Positions 1 to 64,000 of a stretch of DNA of 64,000 nt are shown piece after piece; position 1 is the stretch's first letter, and each line of letters begins with the position of its first letter. The DNA is from Bryobacterales bacterium (GTDB lineage: Bacteria > Acidobacteriota > Terriglobia > Bryobacterales > Bryobacteraceae): assembly GCA_003167255.1 (NCBI GenBank), contig PMTR01000148.1, positions 1-64,000 of the forward strand, written 5' to 3'. The position numbers and the translations under genes are program-made. The notes beneath the pieces were generated by a model, which made no database searches, was not told the origin of the DNA, and was given only the letters and a program-made list of their open reading frames with translations.

Positions 1-658
1 CCCCGAAAGTTGCCGCAAGGTTTCAACGCCTCCGGAAGTATCAGTACCACCTAAAAAGCAACGCTTCCTGCGCAGGAAGTGGACTTGGAAGTTAGCGACG
101 AGCGCATACTTCCTTACCCGATTCAAAAGTAGCATGGAGGTGAAACCAAACCGGGGGAGAAAAACTGCAAGTGGATGATAACAGGGTAAATTGAGTTAAA
201 AGTTTTTTGTGACCGAAAAAGGTCTGTTCAGTTTCGCGGCGCAAGGAGGCCGGGGAGCGGGAAGGTCGCGACGGCCGCGAAATAGAGTAAACCGGGCGGT
301 AAGCTAAACCACAGGATAGGGACCGTGGCATCATTGAGTAGTGGAGAAAAAGAGGCCGGAAATTCTCGGAAGCGTTCCGTCTGCGGTTTCTTGCAGTTTA
401 AGGCGTTGGTAGAGGCTTGGCCTGCTATGGCCCAGTTGTCAGTTGGGTGCCGAATGCATGTAGCGCCAACGCCGAGGGCATCGATCACGCCACATCTCAC
501 GTCCCCACGCTCAGGTTTGACTCCCACTGCCTGGAGAAACAGGGACGGGAGAAACAGTCCATCCTGGACGCGGTGATTTTTCTTGCTTGCCCTTTCTGCT
601 TCACCTTTGGTTCAGGAACGCAACAGCGTTGCGGGTGGGATGCTACCATCATCTCGTC
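1..658. other. left-edge stretch with no recognisable gene
   Basis: Short open frames run on both strands, but none has a convincing ribosome binding site, a recognisable domain or codon usage like the neighbours. The stretch is less GC-rich around 110-230. It may be the flank of the decayed gene pair that follows, but nothing in it can be assigned. Confidence 0.5.
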
Positions 659-992
659 GTGAAACTGCCGAATGCCGAGCGGGCAATCGTGGATGTGGTG
701 AAGCTCCGCGACTATTCGCTGAAGCCAGACTCATCCGCGTGGGCGGCATAAGGCGCGCGTTTTTTTGGCGGCGTTGGAACTTGCCGCGGCGGACGCCGAG
801 GAACTTCGCACAGCCTTGCTGGAATCTGCGAGAATTGGCGACGCTGTTCGTTGCGCGTCTGACGAGTTTGGCACCCGTTACACCGTAGATTTCGAGATGG
901 TCCGCTCCACCAAACGAGCCCGCGCGCGCGGCGCCTGGATCATCCGGATGGATGACGGGCTTCCGAGGTTGACGAGCTGTTATGTATTATAG
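659..992 (+). pseudogene. DUF6883-like protein, split by a +1 frameshift
   Basis: A GTG at 659 opens a frame reading MKLPNAERAIVDVVKLRDY, which resembles the start of DUF6883 proteins. The frame hits a TAA soon after the codon at 728. Skipping one base at about 731 moves into the frame HPRGRHKARVFLAALEL, which continues cleanly to SCYVL at 992. The two halves together give a protein of normal family length (about 110 aa). The simplest reading is a one-base insertion, either real decay or a sequencing error. Family assignment is from memory of the motifs; function is unknown. It is followed 12 bases later by a DUF4926-like gene with the same kind of lesion. Confidence 0.6.
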
Positions 993-1004
993 AAAAGAGG
1001 ATAA

Positions 1005-1266
1005 ATGGCCGATTTCGAACTTCTTTCCGTGGTCGCTTTGATTTCGCGACATGCCCGAAGCGGGGCTGATCCGCGGACAAGTGGGTACCATTGTCGAGGT
1101 TCTCGGTCCTGAAGTTTTCGAGGTGGAATTCAGCGATGACGGCGGCCGGACCTACGCCTCCCTCGCTCTCGGATCCAATGACCTTCTTTCTGCCGCGGCG
1201 CGCGATAAGGCCGAAATGACAGGCCAGGAGGCCTGTCCTACTGGGTCGTGCGCGTGCACACAGTGA
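1005..1266 (+). pseudogene. DUF4926-like protein, split by a +1 frameshift
   Basis: ATG at 1005 gives MADFELLSVVAL, the usual DUF4926 N-terminus, but the frame leaves the family after codon 15. One extra base at about 1050 leads into MPEAGLIRGQVGTIVEV and FEVEFSDDGGRTYA, the family core. After that core the frame runs into a mobile hairpin repeat (1218-1237), which supplies the last 15 or so codons, so the true C-terminus may have ended near 1195. In other genomes small proteins of this kind often sit beside DUF6883 genes. Role unknown; a two-gene stress or toxin-like module is only a guess. Confidence 0.6.
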
Positions 1267-1294
1267 TCAGGGTTGGCAGGCGGAAGCGCCTGCC
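1218..1294. repeat. two short perfect hairpin repeats
   Basis: GACAGGCC/GGCCTGTC (1218-1225 and 1230-1237, loop AGGA) is followed by GGCAGGCG/CGCCTGCC (1275-1282 and 1287-1294, loop GAAG). The first has the same core as a longer hairpin at 21237-21262. They look like members of REP-type intergenic repeat families. Confidence 0.7.
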
Positions 1295-1347
1295 CCACCA
1301 TCGTCAGGTTTGACTCCCGCCGCTCGATTCTCATAAAATGGTGCTTA

Positions 1348-2172
1348 GTGTCAGATAGTGAGACAAAGCCATCCCCCTACCGCGTCCAAGTGCTCGACCG
1401 GGCGCTTGCCATCATCGATACTCTGGCCGGTGAGGGCCCCGATGCCAGTTTGATGGAGCTTTCCGAAAAACTCCACTTGCACAAGAGCACCGTGCACCGG
1501 CTGCTCATGATCCTGGAACGCCACCGCATCGTCGAGCGCCAGCCGCATACCGGCCGCTACCAGCTCGGGCTGCGGCTGTTCGAATTGGGCAGCGTCGCCA
1601 TCGCCCGGTTCAACATCCGCGAACGCGCGCGGCTGCACCTGCAACGCCTGGTTCTGGAGGTGGATGAAACGGTGCACCTGTGTGTATTGGATGCAGGCGA
1701 GGTGCTCTACCTGGACAAGATCGAGCCCAGCCGCAGCGTCCGCATGGCCTCGCGAATCGGCCGCCGCAATGCCGTGCACTGCTCGGCCGTGGGCAAGGTC
1801 ATGCTGGCGCATCTGCCGGAACGCGAGGTGGATCAGATCCTCGAACAGCGCGGCCTGCCGCGGCTCACATCCAAAACCATTGTCACGATGGCGGACCTGA
1901 AGGCCGATCTCAAGATCACGCTCAAGCGCGGCTACGCCATCGATAACGAAGAGGCCGAAGAAGGGCTGCGCTGCGTGGGCGCCGCCATCCTGGGCCGCAA
2001 CGGCCGCCCGCTGGGAGCCATCAGCACGTCGGCACCGTCTTTCCGCTTGCCGCTGGATAAAGTGCCCATGGTGGCGGCCGCGGTGTGCGCCGCGGCGCGT
2101 GCCTTGTCGGAGGAATCTGGTTACCGGGGAGCGTCGCAGCCCGAAATCCGAATCGAATCTCATACCGTTTAG
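1348..2172 (+). CDS. IclR-family transcriptional regulator of uronate catabolism
   Basis: The product is a DNA-binding regulator. It has an N-terminal winged helix-turn-helix with recognition region LHKSTVHRLLMILE, followed by the IclR effector-binding domain (AVGKVMLAHLP, EEGLRCVGAAI, GAISTSAP). The frame is open further upstream, to 1273, but those codons come from repeat DNA. The GTG at 1348 gives a normal 274-residue IclR protein. The gene lies 11 bases ahead of kduI on the same strand and heads the operon. By analogy with KdgR-type IclR regulators it probably senses 2-keto-3-deoxygluconate or a related sugar acid and controls the genes that follow. The effector is inferred, not seen. Confidence 0.85.
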   Translation: MSDSETKPSPYRVQVLDRALAIIDTLAGEGPDASLMELSEKLHLHKSTVHRLLMILERHRIVERQPHTGRYQLGLRLFELGSVAIARFNIRERARLHLQRLVLEVDETVHLCVLDAGEVLYLDKIEPSRSVRMASRIGRRNAVHCSAVGKVMLAHLPEREVDQILEQRGLPRLTSKTIVTMADLKADLKITLKRGYAIDNEEAEEGLRCVGAAILGRNGRPLGAISTSAPSFRLPLDKVPMVAAAVCAAARALSEESGYRGASQPEIRIESHTV

Positions 2173-2183
2173 GAGACCAACTT

Positions 2184-3002
2184 ATGCCAGTCGAAACCGC
2201 TACCGAAAGCAAAATGGTTTTTCGTAAGACCAATGCGGCCGCCGGACGCCACATTTCCGTGACGCCCGCCAACAGTGCCAACCGCTATCTATCTTATGGC
2301 CGCATCATCCTCAACCCGCAGATCGGCTCGGTCGCTTTTAAGAACGGCGGCCAGGAAACCGGCTTCATAGTGCTGGCCGGCTCCGCGACCGTCACGGTGG
2401 ATGGGCAGTCGCATGAGCTGGTGCAGCATGACGGCATCTACATTCCCCGCGATTCCTCCATCGAAGTGCGCTCCACGGGTGTGGACATCGCCGAGTTCTC
2501 CTCCGATGTCTCGCAGCACTATCCGCTGCAAGTGGCGCGCTATGCCGACATCTCGCAGAATGGTTCGTTGCGCTTCAACGCCGGCGCAACCAGCACCCAG
2601 CGCACGGTGAATATCGTGCTCGGCAAGAACGTCGACGCCGGACGCCTGGTGGTCGGCTTCACCATATCCGAACCGGGCAACTGGACCAGTTGGCCGCCCC
2701 ACGAGCACACCGCCATGCTGGAGGAAATGTACGTCTACTTCGACATGCCGGACCCGGCTTTTGCCATCCAGCTCGTTTACAACAACACCCAGTATCCCGA
2801 GCTGGTCACGGTGGTGCGCGATGGCGACGCCGTCTTGATGCCCTCGGGCTATCACCCCAACGTTTCCGTTCCGGGCCACCGCATCTGCTTCCTGTGGGCC
2901 ATGGCCGCGCATAAGGAAAAGGAAGACCGGCAGTTCGGCGTGGTGAACGTGCAGCCGGGCTTCAACACCGGCGGTTCGGGTCTGGAAGCCAGCCGAAAGT
3001 AA
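2184..3002 (+). CDS. kduI: KduI/IolB-family isomerase (5-keto-4-deoxyuronate isomerase)
   Basis: A 272-residue bicupin of the KduI/IolB superfamily. H173, H175, E180 and H224 are spaced almost as the four zinc ligands of E. coli KduI. The strand WPPHEHTAMLEEMYVYF carries three of them. The known KduI reaction interconverts 5-keto-4-deoxyuronate (from unsaturated pectin or alginate fragments) and 2,5-diketo-3-deoxygluconate. By sequence alone it could instead be the related IolB (5-deoxyglucuronate isomerase). The adjacent kduD, KDG kinase and KDPG aldolase argue for KduI. ATG at 2184 follows AGGAG, 11 bases after the regulator's stop. Confidence 0.85.
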   Translation: MPVETATESKMVFRKTNAAAGRHISVTPANSANRYLSYGRIILNPQIGSVAFKNGGQETGFIVLAGSATVTVDGQSHELVQHDGIYIPRDSSIEVRSTGVDIAEFSSDVSQHYPLQVARYADISQNGSLRFNAGATSTQRTVNIVLGKNVDAGRLVVGFTISEPGNWTSWPPHEHTAMLEEMYVYFDMPDPAFAIQLVYNNTQYPELVTVVRDGDAVLMPSGYHPNVSVPGHRICFLWAMAAHKEKEDRQFGVVNVQPGFNTGGSGLEASRK

Positions 3003-3008
3003 AAAGAC

Positions 3009-3773
3009 ATGATCCTCGATTCTTTCAGCCTCAAGGGCAAGAACGCCCTGGTTACGGGTTCGCGCGCCGGTCTGGGCGCTGGAATGGCCATCGGCCTGGC
3101 CCAAGCCGGCGCCAACGTGGTGGTCCACGGCCCCACTCCCGATGGCATCGAAGAAGTCTGCGCCGCCGTGCGCGCGGCGGGCTCGAAGGCCGTGCCCGCG
3201 CTCGCCGATGTCGCCGACGCCCAGGCCTGCGCCTCGCTGGTTGACCTGACCGTCCGGGAACTGGGCTCCATCGACATCCTCATCAATAATGCCGGCATCA
3301 TTCGGCGCACGCCGGCCGTGGATTACTCCGCGCAGGATTGGTCCGATGTTATCGAGATCAATCTCAACGCGGTGTTCCGCTTGTGCCAGTTGGCCGGCCG
3401 CCACATGCTGGCGCAGGGCAGTGGCAAGATTGTCAACATCTCTTCGCTGCTGGCCTTCCAGGGCGGCATCACGGTCCCGGCTTATGCCGCCTCCAAAGGC
3501 GCGGTGGCGCAGTTGACCAAGGCGCTGGCCAATGAATGGGCCGCCAAGGGCATCAACGTCAACGCCATCGCTCCCGGCTACATGGCCACCGATAATACCG
3601 CCGCCTTGCGCGCCGATGCCGCACGCAGCCGCGCGATCCTCGACCGCATCCCGGCCGGCCGGTGGGGAACACCCGAGGATCTAGCCGGCGTCGCGGTCTT
3701 CCTGGCTTCCGCCGCCAGCGACTATTTGAACGGCCACGTGCTGGTGGTGGACGGCGGTTGGATGGCGAGGTGA
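3009..3773 (+). CDS. kduD: 2-dehydro-3-deoxy-D-gluconate 5-dehydrogenase (KduD, SDR family)
   Basis: A 254-residue classical short-chain dehydrogenase. It shows the cofactor motif TGSRAGLG (16-23), NNAG (93-96), catalytic S145/S146, Y159 and K163, and the C-terminal VVDGGW typical of KduD-type enzymes. KduD reduces 2,5-diketo-3-deoxygluconate to 2-keto-3-deoxygluconate (KDG) with NAD(P)H in the cytoplasm. It starts 6 bases after kduI, so the two successive steps are co-transcribed. General SDR specificity is hard to read from sequence; the assignment leans on the gene order. Confidence 0.85.
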   Translation: MILDSFSLKGKNALVTGSRAGLGAGMAIGLAQAGANVVVHGPTPDGIEEVCAAVRAAGSKAVPALADVADAQACASLVDLTVRELGSIDILINNAGIIRRTPAVDYSAQDWSDVIEINLNAVFRLCQLAGRHMLAQGSGKIVNISSLLAFQGGITVPAYAASKGAVAQLTKALANEWAAKGINVNAIAPGYMATDNTAALRADAARSRAILDRIPAGRWGTPEDLAGVAVFLASAASDYLNGHVLVVDGGWMAR

Positions 3774-3782
3774 ACTGACTCC

Positions 3783-4877
3783 ATGCCGCTCAAAATCAGG
3801 GCCAAAGAAGACTGCCGCTGGGATCTGCTCGCGCTGGGCGAAGTGATGCTGCGATTCGATCCCGGCGACGGCCGCATTGCGACCACCCGCTCCTTCGATG
3901 TCTACGAAGGCGGCGGAGAATACAACGTCGCCCGCGGGCTCAAACGCTGCTTCGGCCTGGAGACCGCCGTCGTCACGGCCTTCGCCGACAACCCCGTGGG
4001 ACGGCTGCTCCAGGACCTCATCTTTCAAGGCGGCGTCGATCCCTCGCTGATCCGCTGGGTGGATTTCGACGGCGTCGGCCGAACGGTGCGCAACGGCCTC
4101 AATTTCACGGAGCGCGGATTCGGCGTGCGCGCCGCTCTCGGCTGCTCCGACCGCGGCCACACCGCCGCTTCGCAGCTCAAGCCCGGCGATATCGATTGGG
4201 ACGAAATCTTCGGCCAACGTGGCGCCCGCTGGTTCCACACCGGCGGCATCTTCTGCGCGCTCTCCGCTACCACCGCCGACGTGGCTCTGGAAGCGGTCCA
4301 GGCGGCCCGCCGCCACTCGACCATCGTCTCCTACGATCTCAACTACCGCGCCTCTTTGTGGAAGGCCGTCGGCGGGAAGAAAAAGGCGCAGGAGGTCAAC
4401 CGTCGCCTCGCGCCGTTCGTCGACGTCATGATCGGCAACGAAGAGGATTTCTCCGCCGCCCTGGGCTTCGAGGTGCCGGGCATGGATGAGAACCTCACCC
4501 ACATCGAAACCGCCGGCTTCCAGAGAATGATCGAGACGGTGGTCCGCGAGTTTCCCTTCAGCGTGGTGGCGACCACTCTGCGGAAGGTCTCGACCGCCAG
4601 CCGTAACGATTGGGGCGCGCTCGGTTACGCGGACGGCGCTTTTTACGAAGCGCAGAACCGCAAGGACCTGGAAATCTACGACCGCGTCGGCGGAGGCGAT
4701 GGTTTCGCTTCCGGGCTGATCTACGGGTTCCTCAGCGGCCAGACGGCGCAGTGGGCCGTGGAATGCGGCGCCGCTCACGGCGCGCTGGCCATGACCACGC
4801 CGGGCGATACGACCATGGCCACGCTGCCCGAAGTCCTTCACCTGATGCAAGGAAAGTCCGCGCGCATAGCGCGGTAG
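3783..4877 (+). CDS. kdgK: 2-keto-3-deoxygluconate kinase (PfkB family)
   Basis: A 364-residue ribokinase/PfkB-family sugar kinase. The N-terminal EGGGEYNVARGL is the substrate-side motif. The C-terminal RVGGGDGFASG carries the anion hole and the catalytic base D306. KDG kinase phosphorylates KDG to KDPG, the substrate of the aldolase encoded next. It begins 9 bases after kduD. Other 2-keto-sugar-acid substrates are possible, but the operon makes KDG the best call. Confidence 0.85.
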   Translation: MPLKIRAKEDCRWDLLALGEVMLRFDPGDGRIATTRSFDVYEGGGEYNVARGLKRCFGLETAVVTAFADNPVGRLLQDLIFQGGVDPSLIRWVDFDGVGRTVRNGLNFTERGFGVRAALGCSDRGHTAASQLKPGDIDWDEIFGQRGARWFHTGGIFCALSATTADVALEAVQAARRHSTIVSYDLNYRASLWKAVGGKKKAQEVNRRLAPFVDVMIGNEEDFSAALGFEVPGMDENLTHIETAGFQRMIETVVREFPFSVVATTLRKVSTASRNDWGALGYADGAFYEAQNRKDLEIYDRVGGGDGFASGLIYGFLSGQTAQWAVECGAAHGALAMTTPGDTTMATLPEVLHLMQGKSARIAR

Positions 4878-4908
4878 CAAGTTGATGCTTGACGAGCGAA
4901 GAAGAAGC

Positions 4909-5010
4909 TTCACCGCAGAGACGCGGAGACACGGAGAAAAACCAAGGCTGAGAACATATAAGTTATTTTTGTCTTTGGTTTTCTCAGCGTCTCCGCGTCT
5001 CTGCGGTGAA
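4909..5010. repeat. long inverted repeat, TTCACCGCAGAGACGCGG family
   Basis: Arms at 4909-4945 and 4974-5010 are nearly perfect reverse complements (37 bases) around a short AT-rich loop. The same element is at 13960-14094 and 62818-63072. It separates kdgK from the aldolase gene and could fold in the mRNA as a strong stem. Confidence 0.85.
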
Positions 5011-5039
5011 ATCTCAATCTCTCACCCCCAAATTTCCCT

Positions 5040-5684
5040 ATGACCAAAGAGCAAGTTAAACAACGCATTCTTGAAGTGAAAATCATCCCGGTTGTGCGGG
5101 CCTCGTCGCCGGAACAGGCGCTGGGCGCGGCCGATGCGGTTCGAGCGGGCGGCATCCCTATCGTGGAAGTCACCATGACGGTTCCGGGCGCCATCGAAGT
5201 GATCGCCGGGTTGAGCCGCCTGATGGGCTCCGACGTCCTGATCGGCGCCGGCACCGTGCTCGACGCCTCGACCGCGCAGAAATGCCTGGATGCGGGAGCG
5301 CAGTTTCTGGTCAGCCCCGGTTTCGACGCCGAAACCGTCGCGCTGGCGCGCCGCCTGAACGTCCTCATCATGCCCGGCGCGCTGACGCCCACCGAAGTGA
5401 TTACCGCCTGGAAGGCCGGCGCCGATTTCGTCAAGATCTTCCCGTGCGGCAACGTCGGCGGGCCGGCCTATATCAAATCGCTCAAAGCGGCGCTGCCGCA
5501 AATTCCCATGATTCCGACCGGCGGCGTCAACCTGGAAACCGCCGCGGCGTTTCTGCGGGCCGGCGCTTCCGCTCTGGGCATCGGCGGCGAATTGATTTCG
5601 AAGGCGGCGCTCGATTCCGGCAATTTCGCCGCCATCACCGAAGCGGCCAAACAATACACCGCCATCGTCAACCAAAGGATGTAA
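5040..5684 (+). CDS. eda: KDPG/KHG aldolase (2-dehydro-3-deoxy-phosphogluconate aldolase)
   Basis: A 214-residue class I aldolase. The Schiff-base lysine is K132 in DFVKIFPC, the catalytic glutamate is E43 in EVTMTVPG, and the barrel motif GAGTVLD and the phosphate-binding PTGGV are present. It cleaves KDPG to pyruvate and glyceraldehyde-3-phosphate, the last step of the pathway encoded upstream. The EVTLRT arginine of E. coli Eda is absent here (EVTMTVP), which is common in the bifunctional KHG/KDPG branch. It is 163 bases from kdgK, with the long inverted repeat in between, so it may have its own transcript. Confidence 0.9.
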   Translation: MTKEQVKQRILEVKIIPVVRASSPEQALGAADAVRAGGIPIVEVTMTVPGAIEVIAGLSRLMGSDVLIGAGTVLDASTAQKCLDAGAQFLVSPGFDAETVALARRLNVLIMPGALTPTEVITAWKAGADFVKIFPCGNVGGPAYIKSLKAALPQIPMIPTGGVNLETAAAFLRAGASALGIGGELISKAALDSGNFAAITEAAKQYTAIVNQRM

Positions 5685-5687
5685 CGC

Positions 5688-6026
5688 ATGACCACTCCCG
5701 ATGTCGTCTCGATTGTTGGCGCTAGCGTCGCGCCCACGCACCCCGAGCCCGGCCTCACGCGCCGCGTGGGGGCGTACAACGATAAGTTGTTCCTGGCCGA
5801 GCACCGCATGGAAAAGGGCTGGATTGGCGCCGCTCACAGCCATCCACACGAGCAGGTGGTCTATGTGGTGAGCGGCCACTTGCGCGTCGTCTCGGCCGGC
5901 CGCGCCTTCGATGTGAAGAGCGGCGACAGCTTCGTGGTGCGCGGCGGCGTGGAGCACCAGGCTTCGGCGATGGAGCCGTCGCTGGTGATCGATGTCTTCA
6001 CGCCATGTCGCGAGGACTATATATGA
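5688..6026 (+). CDS. single-domain cupin protein
   Basis: A 112-residue cupin_2 protein with the metal-site motif HSHPHEQVVYVVSG and the second motif GDSFVVRGGVEHQA. Such proteins next to KDG-pathway genes are often annotated as uronate or pectin-degradation cupins (KdgF-like), which speed linearisation of unsaturated uronates; that role is inferred from context. It starts 3 bases after the aldolase stop, and its TGA overlaps the next ATG (ATGA), so it is translationally coupled on both sides. Confidence 0.8.
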   Translation: MTTPDVVSIVGASVAPTHPEPGLTRRVGAYNDKLFLAEHRMEKGWIGAAHSHPHEQVVYVVSGHLRVVSAGRAFDVKSGDSFVVRGGVEHQASAMEPSLVIDVFTPCREDYI

Positions 6027-7201
6027 GATTCGGCGCGGCTTTATTATTTCTGTGGGCCGCGTGTGCCGTGGCCGCGCCGGCCGACGCGCCGCGGGTTTTC
6101 CTGCTCGACGCGCAAATTTTGCGCGATCACAAAGCCAGTCCCGAGATGGCCGCTCAAGCGCGTGGCGCGGCGGACCAAGTCATGGGCCGCGGGCCGTATT
6201 CGGTGATGCTGAAGACCCGCGTTCCGCCGAGCGGCGACAATCACGATTACATGAGCCAGGCGCCTTATTTCTGGCCCGACCCATCCAAGCCCGGCGGCCG
6301 CCCGTATTTGCGCAAAGACGGCGAGCGGAACCCGGAGATTTCACAGATCCCCGACCACACCAACATGGACCACATGTCAACGGACGCGCGCGCGCTGGCG
6401 CTGGCCTGGTATTTCAGCGGCGACGAAAAATACGCTGCCCGCGCCGCCCTGGTGCTGCGCACCTGGTATCTGGATCCGGCCACCCGCATGAAACCCAATC
6501 TGGATTTCGCCCAGGCTATTCCGGGCGTGAATGACGGCCGCGGCATCGGCATCATCGAAAGCCGCGGTCTCACCAGCGTGGTGGATGCCGTTGGCCTCCT
6601 GGCCGGGTCGAAAAGCTGGACCGAGGCCGATCAGAAGGGATTGGAAGAGTGGTTCGCGGCCTTTCTTCAGTGGCTCCAGGCGAGCAGGAACGGCCGCGAT
6701 GAAGCCAAATCCGAAAACAATCACGGCACGTATTACGATCTCCAGGTCGCCGACTTTGCTCTCTTCACCCACCAGGACAAGCTGGCCGGCAAAATTCTCG
6801 CCGAGTCCCGAGCCAAGCGGATTGCCGCCCAAATCGAACCCGATGGCCGCCAGCCCAAGGAAACCGACCGTACCCGAGGGATCAGCTACAGCATCATGAA
6901 CCTCAACGGCCTGATGGCGCTGGCTACGCTCGGCGACCGCACCGCCATCGATTTCTGGCGCTATCAGACCGGCGACCACCGCGGCATCCGGCAGGCTCTC
7001 GACTGGGTGGCGCCCTATGTAACCGGCGACAAGAAATGGCCCTACCAGCAAATCGATGCCGTCAATCGGGCCGAACTGGTGCCTGGTCTGCTGCGCGCCG
7101 CCGCGCACTACAACGACCCGCACTATGCGGCGCTAGCCAAACAACTGGCCGGCGACTCCCCGGATGTGGAGACGCTGCTGCTCAGAGCCGCCCTGCGGTA
7201 A
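6023..7201 (+). CDS. secreted alginate-lyase-family protein
   Basis: A 392-residue protein with a signal peptide (MRFGAALLFLWAACAVAAPA) and an alpha-toroid alginate lyase domain. Typical motifs are YFWPDP, the ALAWYFSGDEKYA repeat, KSENNHGTYYDLQ with the catalytic-type Asn-His, and KWPYQQ. The family cleaves uronate polymers by beta-elimination, producing the unsaturated sugars used by the rest of the operon; the exact polymer cannot be read from sequence. An upstream in-frame start (6005) exists, but the ATG at 6023 overlaps the cupin stop and places the signal peptide correctly. Confidence 0.85.
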   Translation: MRFGAALLFLWAACAVAAPADAPRVFLLDAQILRDHKASPEMAAQARGAADQVMGRGPYSVMLKTRVPPSGDNHDYMSQAPYFWPDPSKPGGRPYLRKDGERNPEISQIPDHTNMDHMSTDARALALAWYFSGDEKYAARAALVLRTWYLDPATRMKPNLDFAQAIPGVNDGRGIGIIESRGLTSVVDAVGLLAGSKSWTEADQKGLEEWFAAFLQWLQASRNGRDEAKSENNHGTYYDLQVADFALFTHQDKLAGKILAESRAKRIAAQIEPDGRQPKETDRTRGISYSIMNLNGLMALATLGDRTAIDFWRYQTGDHRGIRQALDWVAPYVTGDKKWPYQQIDAVNRAELVPGLLRAAAHYNDPHYAALAKQLAGDSPDVETLLLRAALR

Positions 7202-7203
7202 AG

Positions 7204-7292
7204 GTGGGACAGACCATCGGTTTTTGTGGTCTGTCATTTCTCGCTGAAGCACGGCCGCTGGACAGACGACAAAAACCGATCGTCTGTCCTAC
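7204..7292. repeat. paired hairpin repeat with GACAGAC arms
   Basis: Two hairpins, 7208-7235 (GACAGACCA/TGGTCTGTC) and 7261-7288 (GACAGACGA/TCGTCTGTC), face each other with complementary loops. The second matches 31 of 33 bases of a copy inside the hdrA gene at 22597-22629. It lies in the convergent gap between the lyase and the Tad genes and may terminate both transcripts. Confidence 0.85.
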
Positions 7293-7294
7293 CC

Positions 7295-7390
7295 CTATTC
7301 CGTCTTGCTGCTGCGGCGTCTCAGGAAAATCAAGACCCCGAAGACTACCGCGACTGCCGCGCACACCAGCCGTAGCGTTGTTGCGTCCAT
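7295..7390 (-). CDS. 31-residue single-span membrane microprotein at the end of the tad operon
   Basis: This short frame starts with ATG (7390), preceded by the strong site AAAGGAG at 8 bases, and ends with TAG. It encodes MDATTLRLVCAAVAVVFG plus a hydrophobic stretch and a positive tail (FLRRRSSKTE): one transmembrane helix with a basic cytoplasmic end. It begins 36 bases after the tadC stop on the same strand, so it probably belongs to the pilus operon. No family is recognised. A role as a small accessory of the Tad inner-membrane platform is a guess. Confidence 0.6.
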   Translation of the reverse strand: MDATTLRLVCAAVAVVFGVLIFLRRRSSKTE

Positions 7391-7426
7391 TGTGAAGCTC
7401 CTTTCTTGTTATCTCTTATCGGCGCA

Positions 7427-8344
7427 TTACATGTTTTCAATCATGGGAAACAGATCCCGAACCAGCCGCGTGATCACCGGCCCGATCGTCACTACGAACA
7501 GCGACGGCAGCACACAGAAGAAAATCGGAAAAACCAGCTTCACCGCCAGCTTGGCGGCTTTCTCCTCGGCCCGCTGCCGCGCCATCACCCGCAGATAGTC
7601 GGCGTGGCCCCGCAGGCTCTGCGCGATGCTGGTCCCGAACCGGTCGGTCTGAATCAAGACCGCCACCAGTTTCTTGACGTCGTCCACGCCGGTGCGGTCG
7701 GCCAGGTTATGCAGCGCTTCCAGGCGACTCTTGCCGGCCCGCAGCTCCAGGTTCATCACCGTGAACTCTTCGCAGATTTCCGGGTGCGCCGCCTGCAACT
7801 CCTTGGCCACCTGGATCACCGTCTGGTCGAGCCCCAGCCCCGATTCCACGCAGACCACCATCAGGTCCAGCACGTTGGGCAGCCCTTTCTCCACCGCCCG
7901 CTTGCGCCGCCGGATGCGCCAGACCAAATACTGCATGGGCGCCATATACCCGATGAGCGCCCCGCAGACCGTGGCCAGCAGCAGCCGATCCGCGGTGGCG
8001 TAGACGTGCAGGCCGATCCCGAAACCGGCCACCCCGAAAGCCACCGTCGTGCAGGCACGCGCCCCGTAAAAGAACCGCACCGCCTGGGGATCGCGGAAGC
8101 CGGCGCGCACGAGCCGCCGTTTCAGCAGCGGCAGGTTGCGGGGCGCCGAAGGCACCATGGCGCCGGCCCAGGCCACCAGCTCCCGCCACACCAGTCCGGG
8201 CGAAGGCAGAAAGCCCGAAACCACCGGCGGGCTTTGCCGCAAACGATCCACCGCGCGAATCCGCCCCGGGCCGATGCGCAGCGCGACCCATGCCGTGCCG
8301 GCCGCCGCCGCCAACCCCGCCAATATCGCCTGGAGTATCAGCAC
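7427..8344 (-). CDS. tadC: TadC-type inner-membrane platform protein of the Tad pilus
   Basis: A type II secretion F domain protein of about 305 residues. It has an N-terminal hydrophobic helix, two central helices, the cytoplasmic signature [18 protein letters not shown] and two C-terminal helices. TadC pairs with TadB to form the membrane platform that the TadA ATPase drives during Flp pilus assembly. A GTG at 8344, with GCGAGG upstream and 16 bases after the tadB stop, is the likely start; the open frame reaches 8371. It is the last large gene of the minus-strand tad operon. Confidence 0.88.
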
Positions 8345-8360
8345 GTCACACCTCGCCCTC

Positions 8361-9341
8361 TCACACCTCAATCGTCACGATTTTCTTGATGATCATGTAG
8401 CCCACCACTTGCAGCGCGAGCGCGCCCGCCAACAGCTCGTGACCCATGGGATCGTCCACGAAGAACCATGCATACCGCGGGTTCACCACGAACATCAAAG
8501 CGCCCACCGCCGCCGGAATCGCCGCCAGAATGCGGCCCGACATCAGCCCCTGCGCGCTGATGGCGCGGATGCGCGCCCGCAGCTTGAAGCGCTCGCGAAT
8601 GATGTGCGCCAGCTTGTCCAGCAGCTCCGCCAGGTTTCCCCCGGTGCGCTTCTGCAACAGCACCGCCGACACGAAGAACTGCACATCCAACGAGGGAATG
8701 CGGTGCTCCAGTTTCTTCAGCACGATGTCCAGCGGCTGCCCCAGGTTCTGCTCTTCGAAGGTGCGGCGGAACTCGCCCGCCAGCGGCTCGGCAAACTCTT
8801 TGTGCACGATTTCGAGCGATACCGAAAAAGCATGCCCGGCCCGCATGGAGCGCGCGATGAACTCCAGGCAATCCGGAAACTGTTCCTCGAACTTCCGCAC
8901 GCGCCGGCGCGCTTTGCGCTGCGCCCACTTCACCGGAACCATGGCCGCCAGCAGGCCCGCCGCGGCCGTCGCCAGAGGCAGCCGGTTGGCCGTCAACGCC
9001 ATGGTGGCGAGCGACGCTCCCAGGCAGGCGCCCGCCGAGCGGTGCAGCAACCCGGCCGCGCCCCACTTCAAATCGGCCGTCTCGAGCATGCGCTCCACGG
9101 CTTCCTTCAGCTTCAGCCGATCGAGCGCGCGGGTAGCCAGACGGCCCTTCACCTGGCCCGCCACCTGCATCAGCAGCGGCCCGGCCGACCGGCGCGGCCC
9201 GCCGGCTTTGGCCGCCGCCTTGCCCGCCAGACGGCGCAGCGCCAGGGCGTGCTCCCGGCGCGCCTGCCAGTTCATCACCAGCGCCATGGTGGCCATGCTG
9301 GTGAGCGCGGTGAGCAGAAAGACCGGGATCACGCCTCGCAC
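8361..9341 (-). CDS. tadB: TadB-type inner-membrane platform protein of the Tad pilus
   Basis: A 326-residue type II secretion F domain protein. An N-terminal membrane helix is followed by a basic linker, then the F domain with [19 protein letters not shown] and [20 protein letters not shown], and C-terminal helices. It is the partner of TadC in the pilus platform. Its start overlaps the tadA stop by 13 bases, which couples translation. Confidence 0.9.
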
Positions 9342-10690
9342 CCCACCGGCACCACCTCGTCGAACAACTCCACCGGTAGGCGAATCCCCGCGGCCAGCAG
9401 CTTTTCGTTGAATTTGGGCAGAATCCCGGTAGCCGCGAAGCGGCCCACCACTTTTCCGTCCGGCCCCAGGCCGCGCTTCTCGAAGACGAAAATATCCTGC
9501 AAGGTCACCACATCGGTTTCGATGCCGGTTACTTCCGTGATGTTCATCACGCGCCGCGTCCCGTCGCTCAATCGCGAAACCTGCACCAGGATGTGCACCG
9601 CCGAAGCCACCTGCTGCCGGATGGCCAGCAGGTGCATGTTGGCGTTGGCGAGCGAAACCATCACCTCCAGCCGCGAAATGGCGTCGCGCGGGCTGTTGGC
9701 ATGCACCGTGGTGAGCGAGCCGTCGTGGCCCGTATTCATGGCCTGCAGCATGTCGAGCGCCTCTTCCCCGCGCACTTCGCCCACGATGATGCGGTCCGGC
9801 CGCATGCGCAGCGCGTTGATCAGCAACTGCCGCTGCCGCACCAGCCCGTGGCCTTCGACGTTGGCCGGGCGGGTCTCCAGGCGCGCCAGGTGCGGCTGTT
9901 TCAACTGCAGCTCGGCGGCGTCCTCGATGGTCACGATCCTTTCTTTCGGCGAGATGAAGACCGAGAGCGCATTGAGCAGCGTGGTCTTGCCCGCGCCCGT
10001 GCCCCCCGAGACGATGATGTTCAGCCGCGCCCTAACGGCGGCTTCAAGCAGTTGCATCATGCCCGGGGTGAGCGAGAGCCTGGCCACCAGGTCCTTCGGC
10101 ATCAGCTTGTCGGTGGAGAAGCGCCGGATGGAAAGCAGCGGCCCGTCCACCGCCAGCGGCGGGATGATGGCGTTGACGCGCGAGCCGTCGCTCAACCGCG
10201 CGTCCACCATGGGATTCGATTCGTCGACGCGCCGTCCCACCTGCGACACGATCTTATCGATGATGCGGAGCAGGTGCTGATCGTCGTGGAAGCGCACGCT
10301 GGTCTCTTCGAGCAGCCCGCGGCGCTCCACGTACACCTGCGCGTGCCCGTTCACCAGGATGTCGGAAATGGTGGCGTCCTCGAGCAGCGGTTCGAGCGGG
10401 CCCAGGCCGAAGACTTCGTCGAGCACTTCTTCGGCGAGCTGTTCCTTTTCGCCGGCCGTCAACGGCGTGGGCTCGTGCTCCACGATGGTCAGGGCCGCCT
10501 GCCGGACCTCCGAGCGGATGCGGTCGTTCTCAATTCCCGCCAGCGCGTCCAGGTTGATCTGGTCGAGCAGCTTGCGGTGCAGGGTGAATTTCAGCTCCTG
10601 GTACTCCGGCCGCAGCTCGCCGCGGCGCGCCGCATGGCGCAGCAGGCGCTGCTCCCAACCGAGCTCCGCCGGCGGGCGTTCGGCGATCAT
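9329..10690 (-). CDS. tadA: TadA/CpaF ATPase, motor of Tad pilus assembly
   Basis: A 453-residue secretion ATPase of the CpaF/TadA type. The N-terminal helical domain is followed by the ATPase core with Walker [15 protein letters not shown], an Asp box (TIEDAAELQ), Walker B region [12 protein letters not shown] and the His box [14 protein letters not shown]. It powers polymerisation of Flp pilin at the cytoplasmic face of the platform. ATGA overlap with cpaB upstream and a 13-base overlap with tadB downstream show a tightly coupled operon. Confidence 0.95.
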
Positions 10691-11577
10691 CGGCGGGCCG
10701 CTTTTGCCGGAAAGGTTTCCACGGTTTTCTGGGCTCCGCGAAGCAGGATCATGGTTTCCACCGCCGCGGCCGCGGGCGCGGGAATCGGGATGGCCGGGAG
10801 CTTCATCGGCGCCGGAGCCGTCTGCCTGCGCGCCGGCGCCGGCGCCGGCGCTGCCACTGCCGGCGGCCGCGTATCCGCCTGTCCGTAGAGTTCGCGCAGT
10901 TCGCGGCCGCGGGTGGGAGTGGTCTGCCGGTCGCCCGAGTTACGCAGCACCAGTTGAATTTTTCCCTCGCTCGCCGCCAGCGTCAGGCTCACCGCCTGAG
11001 CCGGAGTCACCAGCAGGGTCACCACCGCGACGCTCATCGACTGGCTGTGCGAGTCGGCTTCCACCGTCTGGCCCGCCGAGAGCACCGCGACGTCTTCGAG
11101 CACCGGCGTGGTCACGGTGTCGTCGGCGCCCGGCGGCCGGCCCGTCACCAGCACGTCCACGCGCGCGCCGGGCAGCACGAAGCCCGCCACTCCGGCCACG
11201 TCGTTGACGCGCACCGCCAGAGCGCGCATGCCCGGAGGAATCATGGGGGCGACGCCGAAGCCGCTGCCGCGCGGCGCAATCCGCGCCTCCACCACTGGCT
11301 CGTCCGGCTGGATGGAACTCACCACCGGCCGTCCGACCACTTCCTCGACTTTCGAAAAGCCGCCGTGCGGGAACAGCTTCTCCGGCACGCGCACGGTCTT
11401 CACCGCTTCGGCTGCGATGGAGGCGCCGGGCGGCAACGGCTGCGCCGCCACCACCAGGGTCTTCTCCGGCCCGGAGCTGCGCCCCTGCGCCGCGATGCGG
11501 TAAAAGAACAGCGACACCACCAGCCCCCAAACCAGGCTGAACGCGACAATCACTACGAATCTGCGATCCATGTGCAT
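10687..11577 (-). CDS. cpaB: CpaB/RcpC-type pilus assembly protein
   Basis: A 296-residue protein. One N-terminal membrane helix is followed by a SAF domain ([20 protein letters not shown]) and the RcpC/CpaB periplasmic domain ([24 protein letters not shown]). A proline/alanine-rich low-complexity segment (about residues 235-275) precedes the C-terminus. CpaB is thought to sit in the periplasm and help gate or anchor the secretin. It follows the peptidase gene by 19 bases. ATG at 11577 has GAGG upstream. Confidence 0.88.
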
Positions 11578-11596
11578 TGGCTTACCCTCGCCCGGC

Positions 11597-12028
11597 TCAT
11601 CCTCGCCCCATCAGCGCCAGCCAGGCGCCCAGCGTAATGGCCGGCGCATAGGGGATCGCATAGGGGATGTCGCGCGCGCCGCGTTTCCAGGCCAGCCACG
11701 TGGCCGCCATCAATCCGCCGGCCGGCGCCGCGAACAGGGCCGCCAGCAGAATGCCGGAAGACCCTAGCAGGGCGCCGAAAGCGGCCATCAGCTTGATGTC
11801 GCCCGCGCCCATCCCGCCCGCAACATAAAAAACCAGGAAGACCAGAAACCCCACCGCGGCGCCAGCGGCCGATCGCGCCAGGCCCGCCGCGCCGCCGTTC
11901 CAGGCGTGCCACCCGAGTCCGGCCGCCACGCCCGCCAGGTTGATCCAGTTGGCCACCTGCCGCCGCCGCAGGTCGTCGAACGTGGCCGCACAGCCGAGCG
12001 CCACCGCCGCCCAGGCCAGCGCGTTCAT
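11597..12028 (-). CDS. cpaA: CpaA/TadV-type prepilin peptidase
   Basis: A 143-residue polytopic aspartyl protease (A24 family). The two catalytic aspartates are visible: D18 in TFDDLRRR and D77 in the GxGD motif MGAGDIKLM. It would cleave the Flp prepilin leaders encoded at 15463 and 15704. ATG at 12028 overlaps the preceding stop (ATGA). Confidence 0.9.
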   Translation of the reverse strand: MNALAWAAVALGCAATFDDLRRRQVANWINLAGVAAGLGWHAWNGGAAGLARSAAGAAVGFLVFLVFYVAGGMGAGDIKLMAAFGALLGSSGILLAALFAAPAGGLMAATWLAWKRGARDIPYAIPYAPAITLGAWLALMGRG

Positions 12029-13575
12029 AGTTCCGTCCTTTCGAGCAGCACCGTTTGGGCGTCGCGATACACCACGCGCCAGCCCGGTTCGCGTTCGAGA
12101 ATGCGCCCGAGCGGCCAGTCGCGGGGCAGCAGCGCCACCGAGAAGCCGTACCGCGCCATCACCTGCGGCCAAGCGGGGCCGGCCCCCAGCAGCGTCCGGT
12201 AATCTTCCCCCGCGGCCGGGCCGTAGAAATCGCTGCGGCCGTCGAAGAAGACGCGGGCCCGCGGGTATAAGCGATAGATCAGGTAATCGGCCCACTGGTC
12301 GGGCGCCAGCACGCGGGGCGGCGGCACATGGGAGCCGGTCAGCTCGTCCACATTGCGAGCCACTGCCTCCACCGGAAAACGGGCGCCGGGAAAGTCGGCC
12401 AGCCCGGTTCGCGGCAGTACGGCTACCAGCGCCAGCGCACCCAGAACCGGCAGCCACGCGGTGGGGCGCGCGCGCCGGCCCAGGTCCTGCGAAACTTCCC
12501 ACAGAATCCGCGCGGCGGATCGCGCGGGCGCCTGTTCCGCACGTTCTCGCCACCAGTCGGCGCAGGCCGAAGCGACGACCGGCGCCGCCACCACCGCGAA
12601 CCAGGGAATGTGACGCGCCGACCGCAGCGCTGCGAAGCCCCACATCATGACCAGTCCGCTTTCGAACCAGCGCGTGCGCCGCCATCGCCGCGCCCCCAGC
12701 CCGACCGCCGCGAGCAGCAGCGCGGCGAAGACCAGCATGCTCTCCGAGCGGATGCGCGGCGATTGAAACTCCTCCACGTGATCCAGAATCCAGGGCGAGT
12801 TCAAATAGCTCAGAATGTGCCGGTGCAGTTGCCAGCCATACGGGTTGGCCAAAGTGGCCAGGGTGGAGAGCGCGGCCAGCAGTCCGTAGCGCCGCGCGGC
12901 CGCGCCATTGCGCTCGAGCGCGCTGGCCGCTACCAGCCACGCGAGGATGGCGAGCCAGCCTGCAAACCCAGCGTGCAGGTTGGCCCACAAAGCCGCCAGC
13001 GGCACCAGCCACCAGAGGCGGCCGTCCGGCGCGCGCCGGTCGCGGTCAATGGTCCACAAGGCCGGAGCCAGTAGCAGCAGCGAAAAAATGTGCGGCCGCG
13101 CCAGAAAGTGGACGCTCGAGGCGCTCACCGCCGCCAGCGTCACGGCCAGCGAAATCCACGCTCCCACGCCGCGGTCGAGCAGCCACGCGAACAGCACCGC
13201 CGCCCACAGGCACACCACCACGACCGCCAGCGCCGCCACCGCCTCCAGGCCCCGCCAGCGATGCAACTCCGCGAAGATGGCATCGGAAAGCCATTCCCAT
13301 GCGTACCACTGCTCGCCCGCGCGCCAAAACGAAAACGGGTCGCGCGCCGGCACACGGCCGGTCGCCAGCAGGATCTCCCCGGCACGGATGTGCCACCCGG
13401 TGTCGCCGTCGCCGAGCAGGCTTTGCCACACCGCCGGCTGGCCGAACCAGGCGGCCAGCAGGATCGAAAAAAACAAGTCCGGCAGTGTGGGGGCCAGCCG
13501 CATCGAGAACCCCGCGACACGCGGGACCGGCAGTGACGCTGCGGTGGCCATGGCTTGTTTATTCAGATCGGCCAC
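12025..13575 (-). CDS. large polytopic membrane protein, GT-C-like
   Basis: A 516-residue protein with about 9-11 hydrophobic helices and a soluble C-terminal domain. An acidic pair near the first loop (GDGDTGWHIRAGE), then RDPFSFWRAG and WEWLSDAIFAEL, resemble GT-C glycosyltransferases that use lipid-linked sugars, but I cannot assign a specific family. It heads the tad operon and is translationally coupled to cpaA, so it may modify pilin or a surface glycan. Function remains open. Confidence 0.6.
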   Translation of the reverse strand: MADLNKQAMATAASLPVPRVAGFSMRLAPTLPDLFFSILLAAWFGQPAVWQSLLGDGDTGWHIRAGEILLATGRVPARDPFSFWRAGEQWYAWEWLSDAIFAELHRWRGLEAVAALAVVVVCLWAAVLFAWLLDRGVGAWISLAVTLAAVSASSVHFLARPHIFSLLLLAPALWTIDRDRRAPDGRLWWLVPLAALWANLHAGFAGWLAILAWLVAASALERNGAAARRYGLLAALSTLATLANPYGWQLHRHILSYLNSPWILDHVEEFQSPRIRSESMLVFAALLLAAVGLGARRWRRTRWFESGLVMMWGFAALRSARHIPWFAVVAAPVVASACADWWRERAEQAPARSAARILWEVSQDLGRRARPTAWLPVLGALALVAVLPRTGLADFPGARFPVEAVARNVDELTGSHVPPPRVLAPDQWADYLIYRLYPRARVFFDGRSDFYGPAAGEDYRTLLGAGPAWPQVMARYGFSVALLPRDWPLGRILEREPGWRVVYRDAQTVLLERTEL

Positions 13576-13652
13576 GATCCCGATTGTGTGAAGGCCGGGT
13601 ACCGGAACTGGTACTATTGGCGCGCCGCCGCACCTTGGATTAAGGTCTTTGC

Positions 13653-13934
13653 ATGAGCAAATCCAGGGTCTTCCTGTTGTTCGCGGCGCTTCAGGTCTGC
13701 GACGTGCTGACGACGCTTCTGTTCCTTCGTCACGGCGTCGCCGAGGCCAATCCCCTGATGCGCGCGGCGATGGCGGTGGCCCGGCAGCCGCTGGTCGCGC
13801 TGGCGCTTGCCAAAGCGGCGGCCCTGAGTCTGGCGCTGTACGCCGCGCGGAGCGGCCGCACGCGACTGCTGGCCCGCGTCAATGTGCTCTTCACCTGCTG
13901 CGTGGCTTGGAACCTGGTGGCCCTCGCCGTGTGA
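13653..13934 (+). CDS. DUF5658-type small membrane protein
   Basis: A 93-residue protein with three predicted membrane helices. The motif DVLTTLLFLRHGVAEANPLM is characteristic of DUF5658. Function of the family is unknown. It is transcribed away from the tad operon from a 77-base shared intergenic region and stands ahead of tadZ, separated from it by an inverted repeat. Confidence 0.75.
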   Translation: MSKSRVFLLFAALQVCDVLTTLLFLRHGVAEANPLMRAAMAVARQPLVALALAKAAALSLALYAARSGRTRLLARVNVLFTCCVAWNLVALAV

Positions 13935-13959
13935 GGCCCGGCGTTTGCGGTTCTAAGGA

Positions 13960-14094
13960 TTCACCGCAGACGCGGAGACGCGGAGAAAGATAGAGAAAGC
14001 TGGCCCGCGTTCATTCGCTTCTTTGTTGTCAGATTGCGAGGTCTGCTATGAACTCTCATTTCTTCTTCTCTCTTCTCCGCGTCTCTGCGGTGAA
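13960..14094. repeat. long inverted repeat, TTCACCGCAGAGACGCGG family
   Basis: Arms at 13960-13990 and 14071-14094 flank an 80-base spacer. It is the same family as 4909-5010 and 62818-63072. It lies between the DUF5658 gene and tadZ. Confidence 0.8.
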
Positions 14095-14142
14095 TCCCCG
14101 CTTTCGTGGTTGCCGTCACTCAGCTTTTCCCGCCCCTGGCCG

Positions 14143-15351
14143 ATGAAGTCAGAGAGGCTCCTCGATCTCTTGGAACAGCCGGCCAAACCTGCGGTGTACG
14201 CTCCTTGGAAGCCGCTTATGGTTTGTCCGGACGCGGAGCTGGCGAGCCGCCTGCGTGCGGCCTGCGCGGAAGTGGGAATCAACGGCGTCACGAATCTGGC
14301 CCAGTACCCGCGCATCGGTGGCCTCGCGAGCGCCCTGGCGGAGCGCGAAGCGAATTTGTGCCTCATCGATGTGGCGGCTCACGCCGAGTTCGCTCTGCTG
14401 CTGATTGGCGAGGCCTCCGCCTCGGTGCCGGTGGTGGCGCTCAATACGCGCAACGATGCCGATTTGATCCTCCGTTGTCTGCGCCGCGGCGCCTGCGAAT
14501 TTCTGGCCTCGCCCGAAGCCGGGCCGCTCGGGAGCGTGCTCGACCGGCTGCGGCTGTTGAGCGCGCCCGCCGAGCCGCCCAAACCTTGCCAGGTGTATTG
14601 TGTGATTCCGGGCAAGCCCGGCTGCGGCGCTTCGACCTTGGCCGTCCACCTGGCCGTCGAGCTGCACCGCGCCGGGGCCGCGCGCGTGCTGCTGGTGGAT
14701 ACCGATGTCCAGGGGGGCGCGATCGGGTTTCTTCTGAAGCTGAAGCCGGATTTCCATTTGGGCGATGCCGTGCGCGACCGCGAGCGCATGGATCACGACC
14801 TGTGGGGGCGCCTGGCGGTATCGACGAACGGCATCGACGTGCTGCTGGCGCCGGAGAACCCCTCGGCGGCGGTTGAAATCGACCGCGCCGCCGCCCATCA
14901 ACTGATGGCTTTTTGGCGCAGCCACTACGAAGCCATCGTGATCGACACGGCCGGCGCGCAGCCGGCCGCCATCGAATTCGCACAGCTTTCCGACCAGATT
15001 CTGCTGGTCTCGACCAATGAGCTGGTGGCGCTGCACGCGACCCGGCGCTCGATCGAGCGTCTGGAGCACCACTCGATCGAGCGGCGCCGGCTGCTGCTGG
15101 TGATGAACCGTTACACGCCGTCGACCGGCCTGAAGCGCGACGAAGTGGAAACGGCTTTGAAGCTGGCGCCTTACGCGCTGCTGGCCAATGAGTACGACTT
15201 GATCCAGCAGGCTGTGCTGGAAGGCCGCCCGCTGGGGGCGGCTTCCCGCTTTGCGCGCGGCGTGCACGCGCTGGCGGAGCGCCTGGCGGGAGGCGGGCAG
15301 CCGGCCAGGAAGCGCACTTCTTTGTTCGGCCTGCTCCCGCGACGGGGGTGA
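14143..15351 (+). CDS. tadZ: TadZ/CpaE-type pilus localisation ATPase
   Basis: A 402-residue protein. The N-terminal receiver-like domain (LCLIDVAAHAEFALLLIGEAS) is followed by a MinD/ParA-type ATPase with deviant Walker A (GKPGCGASTLAVHLA), LLVDTDVQGGAIG and AIVIDTAGAQ. CpaE/TadZ proteins position the pilus machine at the pole. The frame is open further upstream through the repeat, but ATG at 14143 gives the normal family start. It leads the plus-strand half of the locus, followed by the two pilin genes. Confidence 0.88.
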   Translation: MKSERLLDLLEQPAKPAVYAPWKPLMVCPDAELASRLRAACAEVGINGVTNLAQYPRIGGLASALAEREANLCLIDVAAHAEFALLLIGEASASVPVVALNTRNDADLILRCLRRGACEFLASPEAGPLGSVLDRLRLLSAPAEPPKPCQVYCVIPGKPGCGASTLAVHLAVELHRAGAARVLLVDTDVQGGAIGFLLKLKPDFHLGDAVRDRERMDHDLWGRLAVSTNGIDVLLAPENPSAAVEIDRAAAHQLMAFWRSHYEAIVIDTAGAQPAAIEFAQLSDQILLVSTNELVALHATRRSIERLEHHSIERRRLLLVMNRYTPSTGLKRDEVETALKLAPYALLANEYDLIQQAVLEGRPLGAASRFARGVHALAERLAGGGQPARKRTSLFGLLPRRG

Positions 15352-15462
15352 GAAATTCGGAGGAATTAGTCCGATAACTAAGTTGGCTCACGGATATCAT
15401 TCCAGCGCGGAGGCTGGTAACTTCGACTTACGCAGATATTCAGGTGAAAGCAGGAATTGACG

Positions 15463-15639
15463 ATGAAACTCTGCATTCGTAAGTTTTGGAAAGATACCAG
15501 CGGGCAGGATCTGGTGGAATACGCCCTGGCCGCGGGTATGGTGGCGGTGGCAGCGGTGGCGGCCATGCCCTCTCTCACAACCGTGGTCAGTAACGTGTTC
15601 ACCAGGATCGGCTCGATCGTGGCGAACGCCGTGAATTGA
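15463..15639 (+). CDS. flp: Flp-type pilin 1
   Basis: A 58-residue prepilin. A 14-residue basic leader ends in Gly, cleavage would be before QDLVEYALAAGMVAV, and Glu is at mature position +5, as in type IVb pilins. The hydrophobic N-terminal helix of the mature protein is followed by a short tail. ATG at 15463 is favoured over the TTG at 15457 by the AGGA spacing. It is the substrate of the CpaA-like peptidase and TadA motor encoded just upstream. Confidence 0.92.
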   Translation: MKLCIRKFWKDTSGQDLVEYALAAGMVAVAAVAAMPSLTTVVSNVFTRIGSIVANAVN

Positions 15640-15703
15640 CAGGCAGACGGGAAAACAACCTGCACCGGCCCCGGAGCCGGCGCTTCAGGAAAGGAAAAGA
15701 GTA

Positions 15704-15895
15704 ATGAACTGGCTTCGAAATCGCGTACTGAAACTGCAGATTTGGAAAGATACGAAAGGGCAGGACCTGGTGGAATACGCCCTGGCCGCGGGCATGGTAG
15801 CGGTAGCGGCGGTAGCGGCCATGCCGGCTCTGAGCGGCGTGGTGGGCAACGTGTTCGGCAAGATCGGCAACATCATCAACACCAACGTGCACTAA
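15704..15895 (+). CDS. flp: Flp-type pilin 2
   Basis: A 63-residue prepilin nearly identical to pilin 1 around the cleavage site (KDTKG then QDLVEYALAAG) but with a longer leader of 19 residues and a different C-terminal tail (KIGNIINTNVH). AGGAAAGG precedes the ATG. The two tandem pilins look like a recent duplication and could form major and minor pilins. Confidence 0.92.
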   Translation: MNWLRNRVLKLQIWKDTKGQDLVEYALAAGMVAVAAVAAMPALSGVVGNVFGKIGNIINTNVH

Positions 15896-15918
15896 GAACG
15901 GCGGTTGGCGTTGCACAA

Positions 15919-15953
15919 GGCACCGGCGGCAAGACCGCCGGCGCTACCAGTTG
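15919..15953. repeat. 35-base hairpin repeat, GGCACCGGCGGCAAGACC family
   Basis: The 35-base sequence here is identical to 40574-40608. The core CCGGCGG/CCGCCGG forms a perfect stem. Diverged copies lie inside the MeaB-epimerase fusion gene (43858-43952). It sits between the pilin and the convergent secreted-protein gene. Confidence 0.9.
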
Positions 15954-15993
15954 GTCCAGGCGGCGATCCCTTCGCGGACCGCCGCCCGGCCGG

Positions 15994-16767
15994 CTATTCG
16001 AGGATGCTGAAGGAATAAATCTTGCCGACTCGTCCGGTGCTGGCGGTGGAGTCGCCGGAGGCGGGGGGCAGCAGGCCATATTCGCCCGCGCCTAAGTTGG
16101 GAAGTATGATTTCGTATGTTCGCGGAGCCAGTTTCTTGCTCTCGAACGGAACCAGGTCGCGGGTAGCGCCGCCCGATACGTGCATCACGCCGCCGGTTAC
16201 GGTGCGGAACTCGCGGGCATCCTTGGAATCCCGGAGCCGCAGCAACTGGTATTCGGTGATGGCCACGCCATCCGGCGTGTACACCAGCAAATCCACCGGC
16301 GAAGGGAGCCGGTTGGGGCTCTTCTCCCCGTTGAGGTGGCCGTTGACGTCACCCTTCATAATTCCAACCGTTGCAATGCCCTTCAACACTCCTCCGGTTT
16401 TGAAGTTGACCACCTCCGGGTTCAGGTCGGCCCACTGGTCGTTCTTCTTGTAATAGACTCCGATTTCCGCCACGAGGCCGCCGCCAGCCGCGGCCGGCGC
16501 TGGTGCGGCCGCAGCCGCTGGAGCCGCCGCTCCTCCGCCATTCATCATCGCGGCGATGATCTTATCGCTTACGCCGGCGCCCTTCAAGGCAATCAGATCG
16601 TCCGCGCCGGTCGCATACCTTCCCGGTTGAGAGTGGACCGAACTCAAAACAATGTCCTCGCTCAATCCGGCCTTCACCATTTTGATAATCGAATCGTTGG
16701 TGAGCGTCGCCTGGCTAAAACAAAGCGCCGTCACGCAAGCCAACAACAGCAGGAATCGCATCCGCAT
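15994..16767 (-). CDS. secreted protein with an acidobacterial LTNDSIIKMV-type repeat domain
   Basis: A 257-residue protein with a signal peptide (MRMRFLLLLACVTALCFSQA). Next comes a 55-residue helical module (LTNDSIIKMVKAGLSEDIV, then LIALKGAGVSDKIIAAMM) of a kind common in Acidobacteria exoproteins, then an Ala/Pro linker and a beta-rich C-terminal domain. The frame is open upstream to 16842, but ATG at 16767 follows AAAGGAC and starts the signal peptide. Function unknown; likely periplasmic or surface. Confidence 0.75.
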   Translation of the reverse strand: MRMRFLLLLACVTALCFSQATLTNDSIIKMVKAGLSEDIVLSSVHSQPGRYATGADDLIALKGAGVSDKIIAAMMNGGGAAAPAAAAAPAPAAAGGGLVAEIGVYYKKNDQWADLNPEVVNFKTGGVLKGIATVGIMKGDVNGHLNGEKSPNRLPSPVDLLVYTPDGVAITEYQLLRLRDSKDAREFRTVTGGVMHVSGGATRDLVPFESKKLAPRTYEIILPNLGAGEYGLLPPASGDSTASTGRVGKIYSFSILE

Positions 16768-16872
16768 AAAGTCCTTTCCTCCAAGAATACCCTCACTAGC
16801 CCTCAAGTAGTGGAGTGTACCCGAACCGGAGGCTGTCATCAAGTGCCATCGACTATATAGCCGGCCCGGAAC

Positions 16873-16932
16873 TCATCGCGGACGATGGGATTGCACAATG
16901 CGTTCGTCCCGGTACTCGTCGATATATTTCAT
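16873..16932 (-). pseudogene. hypD: N-terminal remnant of hypD
   Basis: The ATG at 16932 overlaps the hypC stop as ATGA, the usual hypC-hypD junction. It encodes MKYIDEYRDERIVQ, which matches the conserved beginning of HypD, then loses all similarity and stops after 19 codons. Full HypD is about 360-380 residues and is needed for making the Fe(CN)2CO group of [NiFe] hydrogenases. Only the first 14 codons or so survive, so the hyp operon was broken here. A working copy must be elsewhere if the hydrogenase matures. Confidence 0.75.
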
Positions 16933-17201
16933 GGCATTCGCGGCTCCGGCTGGCTTGCCGCGCCCAGTTCTTCTTCGAGTAGCCCCATCTCTTCCAGCAG
17001 TCGGTACGTGCGTGCGGCCTCTTCGGCGTCCACACGGCTGATGGCAAAGCCGACGTGCACCATGACGTAATCGCCCACCTGCGCTTCGGGAACGAAGTTC
17101 AAGAAAACCTGGCGGGCAATGCCGCCAAACTTCACTTTGGCGATGCGGCTGCCGTCGCGCTCTTCCGCCTCGATGATTTTACCCGGCACTGCCAGACACA
17201 T
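16929..17201 (-). CDS. hypC: HypC-type hydrogenase maturation chaperone
   Basis: A 90-residue protein with the invariant N-terminus MCLAVPGKI, whose Cys2 takes part in carrying the Fe(CN)2CO precursor. It is followed by VKFGGIARQVFLNFVPEAQVGDYVMVHVGFAI, typical of HypC/HybG. In the family it shuttles between HypD and the hydrogenase large subunit. GGGGAGG precedes ATG 17201. It is the last intact gene of the hydrogenase cluster. Confidence 0.95.
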   Translation of the reverse strand: MCLAVPGKIIEAEERDGSRIAKVKFGGIARQVFLNFVPEAQVGDYVMVHVGFAISRVDAEEAARTYRLLEEMGLLEEELGAASQPEPRMP

Positions 17202-17247
17202 AATCGTTCCTCCCCGTTAGGGCTCTTTCCGCAACCACCAGTCCAAA

Positions 17248-17269
17248 CGCTCCCTCACGGTCGCGGCTC
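17248..17269. repeat. CGCTCCCTCACGGTCGCGG repeat, copy 1
   Basis: This 22-base motif is repeated with one change at 17949-17970. This copy is intergenic between marR and hypC. Confidence 0.7.
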
Positions 17270-17282
17270 CGATGCGCCTTCG

Positions 17283-17876
17283 TTATTGCCCCGGTTGGGG
17301 CGGCTGCCGGGACTCCATTTGCGCCCGCTGGTAAAAACAATTGCGCGGGACGAGCTGGCGCACCAGGCAGTGTTCCCGGAAATAGATTCCGCAGTTGAGG
17401 CACAGCTCCCGCGGGTTCGAGGTGTGGTCCACGATGTCCGCCGAAAGCCGGTCCAGCAGTTCGGAAGTGCGCCGCAGCTCTTCCGGCGGAAACTGGACGA
17501 AGACACTTTGGAGCTTGCGCTGGCGGGCGCTCTCATAGGCCGTGAGCAGCCGCAGGCCGGCCTCGGTGAGGCGGAGGTGCATGACGCGCCGGTCCTTCAG
17601 GTCCCCGGTGCGCCGCAGCAGGTCGCGCCGCACCAGGCGGTCGACCGCCTTACTGGCGGCCGCATTGCTGACCCGGAGAAACGAAGCCACATCGCCGAGC
17701 GTGTAGGCATTCGTCATGGCCACCAGTTTCAGCAGCTTCATTTGCGAAGCCGTGACCTGCCCTTCGGACGCTTTGTCCAGCAGCCGCTGCTCGATAATGT
17801 CGGCGACGGCGGATGCGAAAACATGCGCGCTTCCCAGGAAATCGTCGATCTCTCGCAGGCTGCGGTCGCGCGTCAT
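17283..17876 (-). CDS. MarR-family regulator with a four-cysteine C-terminal tail
   Basis: A 197-residue winged-helix regulator. The MarR core covers about residues 15-150, with YTLGDVASFLRVSNAAASKAV as recognition region and DLKDRRVMHLRLTEAG as the wing. The unusual part is the tail: C159, C162, C170 and C180 in a C-x2-C-x7-C-x9-C pattern, which could bind an iron-sulphur cluster or zinc. It lies inside the hydrogenase cluster between the maturation protease and hypC, with AAAGGACC before ATG 17876, so it probably senses redox state or metal and controls this cluster. The ligand is inference. Confidence 0.85.
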   Translation of the reverse strand: MTRDRSLREIDDFLGSAHVFASAVADIIEQRLLDKASEGQVTASQMKLLKLVAMTNAYTLGDVASFLRVSNAAASKAVDRLVRRDLLRRTGDLKDRRVMHLRLTEAGLRLLTAYESARQRKLQSVFVQFPPEELRRTSELLDRLSADIVDHTSNPRELCLNCGIYFREHCLVRQLVPRNCFYQRAQMESRQPPQPGQ

Positions 17877-17918
17877 ACAGGTCCTTTTATCTGGAAGTGT
17901 TTTCCTTAGTACGTCACT

Positions 17919-18512
17919 TCAGAAGTTCGCTAAGGTATTCCGGCCCTCCGCTCCCTTACGGTCGCGGCTCGGTGCGGACGGCCGCGGGCTCGCGTCGAAG
18001 TACTCGCGCGCGACCCATCGGGCGGCCTCCGGCACGGCGCGCTGAACGGGTTCGGATAACCCGGGACAGACTTCCGCGGGCAAGGGGCCGGTCTGGCAGG
18101 CGAGCACTCGTACTTCGACGCCGGTCTGTTGTTGCAGCTCGCGCAGCATGTTGGATGTGGGCAACTGGTGCATGGAAAAATCGTCCAGTTTGACCACGGG
18201 GATGTCGGCCGGGTTCAGTTCGAACCACTCACCCGGCTCCCGGCCGACATCCACCGCGTCCAAAATCAGCAGCCGGCGCGGGCGCACCTGGCTGAGGCAA
18301 AGCGTGAACAAAGGCAGGCGCACGCCCGTTCCGGCGTCCAGGATGCAAACGCCGCCGGGCACATCGAAGTGCGTCTCCAGGTATTCGACCAGCGCGCACC
18401 CGAAGCCGTCATCGCCGAAGAAAACGTTGCCGATGCCGAGGATCAGCACCGGCTTCGTGCAAAAGTCGGGAACAGCGTCTTCTTCCCTAATTGGCATGAC
18501 GGCTTCCGGCAC
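17919..18512 (-). CDS. [NiFe] hydrogenase maturation protease
   Basis: A 197-residue protein of the HyaD/HybD/HycI peptidase family. GIGNVFFGDDGFGCALVEYL holds the nickel-sensing Asp/Glu motif, and ILDAVDVG contains the second acidic ligand. These proteases remove the C-terminal tail of the large subunit after nickel insertion. The neighbouring large subunit has such a tail (25 residues after His454). The last 20 or so codons of this gene come from a mobile repeat (17949-17970), so the original C-terminus was probably shorter. Confidence 0.92.
   Translation of the reverse strand: MPEAVMPIREEDAVPDFCTKPVLILGIGNVFFGDDGFGCALVEYLETHFDVPGGVCILDAGTGVRLPLFTLCLSQVRPRRLLILDAVDVGREPGEWFELNPADIPVVKLDDFSMHQLPTSNMLRELQQQTGVEVRVLACQTGPLPAEVCPGLSEPVQRAVPEAARWVAREYFDASPRPSAPSRDRKGAEGRNTLANF
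17949..17970. repeat. CGCTCCCTTACGGTCGCGG repeat, copy 2, inside a coding region
   Basis: This copy lies in the 3-prime end of the maturation protease gene, where it encodes SRDRKGAEGR on the minus strand. Compare copy 1 at 17248-17269. Confidence 0.7.
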
Positions 18513-18521
18513 GGCGCGACC

Positions 18522-19961
18522 CTAGTTTGCGAGCGTATCGAGCAAGCTGCCCTGGGCATCGAAGATGTCCAGCTTCACCGACATCTTTCCGTCCAGCCGG
18601 TGCGTGGCGCAGGACAGGCACGGGTCGTAGGCGCGGATGGCCATCTCGACCGTGTTCAACACGCCCTGATCGTATTTCCCATCGTGGATCAGGCTTTTGG
18701 CGGCCTGCGTCACCGACAGATTGATGGGGGCGTTGTTATGGGTGGTCCCGACGATCAGGTTCATGTTGGTGAGCATGCCGTCGGCGTCGGTCTCGTAATC
18801 GTGAATCAGCGTGCCGCGCGGCGCTTCCGTGCAGCCGACTCCGCGCGCGGCGCGCGGCGTCACTTTCACGCGAGTCTCCAGGCTGGTAATGTCCGGATCG
18901 TCCAGCAGGCGGATGGCGTTTTCCGCGTTATAGAGGAGCTCGATCAGGCGGGCCCAGTGGTACAGCAGGGTAAGCTGCGCCGGGCGGCCGAACTTGCGCC
19001 GGAATTCCTCGAGCTCGGCTTGCGCCAGCGGGGTGTCGATGAAATCGCAAACGTTGATGCGAGCCAGGGTGTTGGCGCGGTACAGGCCGGGCGCGTTATC
19101 TTCCAGCGAGAAGGCGCCGCGCTTCTTGGCATACGGGAACTTCAGGTAGCTCCACGGCTCGATGTGTTCCCCGATGAACTCGGTGTACCGGTCATAAGCG
19201 AAATCGTCGAAGGAGCCGTCGCTGGCCATCAGGCGCAGCTTGCCGTCATAGAGATTGAGGGCGCCGTTCTCTTTGACGGTGCCGATGAATCCGCTGGTGA
19301 TGACGCCCAGCGACTTCACCACGTCGAGGTACTTGGGGAAGACGCTCTCTTTGGCAAAGGCGATGGAGAACTTGGCCAGTTCCAGCGCCTCATCGGCCAT
19401 CTTGCGCAACTGGTCGCGTTCGTCTTTGGCCAGCGGCTTGCTGAAGCCGCCGGGAACGGCGGCCTGCGGGTGGATGGCCTTGCCCGCGATAATCTCGAGC
19501 ATTTTGGCGCACATGTGGCGCACGCGGACCACGCGCCGGGCCACCTCGGGCGCGGCTTGCAACACGCCGATGACGTTGCGCACCGAATAATCGGCATCCG
19601 GACCCAGCAGGAAGTCGGCGCCCGCCAGGAAATAAAAGTGCAGGATGTGTTCTTCCATGTAGGCGATGCTGTTGCACAGCTCGCGCAGTTTGGCCCCGGC
19701 CGGCGGCGGAGTAACCCCGAACACGGCGTCGCAAGCCTTGGCTGCCGCCAGGTGGTGCGACCACGGGCAGACGCCGCAAATGCGTGGGGTGATGCGCGGC
19801 ATGTCTTCCACAGGCCGTCCCATGCAGAAGCGCTCGAACCCGCGCAACTCGATGACATTCACCCGGGCCAGGTTGACGTTGCCGGTATCATCCAGTTGGA
19901 TGGTGATCTTGGCGTGGCCCTCAATTCGCGTCACAGGCTGAATTACTATGGTTTTTCCCAT
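18522..19961 (-). CDS. mvhA: [NiFe] hydrogenase large subunit, MvhA-like (group 3c type)
   Basis: A 479-residue catalytic subunit. The nickel ligands sit in L1 RICGVCPWSH (C62, C65) and L2 DPCLSCATHRL (C448, C451). The RIEGH motif is near residue 12. After His454 there is a 25-residue tail for the maturation protease encoded next. The sequence style (short L1 flank, LGPDADYSVRN, SCATH end) fits F420-non-reducing Mvh-type hydrogenases that pair with HdrA. It oxidises or evolves H2 in the cytoplasm. The phylogenetic group call is by eye. Confidence 0.93.
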   Translation of the reverse strand: MGKTIVIQPVTRIEGHAKITIQLDDTGNVNLARVNVIELRGFERFCMGRPVEDMPRITPRICGVCPWSHHLAAAKACDAVFGVTPPPAGAKLRELCNSIAYMEEHILHFYFLAGADFLLGPDADYSVRNVIGVLQAAPEVARRVVRVRHMCAKMLEIIAGKAIHPQAAVPGGFSKPLAKDERDQLRKMADEALELAKFSIAFAKESVFPKYLDVVKSLGVITSGFIGTVKENGALNLYDGKLRLMASDGSFDDFAYDRYTEFIGEHIEPWSYLKFPYAKKRGAFSLEDNAPGLYRANTLARINVCDFIDTPLAQAELEEFRRKFGRPAQLTLLYHWARLIELLYNAENAIRLLDDPDITSLETRVKVTPRAARGVGCTEAPRGTLIHDYETDADGMLTNMNLIVGTTHNNAPINLSVTQAAKSLIHDGKYDQGVLNTVEMAIRAYDPCLSCATHRLDGKMSVKLDIFDAQGSLLDTLAN

Positions 19962-19964
19962 GGT

Positions 19965-20888
19965 TCACCTCTTGGGCGCCGGCCGCAGGCGGCCCGCACC
20001 GGAAAATCGATTGAAAGTAGCGGCCCGGTCCGGAATCTGTTTCGGATCGAGACCAATAGTAGAAAGCGCGCCCATCATGTCGACCATGGGATTGGCCTTC
20101 TCCGAGATCGGTCCAAAGCACCCTTCGCAGGGCATATAAGCGCGGATGCAGCGCGGTGTGCCCTCACTGCCGCCGCAGCCGGAGCGTGTGGCCGGACCGT
20201 TACACAGAAATCCCTGTTCCATGAAGCAGCGCATCTGGGTCAGCGGAGCGCCGGGGGTGAAGTCGACCGGCTCAAGCCGCCGCCGCAGAGTCGAGGTGGC
20301 CTTCTTCTCGCGGATGGTGGGGCATTCGTCGCATACGCTCTTGGTCGACAGCGTAAATGGGCGGCCTTCCAGCAAGGCGGTGAGCGCGCCCGCGACCATT
20401 TCCGGCGTGGTGGGGCAGCCGGGCAGGATCATATCCACCTTCACCACTTCGCTGATGGCGTACACACGATCGGTCAGGGCCGGGATATCCTCGTGAGGGA
20501 ATCCATTCTTGTCGGTGGTGACGCTCTCGCGGTAGACCTTGGTCATCAATTCTTCGGTGGTGGACAGGTTGGCCAGCGCGGGGATGCCGCCATAACAGGC
20601 GCAGGACCCCAACGCGATCAGCGTTTTGCATTTCCGGCGCATCTCCTGCGCCAGCAGCTTGTGCTCCTCGGTGCGGATGCCGCCGGAGATGAGGCCCACG
20701 TCCGCTTCCGGAATTTCCATTTCCGTTTTTTCGCCGGTCTGGCCAAACAGCTTATGGTCCATCAGCACCGGCATGTGAACAATCTGCACTTTCTCCAATA
20801 AGTCCAACAATGGTTCACCGATATCGAGGATTGTCACCTCGCATCCGCCGCAGATTGTGAACCACTCCTCGGCTAGTCGAGCTGCCAT
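19965..20888 (-). CDS. mvhG: [NiFe] hydrogenase small subunit, MvhG-like
   Basis: A 307-residue electron-transfer subunit without a Tat signal, hence cytoplasmic. C13 and C16 in WFTICGGCEV with SCACYGG and LPGCPTTPE are the proximal [4Fe-4S] ligands. Further cysteines (SVCDECPT, QGFLCNGP, SGCGG, RCIRAYMPCEGCFGP) bind the medial and distal clusters. It passes electrons from the nickel site to MvhD. It ends 3 bases before the large-subunit gene, and AAAGGAC precedes ATG 20888. Confidence 0.93.
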   Translation of the reverse strand: MAARLAEEWFTICGGCEVTILDIGEPLLDLLEKVQIVHMPVLMDHKLFGQTGEKTEMEIPEADVGLISGGIRTEEHKLLAQEMRRKCKTLIALGSCACYGGIPALANLSTTEELMTKVYRESVTTDKNGFPHEDIPALTDRVYAISEVVKVDMILPGCPTTPEMVAGALTALLEGRPFTLSTKSVCDECPTIREKKATSTLRRRLEPVDFTPGAPLTQMRCFMEQGFLCNGPATRSGCGGSEGTPRCIRAYMPCEGCFGPISEKANPMVDMMGALSTIGLDPKQIPDRAATFNRFSGAGRLRPAPKR

Positions 20889-20966
20889 GTTAATAAGTCC
20901 TTTCTTACGACGTCAGTTTTATTCAATTTCCGAACTCTTCCCGGTGGCTGATCGCACCCGCGAAGA

Positions 20967-21008
20967 CGTGTCGAGAAGAGTCTCGACACGGCACGCAGGA
21001 GTGCGTGC
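20967..21008. repeat. two back-to-back perfect hairpins
   Basis: Arms 20967-20976/20981-20990 (10-base stem, loop AGAG) and 20991-20997/21002-21008 (GCACGCA/TGCGTGC, loop GGAG) abut directly. They lie within the operon between the 65-residue gene and the small-subunit gene and could set transcript stability or relative expression. Confidence 0.85.
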
Positions 21009-21013
21009 GCCAC

Positions 21014-21211
21014 TTAGCCAGGCTGTTCCACAGCCACTTTCTTTACTTCTCTTCTGGTATACGCGAGGAATTTTCCTTCCTCTTCTACAATCTCTGTTTC
21101 GAAGCCCTCACTCTGGTAACGCGAAACCACCTGGTCGACAGCCTCCTTCGAGAGGCATGCCTGCCCATCCCATATATATTTCCTGCCGTTCACAATTCGA
21201 TAATTCGTCAT
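21014..21211 (-). CDS. 65-residue protein between MvhD and hydrogenase genes
   Basis: A small soluble protein beginning MTNYRIVNGRKYIWDG, charged and without cysteines or membrane segments. GGGAG precedes ATG 21211. I do not recognise a family. Its place between mvhD and mvhG, on the same strand and flanked by hairpins, suggests either an accessory of the complex or a cargo gene. The sequence looks like genuine protein (balanced composition, good start site). Confidence 0.65.
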   Translation of the reverse strand: MTNYRIVNGRKYIWDGQACLSKEAVDQVVSRYQSEGFETEIVEEEGKFLAYTRREVKKVAVEQPG

Positions 21212-21236
21212 CGAGACTCCCTGCTCGACTGGGCAA

Positions 21237-21262
21237 TAGGACAGGCCGGGAGGCCTGTCCTA
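21237..21262. repeat. 11-base-stem perfect hairpin, GACAGGCC family
   Basis: TAGGACAGGCC (21237-21247), loop GGGA, GGCCTGTCCTA (21252-21262). It has the same core as 1218-1237. It lies between mvhD and the 65-residue gene. Confidence 0.85.
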
Positions 21263-21264
21263 CT

Positions 21265-21696
21265 CTACGTTTTGTACGGGCTGGGACCCAGCCGCTTGAT
21301 TTGGTCGGTGAACTCCGTCATCAATTTGGCGAACTGCGGCCCCTCGGACGCCGATACCCACGCCAGTTTGAATCTTTCCTCCTCAATTCCGAAATCCTGG
21401 AGCATGAGGGTGATGGCCTCGGCCCGCCTTTCCGCTTTCAGATTTCCTTCCTGGTAGTGGCAATCGCCGGGGTGGCATCCACACATGACCACGCCGTCGG
21501 CGCCTTTCGTCAGAGCTTCGATCACCAGGTTCGGATGCACCATTCCCGAACACATCACCCTGATGATCCGCACGTTGGCCGGGTACTGGCAGCGCGATAT
21601 GCCGGCCAGGTCCGCGCCCGCATACGAACACCAGTTGCAAGCCAGCGCCAGAATGACCGGCTCATACTCCTGCTCTACCGCCAAACCCGTGCTCAT
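21265..21696 (-). CDS. mvhD: MvhD-type electron-transfer subunit
   Basis: A 143-residue iron-sulphur protein. Cysteines C20, C23, C36, C49, C72, C74 and C79 lie in ALACNWCSYAGADLAG, RVMCSG and MCGCHPGDCHY, the MvhD pattern. It carries electrons from the hydrogenase small subunit to HdrA. The frame extends upstream into hdrA, but ATG 21696 overlaps the hdrA stop (ATGA) and gives the family start. Confidence 0.92.
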   Translation of the reverse strand: MSTGLAVEQEYEPVILALACNWCSYAGADLAGISRCQYPANVRIIRVMCSGMVHPNLVIEALTKGADGVVMCGCHPGDCHYQEGNLKAERRAEAITLMLQDFGIEEERFKLAWVSASEGPQFAKLMTEFTDQIKRLGPSPYKT

Positions 21697-24600
21697 GCCA
21701 CCTCCAGCGCGGCGGCCACTTGCGCCGCCAGTTGCTCCGGCTTGAAGCCCCTCACCACAATGCCCCCCTTGGGGCAGGTAGCCTGGCACGTGCCACAGCC
21801 CTTGCACAGGCTCTCGTTCACTTCAACGGTCTTCTTGACGGACCCGCCTCTGACGTATTCGATCAGCGACAGCGCCTTGTAAGGGCAGGGATCGACGCAG
21901 TAGGCGCAGCCGTCGCAGTTTTCGTCCACCACGAACGAAATTGTGCCCTCCAGCTCCACATAGTCCTTGCTCAGAATCGCGCTGGCCCGGGCCGCCGCAG
22001 CCTGGGCCTGGATGATGGTTTCCTCGATCGACTTGGGTGCGTGCGCCAGGCCGCAAACAAAAACGCCGTCGGTCGCGAAGTCCACGGGCCTGAGTTTCAT
22101 ATGGGCTTCCAGGAAGAAGCCGTCCTGGTTGCGCGGAATCTTCAGGAGTTGCGCCGTCTCCTGGTTTCCGTGGTCCGGCACAATGCCGGCCGAGAGCACC
22201 ACCAGGTCGGCCTCAATCCGGATTTCCCGTTCCAGCAGCGGCGCGTAGACGGTTACGGCCAGTCGTCCGTCGTTTTTCGCCACCTCCGGCTTTCGGTCTT
22301 CCTCGTATCGCAGGAAGACAACTCCCTGTTCCCGCGCTTTGGAATAATATGACTCCCGGAAGCCGTAGGTGCGGATGTCCCGGTACAGGACATAGACATT
22401 CGCGTTGGGATTCTGCTGCTTGATCTTCAGGGCATTCTTGACCGCCTCAGTGCAGCACACGCGCGAGCAGTAAGGCCTTTCCTTGTCGCGGGAACCCACA
22501 CACTGGATCATGACGACGGTGCCCGAAATCCCACTCTGGCCCCGGTCGCTCAACCTGGATTCCAGATCCAATTGGGTGATGACCTGGGCGCAGCTTGACA
22601 GACGACAAGAACCGATCGTCTGTCCCACCTCATTTCCGTACCCGTATTCCTTGGGCTGGTAAAGGCCAGCGCCGGTCGCGACGATCACCACTCCATGCTC
22701 GACCGTCTCGACGCCGTGGCCGTCGGAAATGGTGGTTTTGAAATGGCCGATGGAACCGTCGATGGCCGTGATCCTGGACTCGGTAAATACGTGAATATTC
22801 TCGTCGCCGCTCACTTTCCCGATCAGGTCCGTCAACTCTTCCTGAGGCTTCTCGCCGTTGAGCAGGTAGCGGATGCGCCGCAGATTTCCACCCAACTCTT
22901 TTTCCCTTTCGACCAGGTACACCGGGACGCCCTGCGAGGCGAGCTCCGTGGCGGCTACCATGCCGGCCAGCCCGCCGCCGATTACCAGGGCCGCTTTCTC
23001 GATCGACAGCTTGCCCTTCCGGAGAGGCTCGAGCAGCCGGGACTTGGCGACCGCCATGCGGACCAGGTCCTTGGCCTTCCGGGTGGCCTTCTCGTGCTCC
23101 TGCATGTGCACCCAGGAGCACTGATCGCGGATGTTGGCCATCTCGAACAGGTAAGGGTTGAGCCCGGCTTCGCGACAGGTGTTCCGGAACAGGGCCTCAT
23201 GCGTTCGCGGCGAGCAGGACGCCACGATCACCCGATTCAGATCGTGGTCGCGTATCTGTTGCTTGATCCGATCCTGGGTGTCGTTCGCACAGGTATAGAC
23301 ATTGTTCTCCGCATACACAACGTTATCGAGCGTCCTGACATATTCGACCACGCTGGGCACATCCACCACACCGGCGATATTGCTTCCGCAGTGGCAGACA
23401 AAAACTCCGATTCGGGGCGGCTGCCCGCTGACGTCGATTTCGGGAGGATATTCCTTGACTGCGATCTGCGAGCCTCTGGCTTCGCTCAGGAGCGCCAGCA
23501 CCTTGGCCGCGGCCGCGGACGCCTGCATCACGGTTTCCGGGATGTCCTTGGGCTCGGTGAAAGGCCCGCCCACATAGACCCCCTCCCGCACCTGCGCCGG
23601 CGCGAAAACAGAAGTTTGGCAGAAGTTGAATTCGTTCAGCTTCATGCCAAATAGGCCGGCCAGGCGCTTGGCGTCACGGGGCGCCTGCATTCCAGTCGAG
23701 AGGACCACAAGGTCGTATTCGCGGGCCTTCTTGCGGTCCCCGTCGCCGAGGTAATGGATGGTCAGATTTCCGGTCTCGGGGGTCTCCTCGATGGATGCCG
23801 GCCGGGACCTTATATAATTGACTCCCCGGCCCTTCGCGCGCTCATAGTACCCCTCAAAGCCCTTGCCGAATGCGCGCAAGTCCATGTAAAAGATGTCGCA
23901 CTCCACGCCCTCGCCGACATGTTCCTTGGCCATCAGCGCTTCCTTGGTGGCGTACATGCAGCAGACGCTGGAGCAGTAGTCGCGCTCACAATCCCGCGAA
24001 CCGACGCACTGGATAAAGGCAATCCGCTTCGGCTCCCGATGGTCGCCGGGGCGCTGAACGTGGCCGGAATAAGGCCCGGATGCGGACAGGATCCGCTCGA
24101 ACTCCAGCGCCGTGATGACGTTCGGGAAGCGGCCATAGCCGTAGCGCGGCAGCGCTGCCGGATCGAAGGGCTCAAACCCCGGCGCCAGCACCACCGCGCC
24201 GACCTTCACCTCCCGATGCTCTTCCTGCATGCCAAAATCGATCGCGCCGGCTTCGCACGCGTCGGCGCACATGTGGCAATCGGAGCAGATGCCGCAACTG
24301 AGGCAGCGATGCGCTTCGGCCACGGCCTGTTCCTCGCTGTAACCGATCTGAACCTCGTCAAAGGATTTGGCCCGCTCGGCGGGCGCAAGCTCCGGTACTG
24401 CAACCTGCCGCTGCGTCTGCCAACCGGCCGTATCGACCACGTACTCGGTGGGATATGGGCCTTCGAGCTCGCGTCCCGCCCGCAGGTCCTGGCCGTTGAG
24501 CCAGCGGTCGATCGAAATCGCGGCCTTCTTGCCGGCCAGCATGGCTGTTACCACCACGTCCGGACCGGTTACGCAATCGCCGCCGACGAACACGCCCGCG

Positions 24601-26174
24601 ACGGCGGTCTCCAGGGTGACGGGGTCGGCGCGAAGCGTACCCGATTTTGTCGCATCCAGCCCTAGCCGTTCCCCCAGTGTCGCTACGTCCGGTGTTTGCC
24701 CGATGGAGACGATGCACGTATCGCAGGGGAGAACAAACTCCGAGCCGGGAATCGGCTGCGGAGCCGGCCGTCCGCTCGCGTCCGGCGCGCCGAGCCGCAT
24801 GCGAACGCACTGCAAACCCGTCAGGGGCCCGTCTGCCGCCGCCTGGAACGCGCTCGGCGCGGCGAGGACTACCAGCTTCACGCCCTCGTGCTCGGCATCT
24901 TCGATCTCGCGCGCATTGGCCGGCATTTCAGCCCGCGTGCGCCGGTATACCAGGGTGACGTGCTCGGCTCCGCAGCGGAGCGCCGTACGCGCCGCGTCGA
25001 GCGCGGAGTTGCCGCCGCCAATCACCAGCACACGGCGGCCGACTGCTTGCGGCCCTTCCAGGTTCACGCGCCGCAGAAACTCCAGGCCGCCGATTACGCC
25101 CGGCAGGTCTTCGCCCGGCACCGAAAGCCGGCGCTCGAGGTGGGCGCCGATGGCGACGAACACGGCGGCGTATTGCCGGCGCAGCTCCTCGAAGGCGATG
25201 GCCCGGCCGACAGGCGTATCCACGCGGATCTGGATGCCCAGGGCGCTCAGCCGCTCCAGCTCGGCATGCAGCACCGGCCGTGGCAGCCGGAACGAGGGAA
25301 TACCTACCGCCAGCATCCCGCCGGCCACCGGTAACGCCTCAAAGACTACGGGTTGATAGCCCTTCTGGCGAAGGTGGTAGGCACAAACCAGTCCCGCGGG
25401 CCCGGAGCCGACAACCGCAATCTGCTCGGGCCGCTCCACGCTCGGCTTGGGGAACTGGTAATCGGGACGCCGATCGGTCACGAAGCGCTTCAGCGCCGGC
25501 ATGTTGATCCGGTCGTCCACAGTCCGGCGGGTGCAGGCGGTGCCGCAGGGATGCGTACAGATCCGGCCGCAGATGGACGGGATGGGATTGTCCCGGAGGA
25601 TGACCGCGAGCGCCTCATCGAAACGGCCTTGCGCCACCAGCGCGACGTATCCCTGCGCGCTCTGGTGGATGGGGCACGCTGCCTGGCACGGAGAGGCGCC
25701 GCGCCTGGAAATCGCAAAAACATTGGGAACCGCTTGCGGGAAGGGCCGGTAAATGGCCTTACGCTGGCCCAATCCGAAATCGAACTCGGAGGGCAGCGTC
25801 ACCGGGCAGGAATTGGTGCACAACCCGCAGCCGGTGCACCGGGTCTCGTCCACGAACCGCGGACGCCGCTTGACGGTGATCGCGAAGTTCCCGGCGTGCC
25901 CCTCTACCCGTTCCACATCGCTGAGGGTGAGGATCTCGATATCGCGATGGCGGCCGATCTCCACCAGGCGAGGCGCCATGGTGCACATGGCGCAGTCGTT
26001 GGTAGGGAAGGTCTTATCGAGCTGAGCCATCCTGCCGCCGATGGCGGACTTGGTCTCCACGAGATAAACCTTGATGCCCGCGTCCGCCAGATCGAGCGCG
26101 GCCTGCATCCCCCCGATGCCACCGCCCACCACCATCGCGGCGCCCACAGCGGAGTTCCGATCCTGGGCATTCAT
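21693..26174 (-). CDS. hdrA: giant HdrA-type flavoprotein: split HdrA + NADPH-binding GltD/NfnB-like insert + second HdrA
   Basis: A 1493-residue flavin/iron-sulphur hub. Residues 1-155 are an HdrA/QmoA-like FAD domain start (GGGIGG, CTGCGLCTNSCP). Residues 156-585 are a GltD/NfnB-like module with its own Cys-rich head (SPCQAACPIHQ, CGRICTHPCGTAC), FAD site VVGSGPAGL, and NADPH motifs VIGGGNSALDAA and YRRTRAEMPA. Residues 610-900 resume HdrA (CLSCGICSDC, CVGSRDCERDYC). Residues 920-1493 are a full second HdrA starting GVFVCHCGSNIAGVVD and ending in two ferredoxin motifs (CDGCAYCVDPC, CKGCGTCQATC). Known HdrA proteins bifurcate electrons at FAD. Here H2, NADPH, ferredoxin and the QmoC quinone site could all connect. 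No HdrB is present. A hairpin repeat encodes about residues 1180-1195. ATGA overlaps occur on both sides. Confidence 0.9.
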   Translation of the reverse strand: MNAQDRNSAVGAAMVVGGGIGGMQAALDLADAGIKVYLVETKSAIGGRMAQLDKTFPTNDCAMCTMAPRLVEIGRHRDIEILTLSDVERVEGHAGNFAITVKRRPRFVDETRCTGCGLCTNSCPVTLPSEFDFGLGQRKAIYRPFPQAVPNVFAISRRGASPCQAACPIHQSAQGYVALVAQGRFDEALAVILRDNPIPSICGRICTHPCGTACTRRTVDDRINMPALKRFVTDRRPDYQFPKPSVERPEQIAVVGSGPAGLVCAYHLRQKGYQPVVFEALPVAGGMLAVGIPSFRLPRPVLHAELERLSALGIQIRVDTPVGRAIAFEELRRQYAAVFVAIGAHLERRLSVPGEDLPGVIGGLEFLRRVNLEGPQAVGRRVLVIGGGNSALDAARTALRCGAEHVTLVYRRTRAEMPANAREIEDAEHEGVKLVVLAAPSAFQAAADGPLTGLQCVRMRLGAPDASGRPAPQPIPGSEFVLPCDTCIVSIGQTPDVATLGERLGLDATKSGTLRADPVTLETAVAGVFVGGDCVTGPDVVVTAMLAGKKAAISIDRWLNGQDLRAGRELEGPYPTEYVVDTAGWQTQRQVAVPELAPAERAKSFDEVQIGYSEEQAVAEAHRCLSCGICSDCHMCADACEAGAIDFGMQEEHREVKVGAVVLAPGFEPFDPAALPRYGYGRFPNVITALEFERILSASGPYSGHVQRPGDHREPKRIAFIQCVGSRDCERDYCSSVCCMYATKEALMAKEHVGEGVECDIFYMDLRAFGKGFEGYYERAKGRGVNYIRSRPASIEETPETGNLTIHYLGDGDRKKAREYDLVVLSTGMQAPRDAKRLAGLFGMKLNEFNFCQTSVFAPAQVREGVYVGGPFTEPKDIPETVMQASAAAAKVLALLSEARGSQIAVKEYPPEIDVSGQPPRIGVFVCHCGSNIAGVVDVPSVVEYVRTLDNVVYAENNVYTCANDTQDRIKQQIRDHDLNRVIVASCSPRTHEALFRNTCREAGLNPYLFEMANIRDQCSWVHMQEHEKATRKAKDLVRMAVAKSRLLEPLRKGKLSIEKAALVIGGGLAGMVAATELASQGVPVYLVEREKELGGNLRRIRYLLNGEKPQEELTDLIGKVSGDENIHVFTESRITAIDGSIGHFKTTISDGHGVETVEHGVVIVATGAGLYQPKEYGYGNEVGQTIGSCRLSSCAQVITQLDLESRLSDRGQSGISGTVVMIQCVGSRDKERPYCSRVCCTEAVKNALKIKQQNPNANVYVLYRDIRTYGFRESYYSKAREQGVVFLRYEEDRKPEVAKNDGRLAVTVYAPLLEREIRIEADLVVLSAGIVPDHGNQETAQLLKIPRNQDGFFLEAHMKLRPVDFATDGVFVCGLAHAPKSIEETIIQAQAAAARASAILSKDYVELEGTISFVVDENCDGCAYCVDPCPYKALSLIEYVRGGSVKKTVEVNESLCKGCGTCQATCPKGGIVVRGFKPEQLAAQVAAALEVA
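22597..22629. repeat. hairpin repeat inside the hdrA coding sequence
   Basis: GACAGACGA (22597-22605), loop CAAGAACCGA, TCGTCTGTC (22615-22623). It is 31/33 identical to the intergenic copy at 7261-7293. In the hdrA frame it encodes VGQTIGSCRLSS. HdrA proteins normally run straight from a YGYG-type motif to VITQL-type sequence here, so it reads as an in-frame insertion into a loop of the second HdrA module. Confidence 0.85.
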
Positions 26175-27328
26175 GCTGTCTTTTCCTCCAGGGTCATTTC
26201 AGCATCCAAGGCCCTCTCTTTCACCGCGGCAAAGTAGAGCGCCAGAGGACGATAGAGCATGTGCGACGAACCTCCGAACGGTATCTCCACCAGGAGCATC
26301 GGAACCGCAATCATGAGGTGAACGGCGTAAGCATAATCGGCGCCTAACCCCAGTCCCGCATACCTGAGAACATGCACCACCATTCCGCTCAAGGCTGTCA
26401 GAAGCAAGAGCACCGGCAGCATCAGATCGCGCAACCCGGACTGTCGGTAGATCGGTTGGCGCTTCCTGGCCCGCTCGATCAGAATGTCGAGCGAACCTAA
26501 GGCCAGAAAGGCAAAGGCCATGTAGCCGAGCCATCTTTGCGGGTTATAAACCGGGTATATTTTGTCGGTCTGGAACCATTGCAGGAAGAAAAACTTGATT
26601 ACGAACATCAGGCAGCATCCAAACGCGAGAAGCCAATGCATGGTCCAGCGCCGCTTCCGCATGGTTGCGGGACACTTCAGGATCTGCTTGTGCGTGACCA
26701 TCTGCAGAAACATGGTCTTGGCTTCGGCCAGATAGAATTTCAGAGGAATGGCCGCATGGGGGCCGTGATTCATGGTGAGGGAGACCATGCGCGCCACGTG
26801 AGTAGCAATGAAGAACGCCGAGAGCAGGAAAACTGCCACCGTAAAATATGCGATCCTGCCGAACATGTGCTCCAGCCCCATGGCGGTGGAGCGAAAAACG
26901 GAAAGTTCCAACTGCACGACATACAGGTGGTAGAGAACGATGAGCGCCAGCACCAGGGCTGCTACAAATGAGAGTGCCCCTATTTCCCACGCCGGTGAAC
27001 GGCAGATTCTTCGAGACAAGCCGGTCCAGTCGTACTGCGCCGTCAGATAACGCCGGAGCGTCTTCATCGACTCCCGGGGTTTTGCTTCTCTCGGACAAGT
27101 GACCGAACAATCTCCGCAGTCATGACAGAGCCATGGATCGAGGCTCTGGTGCACGGAGTCCTTCAATCCCAACACCACGGATTGCATGGTTCTGCGAGGA
27201 AACGAAGCTGAATCGGTCGCGAGGTCGCAATCAATTGTGCAGCTACCGCAATTGAAGCAACCGCGTGCGTTGAAGACACCGTATCTGCGGACTTCGGCTA
27301 GCAGTGAGGGATCAGACGTTTCTGTCAT
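26171..27328 (-). CDS. qmoC: QmoC-like membrane subunit (HdrC-type Fe-S domain fused to cytochrome b-like domain)
   Basis: A 385-residue protein. The N-terminal cytoplasmic domain has two [4Fe-4S] motifs (C24, C27, C30, C34 and C68, C71, C74, C78). About six membrane helices follow, with histidines suited to heme b or quinone binding (VLYHLYVV, FIATHVARM, MNHGPHA, MHWLLAFG, VVHVLRY). This HdrC-plus-HdrE layout is that of QmoC in the quinone-interacting Qmo complex of sulphate reducers. Here it would link HdrA to the menaquinone pool. Its stop is coupled to hdrA (ATGA), and its start overlaps a short upstream frame. Confidence 0.88.
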   Translation of the reverse strand: MTETSDPSLLAEVRRYGVFNARGCFNCGSCTIDCDLATDSASFPRRTMQSVVLGLKDSVHQSLDPWLCHDCGDCSVTCPREAKPRESMKTLRRYLTAQYDWTGLSRRICRSPAWEIGALSFVAALVLALIVLYHLYVVQLELSVFRSTAMGLEHMFGRIAYFTVAVFLLSAFFIATHVARMVSLTMNHGPHAAIPLKFYLAEAKTMFLQMVTHKQILKCPATMRKRRWTMHWLLAFGCCLMFVIKFFFLQWFQTDKIYPVYNPQRWLGYMAFAFLALGSLDILIERARKRQPIYRQSGLRDLMLPVLLLLTALSGMVVHVLRYAGLGLGADYAYAVHLMIAVPMLLVEIPFGGSSHMLYRPLALYFAAVKERALDAEMTLEEKTA

Positions 27329-27531
27329 ATCAGGCCCGTGCGATGGTTCAGGAGAGCTGGTTCCCAGTCATCCGGCGGCAGGTAATGTCCGACTGGCGCG
27401 GGAGTGAGGCCCATGGCCGGCGCGAGTTTACTTCCTGCCGTGGAGCGATTGCCTTGCAAGCTGGCGTTGGGGGAGGCGGTGGGCAGGCGGGCGAGAAAGG
27501 CACCTTCCCCAGTATTGGCCGGCTGCGCCAT
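27325..27531 (-). CDS. possible 68-residue coupled leader gene of the hydrogenase operon
   Basis: An open frame from ATG 27531 ends in TGA that overlaps the qmoC ATG exactly as ATGA. qmoC itself has no ribosome binding site, so it may depend on translation of this frame. The product has no cysteines, no membrane helix and no recognisable family; the tail PDDWEPALLNHRTGLI looks protein-like. An internal start near 27412 is also possible. It could be a real small subunit, a regulatory leader or chance. Confidence 0.35.
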   Translation of the reverse strand: MAQPANTGEGAFLARLPTASPNASLQGNRSTAGSKLAPAMGLTPAPVGHYLPPDDWEPALLNHRTGLI

Positions 27532-27901
27532 GAGCTTTCGCGCCTCTCAGGTCCTATAGATCCCGTAGTGCCGGCCCACCCCGGGTTCCGGGCAACGTAA
27601 TTACCCCGGTCAAAGGTTAACCTGATTAACTATTTCACGCCTCATTCAGTCTGTCAATGCTTTTTCCCACGTTTTTTATGCACAAATTGATGAGAAATTC
27701 AGCAAGAGACCTTAAACTCTCAAATTACGCCCGCTGGGGGTAGTTCAAGCGCCTGTCGTGTAGTATTTCCCGACAAGTTAGCCGGTTAGGGAACGCATAA
27801 TCGGATATACAGACCCCTCAATCCTATGTTGTGTCGGAATTTGCGTCAAGTTGTGAAAAAACTCTGTTCAGAAATCCAATTTGGATGTACGCTCCCAATA
27901 T
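27532..27901. promoter_or_regulatory. AT-rich divergent control region of the hydrogenase operon and a lipoprotein gene
   Basis: After a GC-rich part, the stretch from about 27600 to 27830 is clearly AT-richer than its surroundings. It contains a GGTTAACC palindrome followed by TGATTAAC (27617-27633), a possible operator for the MarR-type regulator encoded in the cluster. No clean promoter boxes could be fixed, and no gene is seen. It should hold the promoters for both divergent transcripts. Confidence 0.4.
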
Positions 27902-28453
27902 ATGTGGAAGCGTTTTCGTGGTGTACCGGTGGTTGTGCTGGTCGTCTGGAACCTGGCTTCCTGCACCGCTGCTGCGAGGAAAGCCGCGGCGCCTGTGCCG
28001 GAAGCGGAGCAGTTGGTCGGCCAGGCCCTGAAGGACCTTTACGTGGCTGCCAGTTTGGCGGTTCCGCAGTCCCCGGCGCAGCAGAAAGTGATTCTGCGAA
28101 TGGCTGAGAAAGCATCGAACGGGAAGGAACTGCTGCTGGTGATGCGAGCGGCAGTCGGAGTGTTCCCTACCGGTGCCGGGGCGCAGGAACAACACGCGGA
28201 GAGCCAGGCGCGCTCCATCGTGACGGCCAAGATGATGGAGCTTGGCACACTGGACCAACTGATTGAGTACGCGATGCAGTACTCCGTCTCGCCGGAGCGT
28301 GCCCGGCCGTTCGTCCAGCGTATGTTTCAACTCGGGGATGAGAACTCCGACCCACGGGTATGGTATCGGATCAGGGCAGCCGCTTTCCGCTTAAAGGCGG
28401 GTGATCTGGAGCGGCAGGCGCAAGCCAAAGGAGACCAACTGGCAGGCAGATAA
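27902..28453 (+). CDS. predicted lipoprotein of unknown function
   Basis: A 183-residue protein. The N-terminal signal MWKRFRGVPVVVLVV ends in the lipobox LASC, so it is probably lipid-anchored. The rest is helical and charged (EAEQLVGQALKDLYVAASL, QQKVILRMAEKASNGKELLL) with no recognised family. An upstream in-frame start at 27881 is less likely because it would bury the signal. It is transcribed divergently from the hydrogenase operon. Confidence 0.7.
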   Translation: MWKRFRGVPVVVLVVWNLASCTAAARKAAAPVPEAEQLVGQALKDLYVAASLAVPQSPAQQKVILRMAEKASNGKELLLVMRAAVGVFPTGAGAQEQHAESQARSIVTAKMMELGTLDQLIEYAMQYSVSPERARPFVQRMFQLGDENSDPRVWYRIRAAAFRLKAGDLERQAQAKGDQLAGR

Positions 28454-28463
28454 CATGCGCGGC

Positions 28464-28739
28464 TCAGCGCCGCGATTGGCGATGCGCGCCGCCGCCCAGC
28501 CCGCCCAGATCAATGATCACCGCGATGAGCAGCCACAAAAGATTGATTCCCGAGGTCGGCATGTTGCTGTTCAGTTCCCATGCGTATACGAGCGTGGTGA
28601 GCGGCAGGAAAATGAAGCCGAGTACCGGCAGCACCAGGCCACCGTGGAATGCGCGCTGCAGGTAGGTCGAGTAGATCCACATCAACACCAGCGCGACGCG
28701 CGGAAACAGCAGGATGACGAGCAGGAGGAAGCAAGGCAT
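28464..28739 (-). CDS. 91-residue three-helix membrane protein
   Basis: It starts MPCFLLLVILLFPRVALVL and has three hydrophobic segments with the phrase FIFLPLTTLVYAW, then a Gly-rich basic tail. It resembles a widespread family of small uncharacterised bacterial membrane proteins. The frame is open 8 codons further upstream, but the internal ATG gives the usual start. It converges with the lipoprotein gene. Confidence 0.65.
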   Translation of the reverse strand: MPCFLLLVILLFPRVALVLMWIYSTYLQRAFHGGLVLPVLGFIFLPLTTLVYAWELNSNMPTSGINLLWLLIAVIIDLGGLGGGAHRQSRR

Positions 28740-28808
28740 AGTAAGTCTCAAACTGCGCGGCACGAGCCCGCGCAGTGCGATGATAGCAGATTCGCGGGCC
28801 GATCGGTT

Positions 28809-29162
28809 CTAAACAGCGAGTTCTCCTTCAAGCCTGTCGATTTCGTGGCGAAGCCACCGCTTGAGCGCCTCTTCGGCCTCGGCGGCATCCAGAGTGACGA
28901 TGGTTCTACTATCCTGATCGAGCGGAATATGGTGACAAGGGACATCTTCCCCTTTGCGAGACTCGGGGACGTACTGCATGAGAATGCATTCAGAGCACGG
29001 ATGCGGACGCGACGAATCGCCGAAATTCAGGCAGGTCAGCGAGTCTCGGAAAGGAGATGTGGGTTGTTGGGGCGTACGAACCGACCGGCCGTATCCGCCG
29101 TCCTCGACGAAGGCCAATTCGAATTTCAATTTCTCTAAAAGTTCGCGCTTCTCTTCAGACAT
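28809..29162 (-). CDS. conserved hypothetical protein with Cys/His motif
   Basis: A 117-residue cytoplasmic protein from ATG 29162 (MSEEKRELLEKLKFELAFVE). It contains HPCSECILMQYVPES and VPCHHIPLD, a Cys/His set that could bind a metal, and an acidic C-terminal helix. No named domain is recognised. A mobile element ends just upstream of the start (29188-29370) and may supply or disrupt the promoter. Confidence 0.65.
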   Translation of the reverse strand: MSEEKRELLEKLKFELAFVEDGGYGRSVRTPQQPTSPFRDSLTCLNFGDSSRPHPCSECILMQYVPESRKGEDVPCHHIPLDQDSRTIVTLDAAEAEEALKRWLRHEIDRLEGELAV

Positions 29163-29187
29163 AGGCTTCTTCCTGCGACGCACTATA

Positions 29188-29370
29188 GAGGCTCGCAAAA
29201 TTCAGTGACGACGGGTGCCGGCTTGTGGGGCAGGTTGGCAACCTGCGGCGGGTTGGTAACCCGCCTTGAGCCGTTTGCATCCGGCCGCCCGGCGCCGGTC
29301 GCCAACCGGCCCGCAGGATACCATCCTGCCCCACAAAATCCGTCGAGTGTAACCGCATTTCGCGGGTCTC
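29188..29370. mobile_element. MITE-like element with 22-base terminal inverted repeats, copy 1
   Basis: The left end 29188-29209 and right end 29349-29370 are imperfect inverted repeats (GAGGCTCGCAAAATTCAGTG versus GAGACCCGCGAAATGCGGTT). Inside are nested hairpins (CAGGTTGGCAACCTG, GGGTTGGTAACCC, then an arm complementary to the first across the element). It has no coding capacity. Copy 2 is at 39209-39661. Confidence 0.8.
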
Positions 29371-29424
29371 ACTCAACTCGCGGAGTGCGCCGATGCGATC
29401 AATCTGGACTGGCTTAAATCGCAT

Positions 29425-30648
29425 TCAGGTCCTGGCGCTGTGGAGCCACCGGATGATCAGCCAGAGGCCTGCCATGGTGACGAGAATGGCCGCCAAAGAA
29501 GTGGCCAGGCCCATGCGCCGGATATTCTTCTCTTTCAGCGCGGCCTCTCCGGCCCGGTAATCCTCGGCGGCGATGGCCAGGCCGGCCTGAACCGGCTGGC
29601 TCACCGCCTGGATCGCAAAGGCGTGTACATTGGCGCGGGCTTTCACCAGGTTCTGGCGTGCATCCGTTTGGCGAAGGATGGCCTCCGAAACCTCAATCCC
29701 GGAAGTCCGGGCCTGCTCGAGAATCGCATCGGCGGCGGCGATCCTGCTCTGGAGATCCTGTATCAGGCCGGCCGCTTGGGCGGCGGTCTTCCCGCCGGCC
29801 GAGTCAGGGTCGTGGCATTCGCCGCACACCGCGTTCTTGCCTCCCAGCAACTGATCGGAGGTCTTCAGGATGGCGTGGTTGCTATGGCAGACCACGCAGG
29901 TGCCGGCGGACATAGCCGCAAACGCGGGCTGGTGGGGGCTCTTGTCGAAGAGCTGCTCCTCAAAAACGTGACACGTCCCGCACACCGCGGCGACCGAAGA
30001 AACCGCTGGCGGTTTGGCGCCGTGATTGCCGTGACAAGTGGCGCAGTTGGGCGCCGAGAGATCGCCGCGCTTGGACAACTCCTCCCAATGCACGCTCTTC
30101 AGATAATCGGCGTACTGATTGGTGGGGATTTTGTACGGGGCCATGTGGGCCGCGTCCGCATGGCAATGCGCGCAGGTCTTGGGGAGGTTCAGCGGGTACA
30201 CCGGTGACAAAGGGTCGCGGGCGGCTCGAATATCGTGGATGCCGTGGCAATCGATGCAGGTGGCCACCGCGGCGTCGCCCTTGGCCAGGTGCTGGCCGTG
30301 GACGCTGGTCGCATATTCGGCATTCTGGTCCACTCGCTCCGAGGGGTTATATTTCCGCATGAAGTTCGGATTGCTGTGGCAACGGGCGCAGAGTTTCGGC
30401 ACTGCCGTCCGTGGGGGCACACCGGCGAATCCGTGGGCCTTGCTCATGGAGGCGTCCGGATCGTCCGAATTGGGGTCGCCGCCGTGGCAATCGGCGCACG
30501 TGAATCCATGCTGGAAGTGCACGCTACTTTGAAATGCCGACGCCGGCGCCTGGAGGTCGCCCGTCATTTGGGAGTGGCACTCCAAACAGGAATCCTTTCC
30601 GGGCAACCGGGCGGCCGCCAGCAGGAGGAGGAGGAGTGCGTACTTCAT
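29425..30648 (-). CDS. membrane-anchored nine-heme c-type cytochrome
   Basis: A 407-residue exported cytochrome. A signal sequence (MKYALLLLLLAAARLPGKDS) is followed by nine CxxCH heme sites (CLECH, CADCH, CARCH, CIDCH, CAHCH, CATCH, CGTCH, CVVCH, CGECH). A helical stretch and one C-terminal membrane anchor (LATSLAAILVTMAGLWLIIR) complete it. The start at 30648 overlaps the cytochrome b stop (ATGA). As the third gene of a Rieske/cytochrome b operon it is the likely electron exit of a quinol-oxidising complex. It resembles multiheme cytochromes of the NapC/NrfH and cytochrome c7-type families only in the heme motifs. Confidence 0.9.
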   Translation of the reverse strand: MKYALLLLLLAAARLPGKDSCLECHSQMTGDLQAPASAFQSSVHFQHGFTCADCHGGDPNSDDPDASMSKAHGFAGVPPRTAVPKLCARCHSNPNFMRKYNPSERVDQNAEYATSVHGQHLAKGDAAVATCIDCHGIHDIRAARDPLSPVYPLNLPKTCAHCHADAAHMAPYKIPTNQYADYLKSVHWEELSKRGDLSAPNCATCHGNHGAKPPAVSSVAAVCGTCHVFEEQLFDKSPHQPAFAAMSAGTCVVCHSNHAILKTSDQLLGGKNAVCGECHDPDSAGGKTAAQAAGLIQDLQSRIAAADAILEQARTSGIEVSEAILRQTDARQNLVKARANVHAFAIQAVSQPVQAGLAIAAEDYRAGEAALKEKNIRRMGLATSLAAILVTMAGLWLIIRWLHSART

Positions 30649-31748
30649 CGCAGATACCCCAGCAGGGAAAATGTCGAGAGATAGGCCAGAAACGCCACTG
30701 CACCACCGGTCACCAGTTTGGATCGCACAGTCCCATCGGGGCGCGCTCCCCAAAACGGGAGTGCGGCCCACCAAAATGCCAGCAGGCCAAAACCCAGGAG
30801 CCCGACGACCTCCCCTTCCATGCCCGCCACGTGGCCGGGTATCAACTTCAGGGTGTAGAACGGCGCCAGAAAATACCACTCCGGCCGAATCCCCGCGGGA
30901 GCGGAGGCAAACGCATCGGCCTTCTGGCCCAATTCCCATGGAAACACAGCCGCTAATATTCCCAGGAGTGCGAGAGCGCCATACCAGACCATGAGCTCAT
31001 GCAGAAAAAAATCAGGGAAGAACGGCATCTGCGGCGGGCGAGTGCCGGCGCCGCGAGACCGCTTTTCCACCCAGGGAGGCGTACTGATGCCGAACTTCTG
31101 GACTAACCCCAGGTGGAAGAGCAGGAATAGCGAAGTGAGGGCGGGCAGCACAGCCACGTGGAATCCGAAGAACCGGGTTAGCGTGGCGCCGCCCACGGCG
31201 TCACCTCCGCGCAAATAGCGGCCCACGGTCGAGCCCATCCACGGAATAAACGTGGCCATATCGGTTCCGACTTTGGTGGCAAAAAACGAGATGGTATTCC
31301 AGGGCAGGAGGTAGCCGCTGAATCCGAAGCCTAGCGCGAGGGCCAGCAGCACGATGCCGCTGAGCCATACCAGCTCGCGCGGCTTCCGGTAGGCGTGCAG
31401 AAACGCCACGCTAATCATGTGGACGAAGGCCGACAGGATCAGCAGGTTCGCCGACCAAATGTGGATCGACCGGATCAGCCAGCCGAAAGCCACACGGGTC
31501 ACGATGAACTGGACGCTCTCGTAAGCTTCCGAGGGGGTGGGTCGGTAGTACACCAGCAGCAGAATGCCGGTGACCACCTGGATCACAAACAGGAACAGTG
31601 TGATACCGCCAAAGGCGTACCAGATGGTGCCCGAGTGGACGGGCACGGTTTTATGCGCGATGAACTCGCGGACGGAATCCCACGCCAGCCGGTCTTGAAA
31701 CCATGCCGCGATTGCTTTCCTGCGAGGGCTTGGTTGGATGGGGAGCAT
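30645..31748 (-). CDS. cytochrome b subunit of a bc-type complex
   Basis: A 367-residue integral membrane protein with about eight helices. It contains the heme-b histidine regions (SIHIWSANLLILSAFVH and FGFHVAVLPALTSLFLLFH), GYLLPW, and the quinol-site motif PEWYF in the C-terminal part, so the b6 and subunit IV parts are fused as in bc1 cytochrome b. It would oxidise menaquinol and pass electrons to the Rieske protein and the adjacent multiheme cytochrome. Transcribed after the Rieske gene with a 15-base gap. Confidence 0.92.
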   Translation of the reverse strand: MLPIQPSPRRKAIAAWFQDRLAWDSVREFIAHKTVPVHSGTIWYAFGGITLFLFVIQVVTGILLLVYYRPTPSEAYESVQFIVTRVAFGWLIRSIHIWSANLLILSAFVHMISVAFLHAYRKPRELVWLSGIVLLALALGFGFSGYLLPWNTISFFATKVGTDMATFIPWMGSTVGRYLRGGDAVGGATLTRFFGFHVAVLPALTSLFLLFHLGLVQKFGISTPPWVEKRSRGAGTRPPQMPFFPDFFLHELMVWYGALALLGILAAVFPWELGQKADAFASAPAGIRPEWYFLAPFYTLKLIPGHVAGMEGEVVGLLGFGLLAFWWAALPFWGARPDGTVRSKLVTGGAVAFLAYLSTFSLLGYLR

Positions 31749-31763
31749 GGCCGCCGATTCGCC

Positions 31764-32192
31764 TCAACTGCGGGAGATCACCACGTCTTCCCCGCGCAAA
31801 TGGACCGCATATTCCTTCAACGGGGCGGGCGGCGGACCTGCAATCACTTTGCCGCTCAGATCGTACTGGCCATTGTGACAGGCGCACCAGATCAGCTTTC
31901 GCGGCGCGTCATATTGCACGATGCAGCTCAGGTGGGTGCACACCGCGGAGAAGGCGCGCCATTCGGTTTGCCCGAGCCGGATGAGCAGCACGGGCTGGGT
32001 GCCGAATTTGACGATCTTGCCGGCGTTGGGGGCGAGATCCTGCCCCTTGCCGCCGACCACCTCGTTCACCGAGGCTTCTGAAACCGCCGGAGGATTCAGG
32101 AACCGGACGACCGGATAAAGAAACGAGATCAGCGAACCGATAAAACCGCCGCCGAAAATCCAAAAAACGATATTGCGGCGCGCTGGCGGCAT
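31764..32192 (-). CDS. Rieske iron-sulphur protein
   Basis: A 142-residue protein with one N-terminal membrane helix (NIVFWIFGGGFIGSLISFL) and a Rieske domain. C85 and H87 (CTHLSC) and C103 and H106 (CACHNGQYD) bind the [2Fe-2S] cluster; C90 and C105 can form the usual disulphide. The open frame runs to 32516, but ATG 32192, preceded by GAGAGGTGA, is the sensible start. It leads the three-gene bc-type operon. Confidence 0.92.
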   Translation of the reverse strand: MPPARRNIVFWIFGGGFIGSLISFLYPVVRFLNPPAVSEASVNEVVGGKGQDLAPNAGKIVKFGTQPVLLIRLGQTEWRAFSAVCTHLSCIVQYDAPRKLIWCACHNGQYDLSGKVIAGPPPAPLKEYAVHLRGEDVVISRS

Positions 32193-32349
32193 TTTCGCTT
32201 CACCTCTCTCGCAAGGCCATCTTACCATTCCGGGAAGTTGCCAGTGAATTCGTTGATGGGCGGGCAAGAGATGGAAGAGGTCAACGTGCCAAGAGTGTAT
32301 ACTCTGCATTGGGCGACGACGCGATGAAAGACACACTGGGGAAAAAACG

Positions 32350-32844
32350 ATGAAGAAGATTCTGGTTTCTGCGGCCGCCACACTCTGGTTGCTGATCGGG
32401 ATAGCCAATGCAAGTGACCCACCGGAATTGAAAGAGGGTCTCTGGTCGGTCCATACCCAGTCGATCGATAATCCGGGAAGCAATAAGAGCGACGGAACAT
32501 ACACGCTCTGCCGCAATCATGCGTTTGACCAATCCGGGCTGGCTATTGCGAAAAGCGTGAAGGGCTGCACCACGGTCAGCGAAAGTTTCCAAGGCGGCAA
32601 GGGTTCCAAGGAGACGCGTTGCGTAGCCGCGGGTTCTGTCATCGCGAGCAAGGAAACGTACACCTATCAGGGCGATACGTCGTTCCACTCCGAGTCCCAT
32701 GCCACTTTTACTCCGGCGCTTGGGGGCGTAAGTGAGACCACCATGATCGTGGACCAGAAGTATCTAGGCAGTTGCCCGGCAGGAGCCCAGCCAGGCGACC
32801 GGACGAACGCGGACGGAAGCGTAACCCATATAGGAAAACATTGA
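32350..32844 (+). CDS. DUF3617-family secreted protein
   Basis: A 164-residue protein with a signal peptide (MKKILVSAAATLWLLIGIANA). The DUF3617 pattern follows: LKEGLWSVHTQS, paired cysteines (LCRNHAF and GCTTV), and a late SESHATFTP and LGSCPAGAQPGD. Periplasmic; molecular role unknown. It is transcribed divergently from the Rieske operon. Confidence 0.8.
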   Translation: MKKILVSAAATLWLLIGIANASDPPELKEGLWSVHTQSIDNPGSNKSDGTYTLCRNHAFDQSGLAIAKSVKGCTTVSESFQGGKGSKETRCVAAGSVIASKETYTYQGDTSFHSESHATFTPALGGVSETTMIVDQKYLGSCPAGAQPGDRTNADGSVTHIGKH

Positions 32845-32884
32845 GGAGGGGCGGGCCGGCAGTTCGATCTTGCCGGCGCGCGTG

Positions 32885-33826
32885 ATGCGGGATTCGACCA
32901 GACGCGAAGTTCTCCAGGGTGCGGCGGCTCTGTGCGGCGTCCGGTTGGCCCGTGGTCAGGACGCGCCGGTCTTTTCCACCGATGTGAAAGTGGTAAACGT
33001 GCTGGCGACCGTTCGGAACAAAACCGGATCGCTGGCAGGCAATCTCAGCCAGGACGATTTTGCGCTGTCTGAAGATGGCCGCCCGCAAACCATCCGCTAT
33101 TTCGCCCGCGAGAGCGACTTGCCGCTGACGCTTGGCCTGATGGTGGACACCAGCGGCAGCCAGCGGCGCGTGCTGGACGCGGAGCGCGGCGCCAGCCTGC
33201 GCTTCCTGGATCACGTGTTCCGGGAAAACCAGGACAACGTTTTCATCATGCAGTTCGACAGCAGCGTGCAGATGCGCCAGGCACTCACTCGCTCGATCCG
33301 CAAACTAGACGATGCAATGGCTTACGTGGACACGGAGACCATGCGCCAGTTGCGTATGCAGGGTGGCGGCGGCACTCTTCTTTACGATGCCGTGGCACAA
33401 GCTTCCGATGAAGTGATGAGAAAGCTGAGCGGGCGGAAAGCTCTGATTGTGCTCTCCGATGGCGTGGACGTCGGCAGCTACGGCACGCTGAAGGATGCGG
33501 TGGAGGCTGCGCAGCGCGCCGGCACACTGATTTATTCCATTCTGTACTCCGACCCTGGCGCCTATGGAATTTTCGGAGGCGGCGACGGCAAGCGCGTCTT
33601 AGAGCGCATGTCGAACGATAGCGGCGGCAGCTTTTTCGAAGTTACGAAGAAGCAAACCGTGGATCGGATATTCGATATTTTGCAAGAGGAACTGCGCAAC
33701 CAGTACAATCTGGGCTACGTGTCGGATAAGCCGGTCACCCTCTCCGGGTTTCGCGCCATCCAACTGACGGCCAGGCAAAAGGGCCTGGTGGTGCAAGCCC
33801 GCCATCAATATTGGGCGCAGCGCTGA
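32885..33826 (+). CDS. secreted von Willebrand A domain protein of the acidobacterial type
   Basis: A 313-residue protein. The N-terminal RREVLQGAAALCG resembles a Tat-like or weak secretion signal. The core is a VWA domain with MIDAS motif DTSGS and later GGTLLYDA and LSDGVDVGS, of the VWFA-related family expanded in Acidobacteria. It probably binds protein ligands outside the cytoplasm. Starts at 32870 (TTG), 32882 (GTG) and 32885 (ATG) are in frame; none has a strong ribosome site. Confidence 0.8.
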   Translation: MRDSTRREVLQGAAALCGVRLARGQDAPVFSTDVKVVNVLATVRNKTGSLAGNLSQDDFALSEDGRPQTIRYFARESDLPLTLGLMVDTSGSQRRVLDAERGASLRFLDHVFRENQDNVFIMQFDSSVQMRQALTRSIRKLDDAMAYVDTETMRQLRMQGGGGTLLYDAVAQASDEVMRKLSGRKALIVLSDGVDVGSYGTLKDAVEAAQRAGTLIYSILYSDPGAYGIFGGGDGKRVLERMSNDSGGSFFEVTKKQTVDRIFDILQEELRNQYNLGYVSDKPVTLSGFRAIQLTARQKGLVVQARHQYWAQR

Positions 33827-33840
33827 AAAAATCCAATTTC

Positions 33841-33916
33841 AGCCGCCGATGAACGCCGATGAACGCGGATGAGTTTCTTGTTTTCAATCTGCGTTAATCT
33901 GCGTTCATCGGCGGCT
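33841..33916. repeat. inverted repeat of the GATGAACGC family
   Basis: Arms at 33841-33872 (AGCCGCCGATGAACGCCGAT and onward) and 33886-33916 pair almost perfectly. Each contains an internal direct repeat of GATGAACGC. It lies between two convergent genes and could terminate both. Confidence 0.8.
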
Positions 33917-33951
33917 AGACTTTTTCATCAACCTCTGAATCGACGCAAGGG

Positions 33952-34701
33952 TTAGAAGTTCACGATTGACGCGAAACTCACTGGGTCGAGGCTTGCGCCG
34001 CCCACCAGGCTGCCGTCGATCTCGGGCTGCGCCATCAGAGTCTTGACGTTGTCGGGTTTGACGCTGCCGCCGTAGAGAATGCGGACGGCGTCGGCGGCGT
34101 CCTTGCCGAACTTCTCGCGGACTTGCGCGCGGATGGCGCGGTGAGCGTCGGCGGCGATTTCGGGTGTGGCCGTTTTGCCCGTGCCGATGGCCCAGACCGG
34201 CTCGTAGGCAATCACAATTCTGGCGAATTGCTGCCCGGTGAGCGGGGCGATGCCGCCCTGAAACTGGCGGATGAGGACGGCCTCGGTATTTCCGGATTCG
34301 CGCTCTTCGAGGCGCTCGCCAACGCAGACGATCGGCGTGAGCCCGGCTTCGAGCGCGGCTTGCGTGCGCTTCAGAACGGTCTCATCCGTCTCGCCGAAAT
34401 ACTGGCGGCGTTCGCTGTGGCCAATGATGGCGTGGGTGGCGCCGGCCGCGCGGATCATGGCGCCGGAAATTTCGCCGGTGAAGGCGCCTTCCTTGGCCCA
34501 GGCGATGTTCTGCGAGCCAATGTGAATCGGGCTCCCCTGGGCGGCGGCGGCGGCCGCGGCGAGATTCGTGAAAGGAGGACAGATCACGATCCCGGTATGT
34601 TCGGATTTTTCGACCAACGGCCGGAATTTCTCGAGGAACTGCGTGGTTTCCGCGGGCGTCTTGTACATCTTCCAATTGCCCGCCATGATTGGTTTTCTCA
34701 T
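33952..34701 (-). CDS. tpiA: triosephosphate isomerase
   Basis: A 249-residue TIM-barrel enzyme that interconverts dihydroxyacetone phosphate and glyceraldehyde-3-phosphate. MAGNWKMYK holds the catalytic Lys, IIGHSERR the His, AYEPVWAIGTGKTA the Glu and loop 6, and ILYGGSVKPDN the phosphate site. The frame extends far upstream, but ATG 34701 overlaps the deoB stop (ATGA) and gives the family start. Confidence 0.96.
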   Translation of the reverse strand: MRKPIMAGNWKMYKTPAETTQFLEKFRPLVEKSEHTGIVICPPFTNLAAAAAAAQGSPIHIGSQNIAWAKEGAFTGEISGAMIRAAGATHAIIGHSERRQYFGETDETVLKRTQAALEAGLTPIVCVGERLEERESGNTEAVLIRQFQGGIAPLTGQQFARIVIAYEPVWAIGTGKTATPEIAADAHRAIRAQVREKFGKDAADAVRILYGGSVKPDNVKTLMAQPEIDGSLVGGASLDPVSFASIVNF

Positions 34702-35882
34702 AAGATCTGTGGTAAAAAGCTGGCGCCGTATGCGATCGACGCGCCGAAGTTGGCAGCCACCGTCTGGCCGATGTCGGAGAGCGACGCGCGCAGCCCGAGA
34801 TCGACGCCGGCGCGGACCTTGGGTCCGGAGACCAACAGAGGCACGTATTCGCGCGTGTGGTCGGTGCCGGGAACGGTGGGGTCGCAGCCGTGGTCGGCGG
34901 TGAAGATGGCGAGGTCGCCGGGGCGCAGCGCGGCTTGGAATTGAGGGAGCCAGGCGTCGAACTGTTCGAGCGCGGCGCCGTAACCTTCGATGTCGTTGCG
35001 GTGGCCGTATTGCTGATCGAAATCGACCAGGTTGACGAAGATCAGGCCGCCGTCGGACGCTTCCATGGCCTCCAGAGTCTTGGCCATGCCGTCGGCGTTG
35101 CTTTTGGTCTTGGAGGATTCGCGGATGCCGCGGCCCAGGAACACGTCGAAGATCTTGCCGACGCTGTGGACGTTGACGCCGCGCTGGTCGAGTCGATCGA
35201 GCAGCATGCCCGCGGGCGGCGGCACGGCGTAATCGTGCCGGTTGGCGGTGCGCGTGAAGTGGCCGGGGGCGCCGACGAACGGGCGCGCGATCACGCGGCC
35301 CACTTCGGCCGGGCCGCGCAGAATCTCGCGGGCGGTTTCGCAGATCTTGTATAGCTCCCACAGCGGGATCACTTCTTCGTGCGCGGCCACCTGGAAAACG
35401 CTGTCGGCGGAAGTGTAGACGATGGGCGAGCCCGTGAGCATGTGTTCCGTGCCCAGTTCCTGGATGATTTCGGTGCCGGAGGCGGCCTTGTTGCCGAGCG
35501 AATGGCGTCCGATGCGCCGCTCGAATCCCTCCATGATGTCCTGCGGAAAACCGTTTGGGTAAAGCGGGAATGGCTTTTCAAGATGGATGCCCACCATTTC
35601 CCAATGGCCGGTAGTGGTGTCTTTGCCGGGAGAAGCCAGAGTGCAGCGGCCGTAAGCGCCGGTGGGCGCCGCGGCGGCCGGGATGCCGGTCAACGGCTTG
35701 ATATTGCCGAGGCCGAGCGCGGCCATATTCGGCAGATGCAGACCGCGGAGGCGTGCGATGTTGCCCAGGGTATCGGCGCCCGGCGGGTCGCCGAAAGATG
35801 CCGCGTCGGGCATGGCGCCGATGCCAACACTATCGAGGACGATCCAGATGATGCGGCGGAACACTAGATTCGAGCGTAACAC
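34698..35882 (-). CDS. deoB: phosphopentomutase
   Basis: A 394-residue alkaline-phosphatase-superfamily enzyme that interconverts (deoxy)ribose-1- and 5-phosphate. The metal-binding IVLDSVGIGAMPDA, the phosphothreonine site GKDTTTGHWEM, FVNLVDFDQQYGHR and ADHGCDPTVPGTDHTREYVP are all present. Start is GTG 35882; a second in-frame GTG lies at 35864. Nucleoside salvage fits with the MTA phosphorylase further along. Confidence 0.95.
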   Translation of the reverse strand: MLRSNLVFRRIIWIVLDSVGIGAMPDAASFGDPPGADTLGNIARLRGLHLPNMAALGLGNIKPLTGIPAAAAPTGAYGRCTLASPGKDTTTGHWEMVGIHLEKPFPLYPNGFPQDIMEGFERRIGRHSLGNKAASGTEIIQELGTEHMLTGSPIVYTSADSVFQVAAHEEVIPLWELYKICETAREILRGPAEVGRVIARPFVGAPGHFTRTANRHDYAVPPPAGMLLDRLDQRGVNVHSVGKIFDVFLGRGIRESSKTKSNADGMAKTLEAMEASDGGLIFVNLVDFDQQYGHRNDIEGYGAALEQFDAWLPQFQAALRPGDLAIFTADHGCDPTVPGTDHTREYVPLLVSGPKVRAGVDLGLRASLSDIGQTVAANFGASIAYGASFLPQIL

Positions 35883-35927
35883 GCAGACGGCGGCGGCCAG
35901 AAAGAACGACCGATCCCGCCGGAGGCG

Positions 35928-36533
35928 CTACAGCCAACCCTTCTGGCGTGCAATCCGCGCGGCCTCAGTACGGTTGGCGGCCCCCAACTTGCTGATGGCT
36001 TCCGACAGATAATTGCGCACGGTGCCCTCCGACAGGTCCAGGCGCTGGGCGATCTCCGCACTGGCGGCGCCCTCGCCGGCATAGCGCAGCACCTGGCGTT
36101 CGCGGTCGGTCAACGGGTCGGCTTCGGTCCACGCTTCCGCCGCCAGTTCCGGATCCACCACCCGCGCGCCGGCGCGAATCTTGCGGATGGCGTTGGCTAG
36201 CGTGGAGGCTGGCGCGTCTTTCAGAAGGTAACCGGAAACGCCCGCATCCAGGGCGCGCCGCAGGTATCCGGCGCGCGCAAACGTGGTCAGGATCACCACC
36301 TTCACGGGCAGCCGCCGTCGTTTGATTTCGCCGGCCAGTTCCAGCCCGGTAAGCTCCGGCATTTCGATATCGGTGAGCAGCACGTCGGGAGGGGAGGCCA
36401 GCAACAGGTCGAGCGCTTCACGGCCGTTCTGCGCCTGTCCGGTAATCTCGAAATCGCCTTCCGTGGCCAGCAGTGCCGCCAGCGCGCCGCGCACCATGGC
36501 CTGATCCTCCGCGATCATCACGCGAATCTTCAT
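35928..36533 (-). CDS. NarL/LuxR-type response regulator (DesR-like)
   Basis: A 201-residue regulator. The receiver domain has phosphorylation site D55 (LLTDIEMPE) and T/K switch residues (ILTTFARAGYL, GYLLKDAP). A C-terminal LuxR-type helix-turn-helix follows (LTDRERQVLRYAGEG, SEGTVRNYLSEAISKLG). It is coupled to the sensor kinase gene by an ATGA overlap and probably controls the ABC exporter genes just upstream in the operon. Confidence 0.92.
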   Translation of the reverse strand: MKIRVMIAEDQAMVRGALAALLATEGDFEITGQAQNGREALDLLLASPPDVLLTDIEMPELTGLELAGEIKRRRLPVKVVILTTFARAGYLRRALDAGVSGYLLKDAPASTLANAIRKIRAGARVVDPELAAEAWTEADPLTDRERQVLRYAGEGAASAEIAQRLDLSEGTVRNYLSEAISKLGAANRTEAARIARQKGWL

Positions 36534-37603
36534 ACCGGCACCCGGATGCGGAGTTCGGTGCCGTGCGAACCATCGCGCTCCAATGCGCCGCCCAGCGCTT
36601 CCACGCGTTCGCGCATGCCGCTCAGCCCGCTGCCTTCGTCGAGCGCGCCGCCGAGGCCGTTATCCGCGATCACCATTTCGCAGAAGCGGCCGGTCTGCCG
36701 CAGCGTCAACCGGCAAACCGTGGCGTGGGCGTGGCGCACTACGTTGGTGACCGCCTCGCGCAGCGCCATGGCGAAAACGGTTTCCTGCGCCGGTGAAAGA
36801 GGCGGCGGCGCGACCGACGTCTCCACTTGGATGCCGGCCGCTTCCAAAGCCCGCATAGCCTCCCGCAGCTCGCTGTCGAAGCCTGCCGAACGGTAGCCGC
36901 GCACCGCCGCCCGCACCTGCGTCAGGGCTTCGCGCGAGATGCGCTCCACGTCGCGGATCTCTTCGGCGGCGCGCGCCGGGTTGCTGGCGGTAAGCCGCGA
37001 GGCCAGTTCGGACTTCAGCACGATTACCGAGAGTGTGTGGCCCAGCAGGTCATGCAGGTCGCGTGCGATGCGTTCGCGTTCCGCTACTTTGGCCAGATGT
37101 TCGCTCTCCGCCTGCGCCGCCAGCAGCTTGTCTGACAGGCGCCGGCGATGCACCCACTGGATCACCACCGACCCGATGAGCGCCGAGAAGACCATGGTGG
37201 GGATCCAGAAGGATTCGGGAAGACGCAGCAGCCACGCTTCCAGCGCCTCCACGATCAACAGGATTCCCAGATAAGGGAAGGCCTTGGGCGGGTCGCCGAG
37301 TCTTGCCAAGTAGGTGGCGGCGAACACGAACATTACCGAAGCCCCGGGGTTGATGGTGGCGAACAGGCTTCCCAGCAGCGTGAAGCCGGCCACCACCCAG
37401 AGCGCGCGGCGTCCATGCACCCAGTAGCCCCAGAAGTACAATGGCAACGCCGCCAGCGTTCCCAGCACAGTCGCCACGCGTTGCCATGCGGGCACCGGGA
37501 AGAAGAACGGAACGCCCAGGAAGAACAGCAGGTACACAAGCCATACGTACGCCGTCCAGTCCTGATCTTCCGGCAGAAGTTTCATGCGCCTATGTGCCAG
37601 CAT
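36530..37603 (-). CDS. DesK-like sensor histidine kinase
   Basis: A 357-residue kinase. About five N-terminal membrane helices (residues 18-150) and a coiled segment precede a HisKA_3 domain with phospho-accepting H184 in ERERIARDLHDLLGHT, then an ATPase domain (EAVTNVVRHAHA, IADNGLGG, GSGLSGMRERVEALGG). The topology fits DesK, which senses membrane state. An internal ATG at 37585 is an alternative start. Confidence 0.9.
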   Translation of the reverse strand: MLAHRRMKLLPEDQDWTAYVWLVYLLFFLGVPFFFPVPAWQRVATVLGTLAALPLYFWGYWVHGRRALWVVAGFTLLGSLFATINPGASVMFVFAATYLARLGDPPKAFPYLGILLIVEALEAWLLRLPESFWIPTMVFSALIGSVVIQWVHRRRLSDKLLAAQAESEHLAKVAERERIARDLHDLLGHTLSVIVLKSELASRLTASNPARAAEEIRDVERISREALTQVRAAVRGYRSAGFDSELREAMRALEAAGIQVETSVAPPPLSPAQETVFAMALREAVTNVVRHAHATVCRLTLRQTGRFCEMVIADNGLGGALDEGSGLSGMRERVEALGGALERDGSHGTELRIRVPV

Positions 37604-37609
37604 AGCCCT

Positions 37610-38365
37610 TTATCCGTACGCTTTTTCGCGGTCGCGGGACTGGCCGATCCACGCCACGCCCGCAAATATCAGGCCGAATCCCACCAGCGCTTCCACGTGC
37701 CCCAGCACCGAACCGTGCACCGGCACATGCAGAATCGCCAGGGCGATCTGACCGAAATGGTACGACGGCAGCCAGGGAGCCAGATGCTGTAGTGCCTTCG
37801 GCAGAATCTCGATGGGCATCCACAGGCCGCCGCAGAAGGCCATCGGCAGGTAGATCATGTTCACCACGCCTGCCGCTGAGTTCGGCCCGGCAAAGCTCCC
37901 GATGGCCAGACCGATGGCGCCGAAGGGAATCGCTCCCGCAACCAGTGCGCCCCACATCAGCAGCCACTGGCCGGCCGGCATGCGCACGCCGCCGAAGATG
38001 GCGCCCAGTGCGAACAACAGCGTGACCACCAGGGCGCCGAAGGTGAGCGACACCACACCCTTGGCCACGAAGTAAGCGGCCGGCGGCATGGGGCTGGCGC
38101 GTTTCACCTCCAGCCAGCCGAGCCCGCGCTCCACCGCCACGCCGGCGCCGAACGCGTAGAGAGTCGCGCCCATCACTCCGAAAGCGCCGTAGGTTGCCAG
38201 CAGGTACCGGCTCATCGAGATTCCACCCTGCGAGTATGGTCCCATCGCCAGGGCGAAGAAGCAGTAGAACATCAGCGGAAAGGCCACCGTGGAGATGGAG
38301 TACTGCTTCAGGCGGGCCATTTTCAGCAATTCGGTTTTCGATTCCATCCAGTAAGCGCGGTTCAT
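37610..38365 (-). CDS. ABC-2 type transporter permease
   Basis: A 251-residue membrane protein with six predicted helices and the ABC-2 signature NMIYLPMAFCGGLWMPIEILP. It forms the channel of an exporter with the ATPase whose stop overlaps its start (ATGA). Adjacent DesKR-like genes suggest export linked to envelope stress, as in drug or lipid exporters. Substrate unknown. Confidence 0.9.
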   Translation of the reverse strand: MNRAYWMESKTELLKMARLKQYSISTVAFPLMFYCFFALAMGPYSQGGISMSRYLLATYGAFGVMGATLYAFGAGVAVERGLGWLEVKRASPMPPAAYFVAKGVVSLTFGALVVTLLFALGAIFGGVRMPAGQWLLMWGALVAGAIPFGAIGLAIGSFAGPNSAAGVVNMIYLPMAFCGGLWMPIEILPKALQHLAPWLPSYHFGQIALAILHVPVHGSVLGHVEALVGFGLIFAGVAWIGQSRDREKAYG

Positions 38366-39093
38366 TGCAGCACCTCCTCAAGTGCGTTGCCGTTTTCTTT
38401 CATGATGGCCAGGAACGCGTCTTCCAGCACGCTGGTCCCGGTCTGTGCCTTAATCTCCGCGGGCGTACCCTCGGCGGCGATGCGCCCCCGGTCGATCACC
38501 GCCACGCGGTGCGCCAGGGCGTCCGCCTCGTCCAGATAATGGGTGGTCAGCAGCACGCTACCGCCGCGCGCCACGAAGCCGCGAATGCGCGCCCACAGCG
38601 CGCGGCGCGATTCCACGTCGAGCCCCACGGTGGGTTCGTCGAGAAACAGTAGGTCGGGGTTGCCGCAGATGGCCAGCGCAAAGAGCACGCGCTGCTTTTG
38701 CCCGCCGGAGAGAGCGCCGAAGAGCCGGTTTTCAATGCCCGCGAGGCCGGCGGCGGCGATGGTCTCGGCGATGGGCAGCGGCTTCTCGTAATAGCTGGAA
38801 AACAGCTCGATGTGCTCCCGCACCTTGAGCGTTTCCGGCACCCGGCCCACCTGCAGCAGAGCGCCCCGGCGCAGCTTCGCCTGGCGACTGGCCGGATGAT
38901 AGCCGAAGATTGTGGCCTCGCCCGAGGTGGGAGCCGCGAGGCCCAGCAGGATGCGGACCGCGGTGGTTTTGCCTGCTCCGTTGGGTCCCAGCAGCGCCAG
39001 CAGTTCACCGGGCGCAATGGATAGATCGATTCCGCGCAACGCCTCCACCGGCCCGTACCGCTTGGTGACGCCGCGTAATTCAGCAACTGGCAT
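38362..39093 (-). CDS. ABC transporter ATP-binding protein
   Basis: A 243-residue ATPase with Walker A LGPNGAGKTTAVRIL, signature LSGGQKQRV, Walker B DLLFLDEPTVGLD and the switch His in LLTTHYLDEAD. AAGGAGG precedes ATG 39093; the longer open frame is not needed. It energises the adjacent permease and is first in an operon ATPase-permease-kinase-regulator. Confidence 0.94.
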   Translation of the reverse strand: MPVAELRGVTKRYGPVEALRGIDLSIAPGELLALLGPNGAGKTTAVRILLGLAAPTSGEATIFGYHPASRQAKLRRGALLQVGRVPETLKVREHIELFSSYYEKPLPIAETIAAAGLAGIENRLFGALSGGQKQRVLFALAICGNPDLLFLDEPTVGLDVESRRALWARIRGFVARGGSVLLTTHYLDEADALAHRVAVIDRGRIAAEGTPAEIKAQTGTSVLEDAFLAIMKENGNALEEVLQ

Positions 39094-39208
39094 AAGTTTT
39101 TCCCTCCTTGCCAATCTTGCGGGAAAAAGGAATCCTCGACCAGTGGAGAATGTCAGTCTGGCGAGGTGACAGATGTCACCTGCCCAGTTGTCCCTACGCG
39201 GGACTAGA

Positions 39209-39661
39209 GAGGCTCGCAAAATACGGTGACGAAAGGTCCCGGCTTGTGGGGCAGGTTGGCAACCTGCGGAGGGTTGGTAACCCGCCTTGCGACGTTTGCC
39301 AGTGGCCGCGCTGCGCCGGTTGCCAACCGGCGCACAGGATACCATCCTGCCCCGCAGAGCGGCATAGCCGCAACCAAAGCACCAAGCCCGGAGGGCGAAA
39401 CAACATAGCCCACGGCGTGAGCCGTGGGTTCCCGTAGCCAATTGACCAGCCCCGGAACGGGGCGAAAGAAGCGCCGCTGTAGAAACTCTTTCGCCCCGTT
39501 CCGGGGCTCCCTGTGTCTTTCACCCATTCCCAGCGCTGACGCGCTGGGCTATTTTCTTTCGTCCTACGGACTCGGGCCGCGCCAAAATCGTCGCGGGCTG
39601 CGAAGAATTGGCACTGGTGTAATACAAGACCCGCCGAGTGTAACCGTATTTCGCGAGTTTC
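39209..39661. mobile_element. MITE-like element, copy 2, with an inserted second repeat
   Basis: Terminal repeats at 39209-39230 and 39640-39661 match copy 1 (29188-29370) and each other as inverted repeats. The nested hairpin core (39243-39355) is shared with copy 1. About 260 bases between 39360 and 39620 are extra. They contain different hairpins (AGCCCACGGCGTGAGCCGTG, GCCCCGGAACGGGGC twice, and CCCAGCGCTGACGCGCTGGG), so another repeat seems to have landed inside. Confidence 0.8.
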
Positions 39662-39670
39662 AATAGAAAG

Positions 39671-40489
39671 CTATTTGGCCCGAAGCCTGCCGCTACGGCG
39701 CGCAAAGCGAACCAGCAGCCAGCGCCGCAACCCGCGCGGCAGGTGGGTCACCAGGGCGACCAGCACCCGGTAACGGAAGCCCGGGATCACGAAGACGCGG
39801 TCGCGCTCCAGTGCCGCCAGCGATTCGGCCACCACGGCTTCGGCGGTGCACCACCATGCCGGCGGCGCGAGCTTCGTGCGATCCATGGCGGCGACGTCGT
39901 GGAATTCCGAACAGGTGAAGCCGGGGCAGAGCGCCTGCACGCGCACTGGTGAGCCGGTGGCCCGCAGTTCGAGCCACAGGCCCTCGGTGAAGGTGTTGAT
40001 CCAGTTCTTGGTGGCGCCGTAGCTGAGCGCGCCGGGACTGACGATGAAGCCGGCTACCGATGCCACGTTGATGATGGCGCCGGAGCGGCGGGCCACCATC
40101 CCTTGTAAAGCCGCGTGAGTGAGCCGCAATGTGGCAAGGATGTGCAGGCGGTGCATGGCGTCCTGGCCGGCGATTGGCGAATCGGCGAATAGGCCGCCCA
40201 CTCCGAAGCCGGCATTGTTGACCAGCAGTTCCAGGGTGGAAGCCGCGCGCAAGCGATCCTCCACGCGGGCGAGATCGGCATCGAGGGTCAAATCGGCGGT
40301 CAGGATTTCGCTGGCGGTGCCGTGGGTGGCGGCCAGTTCGCGCGCCAGTTCATCCAGGCGGTCTTGACGTCGCGCGATCAGGATCAGGTCGAAGCCGCGG
40401 GCGGCCAGGGCGCGGGCGAAGGCTGTGCCGATGCCACTCGAAGCACCGGTGACGGCAGCAAGGCGGGATGTCTGTGCCATGTCTTTCAT
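39671..40489 (-). CDS. short-chain dehydrogenase of the DltE/YqjQ-like type
   Basis: A 272-residue SDR with TGASSGIG cofactor motif, NNAGFGVGG, catalytic Ser (NVASVAG), YGATKNW (Tyr-x-x-x-Lys) and a basic C-terminal tail (RRWLLVRFARRSGRLRAK) that may contact the membrane. Substrate cannot be told. It ends right at the mobile element. Confidence 0.85.
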   Translation of the reverse strand: MKDMAQTSRLAAVTGASSGIGTAFARALAARGFDLILIARRQDRLDELARELAATHGTASEILTADLTLDADLARVEDRLRAASTLELLVNNAGFGVGGLFADSPIAGQDAMHRLHILATLRLTHAALQGMVARRSGAIINVASVAGFIVSPGALSYGATKNWINTFTEGLWLELRATGSPVRVQALCPGFTCSEFHDVAAMDRTKLAPPAWWCTAEAVVAESLAALERDRVFVIPGFRYRVLVALVTHLPRGLRRWLLVRFARRSGRLRAK

Positions 40490-40526
40490 GGTATCCGCTT
40501 TAGTGGGACCGGCCTCCCGGCGTCTT

Positions 40527-40608
40527 GTAGCGCCTGCGGTCTCTGCCGCCGGTTCTCTACTAGGGGCGCGCAGGGCACCGGCGGCAAGACCGCCGGCGCT
40601 ACCAGTTG
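40527..40608. repeat. paired GGCACCGGCGGCAAGACC-family hairpins
   Basis: 40574-40608 is identical over 35 bases to 15919-15953. A diverged inverted copy starts at 40527, so the whole can fold back. It lies between the divergent SDR and Gfo/Idh genes. Confidence 0.85.
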
Positions 40609-40692
40609 TCTTAACGCCGGTCCCACTTCCGATATAATCGTTCTAGTTCTCTCCAAGCGGAGCCTGGTATTACAAGGAGCAGCTCTCTCGCC

Positions 40693-41895
40693 ATGCAATC
40701 GCGCCGGAATTTCATCGGGAAAGTGGCCACTGGCCTCGCGGGCACGCTGGCCGGCGGCAACGTGCTGGCCGCCGGGGAACGCGTGCGTTTCGGCGTCGTC
40801 GGTGTGGGCGCGCGTGGGACCGAACTGCTGCGAGAGGCGCTGGCCTGCCCGAACACCGAGTGCGTCGCGATCGCCGACGTTTATACGCGTCGCCTGGAAG
40901 ATGCGGCCCGGCTCGCTCCTGGCGCCAAGCTGCACTTGGACTACCGCCAACTGCTGGACGATCGCGCGATCGACGCGGTGGTAATCGCCACGCCACAGCA
41001 TTTGCATTGCGAACCGTTCGTGGCGGCGCTCGATGCCGGCAAGCACGTCTACCAGGAAAAGACCATGGCCTTCACCGTGGAGCAGGCCAAGCGCATGCGA
41101 TCCGCCGTGGAGCGGGCGCCGAGCCGCACGGTGGAGATCGGCCACCAGGCGATTTCGAGCGGTCATCTGGCCGACGCCGCGCAGTTTCTCAAGCCCGAAT
41201 GGATGGGCAAGATCACCTTCATCCAGGCGCGCATGTACCGCAACACGCCCAGCGGAAAGCCGCAGTGGGCGCGGCCGGTCTATCCCGACATGACCGAAGA
41301 GAACATCCACTGGAAGGGCTTTCTGGGCGACGCGCCGCCGCGCGCCTTCAACCCCGGCCGCTACATCAACTGGCGCTATTACTGGGATTACTCCGGCGGC
41401 AACGTCACCGAGAATCTCTGCCAGCAATTGGCCTTCTGGTACAAAGCGCTGGGCCTCAAGATTCCGCAATCCGTGACCATGACGGGCGGCCTCTACTTGT
41501 GGAAGGACGGCCGCGAAGTTCCCGACACCATGAACGTGACGATGGAGCACGAAGAGGAGTTGCTCTTCACTTGGGACTCCGGCTTCGGCAACGAGCGCCT
41601 AAGCGTGACCGAGGACGTGCTGGGCACCGCCGGCGCCATTTCGCGCACGCCGCAGACCATCCGTTACGCCCCGGAGAAAAAGAACCGGCCCGATGGCAAT
41701 GAGATGATCGGCGTCACACGCACCGATCCCCGGGCGCACACGCAAAATTTTTTCGATTCCATCCGCACCGGCCGCCAGCCCAACTGCGGCTTCGATGTGG
41801 GATACCGTGTCTCGATCGCCTGCCGCATGGCCGTCGAGAGCTTCCGCCGGCAGCGCGCCGTCCGCTGGGACCGGGTGTTGGAAGAGATCGTCTGA
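40693..41895 (+). CDS. Tat-exported Gfo/Idh/MocA-family oxidoreductase
   Basis: A 400-residue protein. The twin-arginine signal QSRRNFIGKVATGLAGTLAGG precedes a Rossmann domain (FGVVGVGARGTELL), the catalytic-type motif YQEKTMAFTVEQAKRM and the C-terminal beta-sheet domain (RYYWDYSGGNVTENLCQQL). Such exported family members bind NAD(P) tightly and act on sugars in the periplasm. Substrate unknown. Confidence 0.88.
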   Translation: MQSRRNFIGKVATGLAGTLAGGNVLAAGERVRFGVVGVGARGTELLREALACPNTECVAIADVYTRRLEDAARLAPGAKLHLDYRQLLDDRAIDAVVIATPQHLHCEPFVAALDAGKHVYQEKTMAFTVEQAKRMRSAVERAPSRTVEIGHQAISSGHLADAAQFLKPEWMGKITFIQARMYRNTPSGKPQWARPVYPDMTEENIHWKGFLGDAPPRAFNPGRYINWRYYWDYSGGNVTENLCQQLAFWYKALGLKIPQSVTMTGGLYLWKDGREVPDTMNVTMEHEEELLFTWDSGFGNERLSVTEDVLGTAGAISRTPQTIRYAPEKKNRPDGNEMIGVTRTDPRAHTQNFFDSIRTGRQPNCGFDVGYRVSIACRMAVESFRRQRAVRWDRVLEEIV

Positions 41896-41907
41896 GGCGC
41901 CCCCATC

Positions 41908-43050
41908 GTGGATTTCGAGTACACTCCGGAACAGATCCAATTACGTAAAGCGGTGCGCGAATTCGCCGAAGCCGAAATCGGCCCGCACGTCATGGAATGG
42001 GATGAGGCGCAGCAATTTCCGCACGAAGTGGTTCGGAAGCTGGGCCGGCTGGGCTACATGGGGGCCGTTTTCCCGGAGGAGCTGGGCGGCGCCGGGCTGG
42101 GCTACATCGATTACTCCATCATTATTGAAGAGCTGTCGCGCGTGGATGGCTCGGTGGGCATCATTCTTGCGGCGCACACCTCCCTCTGCACCAACCACAT
42201 ATATAAGATGGGCAGCGAAGAGCAGCGCCAGCGCTATGTGCCGAAGCTGGCTTCGGGGGAGTGGCTGGGCTGCTGGTCGCTGACCGAACCGGAAGCCGGC
42301 TCGGACGCGGCGGGCACGCGCACGCACGCGGACCTGGACGGCGACGCCTGGGTGCTGGACGGCGCCAAGACCTTCACCACCAACGCGCACTACGCCGATG
42401 TTTGCGTGGCCATGGCCGTCACCGACCGCGCCGCGGCCCAGCACGGCATCTCCGCTTTTATCGTGGACAAAGGCACGGCGGGCTTCCGTCTGGGCAAGAA
42501 GGAAAACAAGCTGGGGCTGCGTGCCAGCGCCACCGGCGAAGTGATTTTCGAGAGTTGCCGCCTGGCGCCGGAGCAACTCCTGGGTAAGAAGAACAATGGC
42601 TTTGTCGACAGCCTGAAGGTGCTGGACGGCGGCCGCATTTCGATTGCCGCGCTTTCCATCGGCATGGCGCAGGGCGCGTACGACGCCGCGCTCCGCTATT
42701 CCAAGCTGCGCAAGCAGTTCTCGCGGCCCATCTCGGAGTTTCAGGCCATCCAGCACAAGCTGGTGGATATGGCCGTCGATCTGGATGCCGCGCGCCTGCT
42801 GAATTACCGCGCTGCCTGGATGCTCGACCGCGGCCAGCGCGTGACGCGCGAATCCGCCATGGCCAAGCTGTTCGCTTCCGAAGCGGCGGTGCGCATCGCC
42901 GGCGAGGCCGTGCAAATCCACGGCGGCTACGGATTCATCAAGGACTACCCGGTGGAGAAGTTTTATCGCGACGTGAAGCTGTGCACCATCGGGGAAGGCA
43001 CCAGCGAGATTCAGCGTCTGGTGATCGCACGGCAACTTCTGAAAAGCTGA
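41908..43050 (+). CDS. acyl-CoA dehydrogenase (short-chain type)
   Basis: A 380-residue FAD enzyme with GTG start. [15 protein letters not shown] and [15 protein letters not shown] are family signatures. The catalytic base is probably E363 in [11 protein letters not shown], the position used by short-chain and butyryl-CoA dehydrogenases. It introduces the 2,3-double bond in acyl-CoA. The next gene handles methylmalonyl-CoA, so branched or odd-chain substrates are plausible. Confidence 0.92.
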
Positions 43051-43055
43051 ATAGC

Positions 43056-43124
43056 AAGGGCTTCGCCCTTGAAATCCCTGCGGGATTTAGAAGTCGGAAG
43101 TCAGAAGTCAGAAGTCAGAAGAGA
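43056..43124. repeat. two perfect hairpins followed by GAAGTCA heptamer repeats
   Basis: AAGGGC-TTC-GCCCTT (43056-43070) and AAATCCC-TGC-GGGATTT (43072-43088) are perfect short stems. They are followed by about four tandem copies of GAAGTCA (43090-43120), one imperfect. They separate the dehydrogenase from the fusion gene. Confidence 0.8.
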
Positions 43125-43151
43125 AGACAGAAGCGCAACGACAGAAGCCGA

Positions 43152-44342
43152 ATGAACTCTCTCGCCCGTAAGATTCGCGAAGGCGACGCGCGCGCGCTGG
43201 CACGCGCGGCTACCGGAATTGAAAATCGGGACCCGCAGGCGCTCGAAACGCTGCGGGAACTGGAGGAATTCGGGGGGCACGCGCGAATCGTTGGGATCAC
43301 TGGGCCGCCCGGCGCGGGCAAGAGCACGCTGGTGGACGCGCTGGCGACCGCTCTGCGCAGCCAGGGGAAGACCGTGGCCATCCTGGCGATCGACCCCACC
43401 AGCCGCATCACCGGCGGCGCGATCTTAGGCGACCGCATCCGCATGCAGCAGCACCACGCCGATCCGGGCATATTCATTCGTTCCATGGCAACGCGCGGCT
43501 CGGTGGGCGGACTGGCGCGCGCCACCGCCGATCTGGTGCGGCTCATGGATTGCGCCGGCAAGGATTTCGTCATTATCGAAACCGTGGGCGTGGGCCAGGA
43601 CGAAGTCGAAATCGCCGGCCTGGCGCAAGTGACGGTGGTGGTGCTGGTGCCGGGCATGGGCGACGACGTCCAAGCCATCAAGGCGGGGATCATGGAGATT
43701 GCGGACGTCTTCGCCATCAACAAGTCCGATCAGCCGGGCGCCGGCCGCGTGGAGCAAGAACTGCATGCCATGCTCAGCCTCACTGAAGGGCGGCATCCGG
43801 CCATCGTGCAGACCGTCGCCACGGAAGGGAAGGGAATCGCGGAGTTGCTGGAAGCTTGTAGCGCCGGCGATCTTGCTGCCGGCGGTCGGCCGAAGAAGCT
43901 CGCCGGCGACAAGATGGCCGGCGCCACTAGCGACAAGATCGCCGGCGCCGCCATCGACCACCTGGGTATCGCCGTGAAGAGCCTGGAGCAGGCGGTGGCA
44001 TTTTATGAATCGATCGGGCTCGCGGTGGGACATCGCGAAACCGTTGCGGCGGAAAAAGTGCATGTCGCCATGCTGCCGGCGGGCGATTCGCGCATCGAGC
44101 TGCTGGAGCCTTCGGAGGCGGATTCGCCCATTGGAAAATTTCTCGAAAAGCGCGGGCCCGGCCTGCACCACATGGCTTTGCGCGTCCCGGATCTGAATGC
44201 GGCGGTGGAGCGCCTGCGGGCATCCGGCGCGCGCCTGCTGAATGAGCCGCGCCGCGGCACCGGGGGCCATCTTTACGTCTTCGTGCATCCCGCATCGGCC
44301 GGCGGCGTGCTATTGGAATTGATTCAGGAGAGTGCCAGTTGA
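43152..44342 (+). CDS. MeaB/ArgK GTPase fused to methylmalonyl-CoA epimerase
   Basis: A 396-residue fusion. Residues 1-235 form the MeaB G domain (Walker [11 protein letters not shown] at 51-60, [29 protein letters not shown]). MeaB protects and loads the B12-dependent mutase. Residues 268-396 are a complete epimerase of the glyoxalase fold ([37 protein letters not shown]) that interconverts the R and S forms of methylmalonyl-CoA. The C-terminal helical dimerisation arm normal in MeaB is missing. In its place residues 236-267 are encoded by three copies of a mobile repeat. Two steps of one pathway have thus been joined. ATG 43152 gives the MeaB start; the frame opens further upstream. Confidence 0.92.
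43858..43952. repeat. three diverged GGCACCGGCGGCAAGACC-family repeats forming a protein linker
   Basis: 43858-43887 matches the reverse complement of the 15919 repeat with about three changes in its first 26 bases. 43901-43928 and 43929-43952 match it in direct orientation. All are read in frame as a Gly/Ala/Lys/Asp-rich linker. Confidence 0.75.
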
Positions 44343-45199
44343 AAACGGAAATCGGAATTATTGGAGGCAGCGGGCTATACTCCATGCCAGGCTTTGAAGC
44401 CATCGAGGAGGTCAATACCCAGACGCCCTTCGGCAGCCCGTCGGACAACTACGTCCTGGGGACGCTGGCGGGGCGGCAGGTCGCGTTTCTGGCGCGCCAC
44501 GGCCGCGGCCACCGCATCTCGCCTTCGGAGCTGAATTTCCGGGCGAACATTTACGGCATGAAATCGCTGGGTGTGGAACGCATCATTTCTCTCAGCGCGG
44601 TCGGTTCGCTCAAGGAAGAACACCGGCCGCTCGATTTCGTCATCCCCGACCAGTTCTTCGACCGCACACGGACCCGCGTATCGACCTTCTTCGGTGAGGG
44701 CCTGGTGGCCCACATCAGTTTCGCCGACCCCATCTGCCCCGAATTGGCGCAGGTGGTGACCGGCGCGTGCGGCGCCGTGGGCGTCAATGCGCACAAGGGC
44801 GGAACGTATCTCTGCATGGAGGGCCCGGCCTTTTCCACCAAAGCCGAATCCAACGTCTATCGAAGCTGGGGCATGGACGTGATCGGCATGACCAACCTGC
44901 AGGAAGCCAAGCTGGCGCGCGAAGCGGAGATCTGTTATGTCACCGTGGCCATGGTGACCGATTACGATTGCTGGCACGCCGATCACGGCGCGGTCACCGT
45001 CACCGACATCGTCGCCACTCTGGTAAAGAACGCAGAGAATGCGAGCAAAGTAGTGGCCGCGGCGGTGGCCGCCATGCCCGCCGGGCGCGCGTGCAAGTGC
45101 GGATCTGCGTTGGCCCACGCGATTCTGACGGACCGCGCTCACGTGCCGGAAGCGACGCGCACCAAGCTGGGGATCCTGATTGACAAGTACTTCGTGTAG
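44339..45199 (+). CDS. mtnP: S-methyl-5-prime-thioadenosine phosphorylase
   Basis: A 286-residue nucleoside phosphorylase of the MTAP/PNP-2 family. [14 protein letters not shown] and [19 protein letters not shown] hold the phosphate site, [17 protein letters not shown] the base-binding region. It splits MTA to adenine and methylthioribose-1-phosphate in methionine salvage. GTG 44339 overlaps the previous stop (GTGA), so it is coupled to the fusion gene. Confidence 0.93.
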
Positions 45200-46367
45200 T
45201 GAGACGGCCGAGGAACTGCTGGCGCGCGCGATTGCCGGGGAAACCCCGGCCGAGTTGCCGCGCGCGTTGTTGGAAGAACCCTGCAACCAGGCGCTGTTTT
45301 CGATTCTGGCGGAAGGACTGGCGGACCGCTTCGAACCCGCTCTATGCGACGTTTACGCGCAATTGTTCTCGCAGGCCATCGCGGCCGTGGTGGATGGCGC
45401 CGACGCCGCCGCGTTGGTTGCCCGCTATCGCCGCGTGCGACGCGTTCGTCGCGTCACGGGGGAGCCAGCGCGCATTTTTGTGCTGTCGCGCGTCACGCTG
45501 GGCGCCGATGTGGCCGTGACCAGCGTGCTGCTCGACGCCGCCAAACGCCGTTTCCCCAAAGCCGAAATCCTGTTTGTGGGCCCGCCAAAGAATTACCAAT
45601 TGTTTGAGGCCGACCCGCGCATTCGCCACGCGGCCGTGGCTTACCGCCGCGGCAGCCTGCGCGATCGCCTGGCCGTCCGGCAGGACCTCACCGCGATGCT
45701 CGACGCGCCCGATTCGCTGACGATGGATTCCGATTCGCGACTCACGCAGTTGGGATTGCTCCCGATTTGTCCCGAGCACCGTTACCACCTCTTTGAGAGC
45801 CGCGCTTATGGCGGCTCGACGGACCGGCCGCTTCCGGAACTGGCGGCGGCGTGGGCCGAAGAAACGCTGGGCGTCGCCGGCGCGAAGCCCTTCGTGGCGC
45901 TGGGCGCGGCGCCCGGGCACACCGCGGCGATTGCCGTGAGCTTGGGGGTGGGCGAGAATCCGGCCAAGCGCCTGCCCGATCCGTTCGAAGAAAGTCTGCT
46001 CGGTCTGCTCGGCGAGCGTGGCGCGACCATCTGCATCGACAAAGGCGCGGGCGGGGAAGAGGCCGCGCACGTGGAACGGGCTGTCGAGCGCTCCCGAGTG
46101 CGTGCCACGTTCTGGAACGGCTCCTTCGCGGGCTTCGCCGCCATCATCGCGGCCAGCCGCTTGTACATCGGCTACGATTCCGCCGGCCAGCACGTGGCTG
46201 CCGCCGCGGGAGTCCCTCTAGTCAGCATCTTTGCCGGCTTCCCTGTCCCGCGGATGTTCGATCGCTGGCGGCCGCGGGCGAACGGCGGCGCAGTCATCCG
46301 CATCGACCGGCCGGATGTGGCCGAGGCTCTGAAGAGAGTGCGCCAGGCGCTGGCAGCCTTGCAGTAA
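45180..46367 (+). CDS. heptosyltransferase-like (GT9) glycosyltransferase
   Basis: A 395-residue protein. An N-terminal helical extension (about 80 residues) precedes a GT-B fold resembling ADP-heptose:LPS heptosyltransferases ([49 protein letters not shown]). Start TTG 45180 overlaps mtnP by 20 bases. No in-frame ATG precedes the conserved part. It probably adds a sugar to a surface glycan; donor and acceptor unknown. Confidence 0.75.
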
Positions 46368-46377
46368 ACTGGGCACG

Positions 46378-47094
46378 ATGGCGGACTTGGAACAGGCACG
46401 CGCATGGATCGCTGCGGCCACGTCGCTGGCTGTATTGACCGGCGCGGGCATTTCGGCCGAGAGCGGCATCCCCACCTTTCGCGGCGCCGGCGGCCTTTGG
46501 AAGAACTACAAGCCCGAAGATCTCGCTACGCCCGAAGCTTTCGCCAAAGACCCGCGCCTGGTCTGGGAATGGTACAACTGGCGGCGCGAGCTCATCGCCA
46601 AGGCCGCGCCCAATGCCGCTCATCGTGCGCTGGTCGAGCTCGAAAAGCACAAGCCCCGCTTCACCCTCATCACGCAAAACGTGGACGGCCTTCACGACCG
46701 CGCCGGCAGCGGCAAGATCCTCAAGCTGCACGGCGATATCTGGCGGATGCGCTGCACTGCCTGCGGCGCCAACTGGCCCGACCGCCGCGCGCCGCTGCCC
46801 AAGCTGCCGCCGCATTGCGCCTGCGGCGGCCTGGCGCGTCCCGGCGTGGTCTGGTTCGGCGAGCCGCTACCGGACGGCATGATGAAAGAGGCCGAGCACG
46901 CCGCCGCGTCGGCGCAAGTCGCGCTGGTGATCGGCACCTCCGCCGTGGTCCATCCCGCCGCCAGTTTGATTCCCTACGCCCGGCACGCGGGGGCGAAGGT
47001 AATCGAGATCAATATAGAGGAGACGGCGGCCTCCGCACAGGTCGATTGCGCGTTGTGCGGACCGGCGGGCGAATTGCTGCCGCTGCTGCTGTAG
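46378..47094 (+). CDS. cobB: sirtuin NAD-dependent deacylase (CobB-like)
   Basis: A 238-residue Sir2 enzyme. GAGISAESGIPTFRG and TQNVDGLH bind NAD. H118 is the catalytic base. C126, C129, C147 and C149 form the zinc site. Y66 and R69 (YNWR) match the Tyr-x-x-Arg signature that lets SIRT5/CobB-type enzymes remove succinyl or malonyl groups. It follows genes of acyl-CoA and methylmalonyl-CoA metabolism, which makes desuccinylation plausible. Confidence 0.92.
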   Translation: MADLEQARAWIAAATSLAVLTGAGISAESGIPTFRGAGGLWKNYKPEDLATPEAFAKDPRLVWEWYNWRRELIAKAAPNAAHRALVELEKHKPRFTLITQNVDGLHDRAGSGKILKLHGDIWRMRCTACGANWPDRRAPLPKLPPHCACGGLARPGVVWFGEPLPDGMMKEAEHAAASAQVALVIGTSAVVHPAASLIPYARHAGAKVIEINIEETAASAQVDCALCGPAGELLPLLL

Positions 47095-47117
47095 CGATGT
47101 GTCGTGCCTTGCGGGAG

Positions 47118-47522
47118 TTACTCGATGAGGGATGTTCCCTGGTGGCCTGCGGCGAGCGCCCGATCCATGGTTGCGAGTGAACCCCCGTGTTTGCCTGCCA
47201 GCAGAACAAGGTAAGCATCAGTCACCTGGCGATGCCCAATGATTCCAGCGGTTGGCATGTCGAGATAAGAAGCGTCGTCCGGCCAGAATTCGTGCCGGGG
47301 CAGCATGGATATGGATTCCAGCAACAGCTTTGCGGATTCCGCTGTGGCGTCCACGCCGGCGCGCAGGTGGAAACGCACAAGGGCGCCTTGGGTCATTGGG
47401 CATGTGGCAAACCGGCGCCCCTTGCGAAACCAGGCAGCGGCGCGCGCATTCAGACTGTGTTCGGGCGTCGCCAGTGCAATCAGGACGTTGGAATCCAGCA
47501 GGTAGACCTTACTCTTCGTCAT
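47118..47522 (-). CDS. PIN-domain toxin (VapC-like), pair 1
   Basis: A 134-residue PIN nuclease. The acidic residues are D10 (LLDSNVLIALA), the central Glu/Asp region and D101 (QVTDAYLVLLA), typical of VapC toxins that cut RNA. Its start overlaps the antitoxin gene by 14 bases. Confidence 0.88.
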   Translation of the reverse strand: MTKSKVYLLDSNVLIALATPEHSLNARAAAWFRKGRRFATCPMTQGALVRFHLRAGVDATAESAKLLLESISMLPRHEFWPDDASYLDMPTAGIIGHRQVTDAYLVLLAGKHGGSLATMDRALAAGHQGTSLIE

Positions 47523-47739
47523 GAAGAGCCCTGACGTCTTCGGTGGTCACAGGCCGGGCGCAGCGGAAAGTGGGGAAACCGTAATTGCTTATGGTGATGG
47601 AGGCGGACTTCGCGCCTTTCGACGATTGCAGAATCAGGTCGCCAACCACTCGTCCCAGGCTGCGGTTCTGATCCCGTGCTATCGCCTTGGCGAGGTAGTA
47701 GGCCTCATCCGGGATATCCAGGGTCGTTCGCACAATCAC
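47509..47739 (-). CDS. ribbon-helix-helix antitoxin, pair 1
   Basis: A 76-residue protein. VRTTLDIPDEAYYLAKAIA is a ribbon-helix-helix DNA-binding N-terminus, with a C-terminal toxin-binding part (PTFRCARPVTTEDVRAL). The frame extends upstream to 47979; GTG 47739 gives the family start, and GTG 47733 is also possible. The pair likely autoregulates from the 117-base gap shared with pair 2. Confidence 0.8.
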   Translation of the reverse strand: MIVRTTLDIPDEAYYLAKAIARDQNRSLGRVVGDLILQSSKGAKSASITISNYGFPTFRCARPVTTEDVRALHDEE

Positions 47740-47856
47740 ATCATAGCATAGGCGCACAAGCGCTCGTTTTGGCTCCCTCACAGGCTGCCGGAAGTCCCGA
47801 ACGGCAGAAGGCGCATCAAGAAAACATTGCAGCGAAAACTGTGATACTGTGAGCAT

Positions 47857-48093
47857 ATGCGCAATATCACAGTTGCGGTGGACGATGACACTTACAAACG
47901 CGCCCGGATCGCCGCGGCCGAGCGCGATACGTCCATCTCCGCGCTGGTCAAAGCCTACCTGGAGCAACTCGCCTCGCACGAAACCGAAACCGAACGCCTA
48001 AAGCGCCAGGAACGTGAGATCCGGAGCCGAATCGCGGCCTTCACCGCTTCCCAGAGGCTCTCTCGCGAAGACCTGCATAGCCGGTCACAATGA
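47857..48093 (+). CDS. ribbon-helix-helix antitoxin, pair 2
   Basis: A 78-residue protein. MRNITVAVDDDTYKRARIAA forms the ribbon-helix-helix domain, then a charged helix follows (ETETERLKRQEREIRSRIAA). It is coupled to the next gene by ATGA and is divergent from pair 1. Confidence 0.85.
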   Translation: MRNITVAVDDDTYKRARIAAAERDTSISALVKAYLEQLASHETETERLKRQEREIRSRIAAFTASQRLSREDLHSRSQ

Positions 48094-48503
48094 TGCCCCA
48101 CTTTCTCGACACGAACATCCTGCTTTACTCCATCAGCCAAAATCCGGCAGAATCGTTCAAGCGAGATCGGGCACTCGCGCTGTTAGACGATGATTCGGGT
48201 GCATTGTCAATTCAAGTCTTGCAGGAATTCTATGTTCAGGCGACACGAGCCAGCCGTGCCGATGCAGTTCCCCACGAACTCGCTGCCGGCCTGATCGAGG
48301 CTTGGTCGCGATTCCGCATTCAGGACATGACCCTTCCAATCCTCAACATGGCCTTACGAATTCGTAAGATCCACGGGTTTTCATTTTGGGACAGCGCAAT
48401 CGTCGCCGCAGCGCTGGCCCTCGGCTGCGACCGCGTCTACACCGAAGACTTGACCCATGGGCAAGTAGTAGATGGCCTTGCCATTATCGACCCATTCCGC
48501 TGA
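48090..48503 (+). CDS. PIN-domain toxin (VapC-like), pair 2
   Basis: A 137-residue PIN nuclease. D7 (HFLDTNILLYS), the central Glu (QVLQEFYVQA), D100 region (FSFWDSAIVAAAL) and late TEDL give the catalytic set. Its sequence differs from pair 1, so the two modules are not a recent duplication. Confidence 0.9.
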   Translation: MMPHFLDTNILLYSISQNPAESFKRDRALALLDDDSGALSIQVLQEFYVQATRASRADAVPHELAAGLIEAWSRFRIQDMTLPILNMALRIRKIHGFSFWDSAIVAAALALGCDRVYTEDLTHGQVVDGLAIIDPFR

Positions 48504-48571
48504 CCGTTGCCCGGTTTCCCGAAAGATAGCCGCCGGCGACGGTTGGGCCCAGTGGAAGCCGCTCGAAGAGC

Positions 48572-48605
48572 TGGCTCCCCACACTGGACACGTTTCGAAC
48601 TTTTG
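48572..48605. repeat. TGGACACGTTTCGAACTTT boundary repeat, copy 1
   Basis: The stretch TGGCTCCCC, four variable bases, then TGGACACGTTTCGAACTTT occurs here and at 54026-54057 in the same orientation. It may be the end of a lost insertion sequence. The copies bracket the remnant-rich zone in between. Confidence 0.65.
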
Positions 48606-48677
48606 TAGCGTAAATTCCCCTATGCTCGCTGGCGCCTAGATCAGGTGAGTCCAATTGGCCTTAGCAAACCATGGATC

Positions 48678-48833
48678 TCGTCGCGCCGCGATCAGTTCCG
48701 CAAGCTGCATGAGAGCGGATGTTTCGTCATCCCGAATCCCTGGGACCCCGGCTCGGCGCGGTATCTTCGTCATCTCGGCTTCCGGGCCCTCGCGACCACA
48801 AGCTCCGGTCTCGCCTTCTCGCAGGGGCTGCCG
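48678..48833 (+). pseudogene. N-terminal fragment of an isocitrate lyase/PEP mutase-family gene
   Basis: The frame reads SRRDQFRKLHESGCFVIPNP and GSARYLRHLGFRALATTSSG, then FSQGLP. This is the conserved start of PEP mutase-like carboxyvinyl enzymes (family about 250-280 residues). After this the similarity ends, so at least four-fifths of the gene is missing. It is a remnant. Confidence 0.7.
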
Positions 48834-49127
48834 TCTTTTCGGTTCGTACGCCAGCGGAACGGCCACAGAAACAGTGTGACCGCTGATTTCGCGTTCTCCG
48901 TGGGCGGGGTGACAGTCGGGGCAGTGGGCCGGTGCATGTGGAGCGCCCAAGGTCGACGCCAGGATGGCCTCGCAAGATATCCCCAATTATTTGATCCGGG
49001 CGACCATCGCCCCGGGCAGGTTTGGGAATCGCTTGCGGCCAGAAGCCGGCGGGAAGCGCTGGGTTTTCGAACATGATGTTCGTTGCGTTGTCAGCCACGT
49101 CGTCTCCGGGAGGACCTGTCTCAAAGG

Positions 49128-49247
49128 AAGTATACTTACACCTGGGTCAATGAATTCGGCGAACGCAAGCAGACCAACGAGATCAACTACAATCCGAATG
49201 GCATCCTCAAGGGTAACTGGACGCTGCAAGTCAACGTCCGGAATTGA
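49128..49247 (+). pseudogene. C-terminal fragment of a paralogue of the next gene
   Basis: In the frame ending at TGA 49245-49247 the fragment reads KYTYTWVNEFGERKQTNEIN then NPNGILKGNW. It aligns with the last 40 residues of the downstream protein (YAYTWVDEQGQHYQTNDFND, NPNGRLKGAW). No start or N-terminal part is found. It is the tail of a tandem duplicate whose body was deleted. Confidence 0.7.
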
Positions 49248-49341
49248 GCGGGTTGGGGGCTGGCGCTGGCCGGGAAGGACTGGCGCGATGTCCCGACGGC
49301 TGCCGGTTCGAAACCGCACACATACTTCGAAGAGGCTTCAC

Positions 49342-50532
49342 ATGGGAACTGCGACGAGGGCAATCTCGGGCTGGTGCATTCTGGCGGGTATCGTCCTGTC
49401 GGGTTTGGGAATGGCCCACGGCCAACAGCCGGCCTCGGCACCGACGACCACCCGGCAGGCCGGCATCATGGACCCGGTTCTTCAGATGCAGGCGTTTTCG
49501 TTGCGGGTTCCCGCGGACTGGATATTTGAAGGCGCACTGGTGCCGGGATCGCCATGCGCTGCAATGCCGGGCGCCGTGTTTCGCGCGGTGAGCCCGGATG
49601 GAATCACCGGGATCAAGATGTTGCCGGAGTTCGACTGGTCCTGGAGCGTTCCCCCGACTGCTTCACCTAAAAAGCCCGTCGCGGAGTGCCTCCGGTTCGA
49701 TAGGGAACTGCCCGCGGCCGAGTTCGTGAAAGATATGGCCGGCGTGCTCCAGGTGGAGTTCGTCAGGGAGGAGCCTGTGCCGGCGGCGATGGCGGCCGCA
49801 TTCCAGGAGAAGATGAAGAAGCAGAATGAGAGTTTCGCCGCTCAGACGCCAGCGGGGAAGCCGGTGTTCAGGATAACCAGGCATGAGACGTCAATCGCAC
49901 TGGTGCACTACAGCATCAATACCATTCCCGTGGAGGAATGGTTAACCGCGACGCTGTGGTGTTTGGATGCGCCGTTCGGCATCGGCAAAGGTGTGCAGCA
50001 CCGTCATACGTGTACGGCAAGCGTGCTGCGCTCGCGGGCTCGCCCGGGCGAACTCGAGGCATCGAAGGAACAGTTCCAGTCCGTCTCAGAATCCATGCTT
50101 GTCGATGAGCAATGGATGAAAAAGTGGACGGAGAGAAATGCTTCGCGAGACGGCGTGGGAGGTTACACCGGTCGTTGGGGGGATTACATTCTGCCGTCAC
50201 GAGAGCAACGGGCCCAGGACGCCCTGGCCTCGGCTTTGCACACGAGGCAGTATGAGGAGTTTATGGGCGGCACGCGGCGCTCCACCGATCTTGTGATGGC
50301 CCGTCCTCAAGAAACCACCGAGGCCCGGCGAAATACGGGGGACTGGACCGATTATGTGTTCGATCTGCTGAAGCGCCCCGATCCGAACATCGGCAGTATC
50401 ATCGCGGTTCCCCTCCAATACGCTTACACATGGGTCGATGAACAGGGCCAGCACTATCAGACCAACGACTTTAATGACAATCCGAATGGCCGGCTCAAAG
50501 GCGCCTGGACGCGGCAACGGAATGACCGCTAA
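49342..50532 (+). CDS. secreted protein of unknown function
   Basis: A 396-residue exported protein. The signal peptide ends near GMAHGQQ. The body is mixed alpha/beta with motifs LRVPADWIFEGALVPGSPCA and a repeated tail motif YTWVDEQGQHYQTNDFNDNP. No family is recognised. ATG 49342 is chosen because the longer open frame runs through the duplicate's remnant in another frame. The relic upstream shows that this was once a tandem pair. Confidence 0.7.
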   Translation: MGTATRAISGWCILAGIVLSGLGMAHGQQPASAPTTTRQAGIMDPVLQMQAFSLRVPADWIFEGALVPGSPCAAMPGAVFRAVSPDGITGIKMLPEFDWSWSVPPTASPKKPVAECLRFDRELPAAEFVKDMAGVLQVEFVREEPVPAAMAAAFQEKMKKQNESFAAQTPAGKPVFRITRHETSIALVHYSINTIPVEEWLTATLWCLDAPFGIGKGVQHRHTCTASVLRSRARPGELEASKEQFQSVSESMLVDEQWMKKWTERNASRDGVGGYTGRWGDYILPSREQRAQDALASALHTRQYEEFMGGTRRSTDLVMARPQETTEARRNTGDWTDYVFDLLKRPDPNIGSIIAVPLQYAYTWVDEQGQHYQTNDFNDNPNGRLKGAWTRQRNDR

Positions 50533-51166
50533 TCCCCGCAGACCGGCGCTCGCACCTGCGAGACGAGTTTGCGTTCGATAGCGCCCTTCCGCTGCCACCC
50601 TGATCGCGAGCGGCGGGCGTTTGAGCCGGCCAGTACCCGCATCTTGGCTCAGCTAGCCCCTCTTTTTGGCTGTTCGGAAAAACGTCGAATCCGGTTATCG
50701 CCGTCACGCGGCGGTTCCGCTGGATAAGGCGGATTTCACGCTGGAAGCAATGCGGCCAGGCGGGTAACTTGCGCGGCTTGACAGCCGGCGGTCTATCGAG
50801 TTCCGACTTAGTTAGGGTTTATCGAACTACCCCAGACGGCAACGCCGTCGAACTCCCGGCCAATGGTCAGTTTACGATAAGCCTGTTCCTGCCGGAACCC
50901 GTTACTTCTACGTTTCGGCGGTGCTCCGTTAGCGAGTATAACGCGACTTACCATGGGCCGGTTTGTGCTCTCAACGGAGTGTCGGCTGGCGGAGGGGCAA
51001 CGGCTAAAACTGCAACTGATTTCAAAAAGGGAAGATAGCGTTGGACGGCTCCAATCACCGCAGGACGCGCCTGGCCGCGGGCCGTTGACTTAACCGCCAG
51101 TCTGATCGGATCTAGTTGCGGGAATGGGAGCGGTTAACCAGCAAAGGCGAGAATCGCCATAGGGCG
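50533..51166. other. gene-free stretch with a possible degraded gene tail
   Basis: No intact gene is seen. Between 50769 and 50932 a frame reads SSDLVRVYRTTPDGNAVELP and then FTISLFLP. After a shift near 50894 it continues GTRYFYVSAVLR and stops. This looks like the end of a broken beta-rich exoprotein gene, but the family is unclear. Confidence 0.35.
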
Positions 51167-53296
51167 CTACTCATCCTGTTCGAGCGTAATCTCAAACACG
51201 CCGCCGCCGTTGGTCCCAACGAAGAGATGATTCGGGTTCTGCGGGTCGAACGCCAGCGCGCTCACTCCAGACGACAGTCCGGCAGTTGGCAGCGCACTCC
51301 AAGTGGCGCCGCCATCCTTGCTCCTCACTAATCCCGCCGTAGCCCCTGCATAGAGCGTTCCCTGGGGGCCGACTCCCAGGAGTTGGGATTGGAACGGATC
51401 GCCGGGCAGGTTCAGCTTCACCCAGGTTGCTCCGCCATCGGCGCTCCTGAACCATCCCAGGCCCTTCTTCGCCCCATCCGAGTTCGGGTCCCAGTAACCG
51501 CCAGGTCCGAATAGGGCGGATCCAGAAGTATCGCAGTCGTATGCCTCTGAGCAATCCACGGGTCCGGTCTGCGCGTACACGACGCTGGAATTGGTCGGGT
51601 CCACACTCAAGCTCGAACCCCCAAAACTCTGCCAGGCGGCGTTCAGGCCGCTCCAGCTTTTTCCCCCGTCCACGCTCTTGCGGACCCCGCTCGACATCGC
51701 GAGCACCGACACTGCCAGTTCCCCCTCTGTGGCCCCTGCGTAGAGCGTGCCCGAATCTTGGGGATCGATCGCCAGCGCGCTCGGCAAAAAGGCCAACTTC
51801 GCCCAGCTCGCGCCTCCATCCGTGCTCTTGAAGCCGCCCGAATAGACGGTGCCCGGATTCCGGGTGTCGACGGCCAGTGGAGAAATTGATGCGGCTAAGT
51901 CCGTGACGGGGGGATCGACCGGCAGTTGCACCCAGTTCGCTCCGCCATCGATGCTCTTGTAGAGTCCGCTCGGGCCCCCGGCATAAAACGTACCCGGTTC
52001 CAGCGGGTCGCTTGCCAGCACGAAGACGTTTACCCCTGGCAGGTTGCCCGTCGCGGACCAGCTTGCCGCGCCATCCGTGCTTCTATAAAGACCGGCGACG
52101 TAAGCCCCTGCGTAGACCGTGTGCGGATTGTGAGGATCGATCGCCAGCGAGTAAATCGAGGTCGCGAACAACCCGGAGGTCGCCAGGGTCCAGGTCGAGC
52201 CTCCATCCAGGCTCTTGAAAACGCCTCGCGCGTTGCCGCCCGCGTAGACCGTGCTCAGACCGCCTTCCCCCGGCGCCACAACCACCCACGAAACCAGCCA
52301 CGGGAACGGGTCCTTCGCGGTCCCCTCGGGAGAAACCACGCTCCAGCTCCCGCCGCCGGCCGTGCTCTTCAGGATGCCGCTATCGTTCACCGCATAGACA
52401 TTTCCCGTATCCAGCGGATCCACCGCCAGGCTCCACACGTTGGACACGTTGCCGGGCCTCGTCCAGCTCGCCGCGCCATCCGTGCTTCGGAACACTCCGG
52501 TGCTTCCAGCAACGTACAGTGTATTCGGGTTCTGGGGGTCCACCGTCAGCGCGTCGATGTACAGAGAGTCCGGCAAGCCGGAGTTCACCGCGTCCCAGCT
52601 CGCCGCCCCATCCGTGCTCCGAAACAATCCGCCGCCATCCAACACGTTCGCACCAATCACCGCGTACAGCGTCCCCGGCCGTGTCGGCGTTTGGCGCCCG
52701 GCAGCCTCGCCGTCACGGCGACCAGGTACCGGATCGATGGCCAGCGCAGTCACGTGCACATTCGGCGGCCAGGGCTCATTCGGGGAGATCTCTACGGCCG
52801 GCAGACCGGAACTCGCCGCGTTCCACGTGGCTCCGCCGTCCGTGCTCTTGAAAAGCCCCCCGCCGCCGTTCGAGCTGGTCCCTTGGCAACCGGCGTAGAG
52901 CGTGCTCCTTTTGCTCGGGTCGATCACGAAAGAAAAAGGAAGAGGTCCGCACGTCCCCGGCAGTCCCGGGCCTGGCATGCTCCACGTCAACCCTCCATCC
53001 CTGCTCTTATACAGCGTGTTGTTGTTAGCGCCGTAGAGCGTGCTGGAGTTCCGGGGATCCACTGCGAGAATCGTCACTGACGGAACGCCCAGGTCGTTCC
53101 AGTGGCCGGCTGCATCGGTGGTTCGATACAGTCTCCCGGCGGCGCTCGCGTAGATCGTGCCGGGATTCCGCGGGTCGATCACCGGCCGCCCGATACGGCC
53201 ACCCTCCGGCCCGCGCGGTATCCAGACGTTGACTTGGCCGCCGGCCTGAGTGAATCCGGCTACAGAAAGAAGAACAATAAACAGCAGCCGCAGCAT
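51167..53296 (-). CDS. secreted BNR/sortilin-type repeat protein
   Basis: A 709-residue exoprotein. A signal peptide (MLRLLFIVLLSVAGFTQAGG) is followed by about ten beta-propeller repeats. These recur as LYKSRDGGLTW, FRSTDGAASW and LAIDPHNPHTVYAG phrases, with the Asp-box SxDGGxTW in nearly every repeat. Such propellers (VPS10/YCF48-like) bind ligands outside the cell or belong to glycan-binding proteins; no catalytic motif is seen. The repeats are so alike that internal recombination is likely. Confidence 0.85.
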   Translation of the reverse strand: MLRLLFIVLLSVAGFTQAGGQVNVWIPRGPEGGRIGRPVIDPRNPGTIYASAAGRLYRTTDAAGHWNDLGVPSVTILAVDPRNSSTLYGANNNTLYKSRDGGLTWSMPGPGLPGTCGPLPFSFVIDPSKRSTLYAGCQGTSSNGGGGLFKSTDGGATWNAASSGLPAVEISPNEPWPPNVHVTALAIDPVPGRRDGEAAGRQTPTRPGTLYAVIGANVLDGGGLFRSTDGAASWDAVNSGLPDSLYIDALTVDPQNPNTLYVAGSTGVFRSTDGAASWTRPGNVSNVWSLAVDPLDTGNVYAVNDSGILKSTAGGGSWSVVSPEGTAKDPFPWLVSWVVVAPGEGGLSTVYAGGNARGVFKSLDGGSTWTLATSGLFATSIYSLAIDPHNPHTVYAGAYVAGLYRSTDGAASWSATGNLPGVNVFVLASDPLEPGTFYAGGPSGLYKSIDGGANWVQLPVDPPVTDLAASISPLAVDTRNPGTVYSGGFKSTDGGASWAKLAFLPSALAIDPQDSGTLYAGATEGELAVSVLAMSSGVRKSVDGGKSWSGLNAAWQSFGGSSLSVDPTNSSVVYAQTGPVDCSEAYDCDTSGSALFGPGGYWDPNSDGAKKGLGWFRSADGGATWVKLNLPGDPFQSQLLGVGPQGTLYAGATAGLVRSKDGGATWSALPTAGLSSGVSALAFDPQNPNHLFVGTNGGGVFEITLEQDE

Positions 53297-53414
53297 GCTA
53301 CCCTCCTCTGTGGTTATATTATACAGCGGTCGCCGCGTACTTTAGCAGTTCAAAGCGCACGTTCAAAACGCACGGGGATGAGCAGTGGAGGAGCGCAGCA
53401 ACCGGATTTGCGAG

Positions 53415-53837
53415 TCAGGCAGCTTGCTGGCGACGAATCTGCCGTTGCTTCCGCGCCGCCTCCAGCTTCCGGTCACGCTTTGCGTGGATCTCTTGCTGCC
53501 GCCCCGCCAGGAGTGGAGCCGCGGTAGCATTCCCGTGAGCGATTTGTGGGGGTTGCCTTCCGTGCGCTCCGTGCAGGTGTTCAACAATTGCCTCATACAC
53601 GCGACGCAGGCTCATCGGCCGCTCCTGGAACGTTGGCTTCAGATGACCCGCGACCCACGCTATCGTGAGGCGCCGGCGCTCCCTTTTGAACGCCGGCCGA
53701 TTCAAGTGGCACATGATGGATGGCTCCTGATAGCCTTGCTGGAGAGCGAGGAATTCGGCCAGGTGCCTTGCCTCGATGTCGGCTAGTAGTTTGCCGCACG
53801 AATAGGTTGGTGTTTGGCCGCAGTTTAACCACGCCAA
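53415..53837 (-). CDS. hypothetical protein, weakly supported
   Basis: A 140-residue frame with a central segment ADIEARHLAEFLALQQGYQ and a very basic C-terminus (EIHAKRDRKLEAARKQRQIR). No family is recognised. Overlapping frames on both strands are also open, so the reading is uncertain. The basic tail could bind nucleic acid. It lies in the remnant-rich zone. Confidence 0.35.
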   Translation of the reverse strand: MAWLNCGQTPTYSCGKLLADIEARHLAEFLALQQGYQEPSIMCHLNRPAFKRERRRLTIAWVAGHLKPTFQERPMSLRRVYEAIVEHLHGAHGRQPPQIAHGNATAAPLLAGRQQEIHAKRDRKLEAARKQRQIRRQQAA

Positions 53838-54369
53838 GAAGTGGGTTCAGAGACACAGAGAACTGCCGCGCCAAAGGAGTGGAACCGAGGGCGAGAAGGG
53901 CACGCCGACTGGGGCGGGCTCCAGAAGAGAGACGAGCAGAGACCGAAGTCCTTCAAGGCATTACGCGAGTTCGGAGGGTTGAGGCGTCAATCAACGGGCA
54001 GGCAAATCAGCGGAAGGAAGGGACTTGGCTCCCCGTCGTGGACACGTTTCGAACTTTGGTGACCGACCCACTGCTGCTCGTCCCCGAGTTGGCCCTCCTG
54101 TAAGCCGTCCGCGAAGCACGCCGCGCGGCCCTTCGCCACCGGGCACTCACGTTGGGCGGGGTCGGAGCGGCTGGACACATCGGACCAGTGGCGGCGGGCT
54201 GACGCACGCGGGCGAAGACGCGCCGTCACGGGCTGTCCCGTTGCCCGCCGCCGCGCCGTGTCCGATACTGGATACGGGACGGGACCACGCGCTCCTTCCG
54301 TCCGATACTGCGTCTGCCGGACGCGATTGCCGTCCACACCGAATCGTGAGGCGAGTTATTATCGGCGGC
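53838..54369. other. 532-base stretch without a convincing gene, containing boundary repeat copy 2
   Basis: 54026-54057 repeats the TGGACACGTTTCGAACTTT boundary motif of 48572-48605. Several frames are open by high GC but none looks like protein. The stretch could be the remains of an insertion sequence. Confidence 0.45.
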
Positions 54370-55023
54370 ATGGAAGATAGTCCTCGTTTCCCGGAACTCG
54401 CGGACCTTTGCCGGAACCTCACTCAAATCGAGTTTATCTGGTTCCTTGGATGGAATATCGCGGACGGCCGATGGGGCCGCATCGGACTCGATGTGACGGC
54501 TGGGCGCGGCTTGTTGTTGGACCTGTTCAGCAAGCTTCAGGATGGTGGCTGTCTGGAGGTGATAAAGGAATCGAGTGGCCGGTTGCAACAGCGATTGATG
54601 TCGTTACAGCGAGGCACCTTCGAGGAGATTCAGCAGGAGTCCCCGTTCAGCCGCCTTGCGCAGCATAACATGGAAAGCCTGCTGCGAGCCTGGAAAAAAG
54701 ACCGGGAAGCGGGATTCGCACTAGCATGGGAAACGGCTTTCCGGGTCGGATGGGAGGCCGCACGAGAGGCACAGGATCAGATCCAGATCATCGGGGAGGG
54801 GGGCGATTGCGAAGAGCGAGCCTTGGAAGTAAAAGGTGCGCCGGATCGACATACCCGTGTCGCAGCGGAATGGTGGTATCTCTATCGCACGTTCGGCAAC
54901 AACTGGACTCCGGGGATGCACTTCACCACAGTCCCCAATGCAGGCCGTGCCGGCTTCAGCGTCCACAACATTACGGTTTTGCCGAACGCCCAAAGGCGGG
55001 TCTATTTCCGGTTGCCCTGGTAG
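54370..55023 (+). CDS. 217-residue orphan protein
   Basis: A soluble protein starting MEDSPRFPELADLCRNLTQI. It has a helical N-terminal two-thirds (ESLLRAWKKDREAGFALAWE) and a beta-rich end (NITVLPNAQRRVYFRLPW). No family is recognised. The frame is open upstream, but the ATG at 54370 fits best with the drop in GC-driven composition. It sits in the accessory zone with another orphan downstream. Confidence 0.55.
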   Translation: MEDSPRFPELADLCRNLTQIEFIWFLGWNIADGRWGRIGLDVTAGRGLLLDLFSKLQDGGCLEVIKESSGRLQQRLMSLQRGTFEEIQQESPFSRLAQHNMESLLRAWKKDREAGFALAWETAFRVGWEAAREAQDQIQIIGEGGDCEERALEVKGAPDRHTRVAAEWWYLYRTFGNNWTPGMHFTTVPNAGRAGFSVHNITVLPNAQRRVYFRLPW

Positions 55024-55266
55024 GTGGGGGACGCTACCGTGGGCGTCCAACGGCCGCCCAAAGTCCAAGCGGCGCGAAGTGCCACTCAAAGGAGAAAATG
55101 GAATCGCCTTTTCTGCCCGTCTTGGAAACGAATATTTTAAGATGTCGTACCGACGTCAACGCCGCGCAGGATCGACTTACCCCCCGAGATCTCCGCCGTG
55201 GATGAAGAAGGCACGGGAGCCACGGCAGGGTGCAAGAGCAGTACGATTAGGGAGGGTAAGGATGGT

Positions 55267-55524
55267 ATGGCAGACAGCAAGATCGAAATCATCCAGAGTG
55301 ATGGCCGGTTCACGGCGCGGCGTTTGGAATACGGTCAGACATTCGTGCTTGCGTCAGACAAAGATGGTGGGGCTGTGGGCCATCAGTGGTGGCTGAATCC
55401 GCAGGTGTTCAATCTGCCGGAAGAAATGAAGACGTGGGGTTGCAACGATGCGCAAATCAGGCAAGCGATTGAAAGCCTGACATCCGGGAAAGACACTCAC
55501 CTTGAATTTGAGGTGCCCCGGTGA
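55267..55524 (+). CDS. 85-residue orphan protein
   Basis: It starts MADSKIEIIQSDGRFTARRL behind a purine-rich GGGAGGGTAAGG. It ends with EFEVPR. It is acidic and soluble with no recognised domain. The upstream codons of the open frame do not look like protein. Confidence 0.55.
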   Translation: MADSKIEIIQSDGRFTARRLEYGQTFVLASDKDGGAVGHQWWLNPQVFNLPEEMKTWGCNDAQIRQAIESLTSGKDTHLEFEVPR

Positions 55525-55565
55525 CTCCGGCAGTCCGAGAAGACGGCAGTAGGCTGGCAGGTCGC

Positions 55566-56468
55566 CTACGCAAAGGTCTTGCCAAGGTTTTTGGCGTTGG
55601 TATCAAGTGCTGCAACTTGTACGTCGCTCAGCGTCTTGGCTGCTGCAGAAGTCAATCGTGCAGTGAAAGCTGCCCCAGCAACACTTGGGCCAACATAGCG
55701 AAGCAGCGATTGGGCTAACTCACGGATTGTCTTTATCACGAAGCGTGCGTCGTACTTATCGCCCTCCGGAATCACCCGGTCAAGCCATTCCTGGAGAATT
55801 CTCTCGGACATATCAAACAGCTTCTCGGCTTGGTCTAGGTTATCCGAGGCGTCCGTTGCGGATACCTTGTCGAACAGGAGCCGCAACCCTTCAAGATCGT
55901 AGATAAGGGCTGGCAAGCGCTCTCGCTCCGGAATCCGATGCACAAGATCAAGGCACTCTGATACTCCCAGCAAATCGTGGTCTTGAATAGCGGACTTGAG
56001 TTCATCTCTAAGAACGTGTTGAGAAGGGCGAAAAGATGACAGCGCAGTCTTTCGTGCGCGCGCGCTGTACCACACGAGGCCCAGGCCGACTGCTACGATC
56101 ACAAGTTCTTCGAACAGCGCAGTCTTTTGTTGGAAAGGTAGGCCAAGAGGCCCAAAGCGTATACCGACAGACGAAGCAGCGAGCGCTAGGCCCTGGACAA
56201 TCGCAATACTGCATACGATAGCCCCCGATGCAGCAAATGCCTGAATTCCCAGCAACTGCGGGACTGAGATGTATCTGAGGGATCTATCCTTTGTTCGTCT
56301 CACGACAAAATAGGATCCCACCAGGAGTGCGATAGAACCGAAAACCGCGAGCCTCCATGAATCAAGTGCCGTGAGATTTCCGTGCAGCGCCAATATCAGC
56401 CATGAAATGATGCCGAGCAACAAACTCGCTCCGCCAACCGCTGCCCTTGTGAATCTAATCTGTCTCAT
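55566..56468 (-). CDS. four-helix membrane protein with cytoplasmic helical domain
   Basis: A 300-residue protein. Four hydrophobic helices span about residues 10-135 (GGASLLLGIISWLILAL, VFGSIALLVGSYFVV, two more), then a soluble helical domain rich in charged residues (ECLDLVHRIPERERLPALIY, LDQAEKLFDMSERILQEWL). No family is recognised. It is on the opposite strand to the neighbouring orphans and has lower GC than the window average. Confidence 0.65.
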   Translation of the reverse strand: MRQIRFTRAAVGGASLLLGIISWLILALHGNLTALDSWRLAVFGSIALLVGSYFVVRRTKDRSLRYISVPQLLGIQAFAASGAIVCSIAIVQGLALAASSVGIRFGPLGLPFQQKTALFEELVIVAVGLGLVWYSARARKTALSSFRPSQHVLRDELKSAIQDHDLLGVSECLDLVHRIPERERLPALIYDLEGLRLLFDKVSATDASDNLDQAEKLFDMSERILQEWLDRVIPEGDKYDARFVIKTIRELAQSLLRYVGPSVAGAAFTARLTSAAAKTLSDVQVAALDTNAKNLGKTFA

Positions 56469-56749
56469 ATCACCTCAGAACTCGTTGATCCTATGGGCTA
56501 AAGCCGAAATTGACCTCGGTGTGCCGATCAAGGACATTGGCATTCTCGCGTATGGGGTGCTCGCGATCATCGAAGGACTTGCCAATCCACTCTAGCACCC
56601 GGCATAGAGGCCGTGGTGCGTGACAACTCATGGGCGGAAATCTGCGACACCACCTCCAGATCGCCAACGGCAAGCCCTTTGGTGCGGAACGCGTGGCAGG
56701 CGGCTTTAGTTTGATGTCGGCCGGCTCTGCGAGGAATAGAATGGATTAA

Positions 56750-57334
56750 GTCGACCCGGATATCCTTGCAGCGGTTGTACGGGCGGCGGACCGCTCCCAC
56801 CGGGAGGACAAGACGGGAATACTGAAAAACATCACCGATGCCGGACTTGCCAAAGTCTTTGGAACTGAGAGCGAACGTGAGGTTAGAGCAATGCTCGCCC
56901 TTGTGCGGGATATCAGTGCTCACGAATCGCGGCTCCTGCAATGTTCTGACGCCGAACTGGCGGCCGGAACGGTCAAATTCAAGGAACGTTTGCTGGCTGG
57001 CGTTAGCCTCGAAGAGATTCAACTGGAGGCATTCGCCCTAGTGCGCGAAGCCGCGTGGCGTGTCCTCAATGCCAGCCCCGCCGACACGCACCTAATCGCT
57101 GGTCTCGTCCTACACCGGGGCAAGATCGCGGAGGTCGAAGCTGGGTGGGAGGAAACCGGGCTTGTCGCCACACTCCCGGCTTACCTGAATGCGCTTGGAG
57201 GCAAGGGTGTCCATATCGTCGCTTGCAGTGATTTCTCGGCCCGCCGCGACTTCGATTGGGCTGGCAGCCTTTACAAGTTCCTCGGCCAGTCCCCGTTGCT
57301 TCCGGCTGTGCTTGGCTACGCCCCTTTCGGATAG
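56750..57334 (+). pseudogene. SecA N-terminal fragment with a ruined Walker A motif
   Basis: From a stop at 56747 the frame reads GLAKVFGTESEREVRAMLAL, EEIQLEAFALVREAAWRVLN, HLIAGLVLHRGKIAEVEAGW, LVATLPAYLNALGGKGVHIV and RRDFDWAGSLYKFLG. This follows SecA residues about 1-160 closely. The ATP-binding TGEGKT is replaced by AGWEETG, one residue longer. The frame ends at 57334, overlapping the end of pheA, so the remaining 80% of SecA is absent. It cannot be a working translocase. No standard start codon opens the frame; ATG 56891 is internal. Confidence 0.75.
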
Positions 57335-58179
57335 CAACCCAGCACGCGCAGGAAATCGGCCAGCTCTCCCAGATGCCGCAGCGCGTTTTGGGCGTTGGGC
57401 GTGTCTACCCGGCCCAGGAAATCCACGTAAAAAAGATACTCCCACGGTTTGCCGCGTAGGGGCCGCGATTCGATTTTGGTGAGATTCAGGTCGCGCAGGG
57501 CGAACGCGCTCAGCGCCCGGAATAAAGCACCCGGAATATTGCGGGTGCTGAACACCAGCGAAGTCTTCCACTGCGCGTTGCGGGCGGCAGGGAGGCTGCG
57601 CCGGGCATCCGCCGGCCGCCGCAGGAGGAAAAAACGGGTAAAATTCCGGCGGTCGCTTTCAATCGAGCGGCGCAAGATGCGCGCTCCATAGATTTGCGCG
57701 GCCACCGACGAAGCGATCGCCGCGGCGTCGGTAAGTCCTTCTTCCATAATCATTTTGACGCTGCCGGCGGTGTCGTAGAAAGGAATTCGCTCGATTTGCG
57801 GATTCCTGGCAAAGAAATCCAAGCACTGGTTGAGCGCCACCGGATGGGAAAATGCCCGCTTTATTTTAGAAAATGTCACGCCTTTTGGCGCGATCAGGTT
57901 ATGAATAATCCGCACGCTGGTTTCCGCGACAATCGGAAATTCGTAGTTTACCAGGTGGTCGTAATTCTCGTGAACCGATCCCGCCAGCGTGTTTTCGATG
58001 GGGACCACCGCGCCCGAGGCCCGGCCGGATTTCAGGCTGAGGAACAGCTCTTCGAAGCGTTCACACGGCAAAACCGCCACGTTGGCGCCCGCCAGCTTAC
58101 GGGTAGCTTCCTCGCTGAAGGCGCCCCGCGCGCCCTGAAAGGCGATCGGGCCCTTCTTCTTCACTGCGAGTTGCTTCAT
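57316..58179 (-). CDS. pheA: prephenate dehydratase
   Basis: A 287-residue enzyme of phenylalanine synthesis. The dehydratase domain (AFQGARGAFSEEA, PIENTLAGSVHENYD, SHPVALNQC, and the catalytic TRF in RRNFTRFFLL) precedes an ACT domain (NIPGALFRALSAFALRDLNL, ESRPLRG) that binds phenylalanine for feedback control. ATG 58179 overlaps the ubiX stop by one base (TGATG). It has no chorismate mutase domain. Confidence 0.95.
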   Translation of the reverse strand: MKQLAVKKKGPIAFQGARGAFSEEATRKLAGANVAVLPCERFEELFLSLKSGRASGAVVPIENTLAGSVHENYDHLVNYEFPIVAETSVRIIHNLIAPKGVTFSKIKRAFSHPVALNQCLDFFARNPQIERIPFYDTAGSVKMIMEEGLTDAAAIASSVAAQIYGARILRRSIESDRRNFTRFFLLRRPADARRSLPAARNAQWKTSLVFSTRNIPGALFRALSAFALRDLNLTKIESRPLRGKPWEYLFYVDFLGRVDTPNAQNALRHLGELADFLRVLGCYPKGA

Positions 58180-58742
58180 CAGGCCCCCCCTTGCCAGCGG
58201 CGGGCCTGTGCGTCGGGGATGCCCAGTAGATCCAGGACGCGGTCCACGCTGTGGTCTACCAGATCCATGACGGTTTGCGGATGGTGATAAAAGCCGGGAA
58301 TAGGAGGCGCAATAATGGCGCCCATTTCCGCCAATGCGGTCATATTGCGCAGGTGCCCCAAATGAAAAGGGCTCTCCCTGACCAGCAAAATCAGCTTGCG
58401 TTTTTCTTTGAGAATGACGTCCGCCGCCCGCACCATGAGGTTGGAACTGATTCCGGTGGCAATCGCCGACATAGTATGGATGGAGCACGGCGCCACCACC
58501 ATGGCGTCGGTCGCGTAGGATCCGCTGGCCAGCCGGCAGCCGATATCCTCATTGGAATAGCAGTGGCCGGCCAGTTGTTTGATTTCTGCCGCGGTTTTGC
58601 CGGTCTCGAGAAATAGGGTTTTCTCTCCAGAGCGCGTCAGGATTAAATGGACTTCCAGATCTTCCTTTCCGCGAAGCCGTTCGAGCAGGCGAAGGCCGTA
58701 TATTGCACCACTCGCGCCGGAGATGCCAACGATTACTTTCAC
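58179..58742 (-). CDS. ubiX: flavin prenyltransferase UbiX
   Basis: A 187-residue enzyme that makes prenylated FMN for UbiD-type decarboxylases. The motifs VGISGASGAIYGLRLLE, APCSIHTMSAIATGISSNL and RESPFHLGHLRNM are diagnostic. GTG 58742 has AGAGGAACC upstream and starts at the family N-terminus; the frame is open further. It is coupled to pheA. Confidence 0.93.
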   Translation of the reverse strand: MKVIVGISGASGAIYGLRLLERLRGKEDLEVHLILTRSGEKTLFLETGKTAAEIKQLAGHCYSNEDIGCRLASGSYATDAMVVAPCSIHTMSAIATGISSNLMVRAADVILKEKRKLILLVRESPFHLGHLRNMTALAEMGAIIAPPIPGFYHHPQTVMDLVDHSVDRVLDLLGIPDAQARRWQGGA

Positions 58743-58891
58743 GCCGGTTCCTCTTCCTGCTTTCCGCGTTGTTCCGTTTTCGGAACAAAAACGTGCCTTT
58801 TGTGTTGCCCCGATGGGGTCCGCGGGGTATAATTTGCTCGGCTCCGCGGCCCTCTCCACAGCCCGGGTGGCCTTACAGCGAGGATCATAGC

Positions 58892-59695
58892 ATGGAGCGG
58901 CCCGGCGAAAAACTCAAGCAGGTGAGGGAACGGCTGAAATTGACGTATCGGGACGTCGTGGAAGCCAGCCAGGTGATTGCCCGGCGGCGTTCCAGCGAGG
59001 AGTTTGTCATTGCCTTAAGCCGGCTGGCCGATATTGAGAACAAAGGCACAGTCCCTACCATTTATCGCGTGTATTCGCTCTGCGCCATCTACCGTCTGGA
59101 ACTCCGCGAGGTGCTCGGGTGGTACGGAGTGCCGGTTGACGACCTGCCGTCCGATGCCCTGACCATCGGTCTGGACGAAACCCATGCCATCGGCTTTTCG
59201 GCCGACGGCCCGGCCACCGCTCCGCAGGCGCTCGACCGGGAAATCGACCTGGATCAAACCACATTTCTCAGTCATCTGGCGCGGCGCTCGGGAAAAATGC
59301 CGCTGAATTTCCTGGTCGGGCCGGACATTCGGCACTACCGGTATGGTCTCATTGGCCTCGAAGACTGGTCGATGTCGCCGGTTATCCAGCCCGGATCCAT
59401 GGTGCTGATCGATCAGAACCGCCGCCGCATTGCGCGCGGCGGCTGGACCAGCCAGCATGATCGGCCGATCTATTTTCTGGAACACCGCGGTGGTTATCGC
59501 TGCGGTTGGTGCGCGCTGGCGAAGGACCAACTCATAGTACTGCCCCACCCCGCGTCCCAGCAGGCGCCGGCCATTTTCGACCCGGCAGAGATCGACGTGG
59601 TGGGCCAGGTTATTGGAGTGGGTATGCTGCTCGAGCCGTCAAAACGGCGGCATGCTCGACCTCCAGCAACGCCATTAAAGTCTCCAGATCAGTAA
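58892..59695 (+). CDS. XRE-type regulator with S24/LexA-like C-terminal domain
   Basis: A 267-residue protein. The N-terminal helix-turn-helix (GEKLKQVRERLKLTYRDVVE, then SRLADIENKGTVPTIYRVYS) is followed by a linker and a C-terminal domain with VIQPGSMVLIDQNRR, like the peptidase S24 fold. The self-cleavage Ser/Lys pair is not clear, so it may be a non-cleaving sensor. It is transcribed divergently from ubiX, and its last 86 bases overlap the convergent gene's end. Confidence 0.75.
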   Translation: MERPGEKLKQVRERLKLTYRDVVEASQVIARRRSSEEFVIALSRLADIENKGTVPTIYRVYSLCAIYRLELREVLGWYGVPVDDLPSDALTIGLDETHAIGFSADGPATAPQALDREIDLDQTTFLSHLARRSGKMPLNFLVGPDIRHYRYGLIGLEDWSMSPVIQPGSMVLIDQNRRRIARGGWTSQHDRPIYFLEHRGGYRCGWCALAKDQLIVLPHPASQQAPAIFDPAEIDVVGQVIGVGMLLEPSKRRHARPPATPLKSPDQ

Positions 59696-60134
59696 GGTAG
59701 AGCTGCCGTTCGACATCGCGCGCGGTGGGTGGCACCAGATTGCGGTAATGCGTCGCGTAACGGGGGTTGCCGGGTTCCTGCAGATACTCGTCCAGGTCCG
59801 ATTTCTGTTCAGCCAGGCTGAATCCCAGCCATTCCGCGAATACCTGGTGGTGACTGCGGCACAGCGTGCGGTCGGTGTCCTCGCTGCCCAGCATGCGCAA
59901 AAGGTCGTCGTGGCAATACCGGCCGGAGGCCGCGTCCCGTAGCGAGGCAAGGAAAACCAGCCGGCCGAAGTGCGTGGAGATCCGCGAGAGTGCCTTCCGC
60001 CACATTTGGGCTGCCGGCGCCCGTGCCGATTGCGAATTGGCAGCAGAATCGCGCAGTTTTCGCTCCTCTAGCGGCCAGCGCCAGAACGGCTTGATCAGCC
60101 AGCCTCCCCGCCCGCTGTGCCACCGCCCCTTCAT
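59610..60134 (-). CDS. conserved hypothetical protein, 174 residues
   Basis: A soluble helical protein with WRKALSRISTHFGRLVFLAS, HHQVFAEWLGFSLAEQKSDL and DLETLMALLEVEHAAVL. No named family is recognised, though this pattern recurs in Acidobacteria as I recall it. ATG 60134 is preferred over the TTG at 60242. Its 3-prime end overlaps the XRE gene by 86 bases in convergent orientation. Confidence 0.65.
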   Translation of the reverse strand: MKGRWHSGRGGWLIKPFWRWPLEERKLRDSAANSQSARAPAAQMWRKALSRISTHFGRLVFLASLRDAASGRYCHDDLLRMLGSEDTDRTLCRSHHQVFAEWLGFSLAEQKSDLDEYLQEPGNPRYATHYRNLVPPTARDVERQLYLTDLETLMALLEVEHAAVLTARAAYPLQ

Positions 60135-60324
60135 TCTATACCAATTATGAAGGTAAACGTTACCATTCCCACTGCCAGCCCGGATGTCACTCCTAGGACC
60201 TTGGTACCGTTCGATGTTCCACTTTTGGAAAATTTTCGGCAAAACACCCTATACCGGTATGGTCACGGTTAGTATAGTACTCAGCTTACTCACGTAAGTT
60301 AGTAGTGGAAAGGAAACGGTACCC

Positions 60325-60438
60325 ATGAAAAAGCTCGTTCTGCTCGCGATGATCGCATTTGCGCTGTTGGCGTCGGCCCGTACGGCGCGGATCGACATCC
60401 CGCTCCCGCAGTGCAATCCTTGCCCGTACGTGCAATAG
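60325..60438 (+). CDS. 37-residue secreted peptide precursor with Cys-x-x-Cys
   Basis: A very short gene with a purine-rich leader (GGAAAGG) before ATG 60325. The product has a clear signal peptide (MKKLVLLAMIAFALLASARTA) and a predicted mature piece of about 16 residues, RIDIPLPQCNPCPYVQ. Its two cysteines and prolines suggest a small disulphide or CxxC peptide. It lies 66 bases ahead of a polytopic membrane protein on the same strand. No family is recognised. A secreted signal or a structural peptide are both possible. Confidence 0.6.
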   Translation: MKKLVLLAMIAFALLASARTARIDIPLPQCNPCPYVQ

Positions 60439-60503
60439 TTTGGACAGAATTAAACTAAGCGGGCGCGGCACCCGATGTTAGAATCGGTCCAGAGACTGAA
60501 TTG

Positions 60504-61352
60504 ATGTCTGGTGCCACGCCGGTTTTATTTTTCCACAGCGTCTTCCCGTTGGCTACCATAATTGGCTGGGAAAGGATCGTTCATCAGTTCGACCTCAGCA
60601 AATTCTTCCAGGTCATTTCCGTCCTGGGTTCAGCCCTAACAGCTTACAAGCTCTACCAGGCACGTATCCACCGCCGATACCGCATCTTCTTTGCTTATTT
60701 GCTTTTTAGGATTCCATACATTTCCTGCGCGATATTCTTGGATGTGGCCGGCACAACGTATTTATGGCTCTTCACAAAGTCTGAACCCATCGTCATGTTG
60801 TTTTACGTCCTAATCGTTCTTGAACTCTATCGATTGGTCCTGGAGAGGTACAAGGGCTTGTACACCCTCGGCAGGTGGGCCATGGGTGTTGCGATGGCCA
60901 TTGCCCTGTCCGTATCGATACTCGGCTTGGGAGGAGTAGCCTCCGCGCAGGTTCACAAGTTCTCTTGGTGGGTGATCTTCGAGGCTAAAGCCGAAGCCCG
61001 GCTCGATCTCGCCCTGGTCCTGTTTATCCTATTGATTTTATTGTTCTTGAGCCGCTACCCGATTCGTCTGAATCGCAACGTTGTGGTACATACAATCGTG
61101 TATTCCGTCTTTTTCTTTGCGGATAGCCTCGGTTTGGTCCTCTGGCTTTTCAAGACCGAAGTGCCGGTCGGGCTTGATAAAGCCCTAATGGGAATTGCCT
61201 CAGCCTGTGCCGTCGCCTGGTGGATTGGATTGACCAAGAAAGGCGAGGAAGTACAGGTGCGTCTGCCTTCGCTGGGCCCTGGCGCCGAGCAGAGGGTCAT
61301 GCAACAACTCGAAGCCTTAAACGCCACGCTGTTAAAAGCCTCGCAGAAGTAG
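60504..61352 (+). CDS. seven-helix membrane protein of unknown function
   Basis: A 282-residue protein with about seven transmembrane helices and a cytoplasmic C-terminal segment predicted as coiled coil (GAEQRVMQQLEALNATLLKA). ATG 60504 is taken over the TTG three bases upstream. The layout resembles receptor-like 7TM proteins but no motif fixes a family. GC is lower than the window average, and it follows the secreted-peptide gene. Confidence 0.75.
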   Translation: MSGATPVLFFHSVFPLATIIGWERIVHQFDLSKFFQVISVLGSALTAYKLYQARIHRRYRIFFAYLLFRIPYISCAIFLDVAGTTYLWLFTKSEPIVMLFYVLIVLELYRLVLERYKGLYTLGRWAMGVAMAIALSVSILGLGGVASAQVHKFSWWVIFEAKAEARLDLALVLFILLILLFLSRYPIRLNRNVVVHTIVYSVFFFADSLGLVLWLFKTEVPVGLDKALMGIASACAVAWWIGLTKKGEEVQVRLPSLGPGAEQRVMQQLEALNATLLKASQK

Positions 61353-61452
61353 GTTGATATCCTTTGTCAATCTAGTACTGGTATTACGTATCCCCAATTG
61401 CATTTCCTTCCGATTTAACGTATGATTTCAAAGACGACGATTTTAAAGGGAG

Positions 61453-61986
61453 ATGCACTATTTGATTGCCATTTCGATTGTGACCAGCGTGGCGTTGATT
61501 CTGGCGCTGGTCGTCCTCGTTCGGAAGGTCGCCTTTAACGGGAGCAGTCTTCCCGTAACAGCCGAGTGGATCGATGAACTGTCGATCGAACGCTATCGGC
61601 CGATGATGCGCCTTCTGGATGGGAACGATCTGAAGTTTCTCAAGTCGCAACCGGGCTTTACCCACAAGATGGCTAGCAACCTCCGCATCCAGCGCTGCCA
61701 GATTTTCCGCGGCTACCTGCGCTGCCTCAACGCGGATTTCCAAAAGGTTTGTTCAGCTATCAAGATTCTGATGTTGCAGTCGCTGCAGGATAGACCGGAT
61801 CTGGCGGGCGTGCTCATTCATCATCAGGTGAAGTTTGCCTTGGGCATGCAATCGGTTCAGATTCGACTCCTCCTGTTCCGCTGGGGCATCTGTGGCGTGG
61901 ATGTTACGAACCTGGTCAAGACGTTCGACTTGATGCGCCTGGAGTTGCGTAACCTGGTGCCGGCAGGCATGCCGGCTGGAGCTTAA
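61453..61986 (+). CDS. single-span membrane protein of unknown function
   Basis: A 177-residue protein. One N-terminal helix (LIAISIVTSVALILALVVLV) precedes a cytoplasmic helical domain (RPMMRLLDGNDLKFLKSQPG, QIFRGYLRCLNADFQKVCSA). No family is recognised. It follows the 7TM gene by 100 bases on the same strand, so the three may act together. Confidence 0.7.
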   Translation: MHYLIAISIVTSVALILALVVLVRKVAFNGSSLPVTAEWIDELSIERYRPMMRLLDGNDLKFLKSQPGFTHKMASNLRIQRCQIFRGYLRCLNADFQKVCSAIKILMLQSLQDRPDLAGVLIHHQVKFALGMQSVQIRLLLFRWGICGVDVTNLVKTFDLMRLELRNLVPAGMPAGA

Positions 61987-62044
61987 GCCCGTCCCGGATT
62001 TACCGGCGGCTGTAGCGGTGCGCGGTGCTGTGCCCCTACAGCCC

Positions 62045-62782
62045 CTACAGCCGCTTTAGCATTTCCTTGGCTTCCTTCCACTTCGGAAACTTCTTCTCCG
62101 CTTCCCTGAACTCTTTCGTGTGTACCCTCCGCCGCGCTCCACTGTGCTCTACCGGATAACGCAGGTGCAGCATCTCGTGGAACATCACGTACTCCAGCGC
62201 CAGCTCCGGCACTCCCTCGCGATCTAGAATCCGGCTGATGATGATGGCGTTGTGGGATGGGTCGAAGTGGCCCAGCATGCTCCGCGACACCCCGCGGCTC
62301 CAGCCCAGACGTGGCATCCCCATGAGCCCGTCGAAATGCTCGCGGTTGAGGCGCTCGAAAACCTCTTCCAGGTTGTGGCCGTCCCCTTGCGGTCCCGAGA
62401 CGAATTTCCGCCCGCGAATCTGCCGTATCAGGTGTGCCTGCCGCCGCACGTCCCGGCGGTTGAGGTACAGCCGGTAACGGTGGGAGTGCACGCGCGCCAC
62501 CGGCTTGCGGTAGAGCTTGCCCAGCAGGATGTACGCCAGCGCTTCGGTTACAGGCGCCGGTGCTCCCGCCAGGATGTCGGAAATGCGCACCAGCAGGCGC
62601 CCGTCTTCCAGCCGGATGAAGCTGTCGGCATTCGCGAAGCGGCAGAACTCGACGCGCATCGCCGGCACCACCGTGCGCGGCTTCAGTTCGCGGAACACGC
62701 GGGTATAAATCTCCTCCGGCGTCTCGAAAAACAAGGAGCTCTGGAGTCCCTCGAGTCCCGGCCCCGCTACTGGTTCTCCCAT
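62045..62782 (-). CDS. SprT-like zinc metalloprotease-fold protein
   Basis: A 245-residue protein. The C-terminal half has the zinc motif HEMLH preceded by LALEYVMF and followed by RYPVEHSGARRRVHTKEFRE, as in SprT/DUF45-type peptidases. The N-terminal half (LAYILLGKLYRKPVARVHSH) is specific to this family. Cytoplasmic; substrate unknown. It converges with the preceding membrane-protein genes. Confidence 0.82.
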   Translation of the reverse strand: MGEPVAGPGLEGLQSSLFFETPEEIYTRVFRELKPRTVVPAMRVEFCRFANADSFIRLEDGRLLVRISDILAGAPAPVTEALAYILLGKLYRKPVARVHSHRYRLYLNRRDVRRQAHLIRQIRGRKFVSGPQGDGHNLEEVFERLNREHFDGLMGMPRLGWSRGVSRSMLGHFDPSHNAIIISRILDREGVPELALEYVMFHEMLHLRYPVEHSGARRRVHTKEFREAEKKFPKWKEAKEMLKRL

Positions 62783-62817
62783 CTTCCACTAGAGTACCGC
62801 GCCGGCAGGCTATGGGT

Positions 62818-63072
62818 TCACCGCGGAGACGCGGAGACGCGGAGAAAACAAGAGAAACGAATATCTCGATTGAGCCCGTGTCTCCCTCGCAGCGCGTCGA
62901 TCACGCGTCCATGCAAGGCTATGCGTTAACCGCGGAGACGCAGAGACGCGGAGAAAACAAGAGAAAGGAGCATTTCGATTGAGTCCGTGTTTTCCTTCCC
63001 GGCCGGCAGCCGGTATCTGCATGAACTCCCCGATTCCTCAGTTTTCTCCGCGCCTCCGCGTCTCCGCGGTGA
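62818..63072. repeat. three arms of the TTCACCGCAGAGACGCGG repeat family
   Basis: Direct copies at 62818-62854 and 62926-62965 are followed by an inverted copy at 63041-63072. This is the third locus of the family (also 4909-5010 and 13960-14094). The 340-base gap between the protease and fabH contains only this repeat cluster. Confidence 0.85.
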
Positions 63073-63155
63073 AGAAGACGTTATCCGTTCGGCAAGAGCC
63101 AACTTGCAATCCCTACGCCCGGATGAGTTACCCTGAATCCTTAAGGACAATCAAC

Positions 63156-64000
63156 TTGCTCAAGGCGAAAATCAGCGCGCTGGGGTGTTTCACGCCTCCC
63201 GGCCTGCTCACCAATCAAGATCTCGAAAAACTCGTAGAGACCAACGACCAGTGGATTCTCGATCGAACCGGAATCCGCGAGCGGCACATTGCGGATCCGG
63301 GAATGGCGACTTCGGATATGGCTATCGCCGCTGCCAAATGCGCGTTGGCCCAGCGCGGCATTGACGCCTCGGAAATCGACGCCATCATCGTCTGCACCGT
63401 CACGCCGGACTACATGTTCCCGTCCACCGCCTGTCTGGTGCAGCACGCCCTCGGATCGAAACATGCCTGGGGATTCGACCTGATCGCCGCCTGCTCCAGC
63501 TTTGTCTACGGTTCCACGGTGGGCGCGCACCTGGTGGGCGCCGGGACCCACAAGAAGGTTCTCGTAATCGGCGCCGATACCATGAGCCGCATTATCGATT
63601 ACACCGACCGCGCCACCTGCGTGCTGTTCGGCGACGGCGCCGGCGCCGTATTGATCGAGCCCGTCACCGCCGGCGAGGAAAACCTGGGCTTCATCGACTT
63701 TCTGGGCGAGATCGATGGCTCCGGCGGTGACTTCCTCAAAATGCCGGCCGGCGGCAGCCGCTTGCCCGCCTCGCACGAGACCGTGGACAAGCGCCAACAC
63801 TACGTTCACCAGGAAGGCGGCCAGGTTTTCAAATATGCCGTCCGCAAGATGTTCGAAACCTGCCGCGACGTGCTGCAGCGCAACGGTCTCACCGGCGACG
63901 ACGTAGCCGTGATGATTCCGCACCAGGCCAACAAACGCATCATCACGGCCGCCGGCGATCGCCTGGGCATCGCCCCGGAAAAGGTGATGATCAATATCGA
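63156..64000 (+). CDS. fabH: beta-ketoacyl-ACP synthase III (FabH), 5-prime part
   Basis: The frame runs off the window edge; 281 codons are visible of about 330. Catalytic C113 (DLIAACSSFVYG) and the His of MIPHQANKRI are present; the Asn would be just beyond the edge. FabH condenses acetyl-CoA or a branched acyl-CoA with malonyl-ACP to start fatty acid synthesis. TTG 63156, with AAGGA at 8 bases, starts at the usual N-terminus (KAKISALGCFTPPGLLTNQD). An in-frame ATG at 63123 lacks a ribosome site. Confidence 0.95.
   Translation, partial: MLKAKISALGCFTPPGLLTNQDLEKLVETNDQWILDRTGIRERHIADPGMATSDMAIAAAKCALAQRGIDASEIDAIIVCTVTPDYMFPSTACLVQHALGSKHAWGFDLIAACSSFVYGSTVGAHLVGAGTHKKVLVIGADTMSRIIDYTDRATCVLFGDGAGAVLIEPVTAGEENLGFIDFLGEIDGSGGDFLKMPAGGSRLPASHETVDKRQHYVHQEGGQVFKYAVRKMFETCRDVLQRNGLTGDDVAVMIPHQANKRIITAAGDRLGIAPEKVMINI

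Follow-up and report, generated by a model that had tools for sequence, protein, structure and literature searches.

Winged-helix regulators gated by an Fe-S cluster or another metal are already known, and three of them, ChlR, ArnR and SufR, offer the mechanisms that appear nearest, by analogy, to that of the MarR protein studied here. ChlR of cyanobacteria is described as a MarR-fold protein with a [4Fe-4S] cluster that serves low-oxygen genes and recognizes a palindromic operator, TTMCC-N3/4-GGWAA, which is broadly like the TTAACC-n-GGTTAA of the family reported below; its cluster is thought to be held by the N-terminal Cys18 and Cys25, two ligands per monomer, and it acts as an activator of tetrapyrrole genes (PMC4500134, PMC13421787). 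ArnR of Corynebacterium has a MarR/ArsR-like winged helix followed by a C-terminal sensory domain in which three conserved cysteines (179, 193 and 223) form a [4Fe-4S] site; it controls nitrate respiration genes, is found almost only in Actinobacteria and binds DNA in its cluster form (PMC12343034). SufR, which belongs to another family and controls Fe-S biogenesis, is a repressor for which three [4Fe-4S] ligands, C164, C171 and C206, are listed (PMC13421787).

The protein considered here is encoded by a marR gene in a 64,000-nucleotide stretch of a Bryobacterales contig that was analysed as a whole and is called the window (Table 1). Pfam HTH_27, MarR and MarR_2 all score above their gathering thresholds in the 197-aa sequence, with 38.2 bits for PF01047 against a cut-off of 24.6, which assigns the protein to the MarR superfamily by its domain. 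The AlphaFold2 model is confident over the core, and Foldseek matches it to the structures of YusO and MexR with a probability of 1.00. The nearest named relatives of the protein are from Bryobacterales and Terriglobia (Acidobacteriota). Unlike ChlR, it has no N-terminal cysteine and carries a C-terminal four-cysteine tail instead; unlike in ArnR, the four cysteines lie within 22 residues, and their x2, x7 and x9 gaps also set the tail apart from SufR, with which it was compared by spacing. The zinc repressors AdcR and ZitR have a MarR core as well, provide the best NCBIfam match of the window protein and occur among related PDB sequences, but AdcR_fam_Zn_TF reaches 45.4 bits against a cut-off of 175 and this alignment stops at residue 147, short of the cysteine tail. 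By the sequence features tested, the window protein is a MarR protein outside the ChlR, ArnR, SufR and AdcR/ZitR groups.

Table 1. Features of the marR operon and its predicted control region in the window
Feature	Position	Strand	Remarks
hypC, hydrogenase maturation chaperone	16929..17201	-	
marR	17283..17876	-	197 aa, MarR/winged-helix regulator with C-terminal four-cysteine tail
C-x2-C-x7-C-x9-C tail motif, codons 159-180	17337..17402	-	invariant in 41/41 rows of alignment A2
hycI, hydrogenase maturation protease	17919..18512	-	
mvhA, [NiFe]-hydrogenase large subunit	18522..19961	-	best NCBIfam match VhuA, below cut-off
mvhG, hydrogenase small subunit	19965..20888	-	best NCBIfam match VhuG, below cut-off
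mvhD (FlpD)	21265..21696	-	Pfam FlpD; start from codon-scored gene caller
hdrA, 1493 aa, inserted GltD-like NAD(P)/FAD domain	21693..26174	-	Pfam and NCBIfam
hdrC/qmoC-like, first operon gene	26171..27328	-	best NCBIfam match qmoC, below cut-off
Predicted operator O2, CTTTGACCGGGGTAATT on minus strand	27599..27615	-	exactly 16 bp from O1
Predicted operator O1, AGTTAATCAGGTTAACC on minus strand	27615..27631	-	rank 2 of 63,984 window positions, leave-one-group-out matrix
Possible sigma-70 promoter, TTGACA (27657-27652), 17-nt spacer, AATAGT (27634-27629)	27629..27657	-	consensus scoring only

The original prediction placed this gene inside a hydrogenase operon, and that setting holds. Reading along the minus strand from 27328 down to 16929, the order is hdrC/qmoC-like, hdrA, mvhD, mvhG, mvhA, hycI, marR and hypC, with hycI and hypC as the immediate flanks of marR and the remaining five genes upstream, all on the minus strand. 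The domain inserted in HdrA resembles GltD/PRK12771, is NAD(P)-binding and sits between the HdrA parts. A separate hdrB was not seen in this hdr-mvh operon. There is also a 65-aa ORF with a low caller score between mvhD and mvhG (21017-21211, minus strand), and upstream of the operon, at 29425-31748 on the minus strand, are ORFs that on a look at their sequence are cytochrome-b-like and multi-haem c-type.

The tail, CLNCGIYFREHCLVRQLVPRNC, reads C159-x2-C162-x7-C170-x9-C180, as had been predicted, and holds the sole cysteines of the protein. A protein search of 200 same-family genomes returned 30 strong matches (E <= 5e-11), and all 26 proteins extracted from them, the window's included, have exactly this spacing; that set leaves out L036, L054, L055 and one 69-residue fragment, of which L036 has the exact tail, L054 differs by x6 in its second gap and L055 lacks the tail. 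A wider scan of ~85,000 species genomes, which was seeded on the recognition-helix peptide, confirmed by tblastn with the protein and overlaps the first set in its genomes, gave 47 loci. The family is present at 39 of them (L062-L100) with 40 proteins, every one of exact spacing, and the other eight (L101-L108) encode distant MarR proteins. When 396 Acidobacteriota genomes were searched with a profile, eight of them gave matches at family level (E below 1e-30); four of the eight loci fetched are exact, one being the window itself, two are cut by contig ends (L112 and L113), and two have x8 in the last gap (L115 and L116). A few divergent relatives depart from the exact spacing. The family extends over four phyla, Acidobacteriota, Gemmatimonadota, Latescibacterota and Actinomycetota, and conservation of the cysteines in homologues, which had been put forward as the check, is complete in the aligned members from these phyla. 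In the 41-row alignment A2 the tail cysteines make up four of the 14 invariant columns, and no column but theirs reaches 90% in the tail alignment A3, which took 33 of the 41 rows. The prediction that ordinary MarR proteins lack such a tail also stands, since the exact pattern is found in 0/49 MarR-like ORFs outside the family; L163 was left out of the tail and context controls because it lies on the contig of a family member. Judged from these searches and alignments, the four-cysteine tail is beyond chance. Different cysteine-rich C-terminal tails, possibly independent metal tails, are seen in the Acidobacteriota MarR-like proteins L032, L132 and L162, and yet another cysteine-rich end in L137, which like L132 and L162 is outside the family among the 49 ORFs. 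In the open-licence literature, as far as its accessible text goes, no description of a C-terminal four-cysteine MarR tail beside Hdr or hydrogenase genes was found.

The surroundings of the family are wider than the original prediction implied. Gene contexts come from a home-made, codon-scored gene caller combined with clustering and Pfam; calling by the length and recurrence of ORFs was rejected because it picked antisense ORFs. Five kinds of module emerge: (a) HdrA-MvhDGA-HycI-Hyp in the window, L063, L064, L066, L085 and L098, with Hyp genes only in L062; (b) HdrC-HdrB-HdrA-like, with or without MvhDGA, in L067, L068, L072, L088, L090 and L092; (c) ETF-HdrD-like-HdrA in L069, L071, L093 and L095; (d) AprB, plus AprA-QmoABC, DsrA-like and Sat as far as the contig reaches, in L074, L076, L079, L081, L082 and L086, five of which have a tetrapyrrole methylase upstream; and (e) NuoE or NuoE/NuoF in L070 and L073. 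From the same-family search, L054 also has an Fe-hydrogenase domain protein nearby, and the MarR gene of L065 sits before genes for DUF362 and an Fe-S membrane protein. In the tree, modules (d) and (e) form one clade each and (b) and (c) need at least two origins, while a single origin of (a) may be compatible with it. When at least one of 17 query proteins was sought by tblastn (E up to 1e-15), redox-complex neighbours were found at 26/39 family loci and at 1/19 control loci with ordinary MarR genes of the same bacterial family, a contrast somewhat favoured because part of the queries were themselves taken from family loci. HdrA is the sole match at two of the 26, at L080 through a GltD-like flavoprotein and at L099 in a way that looks alike from its neighbours by eye, and it is likewise the sole match at the one control locus with a hit. 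The other 13 of the 39 loci, mainly some from Gemmatimonadota and a deep clade beside bacHORMA/AAA genes, have none of the queried redox genes. The family is therefore not tied to hydrogenases, with Apr-Qmo-Dsr, ETF-Hdr and Nuo genes also flanking members of the family.

A predicted palindromic operator, about ATTTAACCnGGTTAAAT, recurs upstream at the family loci. A clear motif did not come out of dyad counts with exact half-sites; a palindromic mixture model applied to 26 non-redundant upstream regions gave one, about AnTTAACCnGGTTAAnT, with a log-likelihood of 68.0 for W17 (23.6-35.7 in 12 dinucleotide shuffles) and 59.7 for W16 (23.7-34.8 in 12 shuffles); 120 random starts were used for the real set and 60 for the shuffles. 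Training began from 43 marR upstream regions, without the six that fall short of 90 bp (L062, L064, L066, L085, L098 and L036) and without a duplicate of the shared L073 region; the start of L071 was set by hand for its re-entry, and the region upstream of hdrC in the window joined the set. The 37 regions that remained were cut to 26 by hand-made groups, and the scoring matrix was built from the 15 best of the 26 motif sites. With each group left out in turn, the tested upstream region contained the top site of its whole locus in 21/37 cases, against 0.7 expected, and in the other 16 its best site was not rank 1. In 15 of 22 loci the first site has a partner at a distance of exactly 16 bp, and no other spacing between 5 and 45 bp is seen in more than one locus; the 22 were hand-chosen because each had a good site and include some close relatives (window/L064, L090/L092 and L093/L095). 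Good sites outside the matrix were found in the divergent promoter before mvhG (L085 and L098), before the gene preceding marR (L068 and L072) and before hdrC in L064, a close relative in which this promoter is the same as that of the window and has an identical O1. At nine of the 25 loci scanned there is no site scoring >=9.5 before marR or the operon (L062, L063, L065, L066, L079, L082, L086, L036 and L054); the contig of L063 does not contain the operon start. In this way computation supports the conservation of the tail, the gene contexts, the operator and the 16-bp tandem rule.

In the window, the target proposed originally was 27532-27901, and the best tandem operator of the genome is indeed predicted inside it, at 27599-27631. 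The possible promoter upstream of hdrC overlaps O1 and O2. Allowing up to three mismatches, the O1-O2 tandem occurs once in the whole 7.35 Mb host genome and the reversed-pattern control zero times. The looser single-site pattern occurs at six places, as does its reversed control, so that in this genome the tandem alone is informative. One strong single site, C118:20599, which lies where one ORF ends and shortly before another begins, has no tandem partner and was taken as chance. The stretch from 27400 to 27598 on the minus strand forms a leader between the operators and hdrC, and six further copies of the operator-leader stretch, with 78-95% identity, occur in the same bacterial family; as a candidate structured RNA, the leader matched no Rfam family at the gathering score and folded no better than its shuffles.

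Related genomes with and without the regulator bear on whether the protein may act at these sites. Besides the window's own genome, five of the 237 same-family genomes searched have strong matches to the promoter-leader region, in six copies, and 28 further ones have short weak matches only. The family regulator is present in the genomes G060 and G107, and both operators are kept as in the window in G060 and in the copy G107a; between the window and G060 the -35 element is also identical and the -35/-10 spacer varies. O1 is identical in G060, G107a and G020 and lost in G001. In G001 (98% complete) the operon is present, only a 22-residue remnant is left at the marR position after hycI (L189 4105-4170), no family regulator was found elsewhere in the genome, and O1 has a 3-base deletion and substitutions. 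G049 (84% complete) has also kept the operon, with marR absent after hycI and not found elsewhere; its O2 has a 1-base gap and further changes, and its O1, with two changes, still scores 18.4 despite the loss of the regulator. G020 keeps both operators and is uninformative either way, because its contig stops within mvhA and does not reach the position of marR. In these small numbers, with G049 giving a mixed picture, operator decay together with marR loss has the direction expected if the protein acts at O1/O2. The remaining copy, G107b (L192 5215-5464), is a stray promoter-leader copy whose O1 is weakened and which precedes a large unrelated ORF.

We infer binding of the protein to these sites, repression, a tail metal, its [4Fe-4S] identity, the signal and the direction of the switch, and put the probability of the resulting model, an autoregulatory MarR repressor gated by the tail metal site and acting at O1/O2, at roughly one half. 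MarR dimers, probably two side by side, would bind the abutting palindromes at 27599-27631, overlap the likely promoter and block transcription of hdrC-hdrA-mvhDGA-hycI-marR-hypC. The four-cysteine tail after the last core helix would bind a metal cofactor, most likely an oxygen-sensitive [4Fe-4S] cluster, whose state would set the affinity for DNA. The apo or oxidised protein would repress, and in an anoxic cell with Fe-S clusters to spare the loaded protein would release the DNA. The cell would then spend on the costly Fe-S-rich electron-bifurcating or sulfate-reducing complexes only under conditions that allow their maturation and function. In a study of anoxic peat microcosms, the upregulated acidobacterial genes include sulfur-metabolism enzymes and group 1 and 3 hydrogenases (PMC6018796), which fits this mechanism, though the study does not concern the present regulator.

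What the tail holds is the point on which the readings differ most. The original prediction of an Fe-S cluster stays plausible, and the tail probably binds a metal or an Fe-S cluster, but no known domain covers it: Pfam gives nothing above threshold over the tail of the window protein, where the sole match is GATA at 19.7 bits against a cut-off of 26.8, tail profile searches of PDB and Pfam give no match above threshold, and the AlphaFold2 pLDDT at residues 151-190 is only about 52-61, so that the model does not resolve the tail. The weak profile resemblances are mostly to zinc fingers, including GATA matches in 14 of the 33 tails scanned and one between the first half of the tail and ORF59a, a zinc-finger protein (E 0.44); together with the CxxCG knuckle and with the appearance of ZitR and AdcR, both zinc regulators, among the MarR structures that PDB sequence searches return, they speak for a structural zinc site, a small knuckle-like fold that would stabilise the dimer or contact DNA or a partner, with a small molecule in the usual MarR pocket as the signal. 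We consider this unlikely, as all these zinc-finger matches are below threshold, only one CxxC knuckle is present with the other two ligands single and widely spaced, and a structural zinc would leave the association with Fe-S-rich modules unexplained. By analogy, [4Fe-4S] is the more likely content because of the gene context and the precedents of ChlR, ArnR and SufR. The cysteines could instead form a metal-free disulfide or persulfide switch that senses oxidants or sulfane sulfur. One clade is found within apr-qmo clusters, which also show sat and dsr on contigs that extend far enough, a setting in which sulfide and polysulfide would be available, and the MarR protein OhrR is described as regulated by cysteine oxidation and YodB as a thiol switch (PMC12506092), but four invariant cysteines of fixed spacing fit a four-ligand site better than a one- or two-cysteine switch and most family contexts are outside sulfur metabolism, which makes a thiol switch improbable. 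That the tail merely docks another protein, such as an Hdr subunit or a maturation factor, would suit the position of marR beside hycI and hypC; we give it very little weight, since neighbours of genes with the same tail have no single partner in common.

The direction of the switch is a separate matter. We favour repression because the operators lie at the likely promoter and the operon survives loss of the regulator, and the operon kept in G001 and G049 is a better fit to a lost repressor than to a lost activator. On consensus scoring alone, the best-scoring -10 element occupies one of two fixed places on the operator array, starting at -3 or +13 of the operator start, in 11/21 loci, with the others at -54 to +51; the AT-rich operator ends may draw such calls. 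The polarity could be the reverse, since ChlR with its [4Fe-4S] cluster is described as activating genes in low oxygen (PMC4500134, PMC13421787), and in 3/21 loci the best-scoring promoter is off the operator unit; a protein with the same DNA target whose loaded form activates under anoxia is nevertheless a minority reading in our estimate.

How HdrA-type bifurcating complexes, group-3 hydrogenases and Apr-Qmo-Dsr are switched on in uncultured Acidobacteriota and Gemmatimonadota is, to our knowledge, little known. With this family the question of control becomes directly testable, as it supplies a concrete regulator together with an operator that can be read from the sequence and a predicted sensor. 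No report of a regulator of this kind for Hdr/Mvh/Apr-Qmo modules was found in the open-licence literature, within its accessible text. Beyond the window, we tentatively propose, at somewhat less than even odds, that the proteins form a cross-phylum family of Fe-S-cluster MarR repressors for Hdr-Mvh, Hdr-Etf, Nuo/[FeFe] and Apr-Qmo-Dsr operons, which would sense anoxia or Fe-S supply through the C-terminal four-cysteine cluster and act at tandem operators spaced by 16 bp. If so, MarR proteins would have a C-terminal route to an Fe-S site beside the N-terminal one of ChlR, and operons of very different pathways would have one regulatory logic in common.

Two further details of gene arrangement were noted in the family. 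In the deep clade (L096 7567-9523, L099 7545-9480, and also L097 and L100), the MarR gene is divergent from a gene set that in L099 includes bacHORMA_2 and an AAA ATPase, an unexpected context. In L073 (8990-10597), from a Latescibacterota genome, two divergent family paralogues have one intergenic region in common.
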